A DNA stretch of 64,000 nucleotides from a virus. Shown here in pieces: positions 1-64,000 of this stretch. Each line of letters starts with the position of its first letter. The first letter of the stretch is position 1. The stretch is from IMG/VR virus record IMGVR_UViG_3300034101_004588, positions 1 through 64,000 of that record. One strand, written 5' to 3'. Below the pieces are notes generated by a model. That model saw only the letters and a program-made list of their open reading frames with translations. It searched no databases and had not been told where the DNA came from. Position numbers and translations under genes: made by a program.

Positions 1-1
1 A

Positions 2-907
2 AGAAGATATGTGTTTAGATACGAAGGAGATAAGTTTATCTATTTAGCTACTCGTAAGGGTCAAAGAAATGGAGGATATAATTCAACCCCTCAACAAGCA
101 CCCACTTTATTTCGTTTAAATGCCCCCGGAGGTATTGCTATAGGGGAATTATCTTTTAGTTATTCAGGTCAAAATGAAGAACTTGAAGACATTTATACAG
201 AAACAGCTAATAGCAGAATTCGTTACAATAGTTCTTTAAATCGTTGGCAGTGGGAAACAAGACCTGCTACTGTTCCACCTGCACTTCCAGGAGGACCTTT
301 TTTTGTTAATGCTTATTCAGAAGTTACTTCCAATACTTTAAAAAATTCTGGAATAAACAATCAGATAAGATGGACATATGTTTCTGACCCATACGATACT
401 GCTCAACCGGAATTACCTGCATCAGTTACACTTAAAACTGATCAATGGTTTAATAATAACTCTTTAGAAAATTTAAATAGCTGGCCAATTCGAAACAGAG
501 ACATGAATTACGGTGTGCAGTTAAATACAACGTATAAATGGGCATTGCCTAACGGTCAACCTGAAAATAGACCTGAATGTTTATCAGACGATTTATTATT
601 AAAATGTTTTCAAGGAGTTAAATTAAAACAATATGACACAGTGTTCATTGAAGTAATGTGGACATGGTTTGAATTCAGAAAGGGGGAAAGTAAATTTTGG
701 GGATACGACTCTAACAACAATATTCATAATTATGAATGGTGGTCGCCCGCTCCTTTCTTAACACAAAGACAAAAAGGTAGAATTTATCGTATAGGTATTT
801 TGGATAAAGATAATGGAGTAGGTAAGACCGATAAAGTTTTATTTGCCCAAAGAACAAGAACCGTAACAACTAGATATTTCAGAGGAGGTAACACAGTATT
901 AGAATAA
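2..907 (+). CDS. C-terminal part of a phage structural protein (5' end outside window)
   Basis: The frame is open to the left edge. The first possible start inside the window is a GTG at 11, but the codons before it (R-R-Y) continue the protein, so this is most likely the 3' end of a longer gene. About 300 residues are visible, rich in Trp, Tyr and Asn, with no signal peptide or membrane segment. Its first visible residues (RRYVFRYEGDKF) resemble RKYFKYQSGKSMQF inside the next structural protein, so the two may be paralogues. The stop at 905-907 lies just before a group I intron core. The role is inferred to be virion-structural from the neighbours; no enzyme motif is seen. Confidence 0.6.
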   Translation, partial: RRYVFRYEGDKFIYLATRKGQRNGGYNSTPQQAPTLFRLNAPGGIAIGELSFSYSGQNEELEDIYTETANSRIRYNSSLNRWQWETRPATVPPALPGGPFFVNAYSEVTSNTLKNSGINNQIRWTYVSDPYDTAQPELPASVTLKTDQWFNNNSLENLNSWPIRNRDMNYGVQLNTTYKWALPNGQPENRPECLSDDLLLKCFQGVKLKQYDTVFIEVMWTWFEFRKGESKFWGYDSNNNIHNYEWWSPAPFLTQRQKGRIYRIGILDKDNGVGKTDKVLFAQRTRTVTTRYFRGGNTVLE

Positions 908-919
908 ATTAATAATAAA

Positions 920-1203
920 ACAAAGATGCCCTAATCGGATGAATTCGGTGAAACCCTCCTCTGCGTTGTAGAAAGGGCAATACCGAGCCAAGCCATGAAC
1001 CATTTCATGGAAGGTGTAGAGACTACTGGAGACAAAAAGGTTTGTCTTAATAACCAGCACGAGCGTCCGACAAATAGAAATATTTGAAGATATAGTCCAA
1101 CCTATAAGAAATTATAGAACAAGTTGGTCCTCAGTTTATTGAAAGCCTCTATAGGGGGCATAGGGACTAGGTGTGATCCGAAAGGGCCTCAGCCTGCAAG
1201 GGT
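920..1203 (+). ncRNA. Group I intron core, no homing endonuclease
   Basis: The spacer folds by eye into a complete group I core. P3 pairs 935-941 with 1064-1070. P4 pairs 945-949 with 982-986, and P5 pairs 954-957 with 974-977. P6 pairs 987-989 with 1013-1015, with a 7-bp P6a hairpin at 993-1010. P7 pairs 1021-1025 with 1093-1097. Extra hairpins (1026-1029 with 1054-1057, and 1031-1046) sit where group IA introns carry P7.1/P7.2. P8 (1071-1086) has a GAAA loop, and P9 pairs 1098-1101 with 1123-1126. Two more hairpins (1145-1159; about 1169-1194, GAAA loop) may be P9 extensions. The exact splice sites, and so the outer limits given here, are not resolved. No endonuclease ORF is inside. Confidence 0.85.
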
Positions 1204-1215
1204 AAACAACTACAT

Positions 1216-4197
1216 ATGCCATTTACAAGAGAATCAGGCTATCTACAGAACATGGTCGAAGACGGAATTACGTTTTCTGACCGTGACAGAGATGCTGTAG
1301 AAAAATTACGAGTATCCAATCCCCAAAGTCTTATTGATACAGACTTTGAGTATTCTTTGCAAAATACTAAATGGGAATTTTTAACGCTTTGTAACAATTA
1401 TCCTGGTGTATATGCTCGCTCCAATGAACCAGCATTCACCTCAGAGCAAATTGTTTCCATACTACCTTCTGGTCCCGACAATCGTAATGTAACAGTCACT
1501 ACATCCACACTTCCCAGATCACCCTTCAAAATTGGAGATTCTATTGTATTGAAAGAAACAGCCAACACAACATTTGTTGATGGTGCCTACATTATCACGG
1601 CTGTATTCTCACCCTTTTCATTTGAAGTAGTTACAAAATCACCAGATGCTCTCATAGGAGATCAAAAAACAGTTTATACAGCCCTTTATACAGGGGGCTT
1701 TTATACCAATGCCAATATACCCATTGTGGGTGTGACTGCATTGAGCGGTACCAAGGATGCATTGATACAATTCGTCAACCCACATAACCTGTATATTAAA
1801 ACACCCCTCACAGTGGTAGATTATAGTCTGTCTGCTGTTCCATGGTCGGGTACTTTTGAAGTTAAAAAGGTATTGGATGACTACAGAGTAACTTATGAGA
1901 CTTTGACAGGTTCTAACTATTCTTTAACAACTCAGGTAATTCCAGCATCTGGTGGTGTATATGCCCGAACTGAAGGTGTGGCAGTGCATAGATTCTTTGA
2001 TGGTGGGGTACAAATTAATCCGGGCACGTCTGCTCCTAATGCTCGCATCATGCGTCAGACCAGAAAGTACTTCAAGTATCAATCTGGTAAATCCATGCAG
2101 TTCTCAACTGGTGTTCTCTTTAGACCTGTGTATGAAGTGACCAATGCATTTATAAACAGAACAAATTTTACATCTGGCAGTGCTTATCATATCTTTGTAA
2201 TGTCTCTGTCTAGTGTTCCTTATCCTAATGCTACAGGGGTATATTCCAGAACATCGGGTGGTGACACTACATTGAATGGACCTAATGGATATTATATAGA
2301 CTATGGAGAATTTGATGGTGCCACTTGGGCATTATTTTCTCCAGAAGAGGGACAGCATATTGCACATCTAGAAATATATGGTGGATTAAATAGTCTTTCT
2401 GGTAATTGGACTGAAGTTGGTGTGGATTTTGAACCCGCGCCAACAACTCAATTCTACAAAGACAAAAATCCTGATTACCCTTATTACGATTTTGAAGTGG
2501 GCACTGAGCAATACCACGGGTTTGCTCAACCTGATGAACACAGAGAAGGTTGTCTCATAAGAATGACAGGTTTTGAAACAGTCAACAACCCTAACGATCC
2601 TTACAACAAGACATTCAGAATTGGTGATGTTTTGAACTCCAAAACTTTCCAAGTCAAGATTCCCGTGGATGGTGAATTCAATCCCTTCCCTTCCGTGCCC
2701 TTTTCGCCTGGTGGCTTGGGTTATGTGGAAGTTCTGGGATGGAATGATGCCACAGTGAGAACAGGTCTCTTTGATGACCAGAATGGAATGTTCTTTGAAT
2801 TTGATGGCAAGGATCTTTGGGTGGTAAGAAGGTTCACCACAACTCCCATTAATGGTACAGTGAGTGTGCAAAAAACATCTCCTTGGCTAGTTGGTACTAA
2901 CACCAAATTTACATCTCAGTTGAACATAAACGATTTTGTGAACATTCAAGGCATGTCCTATCAAGTGGGTTCTATTGTTGGTGATCTATCAGCTACCGTT
3001 ACACCGACTTACAGAGGTCCAAATGCAGAGGGTATCAAAGTGGTTTTGACCAAAGAAACAAGAGTCCATCAATCAGAATTTAATTTGGATAAGCTGGATG
3101 GCACAGGACCTTCTGGCTACATATTCGATCTAAACCGTATGCAGATGATGTTTATTGATTATTCCTGGTACGGTGCTGGCAAGATTCGTTATGGGATAAG
3201 AGCAGATAAAGGTAAGATAATTTACTTCCACGAAATTTATAACAACAACGTCAATATAAAGGCTCACATGCGTTCAGGCAACCTTCCAGGACGTTTTGAA
3301 ATTTCTAGCACTTCTAAGATTGGAACCATGATAACCTCTTTGAGTACCAACTCTTTGTCTGGTGCAATATCCAGAGAAGATGCTGAAATATTACCCACAA
3401 GGGGACAGATTGTTATTAACAATGAGTACATAAAGTATACCAAGGGTGGGGAATTACCCAACAACAGAATACAACTTATACTCAATGAAAGAAATGCTGG
3501 AGGATTAACCGCAGGACCAAAAATTCACCCTGCTAATTCTACCTTCGTATCTTACAATCAGAATTGTTCACCTGCTTTGAGCCACTGGGGTGTAGCAGCA
3601 TTGATGGACGGAGAGTTCAATGAAGACAAATCTTATCTCTTCACAGCTACCAACTCCACTTCAATGACGGCCACCTCAGCAGATCAAGCCATCATATCCA
3701 TTCGCTTGGCACCTTCTGTTGATTACGGCATCATAGGTAGATTGGGTGAAAGAAATCTAGTTAACCACTCTCTCATTAAACCTCAAAGCATTGGCATCTT
3801 GGCCAACAACCCCGTACAGGTCAATGTGAGAGTCAATTGTGAACCACAAAATGTATTTGCAAATTTATCAGCTTGGCAGTTTGTGGCCAATGGAAGCATA
3901 TCCCAGTACTATGATCACGCCAAAAATGGGGTGTTTGAAGTGGAAGGAACTGGAGGAGATTTAATTGCCTCGTTTTTATTAACTCCAGAAGCTCAAATCA
4001 ATGATGGTAAATACACCAGTCAATACTTTAACATTGATGTGGTGAGAGAATTGACCAACAGCATATTGGGGGGAGATTTCCCTTACCCAGATGGACCGGA
4101 TGTGGTCACGGTGAGTGTTAAGACCTTGAACCATCTGAACGGGGATTACAATGCCGTATGTCAGTCAAGAATATCTTGGACTGAAGATCAAGGTTAA
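1216..4197 (+). CDS. Large phage structural protein (993 aa)
   Basis: Long beta-rich protein without catalytic motifs. Residues about 25-60 carry a block (DAVEKLRVSNPQSLIDTDFE) of a kind I associate with large virion proteins of big myophages. About residues 95-150 and 175-235 hold two copies of a small domain also found in two fibre proteins downstream (pattern NPH-L, GD-V, G-Y-V, F-Y). The frame is closed upstream by TGA at 1174-1176, so ATG 1216 is the working start; a weak AAGGG lies about 12 nt before it. Codons and GC content differ visibly from the very AT-rich neighbours, as they do for the major capsid gene, which could reflect high expression or separate origin. If the upstream intron splices inside this gene, the true N-terminus would differ. 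Confidence 0.75.
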   Translation: MPFTRESGYLQNMVEDGITFSDRDRDAVEKLRVSNPQSLIDTDFEYSLQNTKWEFLTLCNNYPGVYARSNEPAFTSEQIVSILPSGPDNRNVTVTTSTLPRSPFKIGDSIVLKETANTTFVDGAYIITAVFSPFSFEVVTKSPDALIGDQKTVYTALYTGGFYTNANIPIVGVTALSGTKDALIQFVNPHNLYIKTPLTVVDYSLSAVPWSGTFEVKKVLDDYRVTYETLTGSNYSLTTQVIPASGGVYARTEGVAVHRFFDGGVQINPGTSAPNARIMRQTRKYFKYQSGKSMQFSTGVLFRPVYEVTNAFINRTNFTSGSAYHIFVMSLSSVPYPNATGVYSRTSGGDTTLNGPNGYYIDYGEFDGATWALFSPEEGQHIAHLEIYGGLNSLSGNWTEVGVDFEPAPTTQFYKDKNPDYPYYDFEVGTEQYHGFAQPDEHREGCLIRMTGFETVNNPNDPYNKTFRIGDVLNSKTFQVKIPVDGEFNPFPSVPFSPGGLGYVEVLGWNDATVRTGLFDDQNGMFFEFDGKDLWVVRRFTTTPINGTVSVQKTSPWLVGTNTKFTSQLNINDFVNIQGMSYQVGSIVGDLSATVTPTYRGPNAEGIKVVLTKETRVHQSEFNLDKLDGTGPSGYIFDLNRMQMMFIDYSWYGAGKIRYGIRADKGKIIYFHEIYNNNVNIKAHMRSGNLPGRFEISSTSKIGTMITSLSTNSLSGAISREDAEILPTRGQIVINNEYIKYTKGGELPNNRIQLILNERNAGGLTAGPKIHPANSTFVSYNQNCSPALSHWGVAALMDGEFNEDKSYLFTATNSTSMTATSADQAIISIRLAPSVDYGIIGRLGERNLVNHSLIKPQSIGILANNPVQVNVRVNCEPQNVFANLSAWQFVANGSISQYYDHAKNGVFEVEGTGGDLIASFLLTPEAQINDGKYTSQYFNIDVVRELTNSILGGDFPYPDGPDVVTVSVKTLNHLNGDYNAVCQSRISWTEDQG

Positions 4198-4201
4198 TCT
4201 C

Positions 4202-4209
4202 CATAAATA
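4202..4209 (+). promoter_or_regulatory. T4-like late promoter motif CATAAATA
   Basis: CATAAATA followed by CT, ending 6 nt before the ATG at 4216. It resembles the T4 late consensus TATAAATA, which sits around -10. With that geometry transcription would start almost at the start codon. Confidence 0.5.
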
Positions 4210-4215
4210 CTATTA

Positions 4216-5487
4216 ATGAATGTTCCTTTTTTACAGGACACCACTTTTACAGGTTTAATTAGCACTAAGAGCCACGGTACCTCTCAAGAATGGTCTCAGG
4301 CTTATAGTCTTATTCAGACCAATTCAGCTAACTGGGAAGAGTCAGCTGATATACTTCCTACAGTTACAAGCTATCTTTCTACAAATAATATATTAGTTAG
4401 TACTCTTAATACAAGAGGTCCGTTGTTATCAGCTGATATTGATCTTTTTGATATCTTTTTAACGTCTGAGACTGATTCGCAAACTCTTTCGTATATCCCT
4501 TCTTCTTATAGCCTCTCTATATCTAATGGCAATACAGTAAATTTGTCTTCCATTAATACTACATTTGCTAATAATTCAGGAAAGTATGAAGAGGTTTATA
4601 ATGTTGTTACTATTACTTCCGGAGACTGGAACGAGGCCTATGACATTAGTACAGCATATAGTACAGCAAGTTCCTCTTTTGCTACTAATACAACTTTAGA
4701 ATCAGTTTCTAGTCTTTTAACGCCTTTAACTCTTACAAACAATCTTACAAGTCAACTTGTTCTTAATGCTGATTTTGATTCTTACAAGACCTCCGTTACA
4801 AATGTTACAGCAACACTTTTACCAACTACAATATATCAAAATGCTTCTGGTAACTGGCAAAATACTTTTACAAATGTTCAAACTAATTCTGGATCCTATG
4901 CAACAACCTCTTATGTAGGTAATAACTTTTTATCTCTAAATGGAGGTTTGGTCCAAGGACCTGTACAAATTAATAACAATTTAACGGTATTTGGTAATTT
5001 AACAGCGTCCGGCACTACTACATTTGCTAATACAATCTTTACTACAACAACCTCTTTAAGTGTTGTACATTTTGGATCTGGACCAGCATTATATGTTGGT
5101 AATTACGGAAATGATCACATAGCAACATTTGTTGATTTACAAAACGACCTTGAAATGATGCACATTGGAGGTCTTAGTAGTTTGTTTCCTAATGTAGGTA
5201 TCAAAACAGGAGCCCCAAATAAAGACTTTACAGTAAATGGAGAAATTAGTGCAACGGGTACTATTTGGAACAGTGAAGGGAATTCTATACAATGGAATAA
5301 AGCTTATGATATTGGAACAGCATATCAAACAATTTCATCTACGTTTTTAACAACTGAAACAGATTCTCAGACTTTAACCTTTACTCAATCCTCAACCCAA
5401 CTTTCTATAACAAACGGTAATACAGTTTCTTTATCTGCATTGGATGATAAAGAATTTGCTACAGCTATGGCTATTGTTTTAAGTTAA
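4216..5487 (+). CDS. Tail fibre / appendage protein with TDSQTL modules
   Basis: A 423-aa Ser/Thr/Asn-rich protein typical of fibres. Residues about 75-105 and 375-410 carry two copies of a module (ETDSQTL, then LSISNGNTV-LS) that recurs in the minus-strand fibre gene at 47.9-48.8 kb. Between them are repeated units of the type NSG-W---Y----T (several copies in residues 20-60, 115-160, 200-240). A VGIKTGAPNKDFTVNGEISA stretch near residue 335 resembles the VGIGTTTP fibre repeat. Beta-rich and probably trimeric. A late promoter motif ends 6 nt upstream and no Shine-Dalgarno sequence is visible. Which fibre it belongs to is not known. Confidence 0.7.
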   Translation: MNVPFLQDTTFTGLISTKSHGTSQEWSQAYSLIQTNSANWEESADILPTVTSYLSTNNILVSTLNTRGPLLSADIDLFDIFLTSETDSQTLSYIPSSYSLSISNGNTVNLSSINTTFANNSGKYEEVYNVVTITSGDWNEAYDISTAYSTASSSFATNTTLESVSSLLTPLTLTNNLTSQLVLNADFDSYKTSVTNVTATLLPTTIYQNASGNWQNTFTNVQTNSGSYATTSYVGNNFLSLNGGLVQGPVQINNNLTVFGNLTASGTTTFANTIFTTTTSLSVVHFGSGPALYVGNYGNDHIATFVDLQNDLEMMHIGGLSSLFPNVGIKTGAPNKDFTVNGEISATGTIWNSEGNSIQWNKAYDIGTAYQTISSTFLTTETDSQTLTFTQSSTQLSITNGNTVSLSALDDKEFATAMAIVLS

Positions 5488-5502
5488 AAGAATAAGTATA
5501 AG

Positions 5503-5510
5503 TATAAATA
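5503..5510 (+). promoter_or_regulatory. T4-like late promoter motif TATAAATA
   Basis: Exact TATAAATA, preceded by two TATAAGTA-like variants, ending 6 nt before the ATG at 5517. No Shine-Dalgarno sequence lies between motif and start codon. Confidence 0.6.
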
Positions 5511-5516
5511 ATAAAC

Positions 5517-6062
5517 ATGAAGAAATTAGTTTCTAACTATAGTTTTAATGCTGCTGCTAAACAAATTACACTAACAGATTATGCTTCTATAGATTTAGAA
5601 TCACTTCTTTTAATTACTAATGTAGCAACCAATACAATTATATATAACTTTGCCGGGCAAGGCAAAGGAGCTACGATTTCCGGTAACGTTTTGACATTAG
5701 ATTATGATACTACATCAATGTCAAATTCAGATAGTTTACAAATTTTTATTGATAATAATGAAGTGGGTGCCAGTGAGTCGACAGTTGATTCTTTAAGGGA
5801 TATTGCAGATTATCTTAAAACCCTAGTCAATCAAACTAAAACTCTTGCCACTCAAGATACTGCTCAAAGACAAAGAGTGGCTATTGATTCTTCAATTGCT
5901 CTTGGAGGCAGTTTTTCTGTGTTAGATTCATCAAACGTGGGTACGTTTGGTCGTGGAACTAATGCTTTTGGTGTGCATTTTGCTTTGCCTGATGTTTGGA
6001 ACACCATGGAATTAGCCAGAATAAACTATCAAGCAAACATTAGATCAAAATTAATTTTTTAA
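5517..6062 (+). CDS. Phage virion-associated protein, function unknown (181 aa)
   Basis: A beta-rich N-terminal half (SNYSFNAAAKQITLTDYAS, then LLLITNVATNTIIYNF) is followed by a helical region (SLRDIADYLKTLVNQTKTLA) and a Gly-rich end. This layout is one I associate with small baseplate- or fibre-linked proteins of large phages. The gene lies between two fibre genes, 4 nt before the next start, so it is probably a connector or fibre-base protein made late. No enzyme motif is seen and I do not recognise a named family with certainty. Confidence 0.6.
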   Translation: MKKLVSNYSFNAAAKQITLTDYASIDLESLLLITNVATNTIIYNFAGQGKGATISGNVLTLDYDTTSMSNSDSLQIFIDNNEVGASESTVDSLRDIADYLKTLVNQTKTLATQDTAQRQRVAIDSSIALGGSFSVLDSSNVGTFGRGTNAFGVHFALPDVWNTMELARINYQANIRSKLIF

Positions 6063-6065
6063 CAT

Positions 6066-8447
6066 ATGTCAGTAACATCCAGTCTTAAAAAAGTTGTAGA
6101 TATTCCAGTATGGGAATGGTTGAGACCGTTGCCAGTGAGTACTAGCGTATCTTCATCATCTCCTAATACATTTGCAACCGCGGGTAAACCTTATGCTCGG
6201 TATATTTACCATTTGGCAGGTACCACAAACGGTATTTATAGATATGATACCTGGTCGGACAGCTGGGGTCAGGTTACATCTGCTCCCTATTCACAAGCTA
6301 CAGTAGCAGCAACAAGATATAATGATTCTCATGGATATCATGGAAGGGTCATCAGTTCACCTTCTTTATCATCTCTGCAAGTAGGAATTCCTCGTGGCAA
6401 CAAAGCTGTTGGTTTAAAAATTAAAATTATAAATGGAACTGGTGCAGGGCAAGAAAGAACCATAACTGCAGTTGCTGAGTCAGTAGTTGAAGATGTCATG
6501 GTTGTTACCACAAATAGCACTGTACAGATAACAGATTCAAATAAAAACTACACAAGAAATCAATACAGAGATTATGCCATAAGAATTATTGGAAACTCAA
6601 ATACTGATATCAGAAAAATTTTATGGAACTCAAACAACGCAGTTGTTTTTGCTGATTTTCGTTTCACGTCTTATGGAAACAGATGGGCATATTCTACATT
6701 GCCTTTCAGCACATCAAACTCTGCTGGTAACCAAACAATTGCCCAAATTGAATCAAATGTAATAACAGTTAATACTCCATTTTCAGTTCAGCCTGATGCT
6801 ACTTCTGAATATATTATTGAAGGTGGTGGGTTGTGGAACATAAATCTTCAAACATCAACTAGATTTGCTTTTCAATATTATGATATTTTTGGTGATGCAT
6901 GGTATGTAAAAAGCTCAAACAATGGAGGGCTTTTGAATGCAGCTTTGGGAACAGATGTTGCCATTGAAACATTAAACGAAAATGCTGTTGGTGTTCTTTT
7001 ATCCAACACTGCTTTGAGTGGTACTTCTCTAACCTTGCAATTAACCGGAAATATCTTAACATCAGATCAATATGCAAACTACATTGTTCGTCTTACAGAA
7101 GGCACAGGCACAGGTCAAGAAAGATTAATCGCTTCAAATTCTTTAAGTGCAATAACAGTAAATCGTGCATGGAGCACAGTTCCCGATGATACAACAAAGT
7201 TTAACATTGTTGCAGATTATGAAAGAATTTACATGACGGGTAGTGGTGGAGCTGCCATGTTTGAATATGATTGCGTCAATGACGTTTGGGCTGATAAAAG
7301 AATTTTAGAAGGTGGCACACCTAGCAATATATGTGCTGTTTTTGCAGGATATAAAAAACCTATAGCTATTTCAACTATTACAAGATCGGGTACTACTGCA
7401 ACAGTTACAACAGTCAATCCTCATGGTTTAAAAAATAACGAAACAGTTACAATTTTTGGTGCATCTGATGCTTTATACAATATTGCAGCACTTGTAACCG
7501 TTACTGGAGATTCGACATTTACTTACACTATGGCAGGTACACCAGGGGCAAATGCTGCAGCTGCTGCTTCTCAGTCTGCTACTTTATTGGTAGATCCTAG
7601 TAAAAATTGGCCTGTTAATAGCTTGGTAGGTAGAATTGTAACATTCACAACAACGGCCTACACTCAAACAGCAGGATTTGCACAGGCATTAATACACAGA
7701 TACATTACTGCAAATACTGCAACAACCATTACTTTTGATTCTACTACAGCTCCTACTGCAGGCACTACAGCATATTATATAACCGATTTAAGAAATCATG
7801 GAGCTATAGTCACGGATAGAGTTAGTACTGGTTCTTCAACAACTGTTATAAATTTAGTAACAGGTGGATTGGCTGTTAACCGTTTTGGGGGTAGAAGATG
7901 TGTTATTGTTGATGGAGCAAACTGGGCAGAGGCTTCAATATCCTCAAATACAGCAACAGCTATTACGGTAAATGCGGCTTTAGGCTTTACACCATCTAGT
8001 TCGGCAATTATTTCTATTTTAGAAAATTCTCCAACTGGGGCAGGTTGTTCGCTAGAATATCTTTATAATACTTCAACTAATCAAAGAGGTCGATATATGT
8101 TTGGAACAAGAGGGGGTGCTACAAATCACTTTTTATTGTATGATATAACTAGTAACACTTGGCAAATTATGGGACAAATACCGAATGCTGAAACATTTAC
8201 CGCTGGTACCATGACTGCCTATGATGGAGAGGATAGAGTTTATATACACAGAGATACTACTGGAAGAATATATTATTATGACTTTACTGACAATAACCTT
8301 TACAACGCAGGAACAATCCCTTATGGTATGGGCACGGCTCCTCTAGGTAATAGAATGGCTATTATAAAGACTGAAGATAATTTAAAATATATTTTCTTAC
8401 CAAGACATTCAGGACAAGAGTTTTGGAGACTATTACTTTGGACATAA
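6066..8447 (+). CDS. Large appendage protein with Kelch-like propeller repeats
   Basis: A 793-aa protein with Kelch-like strand pairs in which aromatic Y-D/Y-E precedes a W: IYRYDTWSDSWGQV near residue 60, MFEYDCVNDVWADK near 400, FLLYDITSNTWQIM near 690, and IYYYDFTDNNLY near 740. These suggest a beta-propeller split by other beta domains. One inserted domain near residues 435-500 (TVNPHGLKNNETV, then FTYTM) is the small module also seen in the 993-aa and 514-aa proteins. Two similar GTGAGQERTI / GTGTGQERLI blocks near residues 125 and 345 point to internal duplication. A surface or carbohydrate-contacting role is inferred from fold and position; no catalytic residues were identified. Confidence 0.65.
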   Translation: MSVTSSLKKVVDIPVWEWLRPLPVSTSVSSSSPNTFATAGKPYARYIYHLAGTTNGIYRYDTWSDSWGQVTSAPYSQATVAATRYNDSHGYHGRVISSPSLSSLQVGIPRGNKAVGLKIKIINGTGAGQERTITAVAESVVEDVMVVTTNSTVQITDSNKNYTRNQYRDYAIRIIGNSNTDIRKILWNSNNAVVFADFRFTSYGNRWAYSTLPFSTSNSAGNQTIAQIESNVITVNTPFSVQPDATSEYIIEGGGLWNINLQTSTRFAFQYYDIFGDAWYVKSSNNGGLLNAALGTDVAIETLNENAVGVLLSNTALSGTSLTLQLTGNILTSDQYANYIVRLTEGTGTGQERLIASNSLSAITVNRAWSTVPDDTTKFNIVADYERIYMTGSGGAAMFEYDCVNDVWADKRILEGGTPSNICAVFAGYKKPIAISTITRSGTTATVTTVNPHGLKNNETVTIFGASDALYNIAALVTVTGDSTFTYTMAGTPGANAAAAASQSATLLVDPSKNWPVNSLVGRIVTFTTTAYTQTAGFAQALIHRYITANTATTITFDSTTAPTAGTTAYYITDLRNHGAIVTDRVSTGSSTTVINLVTGGLAVNRFGGRRCVIVDGANWAEASISSNTATAITVNAALGFTPSSSAIISILENSPTGAGCSLEYLYNTSTNQRGRYMFGTRGGATNHFLLYDITSNTWQIMGQIPNAETFTAGTMTAYDGEDRVYIHRDTTGRIYYYDFTDNNLYNAGTIPYGMGTAPLGNRMAIIKTEDNLKYIFLPRHSGQEFWRLLLWT

Positions 8448-8448
8448 T

Positions 8449-8607
8449 ATGAAATTAGAAGATATCAAACAGCTTGTTTTAAACAAAATAAACGCTCTTC
8501 AAAATGACAAGAATCTAGCGTATATGGACGGCAACATGGATAGATTTTATCTCTTAGAAGAAGAAATTAAAGAAGTTGAAACAATTTTAGAAAAACTTAA
8601 TTCATAA
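8449..8607 (+). CDS. Small helical protein (52 aa)
   Basis: Short reading frame that exactly fills the space between two genes. It starts 1 nt after the previous stop, and its TAA shares one base with the next ATG. The product is charged and mostly helical (MKLEDIKQLVLNKINALQND, then EEEIKEVETILEKL), with coiled-coil-like spacing. Tight coupling and normal codon use argue that it is real. The function is unknown; small helical proteins in fibre operons often act as chaperones or linkers, but nothing here proves that. Confidence 0.6.
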   Translation: MKLEDIKQLVLNKINALQNDKNLAYMDGNMDRFYLLEEEIKEVETILEKLNS

Positions 8608-8873
8608 TGGCACATACGTCCCCAGATGCAAGTCTTATTAAAAATACTGGCGGGTTTGGTTCAATATTTGTAACCACTACCGCTACGTATATAGGAGAAT
8701 TTTTTGCGATACAGGCTATTGAAGATTGTAACTTTTTAACTTTATCATCCTCTGAAATGCAGAATGCTTCAGACTGGGTTACAAAAAATATAACACTACC
8801 TGCTGGTATGGTCGTAACAGCAAATTTTACTCATGTCTCTTTAAGTGGTGTAGCAATATTATACAAGCACTAA
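8607..8873 (+). CDS. Small beta-rich virion protein (88 aa)
   Basis: A compact beta-rich protein: FVTTTATYIGEFFAIQAIED in the N-terminal half, then LPAGMVVTANFTHVSLSGVA near the end. The closing pattern, a G-V-A stretch followed by a short basic tail, is one I associate with small fibre or decoration proteins in large phages. It overlaps the preceding helical protein by one base and is 1 nt from the leucine-rich-repeat gene, so the three are probably translated together. No enzymatic motif. Confidence 0.6.
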   Translation: MAHTSPDASLIKNTGGFGSIFVTTTATYIGEFFAIQAIEDCNFLTLSSSEMQNASDWVTKNITLPAGMVVTANFTHVSLSGVAILYKH

Positions 8874-8874
8874 A

Positions 8875-10419
8875 ATGGGCGTTGGAATTTCTAATTCAAC
8901 AGTTGGCTACTCAAGAAAAGTAATAGATGCTAAAATATCTACTTTGCTCCCTATTACTATATATCAAACAAATTCAGCTATATTTGTACCAGCACAAACT
9001 AATTTTACTATTGAGACTAATGCCTTATCAACAGTAGATGCTATATTTGAAAGAGGTTTACTTTTAAAACGAGAGCCAGTTCCTGTTTATATGACAAGAG
9101 AATTTGACGGAACAATGACTGAGCTTACTGGTACTGGTAATTGTTTTAGAGGTAGTATTAATTTTAACCAAGCAAATTATACTACAACTCAGCCATTTTA
9201 TAATAACTATTTCTATTATACTTTTAATAATTTAAATTATCTTTTAGGTTCTCAAACATTTAGTAGTATTGTTTTACTAACTAGTTTAAATTTTCCGCAT
9301 TTAAAAGGTATTTCAGATAATATTAATATTAGTGGTATTATAAACTTACAACAAATTAGTTACCCAGAACTTGAATATATTGGGGGTAGTTTATTTGTCG
9401 GGTCTCAGGGTTCGTCCGGAGGGATTGATAATTTAGTCGAGGTTCATTTTCCGAAATTACAATTTGTTGAATCATCTTTAGTAATAGGTGGTTATGGTAG
9501 TAATAAAAATCCAATTTTATCATCTATATCTTTTCCTAGTCTCAAAAAGGCAGCGAACGTGGTTCTTGGTACAACTTCAGCAGGAACGTTTAGATCCTAT
9601 CCTAATATAACAAATATAAATTTATCAGGTTTAAAAGATTGTGATCTTATAAATTTTCAAAACTTTCCTAATTTAAAACAAATGACATTTAATAGCTTGA
9701 AAGTGGTTCGAGGTAGTACTGTTTTTGCTGAATGTTCTTCTTTAACTAATTTAAACTTCCCGGAACTTGAAATAATAGGAGGATATATTTCTGCACTTGT
9801 AAGTACTAATAGTGTATCTTTAACTTCTATAAGTATGCCGAAAATTAAAGTAGTGTATAGCGGCAGTTCTGTATATGAATATAGTACTACGGTTAATTTA
9901 AGTAGTTTTGAATTTGGTACCGATACTTTAGAAAACTTTAACCGGGCGTCCTTTACCTGTAGTCAAAGATTGTTACAAAGCTCGGTTGACAATGTACTTA
10001 AAGCATTTGCTCGTCTTGATGGTACACAAGGAACAGTATTGTGGTCTGGTTCTGATAAGACATTAACTCTCGGGGGCAACAATCAAGCTCCATCTTACAC
10101 AGGTGGTGTTACTACAACATCAGCTGGAACAAATTTTGTAAGAACTGGTAGCACAGTAGTAGCATCAGTTACTAGCCATGTTCATACCACTAGTTATATA
10201 GTAACATTTATTGGTAACGGTGCATCAGCTTTAAATGGTACATATTCGGTTACAGCAACTAATATTGATGAATTCCGATATACAACACCAACATCAGGAT
10301 CTTTGACTGGTAGTGCAACAGTATCGGCTTATCGCACTACAGTCTCAACAGATGGATTTAGATATTTTCAAAACATTGCCTTAAGAGGGGCTACAGTTAC
10401 AATAAGATACCCTGTTTAA
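8875..10419 (+). CDS. Leucine-rich-repeat (BspA/LRR_5-like) putative receptor-binding fibre protein
   Basis: A 514-aa protein. Residues about 130-360 contain a series of irregular repeats of about 22-25 residues built on F/L-P-x-L-K/E-x-I/V, for example FPHLKGI, YPELEYIGG, FPKLQFVESS, FPSLKKA, FPNLKQM, FPELEIIGG and MPKIKVV. This matches BspA-type leucine-rich repeats, which usually bind surface ligands. The C-terminal part (about 400-480) has the small beta domain shared with the neighbouring appendage proteins. It is inferred to be a host-recognition tip or fibre protein; the bound ligand is unknown. It lies in a one-directional fibre cluster. Confidence 0.7.
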   Translation: MGVGISNSTVGYSRKVIDAKISTLLPITIYQTNSAIFVPAQTNFTIETNALSTVDAIFERGLLLKREPVPVYMTREFDGTMTELTGTGNCFRGSINFNQANYTTTQPFYNNYFYYTFNNLNYLLGSQTFSSIVLLTSLNFPHLKGISDNINISGIINLQQISYPELEYIGGSLFVGSQGSSGGIDNLVEVHFPKLQFVESSLVIGGYGSNKNPILSSISFPSLKKAANVVLGTTSAGTFRSYPNITNINLSGLKDCDLINFQNFPNLKQMTFNSLKVVRGSTVFAECSSLTNLNFPELEIIGGYISALVSTNSVSLTSISMPKIKVVYSGSSVYEYSTTVNLSSFEFGTDTLENFNRASFTCSQRLLQSSVDNVLKAFARLDGTQGTVLWSGSDKTLTLGGNNQAPSYTGGVTTTSAGTNFVRTGSTVVASVTSHVHTTSYIVTFIGNGASALNGTYSVTATNIDEFRYTTPTSGSLTGSATVSAYRTTVSTDGFRYFQNIALRGATVTIRYPV

Positions 10420-10420
10420 T

Positions 10421-10591
10421 ATGAATTACAGACTTGTACATAATAATCAAGACGTCTTAACTATATTAGAAGCAACAGGTACAACTTGTTCTAATGGTAA
10501 CGAAATTGTTGAAGGTTCTTTAGAAGAGATTTATCAACTTATTACTGATCTCAATCTCACTAATACCATCCCAATATCGGCTTTTCAGTAG
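10421..10591 (+). CDS. Small conserved-looking protein (56 aa)
   Basis: Begins 1 nt after the fibre gene. The product starts MNYRLVHNNQDVLTILEATG and ends with an acidic helix (GSLEEIYQLITDLNL) and a short hydrophobic tail. The last 32 nt overlap the 3' end of the opposite-strand glycosyltransferase, tail to tail. Position and codon use support a real gene. Its size suggests a fibre accessory protein; the function is unknown. Confidence 0.5.
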   Translation: MNYRLVHNNQDVLTILEATGTTCSNGNEIVEGSLEEIYQLITDLNLTNTIPISAFQ

Positions 10592-11699
10592 TAACTTCTT
10601 GATAGACATTATAAAGCTTATCAGCAAACTTTGACCAAGGATATTCTAAAACTCTTTGTTTACCTTTTTGTATTATTCTATTTTTATCTTCTTCTGATAG
10701 TTTTTGTATTTGTTTAATAGTTTTTAAAAGGTCTAAACTATTTTCTATTTTAAAATATTCAATACCTTCTACTATTTCTTTAATACCTCCGGAAGCAGTA
10801 GTGATAAATAAGTTTTCTGAAATTAAGGCTTCTAAAGCTACAATACCAAACGGTTCGTGTTTTGAAGGCATTACTACACCATCCATTGAATATAAGAAAT
10901 CTATTTTATCCTGCCCGTATAGTCCAGGTATATGAAAAATATTTTTATTATTACATTTATTTTTAATTCGATCAAAGAGAAGTTCTTCAGCGTTTTTAGT
11001 AGACACTACAAAGTAAAAGTCAATATTCTCAGGTATATCACAATCTAAAATTACTTCTAATCCTTTCATAGAGGAGGCTCGGCCTATATAACAAAATTTT
11101 AATTTATTTTTACCAGGTAACTTAGGTGTTCTTGTTTTAACCCAATCTTCAACTTTAATACCATTTGTTATTACTACAGACTTATTATGATAATCAGTAT
11201 ACAAATTATTATAATATTCTGATACTTGAACCACTTTGTCGGCAATAATTAAACCAAGTTCTTCAAAATATATTTGAAGTTGATTTATATGAATTCCATC
11301 TACTGTTTTAGGGTCGTGGCAAAAATATATATTGTTCTTATTAAGCTGCTCAAGAGATAATTGTACTGTGCAAATTAAAGGTTTTTTAAAATGTTCTTTG
11401 CAAAGATACCCAGCATAAAACGTCGACCAGTCAAAAGCATGAATTATATCAAAATCATTTCTAAACTCTAAAGCTTTTAAAAAGTATATTGACTGTCCGT
11501 ATATAGTTGTAAGGGCAGCATGTTTAAAAGGTATAGGAGCAGTTGCAGATTTATAATTATCAATAGTATTTTGTTCGGGATAACCAACAATAAAATATTC
11601 AACCCTGTCCTTTAACTGCTCCATCATATGACGGAACTGTTCACCCATACCTCCAGAAGGTTTTTCTATATAATCCGGAACTAAAGCTAAAACTTTCAT
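10560..11699 (-). CDS. Glycosyltransferase family 4-like (GT-B)
   Basis: A 379-aa protein with a GT-B two-domain plan. The N-terminal Rossmann half begins with KVLALVPDYIEKPSGGMGEQ, a Gly-rich acceptor loop. The C-terminal half contains FCYIGRASSMKGLE and the donor-site signature EPFGIVALEA, with two Glu spaced as in the EX7E motif (near residues 280-290), then SGGIKEIVEG. The length is normal for the family. It probably transfers a sugar from a nucleotide-sugar to a phage or host target; the acceptor is unknown. It is the only minus-strand gene between the fibre genes and the head module, so it looks like a separately inserted gene with its own transcript. Confidence 0.85.
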   Translation of the reverse strand: MKVLALVPDYIEKPSGGMGEQFRHMMEQLKDRVEYFIVGYPEQNTIDNYKSATAPIPFKHAALTTIYGQSIYFLKALEFRNDFDIIHAFDWSTFYAGYLCKEHFKKPLICTVQLSLEQLNKNNIYFCHDPKTVDGIHINQLQIYFEELGLIIADKVVQVSEYYNNLYTDYHNKSVVITNGIKVEDWVKTRTPKLPGKNKLKFCYIGRASSMKGLEVILDCDIPENIDFYFVVSTKNAEELLFDRIKNKCNNKNIFHIPGLYGQDKIDFLYSMDGVVMPSKHEPFGIVALEALISENLFITTASGGIKEIVEGIEYFKIENSLDLLKTIKQIQKLSEEDKNRIIQKGKQRVLEYPWSKFADKLYNVYQEVTTEKPILGWY

Positions 11700-11731
11700 T
11701 AATATAATATATTAAGAAAGTTTTTAAAAGC

Positions 11732-11739
11732 CATAAATA
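11732..11739 (+). promoter_or_regulatory. T4-like late promoter motif CATAAATA
   Basis: CATAAATA followed by AT-rich sequence, ending 14 nt before the neck-protein ATG at 11754. It sits in the divergent spacer between the glycosyltransferase and the head module. Confidence 0.5.
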
Positions 11740-11753
11740 ATAAGTATTAATAA

Positions 11754-12623
11754 ATGAATTCCGTTATACCAAATCCTTTTCACGGTAGTACTACTTTTAA
11801 TTCTAAAATTAAAAGTTATAACCATTTAGCTCAAAGAGTAAGAAGATCTTTAGGAGAGCCTTTAATAGATATAGAAATAAGCAGTGAACAATTATATGAA
11901 TATATTGATATAGCTTGCGAATATTTTACAAAATTTTCTGGAACTACAGAAGAATATTTAATTTTTAGATCAGATCTTTATGAGCGAGGCAAAGGGTTAA
12001 GAGTAGATAAACTGTTTAGCATTTCTCCAGAAATGTATAATAGTACAACCAATGATTCTTTAAGTGCTGGGTATGATTTTGATATGGACAATTACCGTAA
12101 AGTAATTGACGTATTTTCTTTTTCGGAAGGAAATAATTCAGGAGTTAATACTCTTTTTACAATTGAACATACCATAGCACAACAAGCTTATTTTGGTCAT
12201 CTTTTAGGCAATGTTGGTTATGACCTAATAACCTGGCAAGCTTTAAAAACCTGGTTAGATACTAGAGACAAACTTTTAGCATTGACTCCTTATTTTAGAT
12301 TTTATCCGGAAACACAAATTTTAAAATTAATTCCAGAACCTGGTAGAACGTCAACCTATTATGGTTTATTAGGATGCCATGTGCAAAAACCTATAAAAGA
12401 TATAGTAAATCAATTATGGGTATATCGTTATACTTTAGCTTTAACAAAAATAGGTATGGCTCATATTAGAGGAAAATACTCTGGAACTAATTTATTTGGT
12501 GGTCAGCAAGTTAATTTTTCAGACATCCAAAGACAAGGTGAAAAAGAGAAAGACGAATTAGAAAAAGAAATTACAACTGATTTAATAGATAGAGATCCTA
12601 TTACAGCTTTTTTCGTAGGTTAA
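11754..12623 (+). CDS. 13: Neck / head-completion protein, T4 gp13-like
   Basis: A 289-aa protein. Near residues 32-55 it has the pattern typical of T4-type gp13: RVRRSLGEPLIDIEISSEQL followed by a helix (YEYIDIACEYF). The central region has aromatic-rich beta stretches and the C-terminus is a charged helix (RQGEKEKDELEKEITTDLI). T4 gp13 is about 309 aa, so the length fits. In T4 the protein helps close the filled head and receive the tail. It is followed after 2 nt by the gp4-like gene and then the prohead protease and capsid genes, which supports a head-neck role. Confidence 0.75.
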   Translation: MNSVIPNPFHGSTTFNSKIKSYNHLAQRVRRSLGEPLIDIEISSEQLYEYIDIACEYFTKFSGTTEEYLIFRSDLYERGKGLRVDKLFSISPEMYNSTTNDSLSAGYDFDMDNYRKVIDVFSFSEGNNSGVNTLFTIEHTIAQQAYFGHLLGNVGYDLITWQALKTWLDTRDKLLALTPYFRFYPETQILKLIPEPGRTSTYYGLLGCHVQKPIKDIVNQLWVYRYTLALTKIGMAHIRGKYSGTNLFGGQQVNFSDIQRQGEKEKDELEKEITTDLIDRDPITAFFVG

Positions 12624-12625
12624 TT

Positions 12626-13093
12626 TTGAGAACTCCCATTAAAAAGAAAAATAGGCGATATACTCAAGGTATATTTAATCCTAAAAATCCTTCAAAGTAT
12701 AAAGGATCTTTACCTATTTATTACCGTTCTAGTCTAGAATTAAAAGCGTATAGAATGTTAGATGACAATCCTAATGTTTTAACTTGGGGCAGTGAATCTG
12801 TTGTTATACCTTATCAATCTCCTTTAGACGGAAGATTGCATCGTTATTTTGTAGACATTGTAGCTTCTTTAAAAGATAAAAATAATGTTATTCAAAAATT
12901 GTTAATAGAAGTTAAACCCTTAAAATTTACCATGCCTCCGGTAAATACTCCTCTAAAAAGTCCTAAAACTATTATGTACGAAAAAGTTCAATATACTTTA
13001 AACCAAGCTAAATTTGCAGCAGCGAAGCAATGGTGTAAAAATAAAAATTATCAATTCATAATCTTAACAGAGAAGGAAATTGCCCGCAATTAG
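12626..13093 (+). CDS. 4: Head-completion protein, T4 gp4-like (TnsA-like nuclease fold)
   Basis: A 155-aa protein close in length to T4 gp4. It contains YTQGIFNPKNPSKYKG, then YYRSSLELKAYRMLDDNP, an R-Y-F-V-D-I stretch, and LLIEVKP; the E, D and E-V-K residues fit a PD-(D/E)xK nuclease core. The start is TTG at 12626: the first internal Met (MLDDNP) would remove the conserved N-terminus, so the TTG is preferred. gp4 family proteins act at the DNA end or neck during head completion. Its position between the neck protein and the prohead protease agrees. The stop lies immediately before a late promoter motif. Confidence 0.8.
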   Translation: MRTPIKKKNRRYTQGIFNPKNPSKYKGSLPIYYRSSLELKAYRMLDDNPNVLTWGSESVVIPYQSPLDGRLHRYFVDIVASLKDKNNVIQKLLIEVKPLKFTMPPVNTPLKSPKTIMYEKVQYTLNQAKFAAAKQWCKNKNYQFIILTEKEIARN

Positions 13094-13101
13094 TATAAAT
13101 A
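13094..13101 (+). promoter_or_regulatory. T4-like late promoter motif TATAAATA
   Basis: Exact TATAAATA directly after the preceding stop codon, ending 13 nt before the protease ATG at 13115. Confidence 0.6.
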
Positions 13102-13114
13102 TTTGTAGAAATTT

Positions 13115-13786
13115 ATGTTAACTAATACGTATCATCTTTTAGTGGAACAACCTACATACGAGGTTCAGTATCTAATAGAAGAGCAAAACCGAAACACTCC
13201 TTCAAATCTTATCATAGCTGGTAATTTTTTAATGGCTAACCAACCCAATAAAAACAAAAGAGTTTATCCATTAGAAGAAATGGTTAAAGAAGTTGATCGC
13301 TATACAAAAGAAATGATCACTAATAGTAGATCAACTGGAGAATTAAATCATCCTCAATCACCGGAAGTAAATTTAGAAAGAGTTTGTCATTTAGTTACAG
13401 AATTAAAACAGAATGGAGATTTTTTTGAAGGTAAATCTAAAGTACTCTCAACTCCAATGGGTCAATTAGTAAGATCTTTAATTATGGATGGAGTTAAATT
13501 GGGTGTATCTTCAAGAGCTTTGGGAAGAGTGGATGAAATCGGTGGTGTTAATAAAGTTTCTGATTTTCGTTTAGTAGCAGTTGATGTAGTAGCAGATCCA
13601 TCTGTACCAAGTGCCTTTGTCAATGGCATTTTAGAATCAAAACAATGGATGTTAAAATCTAATGGTGAATTTGAACCTTGTTTTGATAAATTTGAAAAAG
13701 CTATCTCAACTTTACCGACTCATAATAAAGATATGTATCTTAAAGAACAAATTATACACTTTATTAATGCATTAAAGACACTCTAA
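13115..13786 (+). CDS. 21: Prohead core protease, T4 gp21-like
   Basis: A 223-aa serine protease of the herpesvirus-type/gp21 fold. It has the typical segments: NFLMANQPNKNKRVYPLEEM, then STGELNHPQSPEVNLERVCH (family catalytic His in E-L-N-H-P) and GVKLGVSSRALGRV (catalytic Ser in the G-V-S-S-R motif). The C-terminal part is helical. T4 gp21 is about 212 aa. It cleaves scaffold, capsid and internal head proteins, usually after (L/I)-x-E. Its own N-terminus has L-V-E at 9-11, fitting self-processing. It lies between gp4-like and core and scaffold genes, the expected head-assembly context. Confidence 0.88.
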   Translation: MLTNTYHLLVEQPTYEVQYLIEEQNRNTPSNLIIAGNFLMANQPNKNKRVYPLEEMVKEVDRYTKEMITNSRSTGELNHPQSPEVNLERVCHLVTELKQNGDFFEGKSKVLSTPMGQLVRSLIMDGVKLGVSSRALGRVDEIGGVNKVSDFRLVAVDVVADPSVPSAFVNGILESKQWMLKSNGEFEPCFDKFEKAISTLPTHNKDMYLKEQIIHFINALKTL

Positions 13787-13788
13787 AG

Positions 13789-13796
13789 GATAAATA
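13789..13796 (+). promoter_or_regulatory. T4-like late promoter motif GATAAATA
   Basis: GATAAATA ending 6 nt before the ATG at 13803, with no Shine-Dalgarno sequence between. Confidence 0.5.
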
Positions 13797-13802
13797 TATA
13801 AT

Positions 13803-14018
13803 ATGAAAAATTTGATTTCAAAATTTATAGCATTAATTTGTGACAAGAACTATTCAGAAGCAGATAAAGCTTTAAATAATATTGTTGAAGAAAAAATTAA
13901 AAACAAAGTTAAGAATATTGCAGAAGACAAAAAAATGATTAAAAAATCATCTAAAAAAGAAATGTTTTCTAAAAACGATAAAAAAAATCCTAAAAAGGGA
14001 AATAAAAAGAATAAATAA
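13803..14018 (+). CDS. Small prohead core protein (gp67/gp68 position)
   Basis: A 71-aa protein between the prohead protease and the scaffold, where T4-like phages carry small core proteins. The N-terminal half is helical (ISKFIALICDKNYSEADKAL, then NNIVEEKIKNKVKNI); the C-terminal 30 residues are almost all Lys, Ser, Asn and Gly. The basic tail could contact DNA or the acidic scaffold. The sequence alone is too short and biased to prove homology, so the assignment rests mostly on gene order. Confidence 0.6.
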   Translation: MKNLISKFIALICDKNYSEADKALNNIVEEKIKNKVKNIAEDKKMIKKSSKKEMFSKNDKKNPKKGNKKNK

Positions 14019-14028
14019 TTTATAGAGT

Positions 14029-14916
14029 ATGGATATTCAATCAATTCTTAAAAATTTAGACAAAGAAGTCTTAACAGAAGAAACAGCTACAGCCATTGCT
14101 GAAGCGTTTAACACAGCAGTAGAAGAAAAAGCTAATGCCAAAATTCAATTAGAAGTTGAAAATGCAGTTAGTAAATTAGATGAAGATCATGCATCTAAAT
14201 TAAAAAATCTTTTAGAAGCTATTGACGAAGACCATACAAGCAAATTAAAATTAGTTGTTGATACCATCAATGAAGATCATACCGGTAAATTGGAATCATT
14301 GGTTAAACATTATCGTCAATCTATTAACGAAAAGGCAGAAAGCTTTAGTAACAAAGTTGTTGAGGAGCTTAGCAGTTATTTAGATTTGTATATTGACAAA
14401 AGCCTTCCAAAACAACAATTAGAAGAAGCTGTGCACAACACATACGCAAGACAACAACTAGATAAAATCAAAGAAATTTTAGCAATAGATCCAGCAGTTG
14501 TTAATGAATCTATTAAACAAACTATAGTTGCAGGTAAAAATAAAGTTGATGAAGTTCAATCACAACTTAATGAATCCTATAACGAAAATTTAAAACTAAC
14601 AGCTAAATTAAATCAATTAGAAGCTGCAGTTTTGCTCGAGAAAAAAACCAATGGTATGCCTCGAAGCAAGAAAGAGTATTTAATCAAAATCCTGAGCGAC
14701 AAAGCCCCTCAATATATTGAGGAAAATTTTAACTATGTCGTTGAAATGTTCGAAAGAGAAGAAACAGAACAAGCTACTAAATTAGTAGAAGAAGCTAAAA
14801 CAAAAGCTGTCAGCAAAGATGCTAGACCAACAGTTGTTACAGAATCTACTAAATCAACTGAAAAACCAGTAGATAGTCCAGTGTATTCTTATCTTTCAGA
14901 ACTAAAAAGATCATAA
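14029..14916 (+). CDS. 22: Prohead scaffold (core) protein, T4 gp22-like
   Basis: A 295-aa, highly charged, helical protein directly before the capsid gene. Residues about 45-95 hold three near-identical units of about 16 residues (LDEDHASKLKNLLEA; IDEDHTSKLKLVVDT; INEDHTGKLESLVKH), a pattern known in T4-type scaffold proteins. A long coiled-coil region follows (about 150-200). The near C-terminal PRSKKEYLIKILSDKAPQYI resembles the region that contacts the capsid in the family. It forms the internal core around which the shell assembles and is then degraded by the gp21-like protease. An AATAAATA motif (14010-14017) overlapping the previous stop is a weak late-promoter candidate. Confidence 0.8.
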   Translation: MDIQSILKNLDKEVLTEETATAIAEAFNTAVEEKANAKIQLEVENAVSKLDEDHASKLKNLLEAIDEDHTSKLKLVVDTINEDHTGKLESLVKHYRQSINEKAESFSNKVVEELSSYLDLYIDKSLPKQQLEEAVHNTYARQQLDKIKEILAIDPAVVNESIKQTIVAGKNKVDEVQSQLNESYNENLKLTAKLNQLEAAVLLEKKTNGMPRSKKEYLIKILSDKAPQYIEENFNYVVEMFEREETEQATKLVEEAKTKAVSKDARPTVVTESTKSTEKPVDSPVYSYLSELKRS

Positions 14917-14930
14917 AAGATTTTAAGTTG

Positions 14931-14970
14931 TAGAAAAGACGGTTCTTTTCTAGATATTATCCACAGGAGG
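14931..14970 (+). promoter_or_regulatory. Leader hairpin and strong Shine-Dalgarno of the capsid gene
   Basis: An 8-bp perfect hairpin (TAGAAAAG at 14931-14938, CTTTTCTA at 14945-14952, 6-nt loop) is followed by AGGAGG at 14965-14970, 8 nt before the capsid ATG. This is one of the few textbook ribosome-binding sites in the window. The hairpin may stabilise the capsid mRNA or mark a processing site; no T-tract follows it, so it is not an intrinsic terminator. Confidence 0.6.
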
Positions 14971-14978
14971 AAAACGTA

Positions 14979-16442
14979 ATGAATAATCCAAAACCAGCAA
15001 CAGGGTTTATCGATCGTTCTCGTGCTACTCAATTGCTTGAAAAATGGGCACCTATGTTAGATTACTCATCTGACAAAGTGCGTCCTATTGAAGACGAACA
15101 TGCTCGTCTTTCAACAGCATTGCTTATGGAAAACCAAGAACGTTGGTGCATTGAAGAAGCTGGAGGAAACGTAGCCGCTAATGGCGGTGTTTTCGGCAGC
15201 GGCGCTTCAATAGGGGGCATTTATGGCCCTCCAGGCAACGTTACTTCGCGTGACCAATATGCAGCTGGTGATGCTCGCTTACCAAAGGTTTTAATACCAA
15301 TGGTTCGTCGTACATTCCCAGAATTGATTACTAACGAGATCGTAGGTGTACAACCAATGAGCGGTCCAGTTGGGTTAGCATTCGCTCTTCGCTATCGTTA
15401 TGAAACAGATAGCTTGGGTGCTAATGGTATTGATGGCCATGCAACCGGTTCTACAACAACTGGTTACGGCGGTATCGCTCGTCAGAACGATGAAGCCGAA
15501 TTAGGTTATCAAACCCTTGACACTCGTTTTACAGGTACTAGTGCAACCGCCCTTTCGGGCTTAGGTGGTTCCGGATCAGATTTCGAAATGATCAGTAACG
15601 ACCAAGGTGTTGCAGCTATCCTGAACCAATTCGAGTTGACAGGAAACATCCCCCAAGTTACTCTGGAATTCAGCAAAACAGCAGTTGAGGCCGGCACACG
15701 CCGTCTAGCAGCTCGCTGGAGTGTTGAACTTGAGCAAGATCTCAAAAACATGAACGGTCTCGATATCGATTCTGAATTGACAAACGCCATGAGCTATGAA
15801 ATTCAAGCCGAAATCGACCGCGAAATGATCATGAGAATGGTTCAAGTAGCTCTTAACGCTGGCCCTGTTAACGGATACAGTTTCTGGTACGCCGCTTCAG
15901 CTGACGCACGTTGGCTTGGCGAACGTAATCGTGACTTCTACAGCAAAGTGATTGTCGAGGCTAACCGCATCGCAATCCGCAACCGCCGTGGTTCTGCTAA
16001 CTTCATCGTAGCAACACCTCGCGTTTGCACCATTTTGGAAATGCTGCCGGAGTTTCAATGGATGCCAGTAAACGGCAACGTAAACACACAACCTACAGGC
16101 ATTGCCAAGGTTGGAACTTTAGGTGGTCGTTTTACGATCTATCGCGATACTCGTACAGACGCTCAATTCCTTAGCAATCAGAGAACTGCAGCCCTAGAAT
16201 ACGCCCTGCTTGGTTACAAAGGACCAGAATACTATGACACAGGTCTAGTATACTGCCCATACATCCCTGTGATGATCCAACGTACAGTTGGACCTAACGA
16301 CTTCAGCCCACGTGTTGGTCTGATGACTCGTTACGGAGTCGTAGATCATATCTTCGGCGCCGCGCTGTACTATCACGTCATCATAGTGAAAGGTTTGGGA
16401 ACATCCAATGTAGCACAAGACAACGGACGCATCTATCTGTAA
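14979..16442 (+). CDS. 23: Major capsid protein, T4 gp23-like
   Basis: A 487-aa protein (T4 gp23 is 521 aa) with the family signatures: LLEKWAPMLDY near residue 20, ALLMENQERWCIEEAGG near 50, LIPMVRRTFPELITNEIVGV and QPMSGPVGLAFALRYRYETD near 105-150, and a C-terminal PYIPVMIQRTVGPNDF region. It forms the hexamers of the icosahedral or prolate shell (HK97 fold). GC content and codon choice are higher and more varied than in neighbours, as expected for the most highly translated late gene. It has a strong Shine-Dalgarno and an intrinsic terminator. In T4 the N-terminus is removed by gp21 after an LxE-type site; LME near residue 50 is a candidate here. Confidence 0.95.
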   Translation: MNNPKPATGFIDRSRATQLLEKWAPMLDYSSDKVRPIEDEHARLSTALLMENQERWCIEEAGGNVAANGGVFGSGASIGGIYGPPGNVTSRDQYAAGDARLPKVLIPMVRRTFPELITNEIVGVQPMSGPVGLAFALRYRYETDSLGANGIDGHATGSTTTGYGGIARQNDEAELGYQTLDTRFTGTSATALSGLGGSGSDFEMISNDQGVAAILNQFELTGNIPQVTLEFSKTAVEAGTRRLAARWSVELEQDLKNMNGLDIDSELTNAMSYEIQAEIDREMIMRMVQVALNAGPVNGYSFWYAASADARWLGERNRDFYSKVIVEANRIAIRNRRGSANFIVATPRVCTILEMLPEFQWMPVNGNVNTQPTGIAKVGTLGGRFTIYRDTRTDAQFLSNQRTAALEYALLGYKGPEYYDTGLVYCPYIPVMIQRTVGPNDFSPRVGLMTRYGVVDHIFGAALYYHVIIVKGLGTSNVAQDNGRIYL

Positions 16443-16461
16443 TCGAAGCTAACCTTACATG

Positions 16462-16495
16462 TCTCTTCTGTCGAAAGGCAGAAGAGATTTTTTTT
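16462..16495 (+). terminator. Intrinsic terminator after the capsid gene
   Basis: Stem TCTCTTCTG (16462-16470) pairs with CAGAAGAGA (16479-16487). The loop can close further to a GAAA tetraloop. Eight T residues follow (16488-16495). It lies about 20 nt after the capsid stop and ends the head module. Confidence 0.9.
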
Positions 16496-16534
16496 GCATT
16501 GAAAAAGATCTTATATATTCTAATATATTGAAAT

Positions 16535-17146
16535 ATGAGATTTGCGTTAACGGGATCACACGGAGTTGGTAAAACTACTTTACTACAATCTTTGCAAGAC
16601 TATTTAGAATTTAAAGATATTAAGTGTTTGTTTAATGTGTCTTCAGCTCGTAAAATAAAGAAGGCTGGGATGTCAATTAATGAAGAAGGTGATAATTATG
16701 ATTTGGTTCAAATGATTGTTGAAAGCAGTCATGTCGCAGTTTTTTGTGAAGATAATTGGTTTGCAGATCGTAGTGTTATAGATGGATATGCTTATACAGA
16801 ATATTTGTATAATCAGAATAAAGTAAGTCATAATGTGTACGATGCAATTTTAACACAAGTAAATAATTTTTTACCTTTGTATCAAGAAGTATTTTATATA
16901 CCTATAGAGTTTGATATTGAAAATGATGGAGTACGTCAAACGGATAAAGAATTTCAAAAATCAATAGATGAAATTATCTTAGATAAGATTAAAGAAATAA
17001 GGGGTAATAATTATGTTACGGTTACGGGTAGTGTAGAAGAGAGAACAAAAAAGATTAAGAATTTGCTTGATTTTTACCTTAAAAATGATGTAACATCTTC
17101 TCATGAATCTATTCATTCTAGACAAAGATCCTGTTCTGGCTGCTAG
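16535..17146 (+). CDS. P-loop nucleotide kinase-like protein (AAA_28/NadR-like)
   Basis: A 203-aa protein starting with a Walker A loop (GSHGVGKTT, residues 7-15). W-F-A-D-R-S near residue 75 resembles the D-R motif (Walker B/lid) of small kinases, and FYIPIEFDIENDGVRQTDKE carries the R-x-x-D pattern of this family. It is similar in plan to the minus-strand protein at 58.6-59.3 kb, which has the same Walker A position and D-R-x-x-x-D block. It probably phosphorylates a nucleotide or related small molecule; the substrate is unknown. Its 3' end overlaps the next gene by 44 nt, suggesting coupled translation. Confidence 0.7.
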   Translation: MRFALTGSHGVGKTTLLQSLQDYLEFKDIKCLFNVSSARKIKKAGMSINEEGDNYDLVQMIVESSHVAVFCEDNWFADRSVIDGYAYTEYLYNQNKVSHNVYDAILTQVNNFLPLYQEVFYIPIEFDIENDGVRQTDKEFQKSIDEIILDKIKEIRGNNYVTVTGSVEERTKKIKNLLDFYLKNDVTSSHESIHSRQRSCSGC

Positions 17147-17636
17147 ATATTATCAGGATCTTCATGTTAATAAAATTATCATAGAAGGTTCTCAATTATT
17201 AGCTGCAGCTTATTCTTTAGAAAGATTAGCAATAGAAGATTGTCCAAGAACCCAAAAAGGAACGCCTAGAGTTCATGGACACTACAATCACCCTATGTCA
17301 AAATGGGTTCGAGAAAATAGAATTAATTTTAAATGGGCTTTGAGGCATATAGAAGCTTTAAGCGAAGAATACACTTATAGATTTGAAGATGTTCATTACA
17401 CACAATCTTTTATTGAATGGTGTTATAAAAACTTTCCAGATTTGCCTGATGGTCGTTTAACAGAACATCCGCAATGTTTTAGAGTGTCTTATCCAGAGTG
17501 TATTGTACCTGGTGATCCAGTAAAGGGTTATCATAATTATTATAATAAAGCTAAGCAGAGTTTTAAATTTGGCAAAAAAATGGTAAAAGCTTCTTGGACT
17601 AAGAGACCAGTGCCTTATTTTTTTATAAGTAATTGA
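17103..17636 (+). CDS. Conserved phage protein of unknown function (177 aa)
   Basis: The layout resembles a protein family I have seen in many T4-like phages: start MNLFILDKDPVLAARYYQDL, then H-V-N-K-I-I-I-E, a HPMSKWVRENRINFKWALRH segment, and YHNYYNKAKQSFKFGK near the end. Conserved His, Trp, Arg and Tyr residues suggest an enzyme or nucleic-acid-binding protein, but I cannot assign a reaction. The start lies inside the 3' end of the kinase-like gene. It is followed after 1 nt by a small basic protein. Confidence 0.65.
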   Translation: MNLFILDKDPVLAARYYQDLHVNKIIIEGSQLLAAAYSLERLAIEDCPRTQKGTPRVHGHYNHPMSKWVRENRINFKWALRHIEALSEEYTYRFEDVHYTQSFIEWCYKNFPDLPDGRLTEHPQCFRVSYPECIVPGDPVKGYHNYYNKAKQSFKFGKKMVKASWTKRPVPYFFISN

Positions 17637-17637
17637 T

Positions 17638-18087
17638 ATGAATTTTAATAATTATTATTTCTTAAAAGAAAACGTAAATAAATTTAATCCGGCTTGGCAG
17701 ATTGTAAGAACAGAAGCCAGAGACATTAAAGATGTAGATAAAAAAATATCTTTTGTTTTAAATTTTTTAAATAGAGAATCAAATAAACATAACTACGGAA
17801 GAGTACATAATTGGTTACGAATGACCAAACTAGGTTATAAATCAGAACCCGACAAAGCTGAAAAGTTTGATAAGGCTTTGGATAAGATAGAATCTAATAA
17901 AGAAAAATATTCTTCAGAAGAAGATACAAATGCAGATGTGTCTTCTATGAGCGACAGTAATTTGAAAAAGGTTTACAATGACCTAAAGAAAAGAAAATAC
18001 GGATTTCAAATTAAAACAGTGCCCAAGGCACATACTCAATTTTTAAATCAATTGGAAAGAGAAATAGAGAAAAGAAAATTAAGCTGA
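17638..18087 (+). CDS. Putative internal head protein with targeting-like N-terminus (149 aa)
   Basis: A basic, helical protein of unknown family. Its N-terminus (MNFNNYYFLKENVNKF) resembles T4 capsid-targeting peptides, which are short, aromatic and followed by a gp21-type LxE site; here L-K-E is at residues 9-11. The middle has N-H-N-Y-G-R-V-H-N-W-L-R-M and a Ser/Glu/Asp-rich linker near residue 100; the C-terminus is a Lys/Arg-rich helix (EREIEKRKLS). A packaged internal protein is an inference from the N-terminal pattern only. It overlaps the convergent minus-strand gene by 9 nt. Confidence 0.5.
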   Translation: MNFNNYYFLKENVNKFNPAWQIVRTEARDIKDVDKKISFVLNFLNRESNKHNYGRVHNWLRMTKLGYKSEPDKAEKFDKALDKIESNKEKYSSEEDTNADVSSMSDSNLKKVYNDLKKRKYGFQIKTVPKAHTQFLNQLEREIEKRKLS

Positions 18088-18570
18088 TGTATCTATATCA
18101 ACTATATCAGATTTGTTTTTGAGTTGTTTTTTATTATCTCCAAACAGTTGTTTCATTACCTCGTCTCGGGTTGCTATTAAAACGTTAGTAGTCTGTGGAA
18201 TACGAGACATTAAACTATCTTTAGCAGCCATTTCTAATTTTTTAACTTCTATATTATTTTTGTTTTGTTTATTTTGTAAATTAATTTGATTAAGAGTATC
18301 TAATGCTTTTGTAGTTGCATTTATCAATTGAGCTAAAGAAGAAATTTCTCTTGGATCGACTCCGGTTAATACGGTATCTCTTATAGTCTGAACTGCTCCT
18401 AAACTAGCATCAACCAATTCTGTGGTTTTCTTATAAACATAATCTTCTACATTATCATCTGATATATTAGAAGGTTGAGAAACGGTTTTAATTTCTGTTT
18501 TTGGACTAGAAATTGCATCTGCTTTTAATTGTTCAACTATAGCGTTTATTTCGTCTGTGCTTTTATCCAT
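18079..18570 (-). CDS. Candidate small terminase subunit, T4 gp16-like
   Basis: A 163-aa, almost all-helical protein. An acidic N-terminal segment precedes DYVYKKTTELVDASLGAVQT, then DPREISSLAQLINATTKALD and a long helix rich in Asn, Gln and Lys. This matches the general plan of T4-type small terminases: an acidic start, then a central coiled-coil oligomerisation domain with an A-x-L-I-x-x-T-x-x-A pattern. T4 gp16 is 164 aa. If correct it recognises the genome for packaging by the large terminase, which is not in this window. It is a single minus-strand gene between plus-strand genes. Other helical virion or regulatory proteins are possible. Confidence 0.4.
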   Translation of the reverse strand: MDKSTDEINAIVEQLKADAISSPKTEIKTVSQPSNISDDNVEDYVYKKTTELVDASLGAVQTIRDTVLTGVDPREISSLAQLINATTKALDTLNQINLQNKQNKNNIEVKKLEMAAKDSLMSRIPQTTNVLIATRDEVMKQLFGDNKKQLKNKSDIVDIDTSA

Positions 18571-18649
18571 TTTTTAATTATAATATCTTATACTTATAGA
18601 AGAAAAAACAAGTAGTGGAATTTTTTTTAAAATCTACTAATATAAGCAT

Positions 18650-19111
18650 ATGAATGATTTAATAGTTAAATTTGTCAAAACCCATGAAGATGCCGTTTTA
18701 CCTGAACCAAACCACCGATTAGAATTTTCAGCAGGTGTTAATATGGGAGATACCGGATTTGATGTAACCGCAGTAGAAAATAAAGTAATTCCTAAGAAAG
18801 AATCAGCAGTTGTTAACACTGGATTAAAAGTAGGATCAATACCTCCTAACATTTGGTTTATGATTGCTCCACGTTCTGGATTGGGTTTTAAACATGGTAT
18901 ACAACCCCATTTAGGAATTATAGATAATGGCTATAGAGGAGATTTGGGCGTTAAATTATATAACTTTTCAGACGAAGATTATGAAGTTAAAAAGGGAGAT
19001 AGAATAGCTCAGTTGATATTCTATCCTTTAATTACCCCTTATACAGAATGGGTAGATGAAGCGGAAAAAACCAAAAGGGGTGAAAACGGTTTCGGAAGCT
19101 CTGGAAAATAA
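18650..19111 (+). CDS. dut: dUTP diphosphatase (dUTPase)
   Basis: A 153-aa trimeric-type dUTPase with its conserved motifs in order: D-T-G-F-D-V (motif 1, near residue 35), PRSGLGFKHG (motif 2, near 73), GIIDNGYRGDLGVKLYNF (motif 3), GDRIAQLIF (motif 4) and ENGFGSSGK (motif 5, at the very end). It hydrolyses dUTP to dUMP and pyrophosphate, keeping uracil out of DNA and feeding dTMP synthesis. The length is typical. It is followed directly, sharing one base, by the clamp-loader ATPase gene, forming a small replication operon. Confidence 0.93.
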   Translation: MNDLIVKFVKTHEDAVLPEPNHRLEFSAGVNMGDTGFDVTAVENKVIPKKESAVVNTGLKVGSIPPNIWFMIAPRSGLGFKHGIQPHLGIIDNGYRGDLGVKLYNFSDEDYEVKKGDRIAQLIFYPLITPYTEWVDEAEKTKRGENGFGSSGK

Positions 19112-20043
19112 TGTATCATTATAAAGATCTATGGTGCGAAAAATATCGCCCAAAACACTTAAATGAAATTGTTCTTTTAAAAGAACAAAAAGAGTATTTT
19201 GAAAAGGCAGGTAAAGACATACCGCATCTTTTATTCTATGGTTCTCCGGGAACAGGTAAAACTACTCTAGCTAAAATTATAGTTAAAGATATTCTTAATT
19301 GTCAATATCTCTATATTAATGCTAGTGATGAAAATGGCATTGATACTATTAGAAATAAGGTTATTTCTTTTGCTCAAACTCGGTCAATAGACGGAAATAA
19401 AAAAGTAGTAATATTAGATGAATTTTGTGGTACTACGAAAGACGCTCAACGTATTTTGCGTAACGTCATGGAAGAATACGCAGATACTACTCGTTTTATA
19501 CTGACATCTAATTATATTGGTAAAATAATTGAACCTATCAAATCAAGATGTTTATTATTTAAATTACAACCAGATTTAGATGAATATCTGAAAAGGTGTG
19601 TTGAAATTTTGGTTAAAGAAGGTGTAGAAATATCTGAAGATCAAAAAAAATTATTAGAACCTTTTATAGAAAGTCGTTATCCAGATTTTCGAAGAATAAT
19701 TAATGACCTACAAAAATGTTCTTTGAACGGTAAATTAAATTTAGACAAGAATACAGAAATAAATGATTTGGCTAAATCTTTATTGAAAATAGTTTTGACC
19801 AAGAGTTCTATCAGCGAGGCTAGAAAATTGACAATAGATTCAGAAAGAAGTTTTAATAATGACTATCAAAATTTAATGAAAGAGCTTTTTGATTTAATCT
19901 ATGAATTGTCTATACCAGAGAATAAAAAGAAAATGTTATTAATAGATTTAGGAGAGTATATGTACAGAGATAATTTTGTAATTGATCATGAGATCAATTT
20001 TTATTGCTGTTTGTTAGCTATGGAAAACTCTTTTAAATCTTGA
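19111..20043 (+). CDS. 44: Clamp-loader ATPase subunit, T4 gp44-like
   Basis: A 310-aa AAA+ ATPase of the RFC small-subunit type. Features in order: W-C-E-K-Y-R-P-K-H-L-N-E-I near residue 8, Walker A GSPGTGKTTL near 45, Walker B VVILDEF near 100, a sensor I stretch FILTSNY near 130, and S-R-C near 146 (arginine-finger motif SRC). T4 gp44 is 319 aa. It opens and loads the sliding clamp with ATP. The partner gp62-like subunit may be the small minus-strand gene at 53.1-53.5 kb; the clamp itself is not in the window. Confidence 0.92.
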   Translation: MYHYKDLWCEKYRPKHLNEIVLLKEQKEYFEKAGKDIPHLLFYGSPGTGKTTLAKIIVKDILNCQYLYINASDENGIDTIRNKVISFAQTRSIDGNKKVVILDEFCGTTKDAQRILRNVMEEYADTTRFILTSNYIGKIIEPIKSRCLLFKLQPDLDEYLKRCVEILVKEGVEISEDQKKLLEPFIESRYPDFRRIINDLQKCSLNGKLNLDKNTEINDLAKSLLKIVLTKSSISEARKLTIDSERSFNNDYQNLMKELFDLIYELSIPENKKKMLLIDLGEYMYRDNFVIDHEINFYCCLLAMENSFKS

Positions 20044-20557
20044 CGTTTGATTTAGGAAGAGAGTTGTCTTTTGGTTGATTTCCTAAAGAAGTATTAACTT
20101 TAACTTCAGTTGGTTTTTGATCTCCAATTGGTTGTTCGTACTTATTCGGAACTCCTTGTACAGGTGGTAAATTAATACCGTATTTTAATACTTCTATGTA
20201 TTTATAATCAGCTGGAACTATAAATTCATTATATTCTGTAGCGTTTTGCAAGGCTCTTGGGTCTGTTTTTAAAGTTAAAAATAGTTCTGGTGAACCTGCA
20301 TAATCATTTGCATCTTTAACATCCATCATAGAACCAGATGCATTTATTTTATGAATAAAGAAAAACCTATCCATTTTAATTTGATTTTTTAACCATTCAG
20401 TAAAATCTTCATCGCCTCCGTAACGACTTTTATAGTAATCACTATTAAATAAAGCAGGTTTAATTTTTACTGGGGTATTTTCTCGAAAAGCTCCTCCATT
20501 AGCATAATGGGAAAAAGCTTTTTCAAACAAGACATTAAATTGGTTAAATTTTGACAT
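20033..20557 (-). CDS. Putative internal head protein with targeting-like N-terminus (174 aa)
   Basis: Unknown family. The N-terminus (MSKFNQFNVLFEKAFSHYAN) resembles a T4 capsid-targeting peptide, with L-F-E at residues 10-12 as a possible gp21 cleavage site. The centre contains a mixed alpha/beta region (WLKNQIKMDRFFFIHKINAS) and the C-terminal 50 residues are Pro, Asn, Lys and Gln rich and probably unfolded. It is a single minus-strand gene preceded by a late promoter motif, which fits a virion component. Its end overlaps the clamp-loader gene by 11 nt. Confidence 0.5.
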   Translation of the reverse strand: MSKFNQFNVLFEKAFSHYANGGAFRENTPVKIKPALFNSDYYKSRYGGDEDFTEWLKNQIKMDRFFFIHKINASGSMMDVKDANDYAGSPELFLTLKTDPRALQNATEYNEFIVPADYKYIEVLKYGINLPPVQGVPNKYEQPIGDQKPTEVKVNTSLGNQPKDNSLPKSNVKI

Positions 20558-20569
20558 ATTCTATAAGTA

Positions 20570-20577
20570 TATTTATC
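20570..20577 (-). promoter_or_regulatory. T4-like late promoter motif GATAAATA
   Basis: Reads GATAAATA on the minus strand, 12 nt before the start of the 174-aa gene. It lies in the divergent spacer with the gp25-like gene, which has a TATAAGTA variant (20562-20569) on the plus strand. Confidence 0.5.
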
Positions 20578-20582
20578 CGAAA

Positions 20583-21083
20583 ATGGCTACAGTTCGCTTA
20601 GATAATTTAATTAAACCTAAAATTGTAAATAATCGTTCAATTTCTCCGGCGCAAGAAATAAGAACTAATAGTACTTATACAGATTTACATCTAGATTTAA
20701 CTTTGGCTAAAAGTATTGGGGTTGGTTTAGCTCCTGGAATTTCTAATGACGTTTTAGTAGATTATGATGAACAAACAATAAAAAATTCTTTATATAATCT
20801 TTTTACCACTCGCCCAACTCAAAAAGTTTTAGATCCTATTTTTGGAGCTGGGTTAGAAAATTATCTTTTTGAGCCTATCAATAATGTCAATGGAGAAATT
20901 ATTGCAGATGAAATGTTAAGATTGATAGGAATATTTGAGCCTAGAGTATCGGTTGATAATATTAAAGTTTATTTAGATTTTAATAATAACCGTTATGAGT
21001 TTGAAATATATTACACTATACCTTCTTTGAATAAACAATTTGTATATGAATATATATTACAATCTAATTTGCCAACTGAATAA
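20583..21083 (+). CDS. 25: Baseplate wedge protein, T4 gp25-like
   Basis: A 166-aa protein of the GPW/gp25 family. The diagnostic part is LVDYDEQTIKNSLYNLFTTR, then P-T-Q-K-V-L-D-P-I-F-G-A-G-L-E-N-Y-L-F-E-P, where the family has L-T-x-x-P-G-E-R plus F-G-x-G-L-x-x-L-F-E. T4 gp25 is 132 aa; the extra length is N-terminal. gp25 joins the baseplate wedge and starts sheath polymerisation. It is followed after 9 nt by the gp6-like gene, the usual order in T4-type baseplates. Confidence 0.87.
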   Translation: MATVRLDNLIKPKIVNNRSISPAQEIRTNSTYTDLHLDLTLAKSIGVGLAPGISNDVLVDYDEQTIKNSLYNLFTTRPTQKVLDPIFGAGLENYLFEPINNVNGEIIADEMLRLIGIFEPRVSVDNIKVYLDFNNNRYEFEIYYTIPSLNKQFVYEYILQSNLPTE

Positions 21084-21092
21084 TTAATAAAT

Positions 21093-22892
21093 ATGGATGA
21101 TTACACTTTAAATAAAAACTCTTACGTAAATTTCGATGCTATAAATTTAAAGTCTTTAATATTAGATCGTTTAAATGAAGGTGGAGTGTTTACAGATCAA
21201 AATTATCAAGGATCTAATTTATCTGCTTTAATTGATATTATTAGTCTAGTCTTTGGTAATTTAATGTTTTATTTAAATAAAACATCTTCGGAAAGTATGT
21301 TTTCAGAATCACAATTATATGAAAACATGAATCGTATAGTTAAAGTTTTAAGTTATAAACCAGTGGGATATACGACATCTATTTTACCAATAAGATTAGC
21401 TGTATCAGAAATTGAAACCGGAAATTATACTATACCGCGATACAGTTTTATAAATGTAGGTGGTACCAATTATTCTTTTAATAATGACTTGTTTATATCT
21501 AAAACAACAAATTTATCGTCAGAAAATTTAACAGAATTAAATGATAAGGTTTTTTTATATCAAGGACTGTATCAAGAATATCCACCATACACAGCTGCTG
21601 GGTCTAATAATGAAACGATATATCTTTCTTTTGATGACAATACTTTCATAGATCATCATAATATAGATGTATATGTGAAACCTTACAATACTAATCAATG
21701 GATTAAATATGGAAGGGTCAATGAATTGTATCTTCATACTTCAAATGAGACGGTTTATGAAATTAGATATAATGAAAATAAAAGATATGAAATAAAATTT
21801 GGAGATAATATTAATGGTAAAAAATTAGAAAACGGGGATCAGGTTTTAGTTTATTATCTATCTATAAATCCAAGTTCAGAAATAATAGGAGCGAATGCTT
21901 CAAACGGAAGCTTCATAGTTCCTTTTAATTCTTTACTTTATAGTAGTATTTTAGATGATACTAATTCCAGAAACGCTAACTATTTAAATATATCTCAATT
22001 AAGAAAATGTGTAATTTCTAATTATTTTCCTTCAACAGAACATAAGCTAGAAGAAACTGTAGAAGACATAAGACAGAATGCTCCTAAAACATTTAGAGCA
22101 CAATATAGATTAACTACTAAAACTGAGTATGAAGCTTATGTTAGAAGCAATTATAGTAATTTAGTCCATGATTTAAAAGTTTTAGATAATAATGATTATT
22201 TGACCCAGTATTTAAAATATCTTTATGATATAGGATTAAATAATCCTCAAAAAGAAAAAAATGTATTGTTTAATCAAATTAAATTTGCGAATGCTTGTAA
22301 TTTTAATAATTTATATTTGGTTGGAATACCTAAAACTGTTAATCAAGCGTTTTTAACACCTCCTCAAAAAGAAATAATCTTAAACGGTTTAGAACAATGG
22401 AAAACTGTGACCACAGAATTGGTGCCCATGGATCCGGTTTATATAGTATACGACTTTTATGTTCCAATTGTAAATGAACCTCTAAGCAGAGACAATATAA
22501 CTGATTGCAAGCTGGTTGTTTATAAAAAGCGTAATTCAACCCAATCCAATTCTTATATCACTTTAAAAATTAAAGACATTTTTAGTAAAATGTTTTCTCG
22601 TAATGAGGTTAAATTGGGTCATTTTGTGGATATAAATGCTTTGACTACTAATATTTTAGCTATACAAGATATAGAAAATATTAAAACCTATAACCAAAGA
22701 ACAGATTCTTATACGGATGGCATAGTTTTATTGGGATGGAATTATTACTATCCAGAGAGTGATATAAAAATATATAGTCAAAGTACTTTATTGGAAGATT
22801 TTAAATTTCCAGTATTTAACAGTTTAAACTTCTTAGAAAATAAAATTGTTTATGCTGGATCTGAAAATGGTATAGCAGCAGAACAATTTTAA
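21093..22892 (+). CDS. 6: Baseplate wedge protein, T4 gp6-like (baseplate J)
   Basis: A 599-aa protein (T4 gp6 is about 660 aa). The N-terminal part (FDAINLKSLILDRLNEGGVF, then LSALIDIISLVFGNLMFYLN) matches the helical start of gp6-type wedge proteins, and the middle shows the baseplate-J pattern IGANASNGSFIVPF near residue 265, then an R-A-Q-Y-R-L-T-T-K-T-E-Y-E-A-Y stretch near 335. gp6 forms the inner ring that triggers baseplate rearrangement at contraction. It sits directly after gp25 and before the 1403-aa gene. Confidence 0.85.
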   Translation: MDDYTLNKNSYVNFDAINLKSLILDRLNEGGVFTDQNYQGSNLSALIDIISLVFGNLMFYLNKTSSESMFSESQLYENMNRIVKVLSYKPVGYTTSILPIRLAVSEIETGNYTIPRYSFINVGGTNYSFNNDLFISKTTNLSSENLTELNDKVFLYQGLYQEYPPYTAAGSNNETIYLSFDDNTFIDHHNIDVYVKPYNTNQWIKYGRVNELYLHTSNETVYEIRYNENKRYEIKFGDNINGKKLENGDQVLVYYLSINPSSEIIGANASNGSFIVPFNSLLYSSILDDTNSRNANYLNISQLRKCVISNYFPSTEHKLEETVEDIRQNAPKTFRAQYRLTTKTEYEAYVRSNYSNLVHDLKVLDNNDYLTQYLKYLYDIGLNNPQKEKNVLFNQIKFANACNFNNLYLVGIPKTVNQAFLTPPQKEIILNGLEQWKTVTTELVPMDPVYIVYDFYVPIVNEPLSRDNITDCKLVVYKKRNSTQSNSYITLKIKDIFSKMFSRNEVKLGHFVDINALTTNILAIQDIENIKTYNQRTDSYTDGIVLLGWNYYYPESDIKIYSQSTLLEDFKFPVFNSLNFLENKIVYAGSENGIAAEQF

Positions 22893-22894
22893 TT

Positions 22895-25800
22895 ATGTTG
22901 TTAGTTGAATCAAATTATCCAGGAGCTTCCTCGACAGAAATAAGAGGATTTGTTGATCGTACAACTTTTGAATTTACAATACTGTCTTCTGCACTCCTTT
23001 CTCCTTATACACTTTCAAGAGTTAGATGGGATTTTGGATATCCGAAAGCTAAGCCTTCTTGGACTAATGGATTAACTATAAATAATATAACTTTTCCAAT
23101 AGAAGGAATATTCAAAGTTAAAGCAACTGTTTATTATTCTCAAAGAGTAATAAAAAGAGGTAGAGCTTCAACAGTTAACAGGACAGCAGTTTTTACTGAA
23201 ACTTTAAATATTAAAAAATTTCCAGTAGATTTTTTTAAATTAGATAAAACTGAAGGATTTGCCCGTTTAACTCAATTTAGTTTAACGCCGGTTTTTGATG
23301 TGTTTGCTACTGATACTTCTGAAATTAAATATGTTCAGTGGGATTTAGGTAATGGTGTAGTATCAAACAGAAAAACATTATCTCCAATATATAATGAACC
23401 GGGTATTTTTACAATACACATGATAGGATATACCAGAGATGGTATTAAATTTGAACAAAGAAAAAATATAACTATTAAAGAATATTTAAATGAATCTATT
23501 AAATTTACTCAAGTACCACCTCCAACTTTTGCTGGTCATATTAATCGATATCCTTTTAAAATAGAAATAACTTCAACCAACGAATTACCACATATAGTAG
23601 ATTTATATGCTCAGTTTTCCCGTTCATATCCAATGGAGGTAGATAAGCCTCATAAAAATGCATTTTTACGTCCTCAATGGAGATTTTTAGATTTAAATGG
23701 TAGACCTATAAGATTTATTAGAACAAAAGATACTCGGGTAAGAGTCAATCGAGAAGGGAAAGAAGATCCTAACGGTGTGGTAGTTGGTGTAAGAGGAACT
23801 GCTGAATTTTATTTTGTAGATGATTGGTATAATATGGATCAAGTTACCAACGGACAACAATATACGACTTTGTGGGCGACTTTGCGTACAGATAATATTC
23901 GTTTAAATCAATTTAAAAATAATTTAGACTCTTTACATCCGGGATTTGCCAATAGCACCGCTCAAGCATTTTGTCCCTATGTTACTATATGGCGTAAACC
24001 CGATATAATTCGTTTTACTTCAAATGGAATTAATAATATTAACAATGTTCAATGGAAAAATGCTAAAATACCTTTTATAGCTAAATTAGATTTTAATAAC
24101 TATTATGATTATTGGCCAGATGGTAACATAATAGACCAAGCTGATAGAGGGCCTGGAAAAATTAGAGCCTCATCTGGTATTTTTACTTCTTTATTATCTG
24201 TGACCGGACAGCCTTCAAATCCATCTGGAGGAAGTTTAGCTCATTATGCTTTATTAAATGAAAATGAAAATACAACTTTAAATTTAGGATATTCTGGACA
24301 AAGCGAGCGATTTTTTACATTACCTTTATCAACTTCACCAGAACCAATTTTAAAGTATAAAGATGAAAATGATTTACTGACTGGTGGATATCATAAAGGT
24401 TTATTAAACACTGCTCATACAGGAACTATAGTTTTAACTGCTAAAGCTACATTAAGAGAGCCTATTTTATTGGGAGAACATTTTAACTCTTTAATTTGGA
24501 TACCCAATCCTGTGGCAGGAACTTTAAATATAACTCAATACATAGCAACTAATAATGCTATAATAAATAACCCTCAATATTTTTATAGCCAAGCTTTAGA
24601 TACCTATAATGAATTTTTCACCGAAAGACGTCTCATTAAAAATGCAGTTAAAAAAAATCCAAATTTAGATCAAGCTTTAGTTTCTCCTTATAATTTTCCA
24701 ACTATAAGAAATCGTTCAGAAAAAAGTATTTACAATGTTAAAGGATTAAATGGATTAAGAGCAATTGCAGCTACTACTATACCCAATTATCATGCTTGGG
24801 CAGCAGATACAGAATTAAATTTAATATATAGAGTTGCTGGAAATGGTAAAATTTTATCTACACTCAATTTGCCTAGATTGTTTAGTTCTAGAAATTTACC
24901 CTTCAATGATAAATTTCAAAGATTAACACCTAATTGGTTGACTTTAGACAAAGATCACAATTTATTTGTTTCTTTATTAAATGGACAATATATTTTAAAA
25001 TTTAATAATCAGGGAAAATATATTACTTCTTTAAATTTAAAAAGTTATAATTTAAAGCCCATATGCATAGAAACGGATAAATCTGGAAATTTATTTATTA
25101 GCGCTGTACCTACTTCTCCTACATCAAGCTATCGAGGAACTTTAGTTCGGGTTGATAACAATTTACAAAATTATACCTTATTACACAATTATAATTTACC
25201 AACCGGAGAAATTACTATAGATATAAATGATAATGTTTATCTAGTAGTAGGAGGGCAAATAGAAGGTAATAGAGAAACATACTATCCTTCAAATCAATAT
25301 ATTTCTGGAAATATATTAAGATATACAAAAAATAATTTAACTAAAATTGACAGAAAATTTGGACCTTATCGAGATATACAACATATAACTACAGATAACC
25401 GTCAAAACATTTGGTTTGCCTGTGACTATGATACAGTAGTAAAAATAGACATCAGATCTTTAAAACCTTTTACTCGTAAAATAAACGCAACGGCTGAAAG
25501 TACAAGAAGTAAAGTTAAAATAAACAAAAATGCAATTGAAGGAATAGCCTATAGTTTGAATAATAAAATATATGTTTTAAATTCTGTAGATAATCAAGTA
25601 ATCGTACTAAATGCCAGCAATGCAAATATAGAAAATGTATTTTATATAAATCCTGGCAACTTTCAGTATTCTTTGGATGAATATAATGTTCCAAAAACTA
25701 AAGAATATAAACCTTTTGCAAAATCGTTAAGAGCTTCTGGAGATTGGACTGGATGGAAATGGGCTAATAAATATGCCTACAGAGTTGGTCTTCAAAATTA

Positions 25801-27106
25801 TAATGTAGAAGGTAAATCAAATATATTAAGCTTTTTTAATCATAATAGTCATAAAATTTTTCAAGTTAATGAAAATTTTGATATGGCTCAACATATGTAT
25901 AGTTTGGCTTTTATGCCGTCATTGAAAGAAAGTCCTTTCTTGTTTTCTAATAAAACAGATTTGCAATTAAGATCAGAATTATTAACTGCAGCAAATGAGG
26001 TTCGGAGATATTTAGAAGCTCTAATAGAAGATGCTTATGATACTCAAAATGATGAGCTTATAAAAAGTGTTGAATCTTATGAAGAAAGTTTAGAAGAAGT
26101 ATACAGACAAATTGATCAAATTAAATCTATTAATAATCGTAATGTTAAAGGGTTTTTGGGCAGTATATTCGGTACCTATCCGTTATCTCCAAATTCTCTA
26201 GGAACAGAAATCTATGTAAAAATAGCAAATTATGTAGCTAATTTTTCTGATCCCGAAACTGCTCAAATTAAACAATTGTACAATTTAGAAAATTTGTTAG
26301 ACATACAAACCGAAGATGCTAAAATTTATTTTCCTTCTGGATTGCAAAGAATTGTAGATGTTTGTTCTGTGGATTTAACTAAATTGCTAGGCACCAGATG
26401 TCGCTGCAATGAAATGTTTGTTGATACTAGAAATAAGTTAGGGAACAACAAATGTCCTTATTGCGGACAAGAAAAAGAATTTAATTTAGGAAAAATTATA
26501 TCCTCAAATAATTATATAGTTACAGCGGGTGTACCTTTAATATTACGAATTAAAAATCTTGATCAATTCAGGTATATTAGTACTGGTCCTATTAATAGTT
26601 CCAATTACTATACGTTAACAGACTTGGCAACTTCTATAGGACTAGTTAAAGAAGCTTGGCCTATAAATTATGAATTTTATGAATTTAAAAAACCATACAG
26701 TGATTGGAGATTTTATAAAGGGAAACCTTTGTTGTCTGAAACCTATACCGTTACAGCAAATACACCAGTCATCTTGCAAGATTTAAGAGCAGATGTTTAT
26801 AGTTTTGTACCTACTTTTAAATTGAATAGAAAAAGATTTTACAGCTTAACAGATTTAATAGGATCAATAGAAGGTATAAATCCTACCAATTGGCAACGTT
26901 TTTATAGATTTTATTCTTATGATACTAATAATATAAATGCAAATGTAGATCCAGATAAAAACATTATTGAAAGTGTTATAGATTGGGATAATCCTCAAAC
27001 TACTTTAACGCGAAAAACATCAAGTGTCAATGCCTGGTACAGAGACAACGGATTAATAGATAGAATGGTTAATTTTGAACTACAAAAGGGGCTTGGATAT
27101 ATTTAG
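22895..27106 (+). CDS. Giant baseplate protein with PKD-like, propeller and zinc-ribbon regions (gp7 position)
   Basis: A 1403-aa protein. Two PKD-like segments lie near the N-terminus (RVRWDFGYP near residue 45, VQWDLGNGV near 148). Around residues 620-920 are NHL-like propeller repeats: LTLDKDHNLFVSLLNGQYIL, IETDKSGNLFISAV, ITIDINDNVYLVVGG, ITTDNRQNIWFACDY and LNNKIYVLNSVDNQVIVL. Near residues 1165-1192 a C-R-C and a C-P-Y-C pair suggest a zinc ribbon. Two similar C-terminal units (YYTLTDLATSIG; FYSLTDLIGSIE) indicate duplication. It occupies the gp7 position after gp25 and gp6, but direct homology to gp7 cannot be claimed. It is probably an outer wedge or peripheral baseplate component. 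Confidence 0.7.
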   Translation: MLLVESNYPGASSTEIRGFVDRTTFEFTILSSALLSPYTLSRVRWDFGYPKAKPSWTNGLTINNITFPIEGIFKVKATVYYSQRVIKRGRASTVNRTAVFTETLNIKKFPVDFFKLDKTEGFARLTQFSLTPVFDVFATDTSEIKYVQWDLGNGVVSNRKTLSPIYNEPGIFTIHMIGYTRDGIKFEQRKNITIKEYLNESIKFTQVPPPTFAGHINRYPFKIEITSTNELPHIVDLYAQFSRSYPMEVDKPHKNAFLRPQWRFLDLNGRPIRFIRTKDTRVRVNREGKEDPNGVVVGVRGTAEFYFVDDWYNMDQVTNGQQYTTLWATLRTDNIRLNQFKNNLDSLHPGFANSTAQAFCPYVTIWRKPDIIRFTSNGINNINNVQWKNAKIPFIAKLDFNNYYDYWPDGNIIDQADRGPGKIRASSGIFTSLLSVTGQPSNPSGGSLAHYALLNENENTTLNLGYSGQSERFFTLPLSTSPEPILKYKDENDLLTGGYHKGLLNTAHTGTIVLTAKATLREPILLGEHFNSLIWIPNPVAGTLNITQYIATNNAIINNPQYFYSQALDTYNEFFTERRLIKNAVKKNPNLDQALVSPYNFPTIRNRSEKSIYNVKGLNGLRAIAATTIPNYHAWAADTELNLIYRVAGNGKILSTLNLPRLFSSRNLPFNDKFQRLTPNWLTLDKDHNLFVSLLNGQYILKFNNQGKYITSLNLKSYNLKPICIETDKSGNLFISAVPTSPTSSYRGTLVRVDNNLQNYTLLHNYNLPTGEITIDINDNVYLVVGGQIEGNRETYYPSNQYISGNILRYTKNNLTKIDRKFGPYRDIQHITTDNRQNIWFACDYDTVVKIDIRSLKPFTRKINATAESTRSKVKINKNAIEGIAYSLNNKIYVLNSVDNQVIVLNASNANIENVFYINPGNFQYSLDEYNVPKTKEYKPFAKSLRASGDWTGWKWANKYAYRVGLQNYNVEGKSNILSFFNHNSHKIFQVNENFDMAQHMYSLAFMPSLKESPFLFSNKTDLQLRSELLTAANEVRRYLEALIEDAYDTQNDELIKSVESYEESLEEVYRQIDQIKSINNRNVKGFLGSIFGTYPLSPNSLGTEIYVKIANYVANFSDPETAQIKQLYNLENLLDIQTEDAKIYFPSGLQRIVDVCSVDLTKLLGTRCRCNEMFVDTRNKLGNNKCPYCGQEKEFNLGKIISSNNYIVTAGVPLILRIKNLDQFRYISTGPINSSNYYTLTDLATSIGLVKEAWPINYEFYEFKKPYSDWRFYKGKPLLSETYTVTANTPVILQDLRADVYSFVPTFKLNRKRFYSLTDLIGSIEGINPTNWQRFYRFYSYDTNNINANVDPDKNIIESVIDWDNPQTTLTRKTSSVNAWYRDNGLIDRMVNFELQKGLGYI

Positions 27107-27139
27107 TTGATCAAAAAAGACTGAAGAATAATTATTAAG

Positions 27140-30100
27140 ATGGCAGCTTATAACATATCATTATCAGGCAGTTGGCCTAATGAGAAATACATCATAAAAC
27201 TCAATCCCGCTGAGATAGATGTAAGGTTGCCTTTTTATTTCGGACATATGCATTTTGGGTTTTATTGGGCAGAAGAAAATAATATTTTAGTAGATCCTCT
27301 TAATTCTTCTTTTGTTGTATACAATTCAACCGTAGGTTTAAGTGCTAATGCAGAAGCTTACTATAATAATGCAGGGGATTTAAACATTAAACCTAAAACA
27401 GATTTAATTTATGAATGGGATCCTTTACCTTTAAGACAATTAGATTATGGAGAGGTTTTTGGTAATGTTACTTTGACCAAAATAGATCAAAATACTATTT
27501 CTGCCTATGGAGGATTAGTATATCCTACGCATTTATTTTTATATCCTTTGTCTAGCTGGAAAATACCCAATTTTGCACCTAAAGTAGAAAATTATCAAAC
27601 AGTTACAGTTAATACAACAGGAGAATTTGTATCTTTTTATAGGGGTATAAGTTCTTCTTTAGTTAGTTCAGTTAACACAGAATTAACTACCCCTTTAGTG
27701 ACCTCTATTTATTACATAAGCACAGCTTCTTATGTTTCCGGGTTTGATAATTTTTCTACGTTAAGAGGATTTATTTCTTCAAATTCTAGTTCTTGGGTTT
27801 ATCAATTAACTTCTACTACAAATAGTATATCGAGTATAACTTTTTATATTTCTTCAAATTTTATAAATTATTTTATAGATGAAATAAGTTTAAATAATTT
27901 TATAAATTTTAGCAATTTTTATTTAAATTTAAGTTCTTCTTTATATAGATATCCTTCTTCAATAAATTATAGTGTATCAAGTATAGTTTTAACTGGGTAT
28001 ACTTTTAATTTACAAACTTCTACAGTTTTATTAAGCGGTTTAGATTATACCTATGTTGCTTATGATGGAGGCAGAGTTTTAAAGGGGCTTCACAATACCT
28101 ATCTTTCTCTTCCACCAAATACAAATAGATTGATAAGACCTGGTGGAATTAGTACCATAACCTATCAAGTATGTGCTTTAGAAACTTACGGGAACCGTTC
28201 AATTATAAAATATGATTTATTTGATCCTCGAGAATATTCTTTTATCTTAGGGGCTCCTGGAGCCAAAATAAAAAGAGATACTTTATCAATAGCTTATGAT
28301 TTGGTTTATAATAGTTTCTTGAATGATACTGTTTATCCTTTAAGTGAAACTGAAAATACCCCCTATAGAATTGGTCAGGATTTTGATGACTTGGATATAA
28401 TTGATTTAGGTACAATTAACAGTTCTAGTATAATGAGAACTGAAATAAACAATCAAAGAGTGACTTTTCAGTTATTACAGTCAACTGTAAATTTAGATAT
28501 ATCATTACAAGATACTCGCAATTGTGTTGTTAGTGCCGTTGTATATTATGACGTTCCTTCATTTTATTATTTTAAAGCTTTTCAAGAATTTGGTGTTACT
28601 TATTCTTCACCTATATCTGGGTTATCTGGAAGAGATTTAAGGTTAAAATATGTTTTAGAAAAACCTTATGATCATCAAGGATTATCTTTACAAAATAGTG
28701 TTTCTACATTATTTTTAAACACAACCTTAGTTCCTTTAAATTCTTCTATAGATTGGAATTCTCATAATGGAAGAATAACTTGGTCTAGTAAAAATCCATC
28801 TTATTATTATACTTTCAAGAGTAGCTATTCGTCTAATAAAATAAAATTTACGGATCCAACCACATTAAATTTTTATTTAACTTCTCAACTTTTATCCAAG
28901 CAATTAGATGAATCTTCAGAAAATTATTTAGACCATAAAATTAAATTAAAATTCAATTCAACTATTTTTTCGGATTATGATATTATAGAAATGCCATTAA
29001 GAGATTATGCTTTTAATGATTTTATTCAATATAAATTGGAAAGACCATCAACCACTATAAACCCTTATTTGATATCTGCTTACTATGTAAAATCAGAAAC
29101 TTATACAAATTCATTTACTTCTATACAAGATTTGAATATTGGTTTACAATCTTTAAACTCTTTAATATATGAATTGTCTTCAATCACAATTATAGAAAAT
29201 GTTTCCTCTGTTTACTATGCTGGATATGCTTACAAAGAGCCTTATGATATTATAAAATCACCTTTGGTTCCGGCTATAAGCGGAGCTGAATTGTTAGTTG
29301 ATGTATTTTTATCGGAAAGTGGTGGAGTATTTTCTATCCGACCAGCTTTAAGTACTTTGCATGGATACTTTGATGCATTTTGGGCAACCACTGTTCCAAT
29401 AGATCAAGAGTATGATCCGAAATATTACAAAGAACCTTTAACTATAACTGAATTATTTGAAGATAAAAATTCTATTATAACAACAGTTGCTTATTTAACT
29501 TCAGAAGAAAATGATCCGGGAAGAGACTTGACACAGTCTGATATTGTATGGACAATTATTCCTAATGTAACCGGAATAACCGCGGTTAATTTAACCCCAA
29601 TATTTAACACAGCTGAAAGTTTAGATGACATTATCAATTATGATGCTTTCCAAGATTCTACAGCTTTTATTGAATTTGGAAAAGTATATAATTTTAATTC
29701 GACTCATACTATTAAATTGTCTGGATATGCAGACACTCCATTGTCTGTTATTTTATCTTCTTTAAAATACGGACTAACTGCAGAAGTTTTTACAGACGAA
29801 AATTTATTTAACATATATGAAGAGAATAAAGTTTTACTAATTAATGAATATTTTCTAAATCAAAATAAAAGAAAAAAATTAAAAATTAATGCCTTCATAC
29901 CTTATTTTGAAAAAACATATTTTATTAGTCCTTCTGCTTCTTTATACTGGGATTGGAGTTATAATGGATTATCTACTATTGAAGATGAAGATGATATTTT
30001 ACCAGTATCTGCTTTTTATTATGATGAAAATCAGATAAAAACTTTATATGAACCTAATACACCTTTAAATAGCACCATTATTAGTAGTATCTTTTTTGAA

Positions 30101-32944
30101 ATAGATTCTGCAGAAACCTTAACAGAAGAATTTTATCCATTTGAAGCTAAAATATTTTTAACGGACGGAATTTCTATATCTGGAATTGCTTCATATGAAA
30201 TTAATACTTTTCCGTCTAAAGAAATATACAATCCAACATTTACAATATCTTATAGTGCATTTTCAGCAATATTTTTAGGTAATTCAGATTTTTTAAATGT
30301 TGTTACTAGACCAAACAACACGACAAATGCTTTTATATTTTCAGCAGTTGGTTTACAGACTGCTGATGTAAAAATATCGACTTTAAAATGGGGTATACAG
30401 AAAAATGGAGAGGATATTGATATATACAATGTAGCTACAGAAGCTTTGACCGCGGACACTACAAACATTTATATCATAGAGGATTTAACTTTTTATGATT
30501 TAATTTCTTCACCTTTAACAGAATACATTTCTCTGAGTTATACAGATACAGATATTTTGTATCAAAATTTAAGTTCATCTCTTATAGGTTTTTCTTCTGT
30601 AGAATTATCTACACCAAAAGTTACTAGCATATATAGCGTAATTTCTGTATCCAATGCTTTTACAACTGATAGCCAAATTTTAATAAACGAATTAATATCT
30701 AGTACATCAAATTGGTTACAGAGTTCGGTTTTTATAGATACAAATTTAGTTCCTAATATAACAACTATAAATTATATTTTTTCTTCTAATCAAACAAATT
30801 CTTTTATAGATCTAAATGAATTACTAAATTTTCAGATAGACACAACACCTTATCTTTTATTGAGTTCTGTGTTTTATACACCAGCTACCAGTATAACATA
30901 CCAAATCACCTCTTTGCAATTTTCAAACGATTTAAAAGATGTAAAAATAACTTTAAGTGCTGAAAATGTATTAATTCCTGGTTGGGATGTATTATATAGC
31001 TTTGAATCTAAAGCAGACGTTAATATATGGCCTGTTAATCAATTTTCTCCTTTCAAAAATTTAAAAATAGAAATACAACCCTTACATTATTGGACTGGTA
31101 AAAAGGTTTTTATAACACCATTGACTGGAACACCTCAGCCTATATTAAATTCAGTTTACGGTAATCGTACTTTAAACTCTCAAGAATTTATAGTAAATTT
31201 AAAAAACATTACCCCGGATAATTCTGAAGGAGACTTAGATGCAGTATATTTTGCAACTTTAAGAACTGTGTTTAATGAAACCACTACTGTTAATTATTCT
31301 ATAACATCTGCTCAAACGCGACTGTTTGCAGAAGAAGACAGTTTACAGGATTTTATAATAGAAACAGATAAAATAAATTGGGTTTTAAGTTCTTATGCTT
31401 ATAATATTACAGATTCTTCTTATATATCTGCAGTCTACTTTACATTGTCTTCTGTACAAACTCAGCAATTTAGTTTATCAGAAAGTTATTTAACATTTTT
31501 AGACAGTAACAATTATTGGTTTATAACAAATATAGAAATAAACGAACCAGTAGAATCCGCTTATTTAACAACGGTATATTTTACAGATTCTGCTATTGGA
31601 ACCTTTACTGCAAAAGAATCTGGAGAATTATTAGGTTTATTTAATTATCTTACATCTTCAGAAATATCTTCTACTTTAATAAGCTATACCACATCTATCA
31701 GTAATATTCTAACTTCAATTGAAGTAAAATATAATACATGGAATTATTACGTAATTAATGCAACTTTAAGTGATTACGAAATTACAATACAAAATAACAG
31801 TCCTTATTTTTCTATTGTAGATATAACCACTTCTTTTACGCCCTTTATTCCACCAACAACAGCTATTGAATATGCTATCAGTGCTATAGACTCACAAAGA
31901 TTTATAGAAGCAACTGCTTTAGAAGCTTTTCTGAATGATACAACACAATATTGGTTTATAAGCTCTATTGATTTAGAAATTTTATCAGATACACAAATTT
32001 TAACCTCTTTAAATTATGTAGTATGTTCTGTTGGTTCTAGTCTGTTTGAAGAATTATCAGATTACAATATTTTTATAGATAATAATGATAATTATACTTT
32101 TATAACTAGTATCACAACAGCCACAGTTCAAGAATTTGCAGATAAAATTTTATTGGAAGAAGTGGGTGGTAATGTTGATATACAATTAGACATAAATTAT
32201 CAATATGAATCTTTATTTACTAGAAATGGAATGCCTTTGTATGTAACAGCTTTTAATGCATTTTTCCCGGAAAGAATGGGTTCTACGTTTTTATCTTTAA
32301 ATCCTTTATCTAGTAATTTAGAAACTTTAACTTTTCCCATTATTGCCGAAACTATATCTTTTTCTAGATATCCATCTTTATCAACAACTCCTACAGAACT
32401 GCAAAAATCAATAAATCCTAAAATAATCCCATACAACAACTTCAGGTTTGTTTTTTATCCAGAAATGAGAGAAATGGATGTAGATGAAAATCAACGAGTT
32501 ATAAGCATAAAACAAATTATAGAAAGTAAACCTTTAAACTCTCCGAATGAAATAAATTATGAATTAAGTACTGTTATATATACTTTAAGTTCAGAATATT
32601 GGGTTTCTACAGCTACAATAGATGCTACTAACCAAACGACTGACGTTTTTAATTTAAATGTAGGTGACGGGTTTGATCCTTTAACTGTATCAGATTTTGA
32701 AATTACTTCTTTAGTATTATCAGCGTCTGCTTTAATAGCTACTCGTATACCACCAGAAACCTTTAGCAATTACAGTTTAGAACAATATGAAGAAGAAAGA
32801 GAATTATGGGAAATTATATATATTCCAATCGAAGCTAATGAAAGAATTCCGTACAAATTTATGGGGACAAAATTCTTCTTGCCGATAAATATTAACAATA
32901 GACCTTTAATCACACAAGATAATAGAGCTATTATTTTTGAATAA
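27140..32944 (+). CDS. Giant repeat-containing virion protein (1934 aa)
   Basis: The longest complete gene here; beta-rich, dominated by Ser, Thr, Tyr, Ile and Asn. It carries a divergent repeat of about 50 residues, present in at least ten copies in five blocks (near nt 27690-27990, 29070-29230, 30570-30960, 31270-32130, 32540-32730). The core is I-x-x-I/V-Y-Y/F-x-I/L-S-S, then F, L-x-x-F-I, and Y-W-F/V-I-S-S. Between blocks are other Ig- or PKD-like parts (SASLYWDWSYNG). The next gene carries one more unit. No transmembrane, signal or catalytic motif is seen. It may form a long baseplate-attached fibre or whisker. I do not recognise the family. Confidence 0.7.
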   Translation: MAAYNISLSGSWPNEKYIIKLNPAEIDVRLPFYFGHMHFGFYWAEENNILVDPLNSSFVVYNSTVGLSANAEAYYNNAGDLNIKPKTDLIYEWDPLPLRQLDYGEVFGNVTLTKIDQNTISAYGGLVYPTHLFLYPLSSWKIPNFAPKVENYQTVTVNTTGEFVSFYRGISSSLVSSVNTELTTPLVTSIYYISTASYVSGFDNFSTLRGFISSNSSSWVYQLTSTTNSISSITFYISSNFINYFIDEISLNNFINFSNFYLNLSSSLYRYPSSINYSVSSIVLTGYTFNLQTSTVLLSGLDYTYVAYDGGRVLKGLHNTYLSLPPNTNRLIRPGGISTITYQVCALETYGNRSIIKYDLFDPREYSFILGAPGAKIKRDTLSIAYDLVYNSFLNDTVYPLSETENTPYRIGQDFDDLDIIDLGTINSSSIMRTEINNQRVTFQLLQSTVNLDISLQDTRNCVVSAVVYYDVPSFYYFKAFQEFGVTYSSPISGLSGRDLRLKYVLEKPYDHQGLSLQNSVSTLFLNTTLVPLNSSIDWNSHNGRITWSSKNPSYYYTFKSSYSSNKIKFTDPTTLNFYLTSQLLSKQLDESSENYLDHKIKLKFNSTIFSDYDIIEMPLRDYAFNDFIQYKLERPSTTINPYLISAYYVKSETYTNSFTSIQDLNIGLQSLNSLIYELSSITIIENVSSVYYAGYAYKEPYDIIKSPLVPAISGAELLVDVFLSESGGVFSIRPALSTLHGYFDAFWATTVPIDQEYDPKYYKEPLTITELFEDKNSIITTVAYLTSEENDPGRDLTQSDIVWTIIPNVTGITAVNLTPIFNTAESLDDIINYDAFQDSTAFIEFGKVYNFNSTHTIKLSGYADTPLSVILSSLKYGLTAEVFTDENLFNIYEENKVLLINEYFLNQNKRKKLKINAFIPYFEKTYFISPSASLYWDWSYNGLSTIEDEDDILPVSAFYYDENQIKTLYEPNTPLNSTIISSIFFEIDSAETLTEEFYPFEAKIFLTDGISISGIASYEINTFPSKEIYNPTFTISYSAFSAIFLGNSDFLNVVTRPNNTTNAFIFSAVGLQTADVKISTLKWGIQKNGEDIDIYNVATEALTADTTNIYIIEDLTFYDLISSPLTEYISLSYTDTDILYQNLSSSLIGFSSVELSTPKVTSIYSVISVSNAFTTDSQILINELISSTSNWLQSSVFIDTNLVPNITTINYIFSSNQTNSFIDLNELLNFQIDTTPYLLLSSVFYTPATSITYQITSLQFSNDLKDVKITLSAENVLIPGWDVLYSFESKADVNIWPVNQFSPFKNLKIEIQPLHYWTGKKVFITPLTGTPQPILNSVYGNRTLNSQEFIVNLKNITPDNSEGDLDAVYFATLRTVFNETTTVNYSITSAQTRLFAEEDSLQDFIIETDKINWVLSSYAYNITDSSYISAVYFTLSSVQTQQFSLSESYLTFLDSNNYWFITNIEINEPVESAYLTTVYFTDSAIGTFTAKESGELLGLFNYLTSSEISSTLISYTTSISNILTSIEVKYNTWNYYVINATLSDYEITIQNNSPYFSIVDITTSFTPFIPPTTAIEYAISAIDSQRFIEATALEAFLNDTTQYWFISSIDLEILSDTQILTSLNYVVCSVGSSLFEELSDYNIFIDNNDNYTFITSITTATVQEFADKILLEEVGGNVDIQLDINYQYESLFTRNGMPLYVTAFNAFFPERMGSTFLSLNPLSSNLETLTFPIIAETISFSRYPSLSTTPTELQKSINPKIIPYNNFRFVFYPEMREMDVDENQRVISIKQIIESKPLNSPNEINYELSTVIYTLSSEYWVSTATIDATNQTTDVFNLNVGDGFDPLTVSDFEITSLVLSASALIATRIPPETFSNYSLEQYEEERELWEIIYIPIEANERIPYKFMGTKFFLPININNRPLITQDNRAIIFE

Positions 32945-32947
32945 CAT

Positions 32948-35155
32948 ATGGATGAATATATAACAATAAGAGATTTGAATAATGCCGTTGCATTGAGTTC
33001 TTTAGATCTAATACCAGTCGTAATAGGTTTGTCTGATCCAAACAATTTACAACCAGAAACAAGAAACGCTACTTTAAATCAACTCAAGAATTTTATTAAC
33101 TCTGTTAACCAAAATTATGAAATTTCTACTTTAAGTGTTACAGACTCCGCAACGATAGCAGGTAATGTAGGTATTGGTAGTGTAAATCCTATAGCAAAAT
33201 TATACGTGGACGGAAACGTCATTGTTAGTGGTACTTTAAGTGCTTTAAGCGGATTTTATTCTTACAGCACAGATTACATTAGTACTAGTTCTTTGTTTGT
33301 ATCAGCAGGTTCTGCAGTAGGACTAACTGTAAAACAGGACTGGGAATATCCAATAGCTCAGTTTTTAGACGGAAATGATATAGTTTTACATATTGATGCA
33401 AGATCTGAATACGAAAAAAGAGTAGGCATTAGAACAAGTACTCCTAATGAAGTTTTAACCGTTTTAGGAAACATTAGTAGTAACTCTTTTATATATTCAA
33501 AAGATACAGAGACCTCTAGAAGTTATTCTTTAAGTTCTGCTATTTGGAATCAATTATCTTCTGAAGGAAATATTTTATTAAATACAAATTCAACTAGTGG
33601 AATTACAATTATAGGAAATGAAAGTTCAAATACCTATATAAACGGAGATGTATTTATTAATACAAATTTATCAGCAGTTAGTACCGTAATTGGTAATCCT
33701 TTCGGAGAAGTTTATATTCAAGGACTAACAAATCTTACTAATGTTAGTATCTCTGGTGACATATTTATCAATCAAGAAGAAAGCTTAAATACTTTTACTC
33801 TTGGAAATGTATCAGCTGAAAATTTATTTTTGGGTAACAATACCCTGAGTGGTAAAAATGAAATAATCGGCGATTTAATTATAAATGATGATGGAGATGG
33901 AGATTTATTTGTTGGGACTCTTACTAATACAGGTTCTATAAATATAGGAAATTCCGGAAATCGAATAAACATCAAAGCTGGTGAAATGTCAATTGGTAAT
34001 GTAGATGTTAGCGATACAATTACTTTAACCTTTACAGCAACAGAAGATATAGATGGTTACTTTTTAGAAAATGATACATCTAATTGGCTCACAAGTAGTG
34101 TTGATATCGTAGAATTTGATGTAGATGGTGTAACTCCCTTGGTGCCACCTTTAACAAATATTAATTTTTCAGAATATGTTGATGTCAATATTTTAAGTTA
34201 CAACATTAATAACCAAACTATGGTGTATGGTAGTAGTGCTATATTCATGGATGTACAAGGAAAAACCTTAGGTATACATGGTTATGAAAATTTAAATTTA
34301 AATACTTTAGGTGAAGGTTCTGTGTATGTTGGTAATGATTTTAGTAGTATTTTCTTAGGAGCTCCTAATATTAACATCAACAACAATAACAAAGGATTTG
34401 CAACTAGTATTAATTCTTCTTTTAGTAGTGGAGATGTTTTTATAGGTAATCCAGACGGATTATTAGTAACTCAAGGAGAAACTTATATCAATTCTCCTTC
34501 TGGTTTAGATACTTTTATTGGCAACATTAGTTCAGTTGTTCGCATAACCAATCTTTCAATTTTTGGTGGTTTAACTGCAGACCTTTTTGGAGATTTTGGT
34601 ATTAATAATTTGTCTTCTGTAAATGTAAGATCTTCTTTCTTTTATGGTGACGGATCTAACATTAATCCTGTAGGCTCTTTATACTTTAATAATACATCTT
34701 ATAATACAGCTTTATACTATACCTCTAAACCTACTTCATTATATAACAGTTTGAGTACTGGTTATAACAATATATTTTTAGGATTAAGTGCTGGATTATA
34801 TAATCAAAACAATCTTAATAGTGTTTTTATAGGAAAAGAAACTGGTTTATATTCTGTTTCTGGGTCTAATAATTTTGCTATAGGTTTATCATGCCAACCT
34901 TACAATTATAACAATGTAGTATTGTTAGGTAATTATGCAGAAGCATCTCAAGATAATAGTGTAATAATAGGTTCTTTAACTAATCCAGTTACGACTACTA
35001 TTATGGGAGATTTGTCTGTAGCAGACAGATTTAGATTCAATTCCATTACAGCAACATTAACAACATTTTCTCAACCGGTAACTGCAACCGGAGATTTTAT
35101 GGTCTTAAATATTAATGGCAATAATAGAGCTATAAGATTGTGGCAATACGAATAA
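32948..35155 (+). CDS. Tail fibre protein with VGIGxxxP and head-type repeats
   Basis: A 735-aa fibre-like protein. It has VGIGSVNPIAKLYVDGNVIV near residue 75 and VGIRTSTPNEVLTVLGNIS near 160, then many short Asn/Gly repeats resembling trimeric beta-rolls (IGNESSNTYINGDVFINTN; FIGNPDGLLVTQGETYINSP). One copy of the repeat of the preceding 1934-aa protein lies near residues 355-395 (DGYFLENDTSNWLTSSV). The C-terminus has IFLGLSAGLYNQNNLNSVFI, a pattern like the N-T-A-I-G-Y-Q-A-L fibre repeat, and ends without an obvious self-cleaving chaperone domain. It starts 3 nt after the giant gene, so the two are probably co-translated and may form one structure. Confidence 0.75.
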   Translation: MDEYITIRDLNNAVALSSLDLIPVVIGLSDPNNLQPETRNATLNQLKNFINSVNQNYEISTLSVTDSATIAGNVGIGSVNPIAKLYVDGNVIVSGTLSALSGFYSYSTDYISTSSLFVSAGSAVGLTVKQDWEYPIAQFLDGNDIVLHIDARSEYEKRVGIRTSTPNEVLTVLGNISSNSFIYSKDTETSRSYSLSSAIWNQLSSEGNILLNTNSTSGITIIGNESSNTYINGDVFINTNLSAVSTVIGNPFGEVYIQGLTNLTNVSISGDIFINQEESLNTFTLGNVSAENLFLGNNTLSGKNEIIGDLIINDDGDGDLFVGTLTNTGSINIGNSGNRINIKAGEMSIGNVDVSDTITLTFTATEDIDGYFLENDTSNWLTSSVDIVEFDVDGVTPLVPPLTNINFSEYVDVNILSYNINNQTMVYGSSAIFMDVQGKTLGIHGYENLNLNTLGEGSVYVGNDFSSIFLGAPNININNNNKGFATSINSSFSSGDVFIGNPDGLLVTQGETYINSPSGLDTFIGNISSVVRITNLSIFGGLTADLFGDFGINNLSSVNVRSSFFYGDGSNINPVGSLYFNNTSYNTALYYTSKPTSLYNSLSTGYNNIFLGLSAGLYNQNNLNSVFIGKETGLYSVSGSNNFAIGLSCQPYNYNNVVLLGNYAEASQDNSVIIGSLTNPVTTTIMGDLSVADRFRFNSITATLTTFSQPVTATGDFMVLNINGNNRAIRLWQYE

Positions 35156-35159
35156 TATT

Positions 35160-35285
35160 ATGGGGTTAGAAATATATCTTCAAGACACTACAGTATTAGC
35201 TGGAACTTCTTTGACTACAAGTGTTTCTAGCTTAATTTTAAGTATAAATGGTCAAAATTTCAGAGTTCCTTTACTTCCAATTTAA
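35160..35285 (+). CDS. Small beta-rich protein (41 aa)
   Basis: Starts 4 nt after the fibre gene stop and ends 34 nt before the next gene. The product begins MGLEIYLQDTTVLAGTSLTT and ends LSINGQNFRVPLLPI, alternating polar and hydrophobic residues as in a small beta-hairpin. Its position in a tightly packed operon and normal codon use support it, though at 41 residues chance remains possible. Function unknown. Confidence 0.4.
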   Translation: MGLEIYLQDTTVLAGTSLTTSVSSLILSINGQNFRVPLLPI

Positions 35286-35319
35286 TGGTAATTATTGGTT
35301 GTTTCAATAATTATTATTA

Positions 35320-37398
35320 ATGGCATCTTTACCTATAACTATTACAGGCAAACAAATACAGCCTAGATTGTATATTTCTACCTATTTTGCTTTAACCGGC
35401 CAGGAAGTATTTTTTCAATTAGAATTGCCTCAAACAACTTCTGGTGATTTGAAAATAAAAAAAGTTAATCTAGATCCGGGTGAAGATCTAAATTTTAATC
35501 TTGATATATCTCCTAATACCAAATTACCAGATAATATAAAATATAGATATAAAGAAGCTGGAGATTATTTTATTTCATTTACAGTAACGTATAATAACAA
35601 TTCTACAAGAAAGTTTGAATTAGATGTACCGGTAAAAGTATTTGAATCTTGGCTTTCTTTTGATCAAAATGATATTCGTATTTTAGGAGAAAATATTTTA
35701 CAATTACCTTATAGTTTTGATGAATTAAAAATAAATCCTAATGAATTTGGAGTTGCAGATATATTTAACAATTCCATTTTAAAATTAAATGAATGTTTAG
35801 AATACCTTAAATCAAATGCTCGAACTTTAAATTCAACTTGTCCAAGTTTATATTTTGGATGGTTAGGATGTAATAATTCAAGAAAGCTTGATGGAATAGT
35901 ATGGCATACTCAACATTATCGTTCAGAGTTTTTAAATTCTCCAGACTTTGCAACAAATACTGGAAGAAATTTCTTTAGAGATATTAGAGACGTAGCAGTC
36001 ACAGACAAGTATATATTTGTTTTAGACGGTCGTAATTTAAGAATTTTTAACAATACAAATAAACCATCTGAAATTGGATTTCGCAATAAAGCTGAAATAT
36101 TAGAAGCTATAACAAATCCGGTTTCTTTTGATATAAACGAGGATGGTACTGTTGTGTATTTGTTAGATTCTTTACAGAATAAAATATATCGTTTAGATAT
36201 AGATTATGATTTATCAAATACGCAATATGAAACTAGAGATCCTATAATATCTTTAACTTATACTATGGGAAGTTACGGAAAATTAGAACAACCAAATTCT
36301 TTTAATAATCCTACACAAATTAAATACATGAACGGTAATGTTTATGTATTAGATAGTAAAAATAAATGTGTAAAAATGTATACAGAAGATTTAAATTGGG
36401 TTCATACATATTTTACAGAAGCTTTTGTTAATAATTCTCCTATTTCAATGGCAATACAAAAAGATACTAATATAGTATACATTTTAACCTCAAATAGAGT
36501 GTATGTCTTTGATGAATTGTCTGATACACCTTATTCGGTTTTGAGACTCCCTCAAATACAAAACCAAAACATTAGACAGATATTTTTTGATGAAGCTGGA
36601 GAATTTTTTTACGTATTAGGAACCAAAAACATATTCAAATTTACAGCTTTAGGTTTGTATGTTGATTTTATGAATTTACCTTCTATTGGAAATTCTCAAT
36701 TTGTATACGCTAAAAGCGGTTACGGGCGTTCTCTTTATATAGCAACTAAATTATGTATATTACAAGTACAAGAAGTTGTTGATATTTTTGAAATTGGCAA
36801 AGGTTTAGATATAGATTATTGGTCTGAAAATCAATTAAGAGTGTATGAAGATGAATTAGCTCAGGATATTGCTTATAATAGATGTTTGTTCCGTTTATCT
36901 CAAAATATAAAAAATTTTAAAAATTCTTTAGAAGGTAAATTAATTTTAATTATGGAACAAACACCATTGGGTCGATTGACTTATTTTGGATTAATGCCTA
37001 TTAATGCTTCTAGGCGTCCAGCTTTACACACAGATGTAGAAAATAATAATTTATTTGTAGGATTAAACGAATTGCATGTCCCTGGAGTTTTAAATCGAGA
37101 ATTTTTGAAAATTTATGAATCTTTATTAAGTATAAAAAGATTTTTGGATGTTTCTGAAATGTATTTACAAAACAATAGTGATGGATTTACAAATGATTGC
37201 AACGGTCAATTTTGTTGGTCTTGGGAAGCTATGTCTACCTATAATGCTTCTTTGCCTATAGTTAGAATATGTAATATTAATCCCATTTCTTATCGAGAAT
37301 TACAAGCAGATTTTTCTAGTAATTACATGCCCTCTAAAAATTGGAATGCAGCAACTAGTAGATGTTGTGACAAAGTTAAAACCCCTTTAATGTCCTAA
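35320..37398 (+). CDS. Baseplate/fibre protein with Ig-like N-terminus and propeller repeats
   Basis: A 692-aa protein. Residues about 1-110 form an Ig/PKD-like domain (YKEAGDYFISFTVTYN). Residues about 215-480 hold NHL-like propeller blades: VAVTDKYIFVLDGRNLRIFN, DINEDGTVVYLLDSLQNKIY, IKYMNGNVYVLDSKNKCVKM, AIQKDTNIVYILTSNRVYVF and IFFDEAGEFFYVLGTKNIFK. The C-terminal 65 residues contain seven Cys (DCNGQFCW, RICNIN, SRCCDK), unusual for phage virion proteins and suggestive of metal or disulfide binding. It shares this plan with the 1403-aa and 1159-aa proteins in the same operon. No active site was found. Confidence 0.65.
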   Translation: MASLPITITGKQIQPRLYISTYFALTGQEVFFQLELPQTTSGDLKIKKVNLDPGEDLNFNLDISPNTKLPDNIKYRYKEAGDYFISFTVTYNNNSTRKFELDVPVKVFESWLSFDQNDIRILGENILQLPYSFDELKINPNEFGVADIFNNSILKLNECLEYLKSNARTLNSTCPSLYFGWLGCNNSRKLDGIVWHTQHYRSEFLNSPDFATNTGRNFFRDIRDVAVTDKYIFVLDGRNLRIFNNTNKPSEIGFRNKAEILEAITNPVSFDINEDGTVVYLLDSLQNKIYRLDIDYDLSNTQYETRDPIISLTYTMGSYGKLEQPNSFNNPTQIKYMNGNVYVLDSKNKCVKMYTEDLNWVHTYFTEAFVNNSPISMAIQKDTNIVYILTSNRVYVFDELSDTPYSVLRLPQIQNQNIRQIFFDEAGEFFYVLGTKNIFKFTALGLYVDFMNLPSIGNSQFVYAKSGYGRSLYIATKLCILQVQEVVDIFEIGKGLDIDYWSENQLRVYEDELAQDIAYNRCLFRLSQNIKNFKNSLEGKLILIMEQTPLGRLTYFGLMPINASRRPALHTDVENNNLFVGLNELHVPGVLNREFLKIYESLLSIKRFLDVSEMYLQNNSDGFTNDCNGQFCWSWEAMSTYNASLPIVRICNINPISYRELQADFSSNYMPSKNWNAATSRCCDKVKTPLMS

Positions 37399-37399
37399 A

Positions 37400-37972
37400 A
37401 TGAAAACTTATACTTTACTAGCTAATTTAAATGATAATTTTTCACAAACTCTATCATCTTTTGCACCTTGTTATTTTACAATTAATCCAGCAACTATTCC
37501 AAGTATATATATACCAAATAAAATTAGTAAAATAGTTTATAATTGGGGAGATGGTGTAATAGAAGAACAAATTTATAAACCTTCTTCTTTTTCTAAAATA
37601 TATGCTTCTGGAGTAATAGAAGATGGAGATCCTAGAAAATTTCAAAAAACCCATTCTTATAGTTTATCAAATCAACTTTTTAGATTTTTTAGACCGAGAA
37701 TAACAATTCATCAGTTTTCTACTTCTGCTGTTTATGAATATAGATTTTTATTAAGAATAGTTGCTCCTCAAATGGATGCTCGAACAGACAGTTATTTCAA
37801 AAGCGTACATTTAATAGATGCTAAAATGTTTGACAAAGACAATAAAATTTTATACATATTTGAAGGAAAAAATCCATTTCAAATGTTGCCAGTTGTAGTA
37901 GATTGGCAACGAAACCTTAAAGATTCAACGGTCACAGAAGGAGACGATTATAGAGTTTTTAATTTAAATTAA
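37400..37972 (+). CDS. Small PKD-like structural protein (190 aa)
   Basis: Single PKD-like domain: IVYNWGDGVIEEQIY near residue 50 is the W-G-D-G turn, followed by QKTHSYSLSNQLFRF near 83 (H-x-Y strand). The N-terminus is YTLLANLNDNFSQTLSSFAP. It starts 1 nt after the 692-aa gene and ends 2 nt before the next, so it is part of the same transcription and translation unit. PKD-like domains in tails usually act as spacers or surface contacts. The exact place in the virion is unknown. Confidence 0.6.
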   Translation: MKTYTLLANLNDNFSQTLSSFAPCYFTINPATIPSIYIPNKISKIVYNWGDGVIEEQIYKPSSFSKIYASGVIEDGDPRKFQKTHSYSLSNQLFRFFRPRITIHQFSTSAVYEYRFLLRIVAPQMDARTDSYFKSVHLIDAKMFDKDNKILYIFEGKNPFQMLPVVVDWQRNLKDSTVTEGDDYRVFNLN

Positions 37973-37974
37973 TT

Positions 37975-38733
37975 ATGGCATATTTTACCTATAGTTTTTA
38001 CGAAAAAAAATTGCAAGAAGGTGAAGTTTGGATACGCAATTCAAACGGGTTAGTACAAACTGCTTCAGAAGCCTTAAGTGGGGTTATAGAAAAATACAAA
38101 TCTTTAACTCCCGATACATTTTTATTTTACAACCAAATTATGTCTGGGCAACAAATTTTGCGATTAGACATGATTCAAGATGTTATTTTTATAGAAACCC
38201 GAGAAGGTAATATTTTCGATAAAATTGTTTATAGAAATAATCAAATATTAGCAGCAAATCAAGATAATAATTTTTACAAAAGCTTGTCTGCAAATCGAAC
38301 TGGATTTCCAGATTATTGGTTTGATGAATCTAATAAAAAAATATATACCTCTTTTCATAGAGTAGATTACCATTTAAACAATCAAATAACTATTGGAGTT
38401 GTTATGGAACAATTTGATATGATAACAAATATATTTGATACTAAATTATATTTTACTTTGGATTTTACTTTTGATGATATTAGCTATGGAACTAGAGTAC
38501 CTTTCATAGAACCTACCAAATTATGTTATAACAAAGCAACTAAAGATTTTAATATATCATATATACAAAGAGGTCCCTTAAAAGATTTTGGTTTAGTAAG
38601 TATTAACATATTAAAAGACCAAAAATTAGAGGTCAAAGCAATAAACACACTTTTACCTTATACTAAAAACGTACAAATAGATTTGAATGTTATAGAAGAA
38701 AAATTATTAACCGTTAATTCTGACTATTATTAA
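37975..38733 (+). CDS. Structural protein of unknown family (252 aa)
   Basis: A mixed beta protein with many aromatic residues. The N-terminus reads TYSFYEKKLQEGEVWIRNSN. A later part alternates strands as in a partial propeller (LRLDMIQDVIFIETREGNIF; FPDYWFDESNKKIYTSFHRV). Y-E-K-K/L-Y elements recur at the start of the next, 1159-aa, protein, so the two may interact or be related. It lies between the PKD-like protein and the LamG protein with 1-2 nt spacing. No catalytic motif is seen. Confidence 0.55.
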   Translation: MAYFTYSFYEKKLQEGEVWIRNSNGLVQTASEALSGVIEKYKSLTPDTFLFYNQIMSGQQILRLDMIQDVIFIETREGNIFDKIVYRNNQILAANQDNNFYKSLSANRTGFPDYWFDESNKKIYTSFHRVDYHLNNQITIGVVMEQFDMITNIFDTKLYFTLDFTFDDISYGTRVPFIEPTKLCYNKATKDFNISYIQRGPLKDFGLVSINILKDQKLEVKAINTLLPYTKNVQIDLNVIEEKLLTVNSDYY

Positions 38734-38734
38734 T

Positions 38735-41700
38735 ATGATCACAGTTTATAATACAACATCATCTTTTTTTTGGTATCCAGCAAAATTTGAAATGGTTGGA
38801 GGTCAGTCTGAATCTTTTTATGAAAAATTGTATTTTAATAATGGAATAGAATTTAATGCTCATAAGTTTTTATATGAAGCTATGGACTTTGTCCATAATC
38901 GAAACACTAGTCTATTGTTGACAGATTTATTATCTGCTGGAGAGCTTTTTCAAAATAAAGATAAACCAGAAAATTCAAGAGATTTTACACAAATAACAAG
39001 TGTTTTAAGTGATAAAAATGGGTTTGTTTTTGCTGTTTCTTCGGTTGATGTAAGAATAAACAATAAAATATATAAACGCAAAGTTTTAGCTCGTACAACT
39101 AGAACTAATTTATTGCCAGATGACTATTTAAATTTTATAGTAGATGAAAATGATAAAAATTTAATTTATATAGAAGATCCAAAAAGTAAATTAGTATTAA
39201 CAGACAGGTTTAACTATGTTCCAGATTATAATCGTCCAATAGATTTACCTAGGTGTATATTTTCTACTCGCATAAGACCAGCTAATAATACTCAAAGATT
39301 TGAATATTATTTAAGTGACAACGGAGAAGTTTGTTTGTTTCGGGCGGGTTCTTCTGTTTATAAAAATCGTTTAGCACTGGCTGTAAATAGTGTGAATACT
39401 TTGGATTTATCTTCAGTAGATTTACCAAGAGTTGATAAAGTTTCTGAAAATATTACTTTTAAATTTAATTCTTATAAAAAAGAATTAGTAAACTTTAATT
39501 CTGTAGTTAATAGTCGTATAGTCAAATATAATAGTACACCTATAGATAGAATAGAATCTTTAAAAATAGATTCAAATTTAGCAAAAACACCATATCAACA
39601 AAATTTTTTAATAATGTTTCCGGGAGAAAATCCTCAAATATTTGATGACGAAGCAATTTATTCTATACAGGCCTTGGGATTAAAAAATTATCAAACTCCT
39701 TATTATGATTACTCAATAGGACCAGCTTATGCACAAGAAAATGATGCTATAAGACGCATATATTATCAAATATACACAGGAACAAATCAAGAAAAGGGAT
39801 ATGATCAAATATATTTGGGTTACACTTCTAATACTTCTAAATTATATTTTGAACCCGATAAAGAAACAGAATTTTATTTTACACCGGATGCTTTAAGATT
39901 GCCTTTATCTGCTTGTGGTTTGATTGAATCTGGATCTATAGCTTCAGATTATCCATATACATCAGATAGAATTTTTGCTAGAATGCAAAATTATCAAAAT
40001 ATATTGCCAGGACTTCCTCAACCTCCTTCCATGATAAGAGAAACTGGTACCTGGTTATGTTCTTGGTTATCCGGGTCAAATACGGGTAAAAAGATTTGGG
40101 TAGATAGATTTTACAATGCAGGTTATTACAGTATAAAAGACGCTTTAACTGCTGGCACTATGACATTTAATCCGGTTATAGATCCAACAAAACCTTATGT
40201 ATATGATTTACCTTCTACTATGTACATGGAACCTGGTGCTTTGTACAAATATTTTAGAAGCGGAACCCAGACAGCAAAACAATTTTTAAATTATTTAAAC
40301 TATACTTCAGAAACTAATAGAGGTTCTTTAATTTTACATATAAGTTCTTGGAATGAAAATCCGATAAAAGACATTTCAAAATATAAAAATAACGGTTTAA
40401 TTGTAAATTCTTTAGATTCTCAATTTAATATAGATTATTACACTTTAGACGGAACAAATCATGTTATTTTTCCAGCTAAATCTGAATTTTTTGAAATGCA
40501 AAGATTTACTGTGGGAATTTGGTTAAATCCAGATGATTGGAGTAAATTAGAAGGTAATCAAATTGTAGGAAATTATTATGATGGTGGTTGGGGATTAATT
40601 AATGAAACAGCACAAACGGCTCCTTTATTAACCATGTCTGGTTATAAATTAGGTTCTAATTTAACTCGTACTTATACTATTAACTATCGGGGAGGTTTAG
40701 CAGATTCTTTTGAAGTTAAAACCAATCTTAAAAATAGATATTTTAAATTTATGCAACGATTGCAAAATTTAGAATATTGGTCAATAGATTCAAACAATTT
40801 AAAACTTTATAAATTTGATATCAATGGCAAAATAATAATAAATGATTTGGGAGTTTTAGATGCTTATATCAAACAAGTAGATCAATTTGAAATAGATTCT
40901 AATGAATATTTGTATATATACGATAAAAGCAAATTTAGAGTTTTAGTACTAAAACCAGACGGAACTTACCATCGTTTAATTGGAAATATACGTTCAGCCC
41001 GCATAGAATTAGATTTTTATAATGATGTAATTCAAACAGAAGCAGAAGCTTCTGTTATAGATAATAACAATGATTTATGGGAAATAATTGGTGGGAATCT
41101 TTATACTAGATTATACCAAGAAAATACAAAAACTTTTGGTGAAAGGAAAATTGTTGCTAACATAGGTTCTTGCCAACAAATTACTTGTGATTCAAAAAAT
41201 AATATATGGATTATAACAAAATTAAACAGATTAATAAAATATAACACCTCTACATTTGTATTTGAAGTGGATAAACAATTGACAGATGATTATATAGATG
41301 TATGTGATTTTCCCCAAGAACAATTTACACATTTAAACTTTTTTAGAGTTCCTGGAAAAGAAGATAAAAATGTTTGCGGGGAAGCTCAGCCTTTTTTTGA
41401 TATAATTGCTGCTTTAGATACGTTATATTATAAATTGTATTTATTTGATGAACGAGGAATTCTGTTGTCTAGAATAGATATTCGTTCTTACATAGCAGAT
41501 GAAGATATTAGATTTAGTAGAGATTGGGTGTTTGGATGTTTTGGAGATTATACAGGATATCAATATATACGAAAATACAGCAATCCAGACAAAAAATTGT
41601 TATCTTGGAAATTTAAAACCATCCAACCAAATACAGGTGTTACACAATTGCATACATTGAGTTATTTAGTTAGTAGCTTGCCTCCTGGATGGCATCATTT

Positions 41701-42214
41701 TTCTTTAACATTTGATGCTTTAGAAGGAACTGCTAAGTATTATATAGATAGTATATTAGTATCAACTCAAACTTTTGCAAAAGACCGTAATTTTTATTAT
41801 GCTTATAAATCTCCTATATTTTTAGGAGCTACTACAGTTAAAAATACTAGTTTAAATGATGTTATAAATGTTCAAGATTCTTATAAATTCATAGGAAATG
41901 TTGCAGATTTGCGATTTTATACAAAAAGTTTAACTAAAGGAGAGATAGAACAATTATATTTTTCTTCTAAGTATTCTATAGACAGAGGTCCTTTAAGTTG
42001 GAATTTAATAACTGGAGAAAGAAATTTTGTAGAAAAAATAGAACATTTATTTAAATTTCAAATGCCTGGTAGCAAAAGTAATTATTATAATATAAATATA
42101 CATAATTTTACAGCTTCAGAAGAATTAAAACAAATTATAGAAGAAGCTGTAAAAAATAATTTACAAAAAATTGCGCCTAGCAATACTTTTTTAAATAAAA
42201 TTAATTGGTTATGA
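38735..42214 (+). CDS. Giant protein with propeller repeats nested in a LamG-like domain
   Basis: A 1159-aa protein. The first half of a LamG/concanavalin-like jelly roll spans about residues 535-640 (DGTNHVIFPAKSEF, then RFTVGIWLNPDDWSKLEGNQ). Propeller-like strands follow at about 645-890 (QFEIDSNEYLYIYDKSKFRV; SVIDNNNDLWEIIGG; ITCDSKNNIWIITKLNRLIK). The second LamG half spans about 970-1090 (PPGWHHFSLTFDALEGTAKY, NVADLRFYTKSLTKGEIEQL). This suggests one domain inserted in another. LamG domains generally bind glycans or proteins, so a surface-contact role is likely. The stop overlaps the next start (ATGA). Confidence 0.7.
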   Translation: MITVYNTTSSFFWYPAKFEMVGGQSESFYEKLYFNNGIEFNAHKFLYEAMDFVHNRNTSLLLTDLLSAGELFQNKDKPENSRDFTQITSVLSDKNGFVFAVSSVDVRINNKIYKRKVLARTTRTNLLPDDYLNFIVDENDKNLIYIEDPKSKLVLTDRFNYVPDYNRPIDLPRCIFSTRIRPANNTQRFEYYLSDNGEVCLFRAGSSVYKNRLALAVNSVNTLDLSSVDLPRVDKVSENITFKFNSYKKELVNFNSVVNSRIVKYNSTPIDRIESLKIDSNLAKTPYQQNFLIMFPGENPQIFDDEAIYSIQALGLKNYQTPYYDYSIGPAYAQENDAIRRIYYQIYTGTNQEKGYDQIYLGYTSNTSKLYFEPDKETEFYFTPDALRLPLSACGLIESGSIASDYPYTSDRIFARMQNYQNILPGLPQPPSMIRETGTWLCSWLSGSNTGKKIWVDRFYNAGYYSIKDALTAGTMTFNPVIDPTKPYVYDLPSTMYMEPGALYKYFRSGTQTAKQFLNYLNYTSETNRGSLILHISSWNENPIKDISKYKNNGLIVNSLDSQFNIDYYTLDGTNHVIFPAKSEFFEMQRFTVGIWLNPDDWSKLEGNQIVGNYYDGGWGLINETAQTAPLLTMSGYKLGSNLTRTYTINYRGGLADSFEVKTNLKNRYFKFMQRLQNLEYWSIDSNNLKLYKFDINGKIIINDLGVLDAYIKQVDQFEIDSNEYLYIYDKSKFRVLVLKPDGTYHRLIGNIRSARIELDFYNDVIQTEAEASVIDNNNDLWEIIGGNLYTRLYQENTKTFGERKIVANIGSCQQITCDSKNNIWIITKLNRLIKYNTSTFVFEVDKQLTDDYIDVCDFPQEQFTHLNFFRVPGKEDKNVCGEAQPFFDIIAALDTLYYKLYLFDERGILLSRIDIRSYIADEDIRFSRDWVFGCFGDYTGYQYIRKYSNPDKKLLSWKFKTIQPNTGVTQLHTLSYLVSSLPPGWHHFSLTFDALEGTAKYYIDSILVSTQTFAKDRNFYYAYKSPIFLGATTVKNTSLNDVINVQDSYKFIGNVADLRFYTKSLTKGEIEQLYFSSKYSIDRGPLSWNLITGERNFVEKIEHLFKFQMPGSKSNYYNINIHNFTASEELKQIIEEAVKNNLQKIAPSNTFLNKINWL

Positions 42215-43014
42215 ATTTAGAATTTTTAAACAAAACAAATCCAAATTGTTCTAAGACTTATTTACTAGATACAAAATATTGTTTAAGTAATTCTTTAGAT
42301 TTAATTAATGCAAATTTTAAAACCTTGTCTGCTAGTATAATGACAAATTATAAAAAAACCTTAGAATGGGATCCAATTATAACCCATTTCATATCTAATA
42401 GTGCAAAATATGAAACGTTTTACGGAAATATTAATCAATTTAGTACAGTGTGGACTAGAGTCGCAACAACTGTTAGATCATTGAGCGCTGGTTGGTCTAA
42501 ACCTTTTCATTTATATTATCCTACTATTATAGAACTTAGAGATTGGAAAACCCGAAAATCTAGATATATTAATGAAATAACTAATTGGTTGCGTTTAAAT
42601 TTTCCTCCATCTCGTTTTGCTTTTTCTCAAATAATAAACGTAGAAATTTTATTTTATGACAACTATGATCGCAATTTTAAATTTTCTGCGTCTATAAAAG
42701 AAAAATGTTCTACAGGAATAAGTCCTAAACAAGTATGTTGTGATGGTTGTAATAAAGCTTGTTGCCATAGAGCATGTAATACCGGTAGTGTGACAACACC
42801 AGAAAGAACCTATACCTTTCCAAAATCTTGTACAGATATATGTGTTTATTGTCCTAAAATTAAAAGAAGAAAATGTGTTAGCGCCCAATGTAGACCGCGA
42901 GGAGCTAAAAATTTATCTATAGTCCAAAATTTTCCTTTTAGTGACAGAGGATTAATAAAAGTTGATAATATGTTATCCTTTAAAATAAGTGGAATGGGGT
43001 GGGTACAAGTTTAA
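42211..43014 (+). CDS. Cys-rich structural protein, first of three tandem paralogues
   Basis: A 267-aa protein. ATG 42211 overlaps the preceding stop as ATGA and is preferred over an in-frame TTG at 42205. The N-terminus has the shared motif of this trio, C-L-S-N-S-L-D-L-I-N-A-N-F-K-T-L. Near residues 170-230 lies a cluster of about a dozen Cys (QVCCDGCNKACCHRACNTGS, SCTDICVYC, K-C-V-S-A-Q-C), enough for several zinc sites or disulfides. Trp-rich centre. It is probably a tail or fibre component exposed outside the cell if disulfides form. No named family recognised. Confidence 0.6.
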   Translation: MNLEFLNKTNPNCSKTYLLDTKYCLSNSLDLINANFKTLSASIMTNYKKTLEWDPIITHFISNSAKYETFYGNINQFSTVWTRVATTVRSLSAGWSKPFHLYYPTIIELRDWKTRKSRYINEITNWLRLNFPPSRFAFSQIINVEILFYDNYDRNFKFSASIKEKCSTGISPKQVCCDGCNKACCHRACNTGSVTTPERTYTFPKSCTDICVYCPKIKRRKCVSAQCRPRGAKNLSIVQNFPFSDRGLIKVDNMLSFKISGMGWVQV

Positions 43015-43022
43015 TTAATGTT

Positions 43023-43844
43023 ATGAATTTAAAATTAAATTTAATTTCTAAAAACCAGACAATAGGCAATTCTTTATCTACTATTAATGATAATTTTGAT
43101 CAACTTGATAAAAATTTAAAAGTTTTGTATGATAAAACAGATGAAAGAATAAATCCTTTTATGTTATATTTAGACCAGGTAGAATCAATATGGACTAAAG
43201 CCTATGATATAGCTAGAAAAAATTATTTACTTTGGAATTCAGCAGCTAGTTGTGTTGAAACTAATCGCAATAAATGGATTACACCTTTGGTTTTATTTTA
43301 TCCGAATAAAATTTCTGAGACACAAAATATATCTATTTCAGTATTAAGTAATGAACAAATAAGAGATCAAGTTTTAACTTGGTTAAAGCGTTATTGGCCG
43401 ATATCACCTAATAATCCATCAGGTCCTTCCAGCTTGGCTGGGCAAATAGCTATAGTTTATTGTTTAAAATACAAACAAACAAGCCCGATAAATTATAAAA
43501 ACATTAAACAATACAGTGCAACTACTTGTTCTGTTGCAGATGTTAGAGCGTGTGCGGCTTGTGTTTCTGATTGTTGGGGATGGGTTAGATCTTGTGTATT
43601 TATGAATTGCGGTCCTAAAACCGTTTCTTGTGATTCTAATTGTCAAACTGTTGATTGCCGTTATACTATAAATGGAGGTAATAGTAAAACAAGTTCTCAT
43701 GAAAGATTTGTTCAATCTCTATCAAATTTTAATTTTATTAGCAAATATGAAACTCGTTTACAGGCCATACAATTTAGTGTGCAAAATTGTGATTGGGTTT
43801 ATGATAGATTTTTACCACAAGCAGGAAGTGAAATATTAATATGA
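43023..43844 (+). CDS. Cys-rich structural protein, second of three tandem paralogues
   Basis: A 273-aa protein; ATG 43023 is chosen over a GTG at 42999 that would overlap the previous gene. It opens MNLKLNLISKNQTIGNSLST with I-N-D-N-F-D-Q-L-D, matching the N-terminal motif of its two neighbours. A Cys cluster near residues 165-215 (TCSVADVRACAACVSDCWGW, SCVFMNCGPKTVSCDSNCQT) parallels the one in the first paralogue but with different spacing. Both also share a W-L-R/K stretch followed by F-P/W-P near residue 125-135. The stop overlaps the next start (ATGA). Confidence 0.6.
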   Translation: MNLKLNLISKNQTIGNSLSTINDNFDQLDKNLKVLYDKTDERINPFMLYLDQVESIWTKAYDIARKNYLLWNSAASCVETNRNKWITPLVLFYPNKISETQNISISVLSNEQIRDQVLTWLKRYWPISPNNPSGPSSLAGQIAIVYCLKYKQTSPINYKNIKQYSATTCSVADVRACAACVSDCWGWVRSCVFMNCGPKTVSCDSNCQTVDCRYTINGGNSKTSSHERFVQSLSNFNFISKYETRLQAIQFSVQNCDWVYDRFLPQAGSEILI

Positions 43845-45247
43845 AACAAGAAAAATTTACAGTAAAAATAAATAATGACGATAATGTAGGAGATTCTATT
43901 GGAAAGTATAATTTTAATTTTTTATCTTTAGAAACTGCTTTATGTAATTTAGAACAAGATTATTATAAAAAAAGAGACAATTATACAGCCAAATTTAAAA
44001 GATTAGAACAATTAACAGATAAATTAGATTCTGTTTTACCTTTTTTAAATTACAATGATTTGCAAAAAATGAGTACAACGGTTACTGTATTAAGTTCTTA
44101 TTGGAATGAAATGGAACTTTCGGTTTTATATCCTATTAATTTAGATGGAGCTTCAAGTGCATTAACCGTAGATTCTTTAAATTTAAACATAGTCGTTTTA
44201 CAGGAAGCCTTAACTGTACAAGATCAAGAAAGAATTTTAGCAGAAGCTTTAGTAAGCCGAAAATTATTTAAAACCGTTAATGATGCTATAGAAGGTATGT
44301 ATGCAAGTGTGTTATTGTATGTTAAACGTAATATAGACAAACAAGGTGAATTTGTATCTTGGGGCATTATTAACGGCAGCAACTTTACTAATTTAAAAAT
44401 TGATTTTAATAATAATTTTTATTATGAAGCAGAAGCTGTTGATATATATAAAATTCCTTATTTTAGTGTAATAGTTCCTACAAATTATACAAATCAAGTT
44501 GCAGAAGGGGCTAATGTTTTAGAACCTAACTTTGAAAATAAAACAGCTAATGTAGTGTCAGCTCAAACCGGTAAGCGAGTAAATTTAGCTCCTAGTAATA
44601 ATTCTATAAGCGGCAATACTGTATTATTGTACGGAACAACAGATAAAATACCTACCCGAACACAACGAAATAATGCAGAATTGTATGAATTATTTTTAAT
44701 AGAAGCTTTTGGATCTACTAATTTTCTTAGTATTCAAAATTCATCTGGAAGATCTTTAGCAACTTATATACCTAGTACTAACCCAGATTTGGCAAAGACC
44801 TTCAGAAATCTTGAAGTAGTTAAAGAAAATAATCAAGTAATTCAAACTGTTAGAAAATTTTTAAGCAAAAATTATAAACCGCAAAATTATAGAGACGGTA
44901 CTACTATCAATGTAATTTTTATGTTATTTAATGCTTTTGGTGATAATACTGCTAATGTTAATATTATGACTTACATACCATCGGCAAAATTTGGAGCTTA
45001 TAAATTAGAAAAAAATGAAAATATAAGAGGTTTTACCGCTCGTAAAACCGCAAAAAACTCTAATACAGATTATAGAATTACCTTTTCAAAACAAGACCAG
45101 TATATAAAAAGAATTTTTATAGCAAGATTTCAAAAAAAATCTCGACAAATACCGTCTAAAGTTAAAGTTAAAGGTATAATTAAAAATTCTTCATCTACTC
45201 TTGATTTTTGGGAATTTCTAAATATAATTAAAGGCAACATCACATAA
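43841..45247 (+). CDS. Structural protein, third of three tandem paralogues (no Cys cluster)
   Basis: A 468-aa protein sharing the N-terminal motif of the two preceding proteins (NVGDSIGKYNFNFLSLETAL) but lacking the Cys cluster. A helical region (residues 40-70) precedes a beta-rich body and a basic C-terminus (YRITFSKQDQYIKRIFIARF). Motif sharing and ATGA-coupled starts suggest that the trio arose by duplication and is made in fixed ratio. The G-D-S-x-x-x-x-N-x-N-F motif occurs in phage fibre-attachment proteins as far as I know, but I cannot name the family. Confidence 0.6.
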   Translation: MKQEKFTVKINNDDNVGDSIGKYNFNFLSLETALCNLEQDYYKKRDNYTAKFKRLEQLTDKLDSVLPFLNYNDLQKMSTTVTVLSSYWNEMELSVLYPINLDGASSALTVDSLNLNIVVLQEALTVQDQERILAEALVSRKLFKTVNDAIEGMYASVLLYVKRNIDKQGEFVSWGIINGSNFTNLKIDFNNNFYYEAEAVDIYKIPYFSVIVPTNYTNQVAEGANVLEPNFENKTANVVSAQTGKRVNLAPSNNSISGNTVLLYGTTDKIPTRTQRNNAELYELFLIEAFGSTNFLSIQNSSGRSLATYIPSTNPDLAKTFRNLEVVKENNQVIQTVRKFLSKNYKPQNYRDGTTINVIFMLFNAFGDNTANVNIMTYIPSAKFGAYKLEKNENIRGFTARKTAKNSNTDYRITFSKQDQYIKRIFIARFQKKSRQIPSKVKVKGIIKNSSSTLDFWEFLNIIKGNIT

Positions 45248-45249
45248 TT

Positions 45250-45633
45250 ATGTTTGTTTTATTCAATAAAGATAATAAAGAATTTTTAGGATATAGTGAA
45301 GCAGAACCACAAAATAAAGAAGAATTTTTATTTAAATTAGTTCCGGAAGACAAAACTAATTTATTACAATGGGAATGGAAAGGGGATTATGATAATGGAA
45401 AAATGATGCCTTTACAGTTACCAGAACCAGAAATAGAAAAGGATGTATATTTAAAGCAAAAAAGTTATGCAATATTAATAGACAATATTAATAAAAAATC
45501 AGATCCTTATGTGGTTATATATACTTTATTAAAGCATTTTTACAGTAAAGATCAGTCTAAAAAATTAAAAAAGCATTTTAAAAATTATGATAAAAATTTT
45601 AAAAAACATAAAAAAAGATTAAAAAAATTATGA
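45250..45633 (+). CDS. Small protein with strongly basic C-terminus (127 aa)
   Basis: The N-terminal half is mixed (MFVLFNKDNKEFLGYSEAEP, then LLQWEWKGDYDNGK), and the last 30 residues are nearly all Lys, His, Phe and Asn (KKLKKHFKNYDKNFKKHKKR). The tail may bind an acidic surface or nucleic acid. It sits 2 nt after the third paralogue and overlaps the next gene by 4 nt (ATGA). It is probably a late accessory protein. Unknown family. Confidence 0.55.
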   Translation: MFVLFNKDNKEFLGYSEAEPQNKEEFLFKLVPEDKTNLLQWEWKGDYDNGKMMPLQLPEPEIEKDVYLKQKSYAILIDNINKKSDPYVVIYTLLKHFYSKDQSKKLKKHFKNYDKNFKKHKKRLKKL

Positions 45634-46019
45634 ATCCAAATCCTACATTAAGATACAGAAACATAACCGGTTTAGGAGATTTAATAGCTTGTATTTTACA
45701 TTGCAAATTATTAAATTGGCTAACTGTTTTAATTAGTGGTAAAGAAGTTTGTGAAGCATGTAATCAAAGAAGAATGGCTTTGAATATTTTATTGCCCTTG
45801 CCTATTTGGAAATTCTCTTACAAAGATTCAGAAGAATTTCAAAATTTAATGAACAAAGAAATTGCTGTTTATTTAAAAAACCAAACAAAAAATTTATCTA
45901 CAGTAAAAGAAATTAAAAAACCTTCTAAGAAAAAAATTACAGGATATACAATAATAAATGAAAGTGATAATGTTGTAAATGATTTATTAATTAAATTGAT
46001 AGTTTATAAAAAGAATTAA
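45630..46019 (+). CDS. Small protein with CxxCxxRRxxLN motif (129 aa)
   Basis: Contains GLGDLIACILHCKLLNWLTV followed by VCEACNQRRMALN (residues about 14-53). The combination of G-x-G-D, a hydrophobic stretch, then C-x-x-C-x-x-R-x-x-x-L-N is a small motif I associate with short phage proteins of unknown role, often as C-G-x-C-x-x-R. The two Cys may bind metal. The C-terminal half is basic and flexible (KEIKKPSKKKITGYTIINES). It overlaps the basic protein by 4 nt; the next gene starts 2 nt later. Confidence 0.55.
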   Translation: MNPNPTLRYRNITGLGDLIACILHCKLLNWLTVLISGKEVCEACNQRRMALNILLPLPIWKFSYKDSEEFQNLMNKEIAVYLKNQTKNLSTVKEIKKPSKKKITGYTIINESDNVVNDLLIKLIVYKKN

Positions 46020-46021
46020 TC

Positions 46022-46486
46022 ATGAATGTATCTATAATTTCTCAACAAGTGACTATAACACGTACTTTAGACGGTACCCGTAACTTAGGATTATTTTTAA
46101 ATGATCTCGTTGCTGTTATAAAAATGTTACATTGGTATACCAATGATTATAATTTTCACAAAATCACGGATAAACTTTATAAAAATTTAGCAGATTTAAT
46201 AGATTCTTTAATGGAAGAATTAATACAAATAACTAGACAAGAAAATTTAAATTTAAATTTAAATTTACCGGATTTACAAACTTTTAAAAAATGTGATTAT
46301 TATAATACAGAAAATGAAAATTTTGTAGATAAAATTACAAATGTGTTATTTATTTTATCAGAAACATTAAATTGTGTTGAAATACAAGAAGTTTTTAAAA
46401 ATCCTAAATCAGGTTTACAAAATACTAAAGACGAAATCTTGACACAAATTAATCAAACATTATATTTATTAAATCAAATAGTTTGA
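46022..46486 (+). CDS. Ferritin-like / DUF5856-type helical phage protein
   Basis: A 154-aa helical protein. The key segment, VAVIKMLHWYTNDYNFHKIT followed by D-K-L-Y-K-N-L-A-D-L-I-D-S-L-M-E-E, has the L-H-W-x-T/-x-x-Y-x-x-H-x-x-x-x-x-x-Y-x-x-L-x-x-L-x-D spacing of Dps-like proteins and of the phage family I know as DUF5856. A second helix pair follows (residues 95-150). Metal-site residues H, H, D and E are present, but whether it binds iron is unknown. Last gene of the 26-kb tail operon; a convergent minus-strand gene follows after 91 nt. Confidence 0.5.
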   Translation: MNVSIISQQVTITRTLDGTRNLGLFLNDLVAVIKMLHWYTNDYNFHKITDKLYKNLADLIDSLMEELIQITRQENLNLNLNLPDLQTFKKCDYYNTENENFVDKITNVLFILSETLNCVEIQEVFKNPKSGLQNTKDEILTQINQTLYLLNQIV

Positions 46487-46577
46487 ATCAATTTGTGTGG
46501 TCCTTTTCTGTTTATTAATTGTATTACAGGCAGTTAAAGAGGGTAATAAAAGAAATTAATAATTCTTTATTTCTATA

Positions 46578-47921
46578 TTAAGAAAAATTAGTAAAACTAG
46601 ACAAATCGACAGTTTCGTAGGTTTGACCGCTGGGGCCAAGGGAGTCAATAGTTTGCTGAATTGCTGATAAAAATGAAGGTTGAAACGGTCCTCCATAAGG
46701 GTTTAGGTATACACCTGCAATAACAAGTTCGTTATTAATAACAAAAAACATCGGACTACCACTATCACCGCCACGAATACCTGAAGGCCATCCGTTGTAA
46801 TCAATTATGTTAGGAACGGCTTGTTGTAGGGCAATATTTTGAGCGGCTGGAAACGGTGTCGCATAGACCAGAGGATTAGGGCGCCTTTGAGTTGGCGGAA
46901 CAATGCCGTGGCAAACATTTAGATAGGCGTATCTGTTACGGCGTTGTAGCGGCCAATTATCAGACCAGTTAAAATGAGAAGTAATTACCATAGGGCAATA
47001 CAACATTGTATTTGATACATTGGCTCCTGTAAAAGTTGTATAAGGAGCGTAGTTTGTAAAATTAGGTGGTAGAGTTTTGTACTTTTTAACTGTAGATGGT
47101 AGTGCTTCGTTGAGCCGGACAATTACACTATCTCTTTCCCATATAGTATTTTGCGGTACATAGGCCCGGGCTGTTATTGTTCTACTAATAGTGTTATTAT
47201 TTGAGTCACAAAAAAACAATACATCCCCAACCGCTGGTGGGTAGTGAGCAGCTCCAATAGCGTGGTGTGGTGTAATAGCTGACATAGTGGTAACGCCGCC
47301 GCTACCTTGCTTGCTAACTGTTATACCTGAAAAATCTAAAGATGCACACCAACAAGTTGTATTTTTAACATACAACTGTGAGGCTTCGTTATATGTTGAA
47401 TAAACCTGCACGTGCCCTGGCAGGCTTGTCGTTCCGTTAGCTCTTTGAGCTATTTGATTAAATATGTGTTCACCAAGCGTACCGCTCTGAAATGATAATA
47501 AATCGTCCCACGATGCTCCTTCAGCAGAACTTGTAATAAAAAAACCAGCTGCCTTTTCTCCGTTTTCAAACTCGGCAGTAATTTTTACTGGACCGGTGCT
47601 TTCATACTGAAAGAATAATGGATCAAAAGTAGCTGAAGCTACTTGACTGTTGTTAGTTTCAGTGCGTAGGATTGAAGTGTCTTTCCCAGGAAAATATTGC
47701 GGACTTAAACGAATATCGGTACGGACAATACTACCAATATTTCTTTGCAAATTCATTCCATTAATGGCTATATTGTTATTGGTTTGCGAGCGTAAAATAT
47801 TTGGACTAGCAACAAGTTCAAGATCAACGCTACGATCAGCAATCGTTTGTTTGCTAAAAGTTCTAGAAAATTGCGAATTAGTTAAACCGCAGTTAATTGG
47901 ATGATTTCTAGAGGCTTGCAT
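46578..47921 (-). CDS. Trypsin-like serine protease domain protein
   Basis: A 447-aa protein. The C-terminal 250 residues show a chymotrypsin-type triad in order: His in SAITPHHAIGAAHYPPAVGD (near residue 218), Asp in ERDSVIVRLNEALP (near 262) and Ser in IRGGDSGSPMFFVINNEL (near 385), followed by VIAGVYL. The N-terminal 190 residues are a separate beta-rich region, perhaps an attachment domain. There is no signal peptide. Codon use and GC content are less AT-biased than in flanking genes. It forms a pair with the fibre gene upstream on its strand (4-nt gap). It could process a virion protein or attack a surface protein; the substrate is unknown. Confidence 0.75.
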   Translation of the reverse strand: MQASRNHPINCGLTNSQFSRTFSKQTIADRSVDLELVASPNILRSQTNNNIAINGMNLQRNIGSIVRTDIRLSPQYFPGKDTSILRTETNNSQVASATFDPLFFQYESTGPVKITAEFENGEKAAGFFITSSAEGASWDDLLSFQSGTLGEHIFNQIAQRANGTTSLPGHVQVYSTYNEASQLYVKNTTCWCASLDFSGITVSKQGSGGVTTMSAITPHHAIGAAHYPPAVGDVLFFCDSNNNTISRTITARAYVPQNTIWERDSVIVRLNEALPSTVKKYKTLPPNFTNYAPYTTFTGANVSNTMLYCPMVITSHFNWSDNWPLQRRNRYAYLNVCHGIVPPTQRRPNPLVYATPFPAAQNIALQQAVPNIIDYNGWPSGIRGGDSGSPMFFVINNELVIAGVYLNPYGGPFQPSFLSAIQQTIDSLGPSGQTYETVDLSSFTNFS

Positions 47922-47925
47922 TACT

Positions 47926-48804
47926 TTAAGAAATACGATCAGCCTTTAAATAGCCCGTCCCGAGGACAACGGTTGGTGCATCTGCAGTACCGTAAAGACC
48001 AAGTGTTACGCTTTGTGCGGTGGCATTTGAAGCAATAAAATGCTGTATAATGAAATATGTTTCACCACTTATCCCGGAAGCTACTACCTCTAAATTTGTA
48101 AAAGGTGTTTGCGTAGGCACAATGCCGGTTGAAGAGTATTGATTCCAATGACCGGAGACGCCTATTCCAGACGATAGAGGTGCATATACATTACTCCCGG
48201 CTTGAGCTTGTCCAATACGTAAACCTAATTGAGTTGAGTCTTCATTAAGGTCTACTTTTAAAAAGAGCATCATATTATATGAAGATTGTGCAGGGATGGT
48301 TGCTGTTAGTATCGGTACTAATGTGGCATCAGACATCTCCGGGTAGGGAGGACCAAATGACTGGAAAAAAAGAGGAGGGTTAATAATATAGCCACCAGCT
48401 GATACACCGTCACCTATAAACAATCGCTTTGTGTCTGTAGCCCACACGGGCTCACCTTCTAATGGTGTGATCGCGGCTACTTCTGCAGCGGTACCTCGAC
48501 GGATTTGTAAGTTTGCTGGTGAAGTTATATCTACCCAGGCTCCATCTTTTCTACCATAAAAAATACCGTCCGTTTGAGCTTCTTCTACAAATGCTGACAA
48601 AGAAACAGTATTACCGGAAGATATTGCTAGATTTTTATTAGCTTCGTTAAAAGATAAAGTCTGAGAATCTGTTTCACCAACTAAATCTACAATATCTTTA
48701 ACTTGAGATCTAAATTCAGCAGACCCATTAGCTTTATAACCTACTATGTAATCGCTAGTTGTTAAAGTAGTTGTGGTAAATTGTGTAAAATTTTTAGTAG
48801 CCAT
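47926..48804 (-). CDS. Tail fibre protein with TDSQTL module and Mtd-like segment
   Basis: A 292-aa protein. Residues about 45-75 carry GETDSQTLSFNEANKNLAIS and the following G-N-T-V-S-L-S-A-F, the same module as in the fibre gene at 4.2-5.5 kb. Next, near residues 97-135, LQIRRGTAAEVAAITPLEGE and VWATDTKRLFIGDGVSAGG match the short repeat at the N-terminus of major-tropism-determinant-type and related fibres. The C-terminal 150 residues form a beta-rich, jelly-roll-like region that could be the receptor-binding or trimerising end. A late promoter motif lies 6 nt upstream of the start. It is probably co-transcribed with the protease gene. Confidence 0.75.
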   Translation of the reverse strand: MATKNFTQFTTTTLTTSDYIVGYKANGSAEFRSQVKDIVDLVGETDSQTLSFNEANKNLAISSGNTVSLSAFVEEAQTDGIFYGRKDGAWVDITSPANLQIRRGTAAEVAAITPLEGEPVWATDTKRLFIGDGVSAGGYIINPPLFFQSFGPPYPEMSDATLVPILTATIPAQSSYNMMLFLKVDLNEDSTQLGLRIGQAQAGSNVYAPLSSGIGVSGHWNQYSSTGIVPTQTPFTNLEVVASGISGETYFIIQHFIASNATAQSVTLGLYGTADAPTVVLGTGYLKADRIS

Positions 48805-48810
48805 TTATAC

Positions 48811-48818
48811 TATTTATC
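48811..48818 (-). promoter_or_regulatory. T4-like late promoter motif GATAAATA
   Basis: Reads GATAAATA on the minus strand, with exactly 6 nt between it and the ATG of the fibre gene. It overlaps the stop region of the gp15-like gene. Confidence 0.5.
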
Positions 48819-50133
48819 CTATCTGAATTAGATTATCCCCTAAGACGGTAACTAATAATTCTCCGTTTAAAGATAAAAGAGGATTATTAATAACAGAAAA
48901 CTGAGAAATATTATAAACAGCTAAACCACTAGTTCCTTTATAAAAAGAATTACTATTAAATGTGTTATTGAAATTATTTTTTTTGTTTAAAATATCTTGG
49001 GTCATTTTTCCGTATCCCGCTTCATTAGATAAAATAACATCTATGTAAATTGGATAAGAAGAGAGCGGTAAATCAATGTTTAGCGTAGGTAAACGCAAAA
49101 GCATGTTGCTTTGATCATAACTATAATCTGCAGATAAAATCTCTACAGAATTGTATATTGGAGGATAATAAGTTTCTAGGTTAGTGCTAGAAAAAGGATT
49201 ATAATAAGATACAGGTTGGTAAAAAATGTTTGGATTAGAAGCACTTAAATATACATTTTCTATGTTTAAAAAGCTTTCTCCGTATATTTCTATTTCTTTG
49301 ACTATTGATTGAGTTAAATTTTGCAAATATATATTAGATGGAGTAATATATCTAATTTGTGGTCTTGCTGAAAAGGATATAGAATTAGTTGATAAAGATT
49401 CTGTATCTGTTGGTAAAAGGTTGTCTATATCTTGTAATAAATCATAATCCCATTCTTCTTGTTCTTCTCCAATAGCTGTAAAATCTGAATTGATAATATA
49501 TATTTTTTTATAAAATTCGTTTGTTTTTTTAAACAACCAACCTTTAATAACAAAAGAAGTGTCTGCAACTATTCTAAAAGGCTGAGTAGGGCTTAGGTTT
49601 TCTGGATAGTTAAGATTAACTGAACCAGACCATAAAATTTCTGTTCTTATTTCATAATCTTTACCTTTGGATCCTGGAAGTTTCCATGATATAACTATAT
49701 AAGGATCACAGTAAGGCGCAAAGTTTGAAATGATTTGATCCATATCTGTTTGATATCTAGTAACTATGGACATATTAAGATTGATATTAATTGGTATTGG
49801 TTGTTTATATGCTTTTTTAGTGTCGTCTAAAGCCTTACCTGTAAAAGTATCAACTGAAAATCCACTAAGCTTATTAACTACTCTATTAGTATCTCTTGAT
49901 ATACCAGAAATACTAATTCCTATTGCTGGAAGAGTAATGCCACCTGGGGATGGGTTTAAAAGGGTATTAAATAATCTTTGCTTCGGAGCATATACAAAAT
50001 TTACTTTAGAACCACTTAAAGGAGGTATTGTATTGCCTGTGTTGTCAAATCTTTTAATAATGATATCATTAAAAGCAGCTGTAAATTGTTCTAAAAGTAT
50101 TTGTATTTCTTTGTTAAAGGTCCAGTTTTTCAC
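48814..50133 (-). CDS. 15: Proximal tail sheath stabilisation protein, T4 gp15-like
   Basis: A 439-aa protein whose first 240 residues follow the plan of T4 gp15: a start helix and I-I-I-K-R-F, VNFVYAPKQRLFNTL, a polar segment, IPININLNMSIVTRYQTDMD (T4 has Y-E-L-S-I-F-T-R-Y-E-D-D-M) with QIISNFAPYCDPYI, and R-I-V-A-D-T-S-F-V-I-K-G-W-L-F. T4 gp15 is 272 aa, so about 190 residues of beta-rich C-terminus are extra. gp15 caps the contracted-tail tube and sheath and joins it to the head. The start is GTG at 50131-50133. In T4 gp15 lies near gp13; here it is about 37 kb away on the other strand. Confidence 0.75.
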   Translation of the reverse strand: MKNWTFNKEIQILLEQFTAAFNDIIIKRFDNTGNTIPPLSGSKVNFVYAPKQRLFNTLLNPSPGGITLPAIGISISGISRDTNRVVNKLSGFSVDTFTGKALDDTKKAYKQPIPININLNMSIVTRYQTDMDQIISNFAPYCDPYIVISWKLPGSKGKDYEIRTEILWSGSVNLNYPENLSPTQPFRIVADTSFVIKGWLFKKTNEFYKKIYIINSDFTAIGEEQEEWDYDLLQDIDNLLPTDTESLSTNSISFSARPQIRYITPSNIYLQNLTQSIVKEIEIYGESFLNIENVYLSASNPNIFYQPVSYYNPFSSTNLETYYPPIYNSVEILSADYSYDQSNMLLRLPTLNIDLPLSSYPIYIDVILSNEAGYGKMTQDILNKKNNFNNTFNSNSFYKGTSGLAVYNISQFSVINNPLLSLNGELLVTVLGDNLIQIG

Positions 50134-50141
50134 TGTTATAC

Positions 50142-51800
50142 TTATTGGATCCTGTTTATAAAATGCTTGGGAAGATGCTTTTTATTTTGCAATACCGCTT
50201 TGGTTATATTACCGTCTAAAATATAGGTTATACTGTGATCTTCTTTGGCTCTTGTACATCTTCCACACATTTGAATTAAATTATTTAACATTTTCATAAC
50301 ATATTGTTGTGGATTGGTTTCAAATTTCTTTTTAATTCTTTTTGAACTTAATGGCATGTAAGGTGCTTTTAAAATGATTTGAAATCTGCCTAAATCTCCA
50401 TCCAGGCTTACACCTGTATCTAAAGAAGGACTAACCAGAACAGTGGGCATTAATGAGTTTTTGTGCATTTTTAATATTTCTTCGTTAGTGACATTATATT
50501 CTCTTATTAAAAACCTTTTACTGTTTTTAATTTTCTTTTGCATTGCTTGTATTATTTCATTATTGTGAGTGTGTATAACTCCTTTATCATTAGGGTGATT
50601 ATTACATATTTCTAAAGCTGATTCTATAATTTTATTTAAATCTGCTTTATTATGGTATGATAGATTAAATTTAGAAGAACAATAAATCGGTGATTTTTGA
50701 GGATCAAAAGAAGATTCTATCTCAAAATATTCTGCTTCTTGTTGATTTATTCCTAAATTTTTACAAAACTCTTGATAGTTTGTTAGTGTAGCAGACATCA
50801 ACAATATTTTATCTGCATTATTAAAAATTTTTTGTGCTAATGGTTTAACATTGTAAGGCGCAAATATAATTTTATCTGATTTTAAATCTTCTATCATATA
50901 TTGACATTCTTCCCAATTTTCTATGCAATGTTTGATAGAGTTGTGTATTTTGTTGAGTTTTCCTATTCTTTGCATTAGTTTTAAATGTAAAGAATCAAAT
51001 CCTTTTTTTTGAGCTAATAATTGTGCCTTCGTTCTATTATCTAATAATTTATTTTCTGTTTGTAAAAATATATCCAACAACCAATTATAAATTTCTGTTC
51101 TATTATCTTTAATTATTTTTTTAAAAATTATATCTTCTGATGCTAAGGATTGATAATTTAATTCTAAACTGAACTGAGAAACCAACTCTTCTTCTATTCT
51201 ATCTGCTTCGTCAAATACATATATTTGTCTTTGTTGTAAGGATGGTCTTAAATTAAAAAAAGCTCTATAATTTAAAATGCTTACATTTTCTACCAAGCCT
51301 AAATTGCGTGTTTTATAATAAGGACATCTATCACAATTAAAACATTCTTGCATTAGGTCTTTAGAAAAAAGACAAGGAGCAAAATCCGGTGTTAGATTAT
51401 TATCAACTGCACATTGGTAATTGTTTTTGCCTTTGATAGAAACCAAACTTTCAAAAAATTGCTGATATTGATCTTGTAATGATCTAGTGACTGTTAAAAT
51501 AAATGAACCAAATTTTGCTTTATTGGCATTATCTATGTCATATAAAAATTCATTATTACGATTTTTCTTGTAAATGTAATAATTTAAAATTTGGTTTTTT
51601 CTTTCTTCATCTACATGATGAGATGCTTTGCCTATTGTATAGGCTATATGGCTTTTACCTGAACCGGTTGGCAGACACGCTAATGCAAATTTTTTCCCAG
51701 AAGACCAAATCTCATCTACTTTATCAAATGTTTTTATTTGCTGAGGTCTTGGTGTGCAATTTTCTGGAAAGAATTTCAAAAAATTATATTTTGATATCAT
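50142..51800 (-). CDS. DinG/XPD-type superfamily 2 helicase with iron-sulfur cysteines
   Basis: A 552-aa protein. Walker A is LPTGSGKSH near residue 45; DEAH-type box II is VFDEADRIEEE near 200. Between them Cys at the start of C-A-V-D-N, then P-C-L-F, E-C-F-N-C and R-C-P-Y-Y suggest a 4Fe-4S cluster, as in XPD/DinG enzymes. The C-terminal motor has SATLTNYQEF near 340, TVLVSPSLDTGVSLDGDLGR near 455 and MCGRCTRAKED (motif VI, R-C-T-R) near 518. DNA-unwinding ATPase for replication, recombination or repair, acting in the host cytoplasm. It is followed on the same strand by small genes that overlap each other. Confidence 0.85.
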   Translation of the reverse strand: MISKYNFLKFFPENCTPRPQQIKTFDKVDEIWSSGKKFALACLPTGSGKSHIAYTIGKASHHVDEERKNQILNYYIYKKNRNNEFLYDIDNANKAKFGSFILTVTRSLQDQYQQFFESLVSIKGKNNYQCAVDNNLTPDFAPCLFSKDLMQECFNCDRCPYYKTRNLGLVENVSILNYRAFFNLRPSLQQRQIYVFDEADRIEEELVSQFSLELNYQSLASEDIIFKKIIKDNRTEIYNWLLDIFLQTENKLLDNRTKAQLLAQKKGFDSLHLKLMQRIGKLNKIHNSIKHCIENWEECQYMIEDLKSDKIIFAPYNVKPLAQKIFNNADKILLMSATLTNYQEFCKNLGINQQEAEYFEIESSFDPQKSPIYCSSKFNLSYHNKADLNKIIESALEICNNHPNDKGVIHTHNNEIIQAMQKKIKNSKRFLIREYNVTNEEILKMHKNSLMPTVLVSPSLDTGVSLDGDLGRFQIILKAPYMPLSSKRIKKKFETNPQQYVMKMLNNLIQMCGRCTRAKEDHSITYILDGNITKAVLQNKKHLPKHFINRIQ

Positions 51801-52044
51801 TATTCTTAATAATTTTTTGAGAGTCTATGACTTTGCGAACACACATACATACTACATATCCTAAATGAGAAGTATCTCTTCCAGTGTATCCTCTTCCGAA
51901 ACATTTTTTGCAGTTTAAATTAGGTTTTTTAGTTAAAGGCAATTGACCTTCATCTAATAAATCAACATCCGACGATTTGCATGTGTAATATGTTCCCGAA
52001 AAAACACTAAAGATCTGTTGTTCGTTCTTTTCCATAATCTGCAT
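51784..52044 (-). CDS. Small zinc-finger-like protein (86 aa)
   Basis: Short protein with LNCKKCFGRGYTGRDTSHLG followed by V-V-C-M-C-V, giving a C-x-x-C-x-G-x-G and C-x-C pattern like one DnaJ-type zinc knuckle; a further Cys lies near residue 22. It is probably a metal-binding adaptor. Starts at either of two Met codons four residues apart are possible. It overlaps the helicase gene by 17 nt and the preceding gene by 38 nt, so these genes are translated as a unit. Partner unknown. Confidence 0.6.
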   Translation of the reverse strand: MQIMEKNEQQIFSVFSGTYYTCKSSDVDLLDEGQLPLTKKPNLNCKKCFGRGYTGRDTSHLGYVVCMCVRKVIDSQKIIKNNDIKI

Positions 52045-52387
52045 CTATTGTTAATATTGTATCCCAAAATTTATTATTTGCTACTTTTTTATGATACATC
52101 TTTAGATGAGGAATAATGTCGGGACAGTGTTTTGCTAAAGTTTTAAGTCTATAATCAAAATAAACTAAATTGTCTTCTTCATGCACTTCAACACCAAAGG
52201 GAATAGGTATTTCAAATTTATCTTTGTCTTTTTTAGTAGATTTAAGAATAAAAGACAAATAAAAGTTTTTTTGATAAAAAAGTGTTAATAATCCTTTTTT
52301 ATAGGTTTTATTTTTTATTTCAAACGAAATGTTTTTTAATAAAAGAAATTTACAAGCTTCTTCTATATTTGAGCCAATAATAGTCAT
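52007..52387 (-). CDS. Unknown protein in helicase operon (126 aa)
   Basis: Mixed alpha/beta protein beginning MTIIGSNIEEACKFLLLKNI and containing a strand pattern FSYLSF-like hydrophobics (NFYLSFILKSTKKDKDKFEI) and an acidic segment EVHEEDNLVYFDYRLKTLAK. No motif identifies it. The start overlaps the previous gene by 4 nt (ATGA), and it overlaps the next by 38 nt. The context of helicase, co-chaperonin-like and clamp-loader-like genes suggests an early replication-linked accessory role, which is inference only. Confidence 0.55.
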   Translation of the reverse strand: MTIIGSNIEEACKFLLLKNISFEIKNKTYKKGLLTLFYQKNFYLSFILKSTKKDKDKFEIPIPFGVEVHEEDNLVYFDYRLKTLAKHCPDIIPHLKMYHKKVANNKFWDTILTIDADYGKERTTDL

Positions 52388-52767
52388 TTGTTTATAAATT
52401 CTGCTTTTTGTTTACTGGACATTTGTCCTATAACCTTGTTAAAGTATTCCCAAAATTTTTCTGGTGGCTTGGACGGAACTGTAGAAACAACATCTACATT
52501 TTCTACTGGGATATTGCGCCAATCTTGCATAAAAATGTCCCATACGGTTAATAAATTAAGAACTTCTGGATTATAAGCTGGAAATTTTCTAGGTTTTTTA
52601 AAATTTAATATTTTTAATCCAGGTTCTGAATTTAATAAAGATTCATCTAAAGTACATAACATACGTCTAAAAGGTGGTTGGAATGATTTACGCGCTCTTC
52701 TTTTAAATTTTAATTCTACTATATTGTCAGAGCAAAGAGCTTTTAATCCTCCCAATGACAATTTCAT
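52384..52767 (-). CDS. SH3-barrel-like small phage protein (DUF2693-type)
   Basis: A 127-aa protein. The order L-x-x-L-x-x-D-N-I-V-E-L-K-F, then R-R-M-L-C-T-L, FKKPRKFPAYNP and LLTVWDIFMQDWRNIPVENV resembles small SH3-like barrel proteins common in cyanophages and related T4-like phages, where V-W-D and W-R-(S/N)-(F/I) close the barrel. Residues 100-127 add a C-terminal helix. The function of the family is not established; a nucleic-acid or regulatory role is often guessed. It overlaps both neighbours by 4 nt. Confidence 0.5.
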   Translation of the reverse strand: MKLSLGGLKALCSDNIVELKFKRRARKSFQPPFRRMLCTLDESLLNSEPGLKILNFKKPRKFPAYNPEVLNLLTVWDIFMQDWRNIPVENVDVVSTVPSKPPEKFWEYFNKVIGQMSSKQKAEFINK

Positions 52768-53150
52768 TTAAATTTAGGTTCACAAATTCCAAAAATACGA
52801 GATTCACTCAAGAATACTATGTTTTTTAAATTATTGATATTTGCCGCTTGAATACCTTTATCATTAGGAAAAACTATGTAATCTTCTTTTTTAACTGTTT
52901 TGCAATTAGGACCTGCTAAAATTACTTTACCCACTCTCCACACAAAATTTACAGTATTAATAGGTACCCAAATACTTCCTCTTTTAATTTCCGTGCCTTC
53001 TTCATTAACATCAACATACTGTACCATTAAAATATCATCTAATACATTAGTAAGTTTCCATTCATCTAATTCTAATGCATGTCCTTGGTATTGTTCTAAT
53101 TGAACTTTACCTCCTATTTTGTCTTCTAAATTAGTTGGTCTAGCTATCAT
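52764..53150 (-). CDS. GroES-like co-chaperonin candidate (gp31-type role)
   Basis: A 128-aa protein whose later part fits the GroES fold: DDILMVQYVDVNEEG (first strand), IKRGSIWVP (mobile-loop region ending in hydrophobic I/V before P), WRVGKVILAGPNCKTVKKED (G-x-V-x-x-x-G-P and K-x-x-D), YIVFPNDKG and NIVFLSESRIFGI (closing strand). Phages such as T4 encode a GroES substitute (gp31) for capsid folding by host GroEL; this could be the equivalent. The mobile loop lacks the typical I-V-L triad. It lies in the minus-strand operon with a possible clamp-loader subunit, overlapping it by 11 nt. Sequence identity to GroES would be low. Confidence 0.5.
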   Translation of the reverse strand: MIARPTNLEDKIGGKVQLEQYQGHALELDEWKLTNVLDDILMVQYVDVNEEGTEIKRGSIWVPINTVNFVWRVGKVILAGPNCKTVKKEDYIVFPNDKGIQAANINNLKNIVFLSESRIFGICEPKFK

Positions 53151-53541
53151 GTTTATTATTTACATTTTTGTTTAAATGTGCAAGAGTCTTTTGATTATTA
53201 ATGATTTCTTTTACAGAACATTCTTGAAAACCTGCTTGAATTTCTAAATCTGTTTCTTCTTTTATTGATTTCTTTTTAATGTAATTAAGTCTAGAAGAAC
53301 TGTAAGGTAACAAAATCTTTAAAAATTTAAAAGATTTTAATGCATCATTAAATATTTCTGATTTATTATTCCATCTATTAAGAGTCGAATTAACTATTAA
53401 AGCATTTGATTTTGAACCCATAGACAACCATCGATTAATCATAAATGTGGATGGTAAATTTTCTTCTAAGTCTATATCACCTTGTTTTTTATTAATCCAA
53501 TTTAATACTTGAAACAATTGATCATTCTTTTTTAATGTCAT
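53140..53541 (-). CDS. Candidate small clamp-loader subunit (gp62-type)
   Basis: A 133-aa basic helical protein. The segment STFMINRWLSMGSKSNALIV, with Phe, Asn-Arg and Leu-Ser spaced as in F-x-V/I-N-R-x-L-S of T4-like gp62 proteins, is followed by FKFLKILLPYSSSRLNYIKK (family pattern Y-x-x-x-x-x-x-K-R-x-R-Y). T4 gp62 (187 aa) forms the clamp loader with gp44, and a gp44-like gene is present at 19.1-20.0 kb. The similarity is short, so other small DNA-binding roles are open. It starts 1 nt after the DUF366-like gene. Confidence 0.4.
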   Translation of the reverse strand: MTLKKNDQLFQVLNWINKKQGDIDLEENLPSTFMINRWLSMGSKSNALIVNSTLNRWNNKSEIFNDALKSFKFLKILLPYSSSRLNYIKKKSIKEETDLEIQAGFQECSVKEIINNQKTLAHLNKNVNNKHDS

Positions 53542-53542
53542 A

Positions 53543-54115
53543 TTAAATTACAACCTTAGTGGTTGCTATAAAATTATCTTGCATCATTTCATAAAATAAA
53601 TCTTTAATATTTTTTGCTAAATGATCTGTCTTGTCTTCGTCTAAATTTAAAGAAAAAGCAAATGAAGGTGCTTTATTTCCAGCTTTAATATTCAAACCTA
53701 AATGACCTACAGCTACATTATTTTCAATAATTTTAGTTATGCTAACACTTGCTTTACCAAAATCTAAATCAGTCGGTTGTTTAACCATAATATCATCACC
53801 TCTTACGTCTACAATCAAATCTCCATAAATTTTATTAGTCAAATGTTTGCCTATTTCATTTGCAAATAATCTTTGAAAGAAAACTGCTCCTATAGGACAT
53901 ACGTTAGGGATTTCCCAGCAAAAATTCAAAGCATCTTCTGAATATATATAATCATTGTTTAATTTATCTTCTAAATCAATTAAATTATCTGTCACATCCA
54001 TTTTTCCTCTAAAAGCTATAATAACACCTAATGGGTTATATTCTTTCTTAAAGAAATTGTATCCAAATCTTTTATGTATTAAACTTCCGTTATAATCTTC
54101 TTTAAAATAATTCAT
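53543..54115 (-). CDS. DUF366-like protein, probable 7-deazaguanine pathway member
   Basis: A 190-aa protein with the succession I recall for DUF366: Y-N-G-S-L-I-H near residue 8, VIIAFRGKMDVTDNLIDLED near 31, IYSEDALNFCWEIP near 57, QRLFANEIGKHL near 81, D-V-R-G-D-D-I-M-V near 103, and ASVSITKIIENNVAVGHLGL with N-I near 121. The catalytic role of this family is not settled to my knowledge; homologues occur with queuosine or archaeosine genes. Here it is in one operon with an amidotransferase and QueC, which makes a base-modification role likely. The gap to the amidotransferase gene is 2 nt. Confidence 0.6.
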   Translation of the reverse strand: MNYFKEDYNGSLIHKRFGYNFFKKEYNPLGVIIAFRGKMDVTDNLIDLEDKLNNDYIYSEDALNFCWEIPNVCPIGAVFFQRLFANEIGKHLTNKIYGDLIVDVRGDDIMVKQPTDLDFGKASVSITKIIENNVAVGHLGLNIKAGNKAPSFAFSLNLDEDKTDHLAKNIKDLFYEMMQDNFIATTKVVI

Positions 54116-54117
54116 CT

Positions 54118-54768
54118 TTATAATATAAAATATTTTTGTTTTCTTTTCAAGTGTAAATCCAATTTTATAAAAGAATTTCCTAAATTGCTTTTATATATAG
54201 ATCCTTCTGGCATTAGTTGATTTATATCATCACATTCAACAGAAGAAAAGCAGGTTTTATCTTCATTCCAATATATACTATTATCTCCTCTCGCTACTAA
54301 TAAATCCTTTTTATCTGTATCATACAACCATATTCCAAAGGTTCCTTCAATATTCTGCAATACTTTTAAAAAAACTTCTTCTGAATTATAATCTGACTGA
54401 GAATATTGTTGATATAAAAAGGGTATCCATTCGCTATCTGTAGCAAATTTTATATTCCAAGTTTGTTCTAGGTGTTCTATATTGGTCAATATACCATTAT
54501 GGGCTGCTAATGCTTTGCCAAAAATAAACGGATGAATTCCTGAAAAATTTCTACCTTGTTCGTTTGTAGTAGGTGCTCTATTATGACCAATATAATAAGT
54601 TGCTTCTTCAAAAATCTTAAAAATAAAACCTTCTGATAAACCTTTGTGTATAACTATATCATTATCTTTTAAAAAAGCTAACCCTGTAGAATAATTGCCT
54701 CTATTTTGATTTGCTTTATATAGCTTATAAAGCTTCTCTTGATCATTAGACCCATAAATTGCACACAT
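54118..54768 (-). CDS. Class II glutamine amidotransferase domain protein
   Basis: A 216-aa stand-alone Ntn-type glutaminase. The N-terminal nucleophile is Cys2 (M-C-A-I-Y-G); further class II residues are YYIGHNRAPTTNE (Arg near residue 60), ALAAHNGILTNIEHL (Asn-Gly near 91) and FATDSEWIPFLYQQY (Asp near 110). It releases ammonia from glutamine for a partner enzyme. No synthetase domain is attached, so an acceptor enzyme must come from elsewhere. In archaea and some phages a comparable domain is fused to QueC (Gat-QueC) to amidate preQ0; QueC is encoded next but one. Coupling to the adjacent glycosyltransferase instead is possible. Confidence 0.85.
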   Translation of the reverse strand: MCAIYGSNDQEKLYKLYKANQNRGNYSTGLAFLKDNDIVIHKGLSEGFIFKIFEEATYYIGHNRAPTTNEQGRNFSGIHPFIFGKALAAHNGILTNIEHLEQTWNIKFATDSEWIPFLYQQYSQSDYNSEEVFLKVLQNIEGTFGIWLYDTDKKDLLVARGDNSIYWNEDKTCFSSVECDDINQLMPEGSIYKSNLGNSFIKLDLHLKRKQKYFIL

Positions 54769-54769
54769 A

Positions 54770-55480
54770 TTAACAGTATTTTTCTTTAAATCTTATAGCA
54801 CTTTTCTGCCATTGATCTGACATCATACTATCACCCAATCCAAAATGCAATACTTGAATAGGATAAACTCCTATTTTTAGTTTGTTTTGATTTGCTCTTA
54901 AACAAAAAGTCATGTCATAGTGATGAAAATCAAAATCTTCATCAAAGTAAGTTTTTGTTTGTAATAATTTATTAACATCAACTGCTATAAACAAACCATC
55001 AATAATTAAAGCTCTTGAATCTGTAGGTCCAAACGTTGTTGTCCATGATTTTTTATCTTTAGAATGTCCTACTTCTCCTACCATGTTTTCTCTGCTTGTC
55101 ATTAAATGCCATGCTTTCATAGGTGCTTGTAAATCACAGGTTTTAGCTCCTGCTAAACCAACTATGTCATATTTTGCAAACGCTAACTCAATCTTTTCAT
55201 CAAAAAATAAATCTTGTATTAAAACATCATCATGCATAAAAATTATTTTTTTATTAATATTTTCTTCACAAATAAATGAGTTATATAAAGCTGGTAATCC
55301 CAATTTATTTTCAAATACAATAGTAGATCTTTTTTCCCATCCAGATTTTTCTAAAAAGAATGCTGCGGGACTTTTTTTATAAAAATCCTCAGCTGTATTG
55401 GGAGTTGCTATGACTATTTTATAATTTTCTATATCAGAATTTGTAATTAAAGCTAATTGATAATTCATATTGGTTTGCAA
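54770..55480 (-). CDS. Family 2-like glycosyltransferase (GT-A)
   Basis: A 236-aa protein with the short GT-A plan: KIIFMHDDVLIQD near residue 75 (H-D-D-V as DxD metal site), KYDIVGLAGAKTCD near 102, ALIIDGLFIAVDVNKL near 157, DEDFDFHHYDMTFCLRANQN near 179 (acceptor and base region) and IQVLHFGLGDS near 210. It probably moves a sugar from a nucleotide donor; the acceptor is unknown. It is embedded between the QueC gene (16-nt overlap) and the amidotransferase (1-nt gap), so the sugar target could be a modified base, although surface or protein glycosylation is equally possible. Alternative start: Met at residue 5. Confidence 0.75.
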   Translation of the reverse strand: MQTNMNYQLALITNSDIENYKIVIATPNTAEDFYKKSPAAFFLEKSGWEKRSTIVFENKLGLPALYNSFICEENINKKIIFMHDDVLIQDLFFDEKIELAFAKYDIVGLAGAKTCDLQAPMKAWHLMTSRENMVGEVGHSKDKKSWTTTFGPTDSRALIIDGLFIAVDVNKLLQTKTYFDEDFDFHHYDMTFCLRANQNKLKIGVYPIQVLHFGLGDSMMSDQWQKSAIRFKEKYC

Positions 55481-56163
55481 TTATATTTTTTCCACGGAAT
55501 TTCTATTTTATATCGAATAGGATCTATATAAGAAGTTTCTATAAAACCCTGTATACGAGAAGAACAAGCAGAGCAGGTTCCACAAGCAATTTCTTCTCCA
55601 TTATAACAAGTATGAGTTTCTAAAAAATTTACATTATTACTAATACCATCATTAATAATATCTGCTTTTGAATATGTAATATAAGGAGCTTTAATTTCTA
55701 TCTGTTGTTTACGATTTAAACCTAAAATTTTATTCATATTATATAAAAAATCTAATGAACAATCCCAATGTCCACTGTGGGTATCTACTTCTGCCGCACC
55801 ATAATATATTTCTTTGGCATTTACATTTTCTGCAGCAGCAGCTGCAATAGATAAAAACATCATATTTCTATTAGGAACATAAGTTATTGGTTGAGCTTCT
55901 CCTACTACATCTTTTATATGAGGCACATCTTTATTTTTGTTTATTAAAGCTGATGTATCTGCTAGTTCCTTAAAAAAAGAAATATCTATTTTTTTATAAT
56001 TGATTCTTAATTTTTTACAATTAATTTCTGCTAATTCTAATTCTCGAGAATGTCTCTGACCGTAATAAAACATTATAGCTGAAACTTCTTTGCTTTTATT
56101 ATACACATTGTATAATAAACAAGTTGAATCTAAACCCCCACTCAATATTATGATTTTAGACAT
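55465..56163 (-). CDS. queC: 7-cyano-7-deazaguanine (preQ0) synthase QueC
   Basis: A 232-aa member of the PP-loop ATPase family. It begins IIILSGGLDSTCLLYNVYN (S-G-G-L-D-S PP-loop, residues 5-14). The middle contains ITYVPNRNMMFLSIAAAAAE near 93 and a D-C-S motif, and the C-terminal zinc site is ETHTCYNGEEIACGTCSACS (near 185-205, four Cys). It makes preQ0 from 7-carboxy-7-deazaguanine, using ATP and ammonia. The length is normal. No QueD, QueE or FolE is in this window. Phages use preQ0 derivatives to replace or modify guanines in DNA. It lies in an operon with a glycosyltransferase, an amidotransferase and a DUF366-like gene. Confidence 0.92.
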   Translation of the reverse strand: MSKIIILSGGLDSTCLLYNVYNKSKEVSAIMFYYGQRHSRELELAEINCKKLRINYKKIDISFFKELADTSALINKNKDVPHIKDVVGEAQPITYVPNRNMMFLSIAAAAAENVNAKEIYYGAAEVDTHSGHWDCSLDFLYNMNKILGLNRKQQIEIKAPYITYSKADIINDGISNNVNFLETHTCYNGEEIACGTCSACSSRIQGFIETSYIDPIRYKIEIPWKKYNCKPI

Positions 56164-56169
56164 AAGTAT

Positions 56170-56177
56170 GATAAATA
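56170..56177 (+). promoter_or_regulatory. T4-like late promoter motif GATAAATA
   Basis: GATAAATA in the divergent spacer, 15 nt before the start of the 200-aa plus-strand gene; the opposite side drives queC. Confidence 0.4.
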
Positions 56178-56192
56178 TTATTAATTATAATA

Positions 56193-56795
56193 ATGAAACT
56201 TAAGAAAAAATCAATAAAAAAAATAAAATCAACCATTCCTTGTGCTTGTAGTAAAACCCAACAAGAAGTAAAAAGAATATTGAAAAATAATATGAATACC
56301 ATGGAAGAAGGCCAAATTCTTTTTGCAAAAAGCTTTTTAACAAAATTAATACAAGAACAAGAAGAGAATTTACTTGATGTTGCTAAAGAAACCGGAGAAG
56401 AAGAAATAACAAAAACTCCAGAAGATTTTACACCAGAAAAAAATAAAAAAGATTTTGAATCCTCTTTAGACCCAACTACCCCCAAAAATGAATATGATGT
56501 AGAAGGAGTGTCTCCAGAAATAAAAATGCAAAACATCGGAGTTGTTCAAGATTTTACTGATAAATTAGATGAATTTGCGTCTTTTTTAAATAATCCAGAA
56601 AATACTTCAAGTTTACATAAAGTATTAGCAGACAATGACAGACCCGGAAATTTATTAAGAGGAGTAACGCGTAAAACATCAGATGCAATAACTCGTGTTG
56701 CTGGGGAAATAGAAAAAATCAAAGAAGTGTTAAATTCTTTCATTATAACTGCCCCTAAAAAAATTAGAGATACAGAATCTATTAATATGTCTTAA
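56193..56795 (+). CDS. Unknown charged helical protein (200 aa), probably late
   Basis: Basic N-terminus (MKLKKKSIKKIKSTIPCACS, with C-A-C), an acidic, Pro-rich flexible middle (residues 60-115), and a helical C-terminal domain (QDFTDKLDEFASFLNNPENT; ITRVAGEIEKIKEVLNSFII). It is a lone plus-strand gene inside minus-strand replication genes, with a late promoter motif upstream, so it is probably a virion or assembly protein. It overlaps the primase gene end by 4 nt. No family recognised. Confidence 0.55.
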   Translation: MKLKKKSIKKIKSTIPCACSKTQQEVKRILKNNMNTMEEGQILFAKSFLTKLIQEQEENLLDVAKETGEEEITKTPEDFTPEKNKKDFESSLDPTTPKNEYDVEGVSPEIKMQNIGVVQDFTDKLDEFASFLNNPENTSSLHKVLADNDRPGNLLRGVTRKTSDAITRVAGEIEKIKEVLNSFIITAPKKIRDTESINMS

Positions 56796-57751
56796 AAATA
56801 AAGATTTTTTAATATATAATTAAAATCTATTTCTAATAAATTTTCTTTGATAGCCCATTCATTTAAATCTTTATAAGGTTTATCTTCTGGCCATTTAAAA
56901 ACCTTTTCTCTTTGTAATAAAAGATCTTTAATTTTTTCTCTAGATGTATTGTCTATTTTAGGATTATCTAAAATCCATATTTTTTGATGAAGTGGAAATT
57001 CTGTTAATTGTTTTTGTTGGTTTGTGGTTAAATTTAATCCAGCTACTGCTACTCCATTTTTTATAAACATGGCATCTACAGGTCCTTCTAATAAAAATAT
57101 ACTATCTATACTTGTATTAATTTTATGAATATTAAAAAGAGATTTGTCTGCATTGATTTTACTAAGATATTTGGGGTAGCTTTCATCTAAACAACGGGTT
57201 TGATAAAACACAATTTTATTGTTTCTATCATAAAATGGTATACCTAATCTGTTTTTATGAACAGGATCTTTTAAACTAATAAAAAAGGTGTCTGGAGCAT
57301 TTATTGCATTTTCTAAATTTCTATGTGTTATGTAATCTAATGCTTTTTGAATTATTTTATTATTTTGATGATAAGATAATTGTATTTTATCTTTCAAATT
57401 TATAGAGTCTTTGGGTAAGGGAAATTCATTTTTTGTTTTGCTTTTGGGCATTAAATCTTCAAAATTAATCTCTCTTGCGGATCCATTTGTTATTATTTCC
57501 GCTCGTAATTCTTCTTTAGACATTCGAGTGACATCTAACAACCAATTAAAAGCGGACCAAGACTTTCCGCAATTAAAACAATAAAAAGATTTTGTTTGAG
57601 GATAGAAAAATAGCCTTTTCTTTTTTCCTAAACTTTTACCTTCTTTACATACAGGACACCCTGCATTGTAAATACCATCACCCTTACGATAACTAGGTTC
57701 GTAAGCGTGTGTATAGAATTTATTTAAAATGTAAGTGTCTGGTATATTCAC
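56792..57751 (-). CDS. DNA primase with N-terminal zinc ribbon and TOPRIM domain
   Basis: A 319-aa protein. The zinc ribbon near residues 30-65 reads CPVCKEGKSLGKKKRLFFYP, then F-Y-C-F-N-C-G. The TOPRIM region has SIFLLEGPVDAMFIKNGVAV near 212 (catalytic Glu in L-L-E-G) and KIWILDNPKID near 248 (D-x-x in the second metal site). The size matches T4 gp61-type primases (about 342 aa). It makes RNA primers for lagging-strand synthesis with a replicative helicase not seen here. The start is GTG at 57749-57751, which lies inside an 11-bp hairpin. Confidence 0.88.
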   Translation of the reverse strand: MNIPDTYILNKFYTHAYEPSYRKGDGIYNAGCPVCKEGKSLGKKKRLFFYPQTKSFYCFNCGKSWSAFNWLLDVTRMSKEELRAEIITNGSAREINFEDLMPKSKTKNEFPLPKDSINLKDKIQLSYHQNNKIIQKALDYITHRNLENAINAPDTFFISLKDPVHKNRLGIPFYDRNNKIVFYQTRCLDESYPKYLSKINADKSLFNIHKINTSIDSIFLLEGPVDAMFIKNGVAVAGLNLTTNQQKQLTEFPLHQKIWILDNPKIDNTSREKIKDLLLQREKVFKWPEDKPYKDLNEWAIKENLLEIDFNYILKNLYF

Positions 57752-57778
57752 TTTCTCTTATTATAAAAGAAAGTGAAT
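57746..57778 (-). promoter_or_regulatory. 11-bp hairpin occluding the primase start codon
   Basis: Perfect inverted repeat: 57746-57756 pairs with 57768-57778, 11-nt loop. On the minus-strand mRNA the GTG start of the primase is in the 3' arm and the weak purine-rich leader is beside it. No U-tract follows, so it is unlikely to be a terminator. It fits translational control of primase. Confidence 0.6.
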
Positions 57779-57783
57779 AGAAA

Positions 57784-58614
57784 TCAATCAAATTGAGATC
57801 TATAAAGATCTGATTTTTCTCTTTCTGCCATTGCACCTTCTATATCGCTAACGTCATCATCTGCAATCCAAGTCAAATCTTCTTCATCCGGTAATAATGC
57901 AATTTCTTCTGGAGAATCTTCTTGGTTTTGTTCTACAGCCTTAACCATGTCTCCTTCTTTGGTAAGATATTTTGGCATTAAAGAATTAATTAAAGATTCC
58001 GCATCATCTGCTGTACCTGAGGGTTCTCCTGCATATTCTGTACCAGCTACTTTACGAGCAAATTGAATTAATTCATCGTACTGAATTTCATCATTAACAC
58101 CTTGCTGTACAAAGTTAATGATGGCTTCTTGTTTACGAGATAAATCTGATTGAGATTTTTTAGCTGTTTGGGCTTTTGATTGAGCTAAGCGTGATATCAT
58201 TCGAGTTGATACTTCTGTTGGTTTATCTTCCACTGTTTGAATGTTGTTAGATTTTTCAAACATAGTTCTAAATTGGCGAAGCCATTTGCCTCGCAATGAT
58301 CTGTTTGTTTTTAAATTTGATAAAGGAGTTTCTTCAAATGAAGACAAAGAACGATCAATTGAGTTTATCATATCAATATAAGAAATGGGTTCTTCACCCA
58401 AATCTTCTATAACCTTATCAAACATAACTTCAATATTTTGAGAATTTAAATTGCCTATCCACCCTTTAGAAGCCAATTTGCGAAGACTTTCTTTAGCGGT
58501 TTCTAAACTGTCTTTAAATTTTGATATGTTAAATCTTTTATTAGAAAAGATTTCTTCTTTACTCTTTGCACCTTCTTGAAGAATGCTTTCTACATATAAA
58601 TCAAATTTAGTCAT
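57784..58614 (-). CDS. Putative internal head protein with targeting-like N-terminus (276 aa)
   Basis: Charged, largely helical protein of unknown family. The start MTKFDLYVESILQEGAKSKE resembles T4 capsid-targeting peptides, with L-Q-E followed by Gly at residues 12-15, a good gp21-type cleavage site. A long helical body follows (residues 20-190), then an acidic C-terminal segment (LLPDEEDLTWIADDDVSDIE). A late promoter motif 6 nt before the start supports a virion role even though it lies among replication genes. An early regulator is the alternative. Confidence 0.5.
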   Translation of the reverse strand: MTKFDLYVESILQEGAKSKEEIFSNKRFNISKFKDSLETAKESLRKLASKGWIGNLNSQNIEVMFDKVIEDLGEEPISYIDMINSIDRSLSSFEETPLSNLKTNRSLRGKWLRQFRTMFEKSNNIQTVEDKPTEVSTRMISRLAQSKAQTAKKSQSDLSRKQEAIINFVQQGVNDEIQYDELIQFARKVAGTEYAGEPSGTADDAESLINSLMPKYLTKEGDMVKAVEQNQEDSPEEIALLPDEEDLTWIADDDVSDIEGAMAEREKSDLYRSQFD

Positions 58615-58620
58615 TTGATA

Positions 58621-58628
58621 TATTTATG
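58621..58628 (-). promoter_or_regulatory. T4-like late promoter motif CATAAATA
   Basis: Reads CATAAATA on the minus strand, exactly 6 nt before the ATG of the 276-aa gene; it overlaps the end of the upstream kinase-like gene. Confidence 0.5.
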
Positions 58629-59262
58629 GGGTTATAATGTCCTTTATCAAAGATTCTTCTTCTCCAAAAGCTTTACCATCTGGTTTTATATAAAGTTCTG
58701 TCATTTTTATTCTTTCTTGAGGATTGCCGAATATTTCTATTAATGCAGGACATTCTGATGAAGGAAATACTTTACCCTCACTTTTATAATAAGATTCTTG
58801 ATAAACCTTAAAAATATTGTCTATTTCTTCTCTATACTGAGGGTTAGTATCTCTCATTTCATCTGGTACTAATTCAACTGGAGCTACTTTGGTTATAGGA
58901 ATAAAAAATATTAAATCATATAATTTAAGGGTTTCTCTGGTTAAAATTCTTGTTTTATCTAAAAAGTCTTCTGAAACCAAACCTTGTAAATTTAACCATG
59001 AAGTATAGACTAAATTATCTAAAACACATCTATCTAAAATAACAAAATCCTTTTTAGAATACTCTGTAGCTTGATCTATAAGATAATTTAATATTTCATT
59101 TTGAGATTCTTCTGTACCTTGACTGCTGTGAGTTAAATTTTTTTCTTTTATTAAATCTCTATATGTTTTTGTGGGTGTTTCATACATTGACCATTTTTTA
59201 ATAAAATCTTGAATGTATGTAGTTTTTCCTATTGATGCTGTTCCGGAAACTGCTATTTTCAT
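58624..59262 (-). CDS. P-loop nucleotide kinase-like protein (AAA_28/NadR-like)
   Basis: A 212-aa protein with Walker A GTASIGKTT near residues 7-15, a D-R-C-V-L-D-N-L-V-Y block near 77 (D-R motif as in small nucleotide kinases), F-F-I-P-I-T-K near 120 and an R-D-T-N-P-Q-Y-R-E-E-I-D segment near 140, typical of the lid region. The layout parallels the plus-strand kinase-like gene at 16.5-17.1 kb. It presumably phosphorylates a nucleotide or related compound; substrate unknown. It overlaps the preceding gene by 4 nt. Confidence 0.7.
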   Translation of the reverse strand: MKIAVSGTASIGKTTYIQDFIKKWSMYETPTKTYRDLIKEKNLTHSSQGTEESQNEILNYLIDQATEYSKKDFVILDRCVLDNLVYTSWLNLQGLVSEDFLDKTRILTRETLKLYDLIFFIPITKVAPVELVPDEMRDTNPQYREEIDNIFKVYQESYYKSEGKVFPSSECPALIEIFGNPQERIKMTELYIKPDGKAFGEEESLIKDIITP

Positions 59263-59537
59263 AAATTTACCTCCTTAAGAATTTCTGGAAACATATTAGA
59301 AATTTCATATGTAGTAGGTTCCAAAAATTGTTGGTCATTGGCTTGGATAATGTTTTTATCAATGTAAACGTTTTGTAGTTTTATATTTGGATGTAAATTT
59401 TTAATCTTTTTTGCTAGATTTAAAATTTTTTCTTGGTCTTCTTTATACCATTCCGCACAAATATCAGCATTTGCGGAAAATATTAAGCTTTCTAAAATAA
59501 TTTTTAGTTCTTCTAAATTTAAATTTGTTTCTTCCAT
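59259..59537 (-). CDS. Small unknown acidic protein (92 aa)
   Basis: An acidic helix (EETNLNLEELKIILESLIFS) leads to ANADICAEWYKEDQEKILNL and a strand region around VYIDKNIIQANDQQF. No motif identifies it. The ATG is inside an 8-bp hairpin of the leader, and the 3' end overlaps the kinase-like gene by 4 nt (coupled translation). The context suggests a partner or regulator of that kinase, which is inference. Confidence 0.5.
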   Translation of the reverse strand: MEETNLNLEELKIILESLIFSANADICAEWYKEDQEKILNLAKKIKNLHPNIKLQNVYIDKNIIQANDQQFLEPTTYEISNMFPEILKEVNL

Positions 59538-59560
59538 AACTATATAATAACAGTTATGGA
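59533..59560 (-). promoter_or_regulatory. 8-bp hairpin occluding the start of the 92-aa gene
   Basis: 59533-59540 pairs perfectly with 59553-59560 across a 12-nt loop. On the minus-strand mRNA the ATG (59535-59537) is in the 3' arm. It has the same arrangement as the hairpin at the primase start; no U-tract follows. Confidence 0.5.
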
Positions 59561-59567
59561 TAAAAAA

Positions 59568-59924
59568 TCAATCTTTTTTTGGTGGTAATACAGTATCTAA
59601 CAAATTTTGAATTATATTTTCTTTTTGAGAAACGGTTTCAACATTGACCTGACCTTCTGCAAGTTTTTCTATTAGGTTTTTAACATTTTCATCATTTTTG
59701 TTTAATAATGTTAAAAGACTTATAATTTTTTCAATCCAAATAACATTCTGAGCTGAATCTTGAGCTTTTTTAAGTTCTGATGATTCGTCTGATTGCAAAG
59801 TATTTAAAATGTTTTCTTCACTTTGATCTTCATTATTATCAAGAGGAGTTAATTTAGCTGAACTTAATTCTTCTTCACTTAATAGTTCTTTAAAGGTTGC
59901 TTGATAGAGGTCTAAAAATTTCAT
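59568..59924 (-). CDS. Putative internal head protein with targeting-like N-terminus (118 aa)
   Basis: Acidic, helical protein beginning MKFLDLYQATFKELLSEEEL. The aromatic start plus L-S-E at residues 15-17 resembles a T4 capsid-targeting peptide with a gp21-type site. The centre is acidic (NNEDQSEENILNTLQSDESS) and the C-terminus helical, ending in P-P-K-K-D. It is the first gene of the minus-strand group, divergent from the large adhesin gene. The virion role is inferred from the N-terminus only. Confidence 0.5.
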   Translation of the reverse strand: MKFLDLYQATFKELLSEEELSSAKLTPLDNNEDQSEENILNTLQSDESSELKKAQDSAQNVIWIEKIISLLTLLNKNDENVKNLIEKLAEGQVNVETVSQKENIIQNLLDTVLPPKKD

Positions 59925-59947
59925 CTATTATATTTACTCTCTTTGAA

Positions 59948-59955
59948 GATAAATA
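59948..59955 (+). promoter_or_regulatory. T4-like late promoter motif GATAAATA
   Basis: GATAAATA followed by TTC, ending 11 nt before the ATG of the large adhesin gene. Confidence 0.5.
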
Positions 59956-59966
59956 TTCTAGACATT

Positions 59967-62900
59967 ATGCAATATATTAGTAGCGAAGGGTTGTTTATAG
60001 ACACATTAACCCAAAATGCAAGAATTGGAAAAACGGCGAGCAGTGAAATATCTGGTAACGGATCTTTTTTGGCTATTGGAAATAATACAAAAGTAGTTAA
60101 CGGATCAGTAGCTATCATAGGAAAAAGTTCGTTTATAGCAAATAGTAGTGTTGCAATAAATTCAATTAATAGCAATTTATCTACATTTTCAATTAATGTC
60201 AATGGATCTAATGTTACTCTATCAGGTTTTTCCGTTAATATAAACGGTCAAAATAATAATATCAGAGAAAGATCTTTAAGTTTTAATGGTATATCTAGTT
60301 ATTTAGCATCTAGTTCTATAGAATTAGTTGGTTCAACTAATAATCTTTCTGGTAGTTTTATATATTTTGGAAATAATAATTCTGTAAATTCTGGAATACT
60401 TTTAATAGGAGATAATAACACTGCTTCCGATTCAACTATATTAAAAGGAAGTAATAACAATGTATCTGATTCTGTGGCTGTAAAAGGAGACAATAATAGT
60501 CTGTCTCAAAAGGGTATATTAATAACTGGTGATAATAATTTGCTAGCTTTAAGTGCTTTTGCTACTATTTCTTTTAATTCTTCCGCTAATAATAAAGCTT
60601 TTATATCTATTTCAGATAATAGTATTGTTCAAAATAATTCTTTTGCAATTTTAACAAATAATTCTAAAGTCAGTGCTGATAGTTTATCTGTAAACAATAA
60701 TAATTCTGTAATATCTCATTCATCTGTAGGAATTAATTCTTCTAGTAACTATGTTACAGATGATTCTTTAATCTTAAATAGTGACACTAGTAATGTTAAA
60801 AATTCTTCTTTGTCTATAAACGGGAAAAATAATAATATTTCATTATCCTCATTGTCTTTAAATTCAGATAATAATTCATCTGTTTTAAATAAAAGTTTAG
60901 TAATTGATAGTAATAATAATACTTTAATACAAAATGAAAGTTTAGTTGTAAACAGTGATAATAACAATAAAATAGAAAACAAATCTTTAGCAGTTAATAG
61001 TGATTTTGGAACTGTTTCAACAAAATCTGTTGCTGTAAATTCAGATAATGTTACAGTTGTTAATAGAAGTTTGGTTTTTAATACAAATCTTTCTAATGTT
61101 TCTGCAAATTCTTTAGCTATTAATAGTTATAGTACTAATGTCAATTTAACTGGTATAGATTTGTTAGGTTCTAATAATACAGTAGAAAATGGTTCTTTAT
61201 CAATATTAAATGTAAATGGAATTACTAAAGACAGTAGTATTAATATTGATTCAGTTCAAAGTACAGTATCTGCTCAATCTGTATTGATGGGCGGAAATCA
61301 AAATATAGTAAGAAATAATTCTTTTGTAGTTAATTCTAGTGGGAGTATAGTCGGTTATTCTAGTATAGTTTTAGGGGGAAGTGCTCAAAATGTTTCTAGA
61401 AGTTCTTTTAGTGTAGGTGGTAATAATAATACCATTTCATTAAGTTCTGGAAGTGTTGGTGGTATTGTTAATACTATAGAAGGACCAAATTCTTTTGCTG
61501 TAGGCGGTTTTAATCATAATATAAAAGCTGGTAATTCTGTTTTTATTGGTGGATCTGCTAATAAAGCAAATGACATACCAGGTGGTATAGGCAGTGGAAG
61601 CAATATTTTTATAGTAGCCGGAGATAATAATAAAGCCGGAACTAATGGTATATTGATAGGAACTAAATTTAGTGAAGCTAATAGCAATTCCATAGTTATA
61701 GGTGGAAGCGGAAATAAAACAAGTGGTTTTACAGGAGTTGTTATAATGGGCAGAGATGATGTTACTGCTTCTGATAATAATACAGTTTATTTGCCCAAAG
61801 TAGTATCTGAGGGAGATTTGACAGTTAAAGGTACTATTTCAGCTTCTGGTTCAATTTATAGTGTTGGAACTACAGCAGTATCTGTTTCTACTTTATCAAT
61901 TACAAATTATGCTTTACCTAGTGCTGCGATGATTGTTAATCAATACGAAACAGCTTATCCCGTAGCTCGTTTTGAAATGGCTGGTAATCCAAAAGTTTAT
62001 ATTACAACTAATGGATTAGGTATTAACACAGCAAATCCAAATCAACCTTTAACAGTAGTTGGAAATGCTTCTGCTACAGGAGTTCTTACTGTTGATTCAA
62101 ATATTAATACAAACGGTACTATTAATATAGCAGATGTTAATTTATACAGATCTGCAGCAGATACTCTTAAAACTGATGATAATTTAGTAGTAGGAGTGTT
62201 AGCTACTAATGCTTCTTCAGATAGTTTGATAGTTGAAAATAGTGGTAAATTAGAAAAAAGATCAACTAATAGACAAATTTGGAATACCAATGCTCAATTG
62301 CTGTCAGGTATTTTAATAAATTCTTACGTACCTAAAGCGGGAAATAATGGAGCTTTGAGTAATAGCGTTATTTATGAAAATGATTCTAACATAGGTGTTA
62401 ACACAATAACTCCTCAAAATAAATTAACCGTAAAAGCAGCTACTGACAATACTACGGATTATCCTATTAGAGTTAATAATAGCGCAGATAATTATGCGTT
62501 TGTAGTAGGTGCTTATGGAGCTTCAAATAGAGGAGGAAGTTCTCAAAACATAGATTATACTTTAGATGTAGGAAAAGATTTAATTGTTAAAAACAACAAT
62601 ACAGATTCTTTAGTTGTTAAGTCTGGTGGTAATGTTGGTATAGGTACAGTAACCCCTAACAACAAATTGACTGTTATAGGAGGAATAAGTGCAGTTGGAA
62701 ATTTAACAGTAGACGGAGATGTGATTTTAGGTTCTGATGCAGTTGATACTATAACCTTTAATGGAGGCCCTGTTAATTTTCCTAATGCTACTAGTAGTTC
62801 TGATGCTATTGTTATAGGTTCTGATTCTCGAATTATTAGATCTACTACAAATACTCTTTCAACTAATTCAGATTTAATATTAGGACCTTTATCAACTAAT

Positions 62901-64000
62901 TCTTCTACTAATAGTGTAGTTGTAGAAAGTAGTAATACATTAAGAAAAAGAAATATCAATCCTAGAGTTTGGGATACTACAGGTACTTTCTTAACCGGAT
63001 CTTCAAATTTTACAACAAATTATATTCCTAAAGCTACTAATTCAGCTGCTTTGGCTAACAGTCAAATATTTGATAATAATACTAATGTAGGTATAGGTAC
63101 TACAACTCCTAATCAAAAATTAACTGTCAATGGAGCTATTAGTTCTAACTCTTTTATAGATAGTAATACTCAATTTAGAGGTCAAGATAATGATACCTTT
63201 TTGGTTCCTTCTTATTCTTGGTCTGGAGATCAAAACACTGGAATGTGTCGACTAGCTGCAGATACTATTGGATTTTCTACAGCTGGAAATGAAAGAGTTA
63301 GAATATCATCAACTGGTAGTGTCGGAATAAGTGCAACTTCTTTTAGAAGCGGAGAAAGATTAATTGTTAGAGATAATAACACTAACGTTTCTTTTACTAA
63401 TGGATCAAATACTAAAGGTAATCTTTTAACTTTGGAAGGAAATAGTAATGAAGGTATATCTATTTTAACCCCTAATACTAATTCTGGTTGGTTGTTATTT
63501 GGAGATCCGGAAGACAATGATGTAGGTGCTTTAGAATATAGACATTCAGATAATACTTTAAGAATAACTGTAGGTGGAACTGAGAGATTTATTTTAGATT
63601 CTACGGGTAAGTTAAGCGTAGGAACTAGTAGTACCGCTTATGGATTAAATGTAGTTGGAGAAGCTTTAATAGATGATATTTTATTTGGTAATACTTGGGG
63701 TTCTGATAATATTCAAATAGGTCAAAACACTTTAGTAAGAAATTTACAAAAAGCAGGAACAACTGCAGCAACCAGGGCAGACGATAATATAGCTATTGGC
63801 CGTTATGCTTTATCTGGATTAGAAACAGGTAAACATAATATTGGTTTAGGGCAGTACAGTTTACAATATTCAACTTCAGCAGAAAATGATATTGCTATAG
63901 GATATCAAGCCGCAAGACATTATAATAAAACAGCTGGGTCTGCATCTGTTGTAGGATATAACGTAATAGTAGGACCTTATGCAATGCGTTATCATAACGG
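59967..64000 (+). CDS. Very large YadA-head-like adhesin / tail fibre, open at right edge
   Basis: Open from ATG 59967 to the window end without a stop: 1344 complete codons. Residues about 1-620 are dozens of 14-15-residue repeats (S-L-x-x-N-S-D-N-N type, for example SLVVNSDNNNKIENK, SLAVNSDFGTVSTK), as in the left-handed beta-roll of trimeric adhesins. After that come VGIGTTTP-type fibre repeats (VGIGTVTPNNKLTVIGG, VGIGTTTPNQKLTVNGA). A longer unit of about 235 residues is duplicated (near 62210 and 62915). The last part (DDNIAIGRYALSGLETGKHN) resembles the end of the 735-aa fibre. It is probably a long trimeric side-tail fibre. The C-terminal tip, where specificity would be, is outside the window. 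Confidence 0.85.
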   Translation, partial: MQYISSEGLFIDTLTQNARIGKTASSEISGNGSFLAIGNNTKVVNGSVAIIGKSSFIANSSVAINSINSNLSTFSINVNGSNVTLSGFSVNINGQNNNIRERSLSFNGISSYLASSSIELVGSTNNLSGSFIYFGNNNSVNSGILLIGDNNTASDSTILKGSNNNVSDSVAVKGDNNSLSQKGILITGDNNLLALSAFATISFNSSANNKAFISISDNSIVQNNSFAILTNNSKVSADSLSVNNNNSVISHSSVGINSSSNYVTDDSLILNSDTSNVKNSSLSINGKNNNISLSSLSLNSDNNSSVLNKSLVIDSNNNTLIQNESLVVNSDNNNKIENKSLAVNSDFGTVSTKSVAVNSDNVTVVNRSLVFNTNLSNVSANSLAINSYSTNVNLTGIDLLGSNNTVENGSLSILNVNGITKDSSINIDSVQSTVSAQSVLMGGNQNIVRNNSFVVNSSGSIVGYSSIVLGGSAQNVSRSSFSVGGNNNTISLSSGSVGGIVNTIEGPNSFAVGGFNHNIKAGNSVFIGGSANKANDIPGGIGSGSNIFIVAGDNNKAGTNGILIGTKFSEANSNSIVIGGSGNKTSGFTGVVIMGRDDVTASDNNTVYLPKVVSEGDLTVKGTISASGSIYSVGTTAVSVSTLSITNYALPSAAMIVNQYETAYPVARFEMAGNPKVYITTNGLGINTANPNQPLTVVGNASATGVLTVDSNINTNGTINIADVNLYRSAADTLKTDDNLVVGVLATNASSDSLIVENSGKLEKRSTNRQIWNTNAQLLSGILINSYVPKAGNNGALSNSVIYENDSNIGVNTITPQNKLTVKAATDNTTDYPIRVNNSADNYAFVVGAYGASNRGGSSQNIDYTLDVGKDLIVKNNNTDSLVVKSGGNVGIGTVTPNNKLTVIGGISAVGNLTVDGDVILGSDAVDTITFNGGPVNFPNATSSSDAIVIGSDSRIIRSTTNTLSTNSDLILGPLSTNSSTNSVVVESSNTLRKRNINPRVWDTTGTFLTGSSNFTTNYIPKATNSAALANSQIFDNNTNVGIGTTTPNQKLTVNGAISSNSFIDSNTQFRGQDNDTFLVPSYSWSGDQNTGMCRLAADTIGFSTAGNERVRISSTGSVGISATSFRSGERLIVRDNNTNVSFTNGSNTKGNLLTLEGNSNEGISILTPNTNSGWLLFGDPEDNDVGALEYRHSDNTLRITVGGTERFILDSTGKLSVGTSSTAYGLNVVGEALIDDILFGNTWGSDNIQIGQNTLVRNLQKAGTTAATRADDNIAIGRYALSGLETGKHNIGLGQYSLQYSTSAENDIAIGYQAARHYNKTAGSASVVGYNVIVGPYAMRYHN

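Follow-up and report, generated by a model that had tools for sequence, protein, structure and literature searches.

DUF366 as a companion of 7-deazaguanine DNA-modification genes in a large uncultured phage and of queC in bacteria

Phage DNA carrying 7-deazaguanine is known, and so are the type of DNA guanine transglycosylase (DpdA) described here and, from gene content, a glutamine amidotransferase (GAT) encoded separately from QueC. The closest cultured relatives of our DpdA are found in Flavobacterium phage immuto and in Campylobacter phage CP220. Like the phage studied here, immuto and CP220/CPt10 are large tailed phages with annotated QueD, QueC and GTP cyclohydrolase and a homologous DpdA (ours is 39% identical, at 2e-41, to the protein annotated as DNA guanine transglycosylase in immuto, and 35% identical to proteins of CP220-like phages), and immuto also encodes QueE. 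Unlike our phage, they yielded no DUF366 and showed no stand-alone GAT beside QueC; QueF and a PurN-like formyltransferase occur in immuto and were not found in our phage, and our phage has FolE2 where the immuto/CP220-type systems have FolE. The DNA of CP220 and CPt10 contains dADG (PMC8306585). Phages nt-1 and KVP40 resemble our phage in having QueC and then, directly, a stand-alone class II glutaminase of phrog_12378, yet nt-1 combines these with a DpdA2-type transglycosylase and a DUF5591/ArcS-like gene, and has no DUF366. Enterobacteria phage 9g likewise joins glutaminase and QueC chemistry with DpdA, giving dG+ (PMC6884629), but its Gat and QueC are fused, its DpdA is of another type and DUF366 is absent. 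As for DUF366 itself, the protein in our phage matches PH1223 of Pyrococcus horikoshii (PDB 2DDZ), which was deposited without a known function, and it shares its fold with biotin and lipoate protein ligases, while a ligase activity and a substrate of DUF366 are putative. What appears to be new is that DUF366 constantly accompanies the pathway in phages and adjoins queC in bacteria.

The window, meaning the whole stretch of DNA analysed, covers the first 64,000 bases of a viral record 210,956 bp long, from a large uncultured phage, all relatives of which are metagenomic. Four ORFs, encoding QueC, a GT-A glycosyltransferase (GT), a stand-alone class II (Ntn) GAT and DUF366, lie on its minus strand where a sequence-only reading had put them, and match their family models above cut-off (Table 1). 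Adjacent members of the four overlap by 16 bp or are separated by 1-2 bp, and the operon continues into clamp-loader-like and GroES-like genes; co-transcription of QueC, GT, GAT and DUF366 is plausible. Because the same four genes are seen together, in the same place, in 14 other viral loci, their order is not due to chance.

Table 1. Positions of the genes discussed, numbered along the 210,956-bp record.
Feature	Position	Strand	Properties
QueC	55465-56163	-	232 aa; PF06508 3e-58; TIGR00364 above cut-off
GT, GT-A glycosyltransferase	54770-55480	-	PF13712 above cut-off
GAT, stand-alone class II (Ntn) glutamine amidotransferase	54118-54768	-	216 aa; PF13522/PF13537 above cut-offs
DUF366	53543-54115	-	PF04017 2e-20; 73.3 bits against a gathering score of 29.9
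QueE	83545-84297	+	phrog_2076, 6e-39
DpdA	88216-89076	+	beside DNA polymerase; TGT fold
QueD (PTPS)	91249-91686	+	PF01242 2e-17; phrog_2389 2e-34
FolE2	95726-96685	+	PF02649 6e-66
Second PTPS/QueD-like gene	133267-133815	-	8e-29
PRTase	132819-133289		adjoins second PTPS
149-aa gene	17638-18087	+	structural region
Island of sugar-enzyme-like genes	about 70500-81700	+	one gene fucosyltransferase-like
ThyX	89061-89711	+	
RmlD-like reductase	126390-127259	-	
IMPDH/GMP reductase	127259-128281	-	

DpdA, QueD, QueE and FolE had been noted as missing from the window. This holds for the 64 kb and not for the genome, since comparison of the whole record with known phage proteins located every one of them: QueE, DpdA, two PTPS/QueD genes and, in the place of FolE, FolE2. 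GTP cyclohydrolase, QueD, QueE and QueC are thus all encoded in the record. Because QueE, QueD, FolE2 and DpdA sit elsewhere in the same record as the four-gene locus, the proposal that this phage makes a 7-deazaguanine modification of its DNA is well supported by gene content, with a DpdA of TGT fold and every gene of the preQ0 pathway at hand. The cysteines of QueE are spaced C-x3-C-x11-C, not as the normal radical-SAM CxxxCxxC, and the same spacing is seen in the relatives' QueE that were read. The second PTPS gene adjoins a PRTase gene and is missing in all six compared relatives. The phage also encodes an IMPDH/GMP reductase, a ThyX and an RmlD-like reductase.

The DpdA gene was detected by the reading of ORFs and by a weak phmmer signal, and was confirmed by homology, invariant aspartates and fold. 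Asp57, Asp88 and Asp227 are invariant in the alignment, and the AF2 model of the protein (pLDDT 86.8) has a TGT as each of its 46 best PDB matches. The CP220/immuto group, to which our DpdA is homologous, we take to be the subfamily that Cui et al. named DpdA3 in 2023, a system type associated with complete replacement of G. PHROG models of DpdA1 and DpdA2 find no match in the genome, and neither does the Pfam TGT model PF01702; this last negative result was discarded because PF01702 is equally blind to the known DpdA proteins of 9g and nt-1. A genome devoid of any transglycosylase had been named beforehand as an outcome that would speak against a modified guanine, and the presence of DpdA leaves that proposal standing.

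QueC of our phage keeps SGGxDS, YxQxHxxE, VPxRN and the zinc site, here C-x7-CxxCxxC (canonical spacing C-x8). The canonical YPDC motif reads HWDC in this phage and YWDC in nt-1. Tyr131 of YPDC is essential in E. coli (PMC13329287), and compared with canonical QueC (cluster 1 of PMC13329287) the phage protein has the other motifs and lacks YPDC with its Tyr131, so the product of the phage enzyme may differ. In the distant DUF366 phages (L238-L242) three of the four zinc cysteines of QueC are gone (TCYSNREDKLADADTPSSS), and QueC of immuto likewise lacks three of the four. Given HWDC in our phage and the loss of zinc cysteines in distant relatives, something other than plain preQ0 may be produced. 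QueC as a defence protein of the QatC/Cap9 type was also considered and rejected: the QatC model reaches 15.9 bits where 280 would be required, TIGR00364 is above its own cut-off, and no defence partner genes of QatC/Cap9 type lie beside QueC at the locus. The glutaminase has a full active site, with the N-terminal nucleophile Cys2 and a glutamine pocket of Arg64, Asn91-Gly92 and Asp111; it matches the glutaminase domains of GlmS and PurF, and its best PHROG is phrog_12378. GAT and QueC are separate ORFs and not a fused Gat-QueC protein. This separation is not new, as both genes adjoin in the cultured Vibrio phages KVP40, nt-1, PVA8 and 2.275.O. The full-length GAT of one distant relative (G023; L372:7975-8643, minus strand) reads ...NYICGIFG, and its start is seemingly not ATG, GTG or TTG.

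Which genes come and go with the modification? We compared all 277 ORFs of the genome with six relatives: two near ones with DpdA (G016, G017), a distant one with DpdA (G023), and three that share GT and are without DpdA or QueC (G032, G033, G034). Eighty of the 277 ORFs are present in both near DpdA-bearing relatives, and eight of these 80 are absent from all three pathway-free sisters: QueC, GAT, DUF366, QueE, DpdA, QueD, FolE2 and one 149-aa gene. The hypergeometric P of this co-absence, 2.5e-9, is descriptive only, because it comes from genomes that share ancestry and from a set that the pathway itself served to define. The slots emptied in the pathway-free phages can be read off directly: polymerase and ThyX without DpdA, RecA and DnaB without QueD, the SbcC-polymerase region without QueE, and primase, GT and clamp loader without QueC, GAT and DUF366. 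In a helicase tree rooted on phage G the distant DpdA-bearing phages form one clade, and the pathway-free phages fall into two separate branches among the near DpdA-bearing ones; most simply, the pathway was ancestral and was lost as a unit on two or more occasions, with repeated gain a less simple possibility. Gene co-loss therefore bears out the assignment of both DUF366 and the glutaminase to the pathway, and for DUF366 linkage to QueC in bacteria adds to it. The 149-aa gene is co-distributed in the near clade and may simply evolve fast. In the distant DpdA-bearing clade DUF366 lies away from QueC, and one genome also has QueF; together with the loss of zinc cysteines this means that the end product may vary among these phages.

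DUF366 occurs in at least 445 viral stretches of IMG/VR, and was found in no genuine cultured phage of INPHARED. The sole match there, 'Microcystis phage MaAM05' (MW495066), was rejected as a phage because it carries bacterial genes (secDF, fliM, glyS, murJ) and a DUF366 100% identical to that of Vampirovibrio contigs; the record looks like Vampirovibrio DNA. In bacteria we find 39 loci, nearly all from Gastranaerophilales/Vampirovibrionia, and in 32 of them DUF366 lies immediately 3' of QueC, on the same strand and within 20 bp; in an Oligoflexia genome one gene intervenes between the two. As nearly all of these loci belong to the Gastranaerophilales lineage, the bacterial link may represent few independent events. 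PF04017 also matches in Methanocaldococcus jannaschii and Methanosarcina acetivorans (three controls match, two of them over cut-off). All eight Gastranaerophilales genomes (G004-G010, G012) have TGT and QueD, with QueC at the fetched loci, and in none of the eight did QueF give a match, which raised the idea that DUF366 replaces QueF. As a general rule this was discarded, as Vampirovibrio-type genomes, the Oligoflexia genome and one distant phage carry both. Travelling with the pathway in phages and adjoining queC in bacteria, DUF366 looks like a missing 7-deazaguanine enzyme.

The AlphaFold model of DUF366 (pLDDT 90.7) has 2DDZ as its best match (1e-11), followed by many biotin (BPL) and lipoate (LplA) ligases at Foldseek E values of 7e-6 to 3e-4, and 2DDZ also comes up, at 6e-7, when the PDB is searched with a profile. 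The predicted structure thus has the biotin/lipoate-ligase fold, a fold that leaves the reaction unfixed. Invariant residues include Asp47, Glu49-Asp50, Glu68, Gln81-Arg82, Gly106-Asp107-Asp108, Lys121, His138, Asn142 and Lys187. Lys121 lies in K-x-SVSI, and the 2DDZ stretch RRGDDIYVNGRKLSISIAT resembles the ND..(x)GRK(I/V)xG motif of biotin/lipoate ligases, a likeness by which Lys121 would be the catalytic lysine. The literature searched, which did not extend to a possible mention in Cui et al. 2023 (NAR), holds no published function for DUF366 or PH1223. In an unrelated system, a DNA base bears a carboxyl that the phage ligase CmoY adenylates (PMC12783734).

We propose that the phage makes its own 7-deazaguanine and swaps it into its DNA, that DUF366 is a constant member of this pathway and that GT serves elsewhere, an explanation to which, as a whole, we assign a probability of roughly 0.6. 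It builds on observed gene content, folds, conserved active-site residues and co-loss. The base would be built from GTP and exchanged for guanine in the phage DNA. FolE2, QueD and QueE would produce 7-carboxy-7-deazaguanine (CDG); GAT would supply ammonia to QueC, which would convert the carboxyl to an amide (ADG) or a nitrile (preQ0) and might take it further, to an amidine (G+); and the DpdA of CP220/immuto type would put the base into DNA, where it may protect from restriction. DUF366 would most likely activate a carboxyl with ATP, its target being the 7-substituent or a precursor near the QueC step. Only tentatively do we go further and suggest that phages, archaea and Gastranaerophilales/Vampirovibrionia share in DUF366 a hitherto unrecognised 7-deazaguanine enzyme of biotin/lipoate-ligase fold. 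By way of an adenylate, it would couple the 7-carboxyl (or amide) of the base to a further group; the DNA of these phages would then contain an undescribed base, and the bacteria would have a related product, either in tRNA or as a free base.

Could the chemistry instead be entirely the known one, QueC and GAT yielding ADG, preQ0 or G+, with DUF366 a mere support (a chaperone, a regulator or a binding protein) that leaves the base unchanged? Folds like that of BirA can also be those of regulators. KVP40 and nt-1 also have GAT beside QueC, nt-1 DNA contains mainly dPreQ0, with dG+ and dADG (PMC6884629), and CP220-like phages, in which no DUF366 was found, reach dADG with the same type of DpdA. 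However, the invariant lysine of K-x-SVSI, together with numerous acidic and polar positions that never vary, gives DUF366 a catalytic look, and DUF366 is tied to the pathway as strictly as QueE; we consider a purely supporting role unlikely.

The sequence-only reading had raised a glycosylated or amidated 7-deazaguanine; in the glycosylated case, GT would add a sugar to the inserted base as the T4 enzymes do on hydroxymethylcytosine. GT does sit within the operon in 14 of 14 QueC-bearing near relatives; in five records of a distant clade a GT homologue directly follows GAT in another genomic slot, overlapping it by 4 bp in three of the five; and in one relative (L231 / G017:C1 near 66000) a sugar-nucleotide epimerase gene, GDP-mannose-epimerase-like, is inserted between GAT and GT. 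IMG/VR holds 147 relatives of GT, however, and 70 of the 80 loci fetched have it in the same slot, between primase and clamp loader, with QueC, GAT and DUF366 all missing. DpdA and QueC queries match in none of 17 GT-only records, which were the larger ones (six exceed 140 kb), against eight and thirteen matches, respectively, in 18 DUF366-bearing records used as positive control, and both branches of the helicase tree that lack the pathway have retained GT. GT therefore does not keep to genomes with base-modification genes and is independent of the modified base: it is probably a bystander that serves something else, and glycosylation of the 7-deazaguanine has become improbable. By sequence, GT has no significant homologue in the PDB. 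Apart from the operon GT, the genome has a large island of sugar-enzyme-like genes that varies among relatives. Least credible of all is that these are auxiliary metabolic genes for queuosine or archaeosine in tRNA, for although tRNA pathways also use QueC, QueD, QueE and FolE2, and DUF366 is found in bacteria and archaea having a tRNA TGT, the genome shows no tRNA TGT by PF01702, with the blindness of that model noted above, and yet its DpdA is of the type seen in dADG phages, and its pathway genes are scattered singly among those of DNA replication, DpdA between DNA polymerase and ThyX and QueD between RecA and DnaB.

With GT probably unrelated, a misleading lead is removed, and attention turns to DUF366. 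Its structure (2DDZ) has been solved since 2007 without a function, and its co-loss with the pathway and its place behind queC now give a concrete, testable hypothesis. DUF366 may explain how the pathway is completed in bacteria that have queC, queD and tgt and no queF. Through it, a new DNA base might also come to light in an abundant group of uncultured phages.
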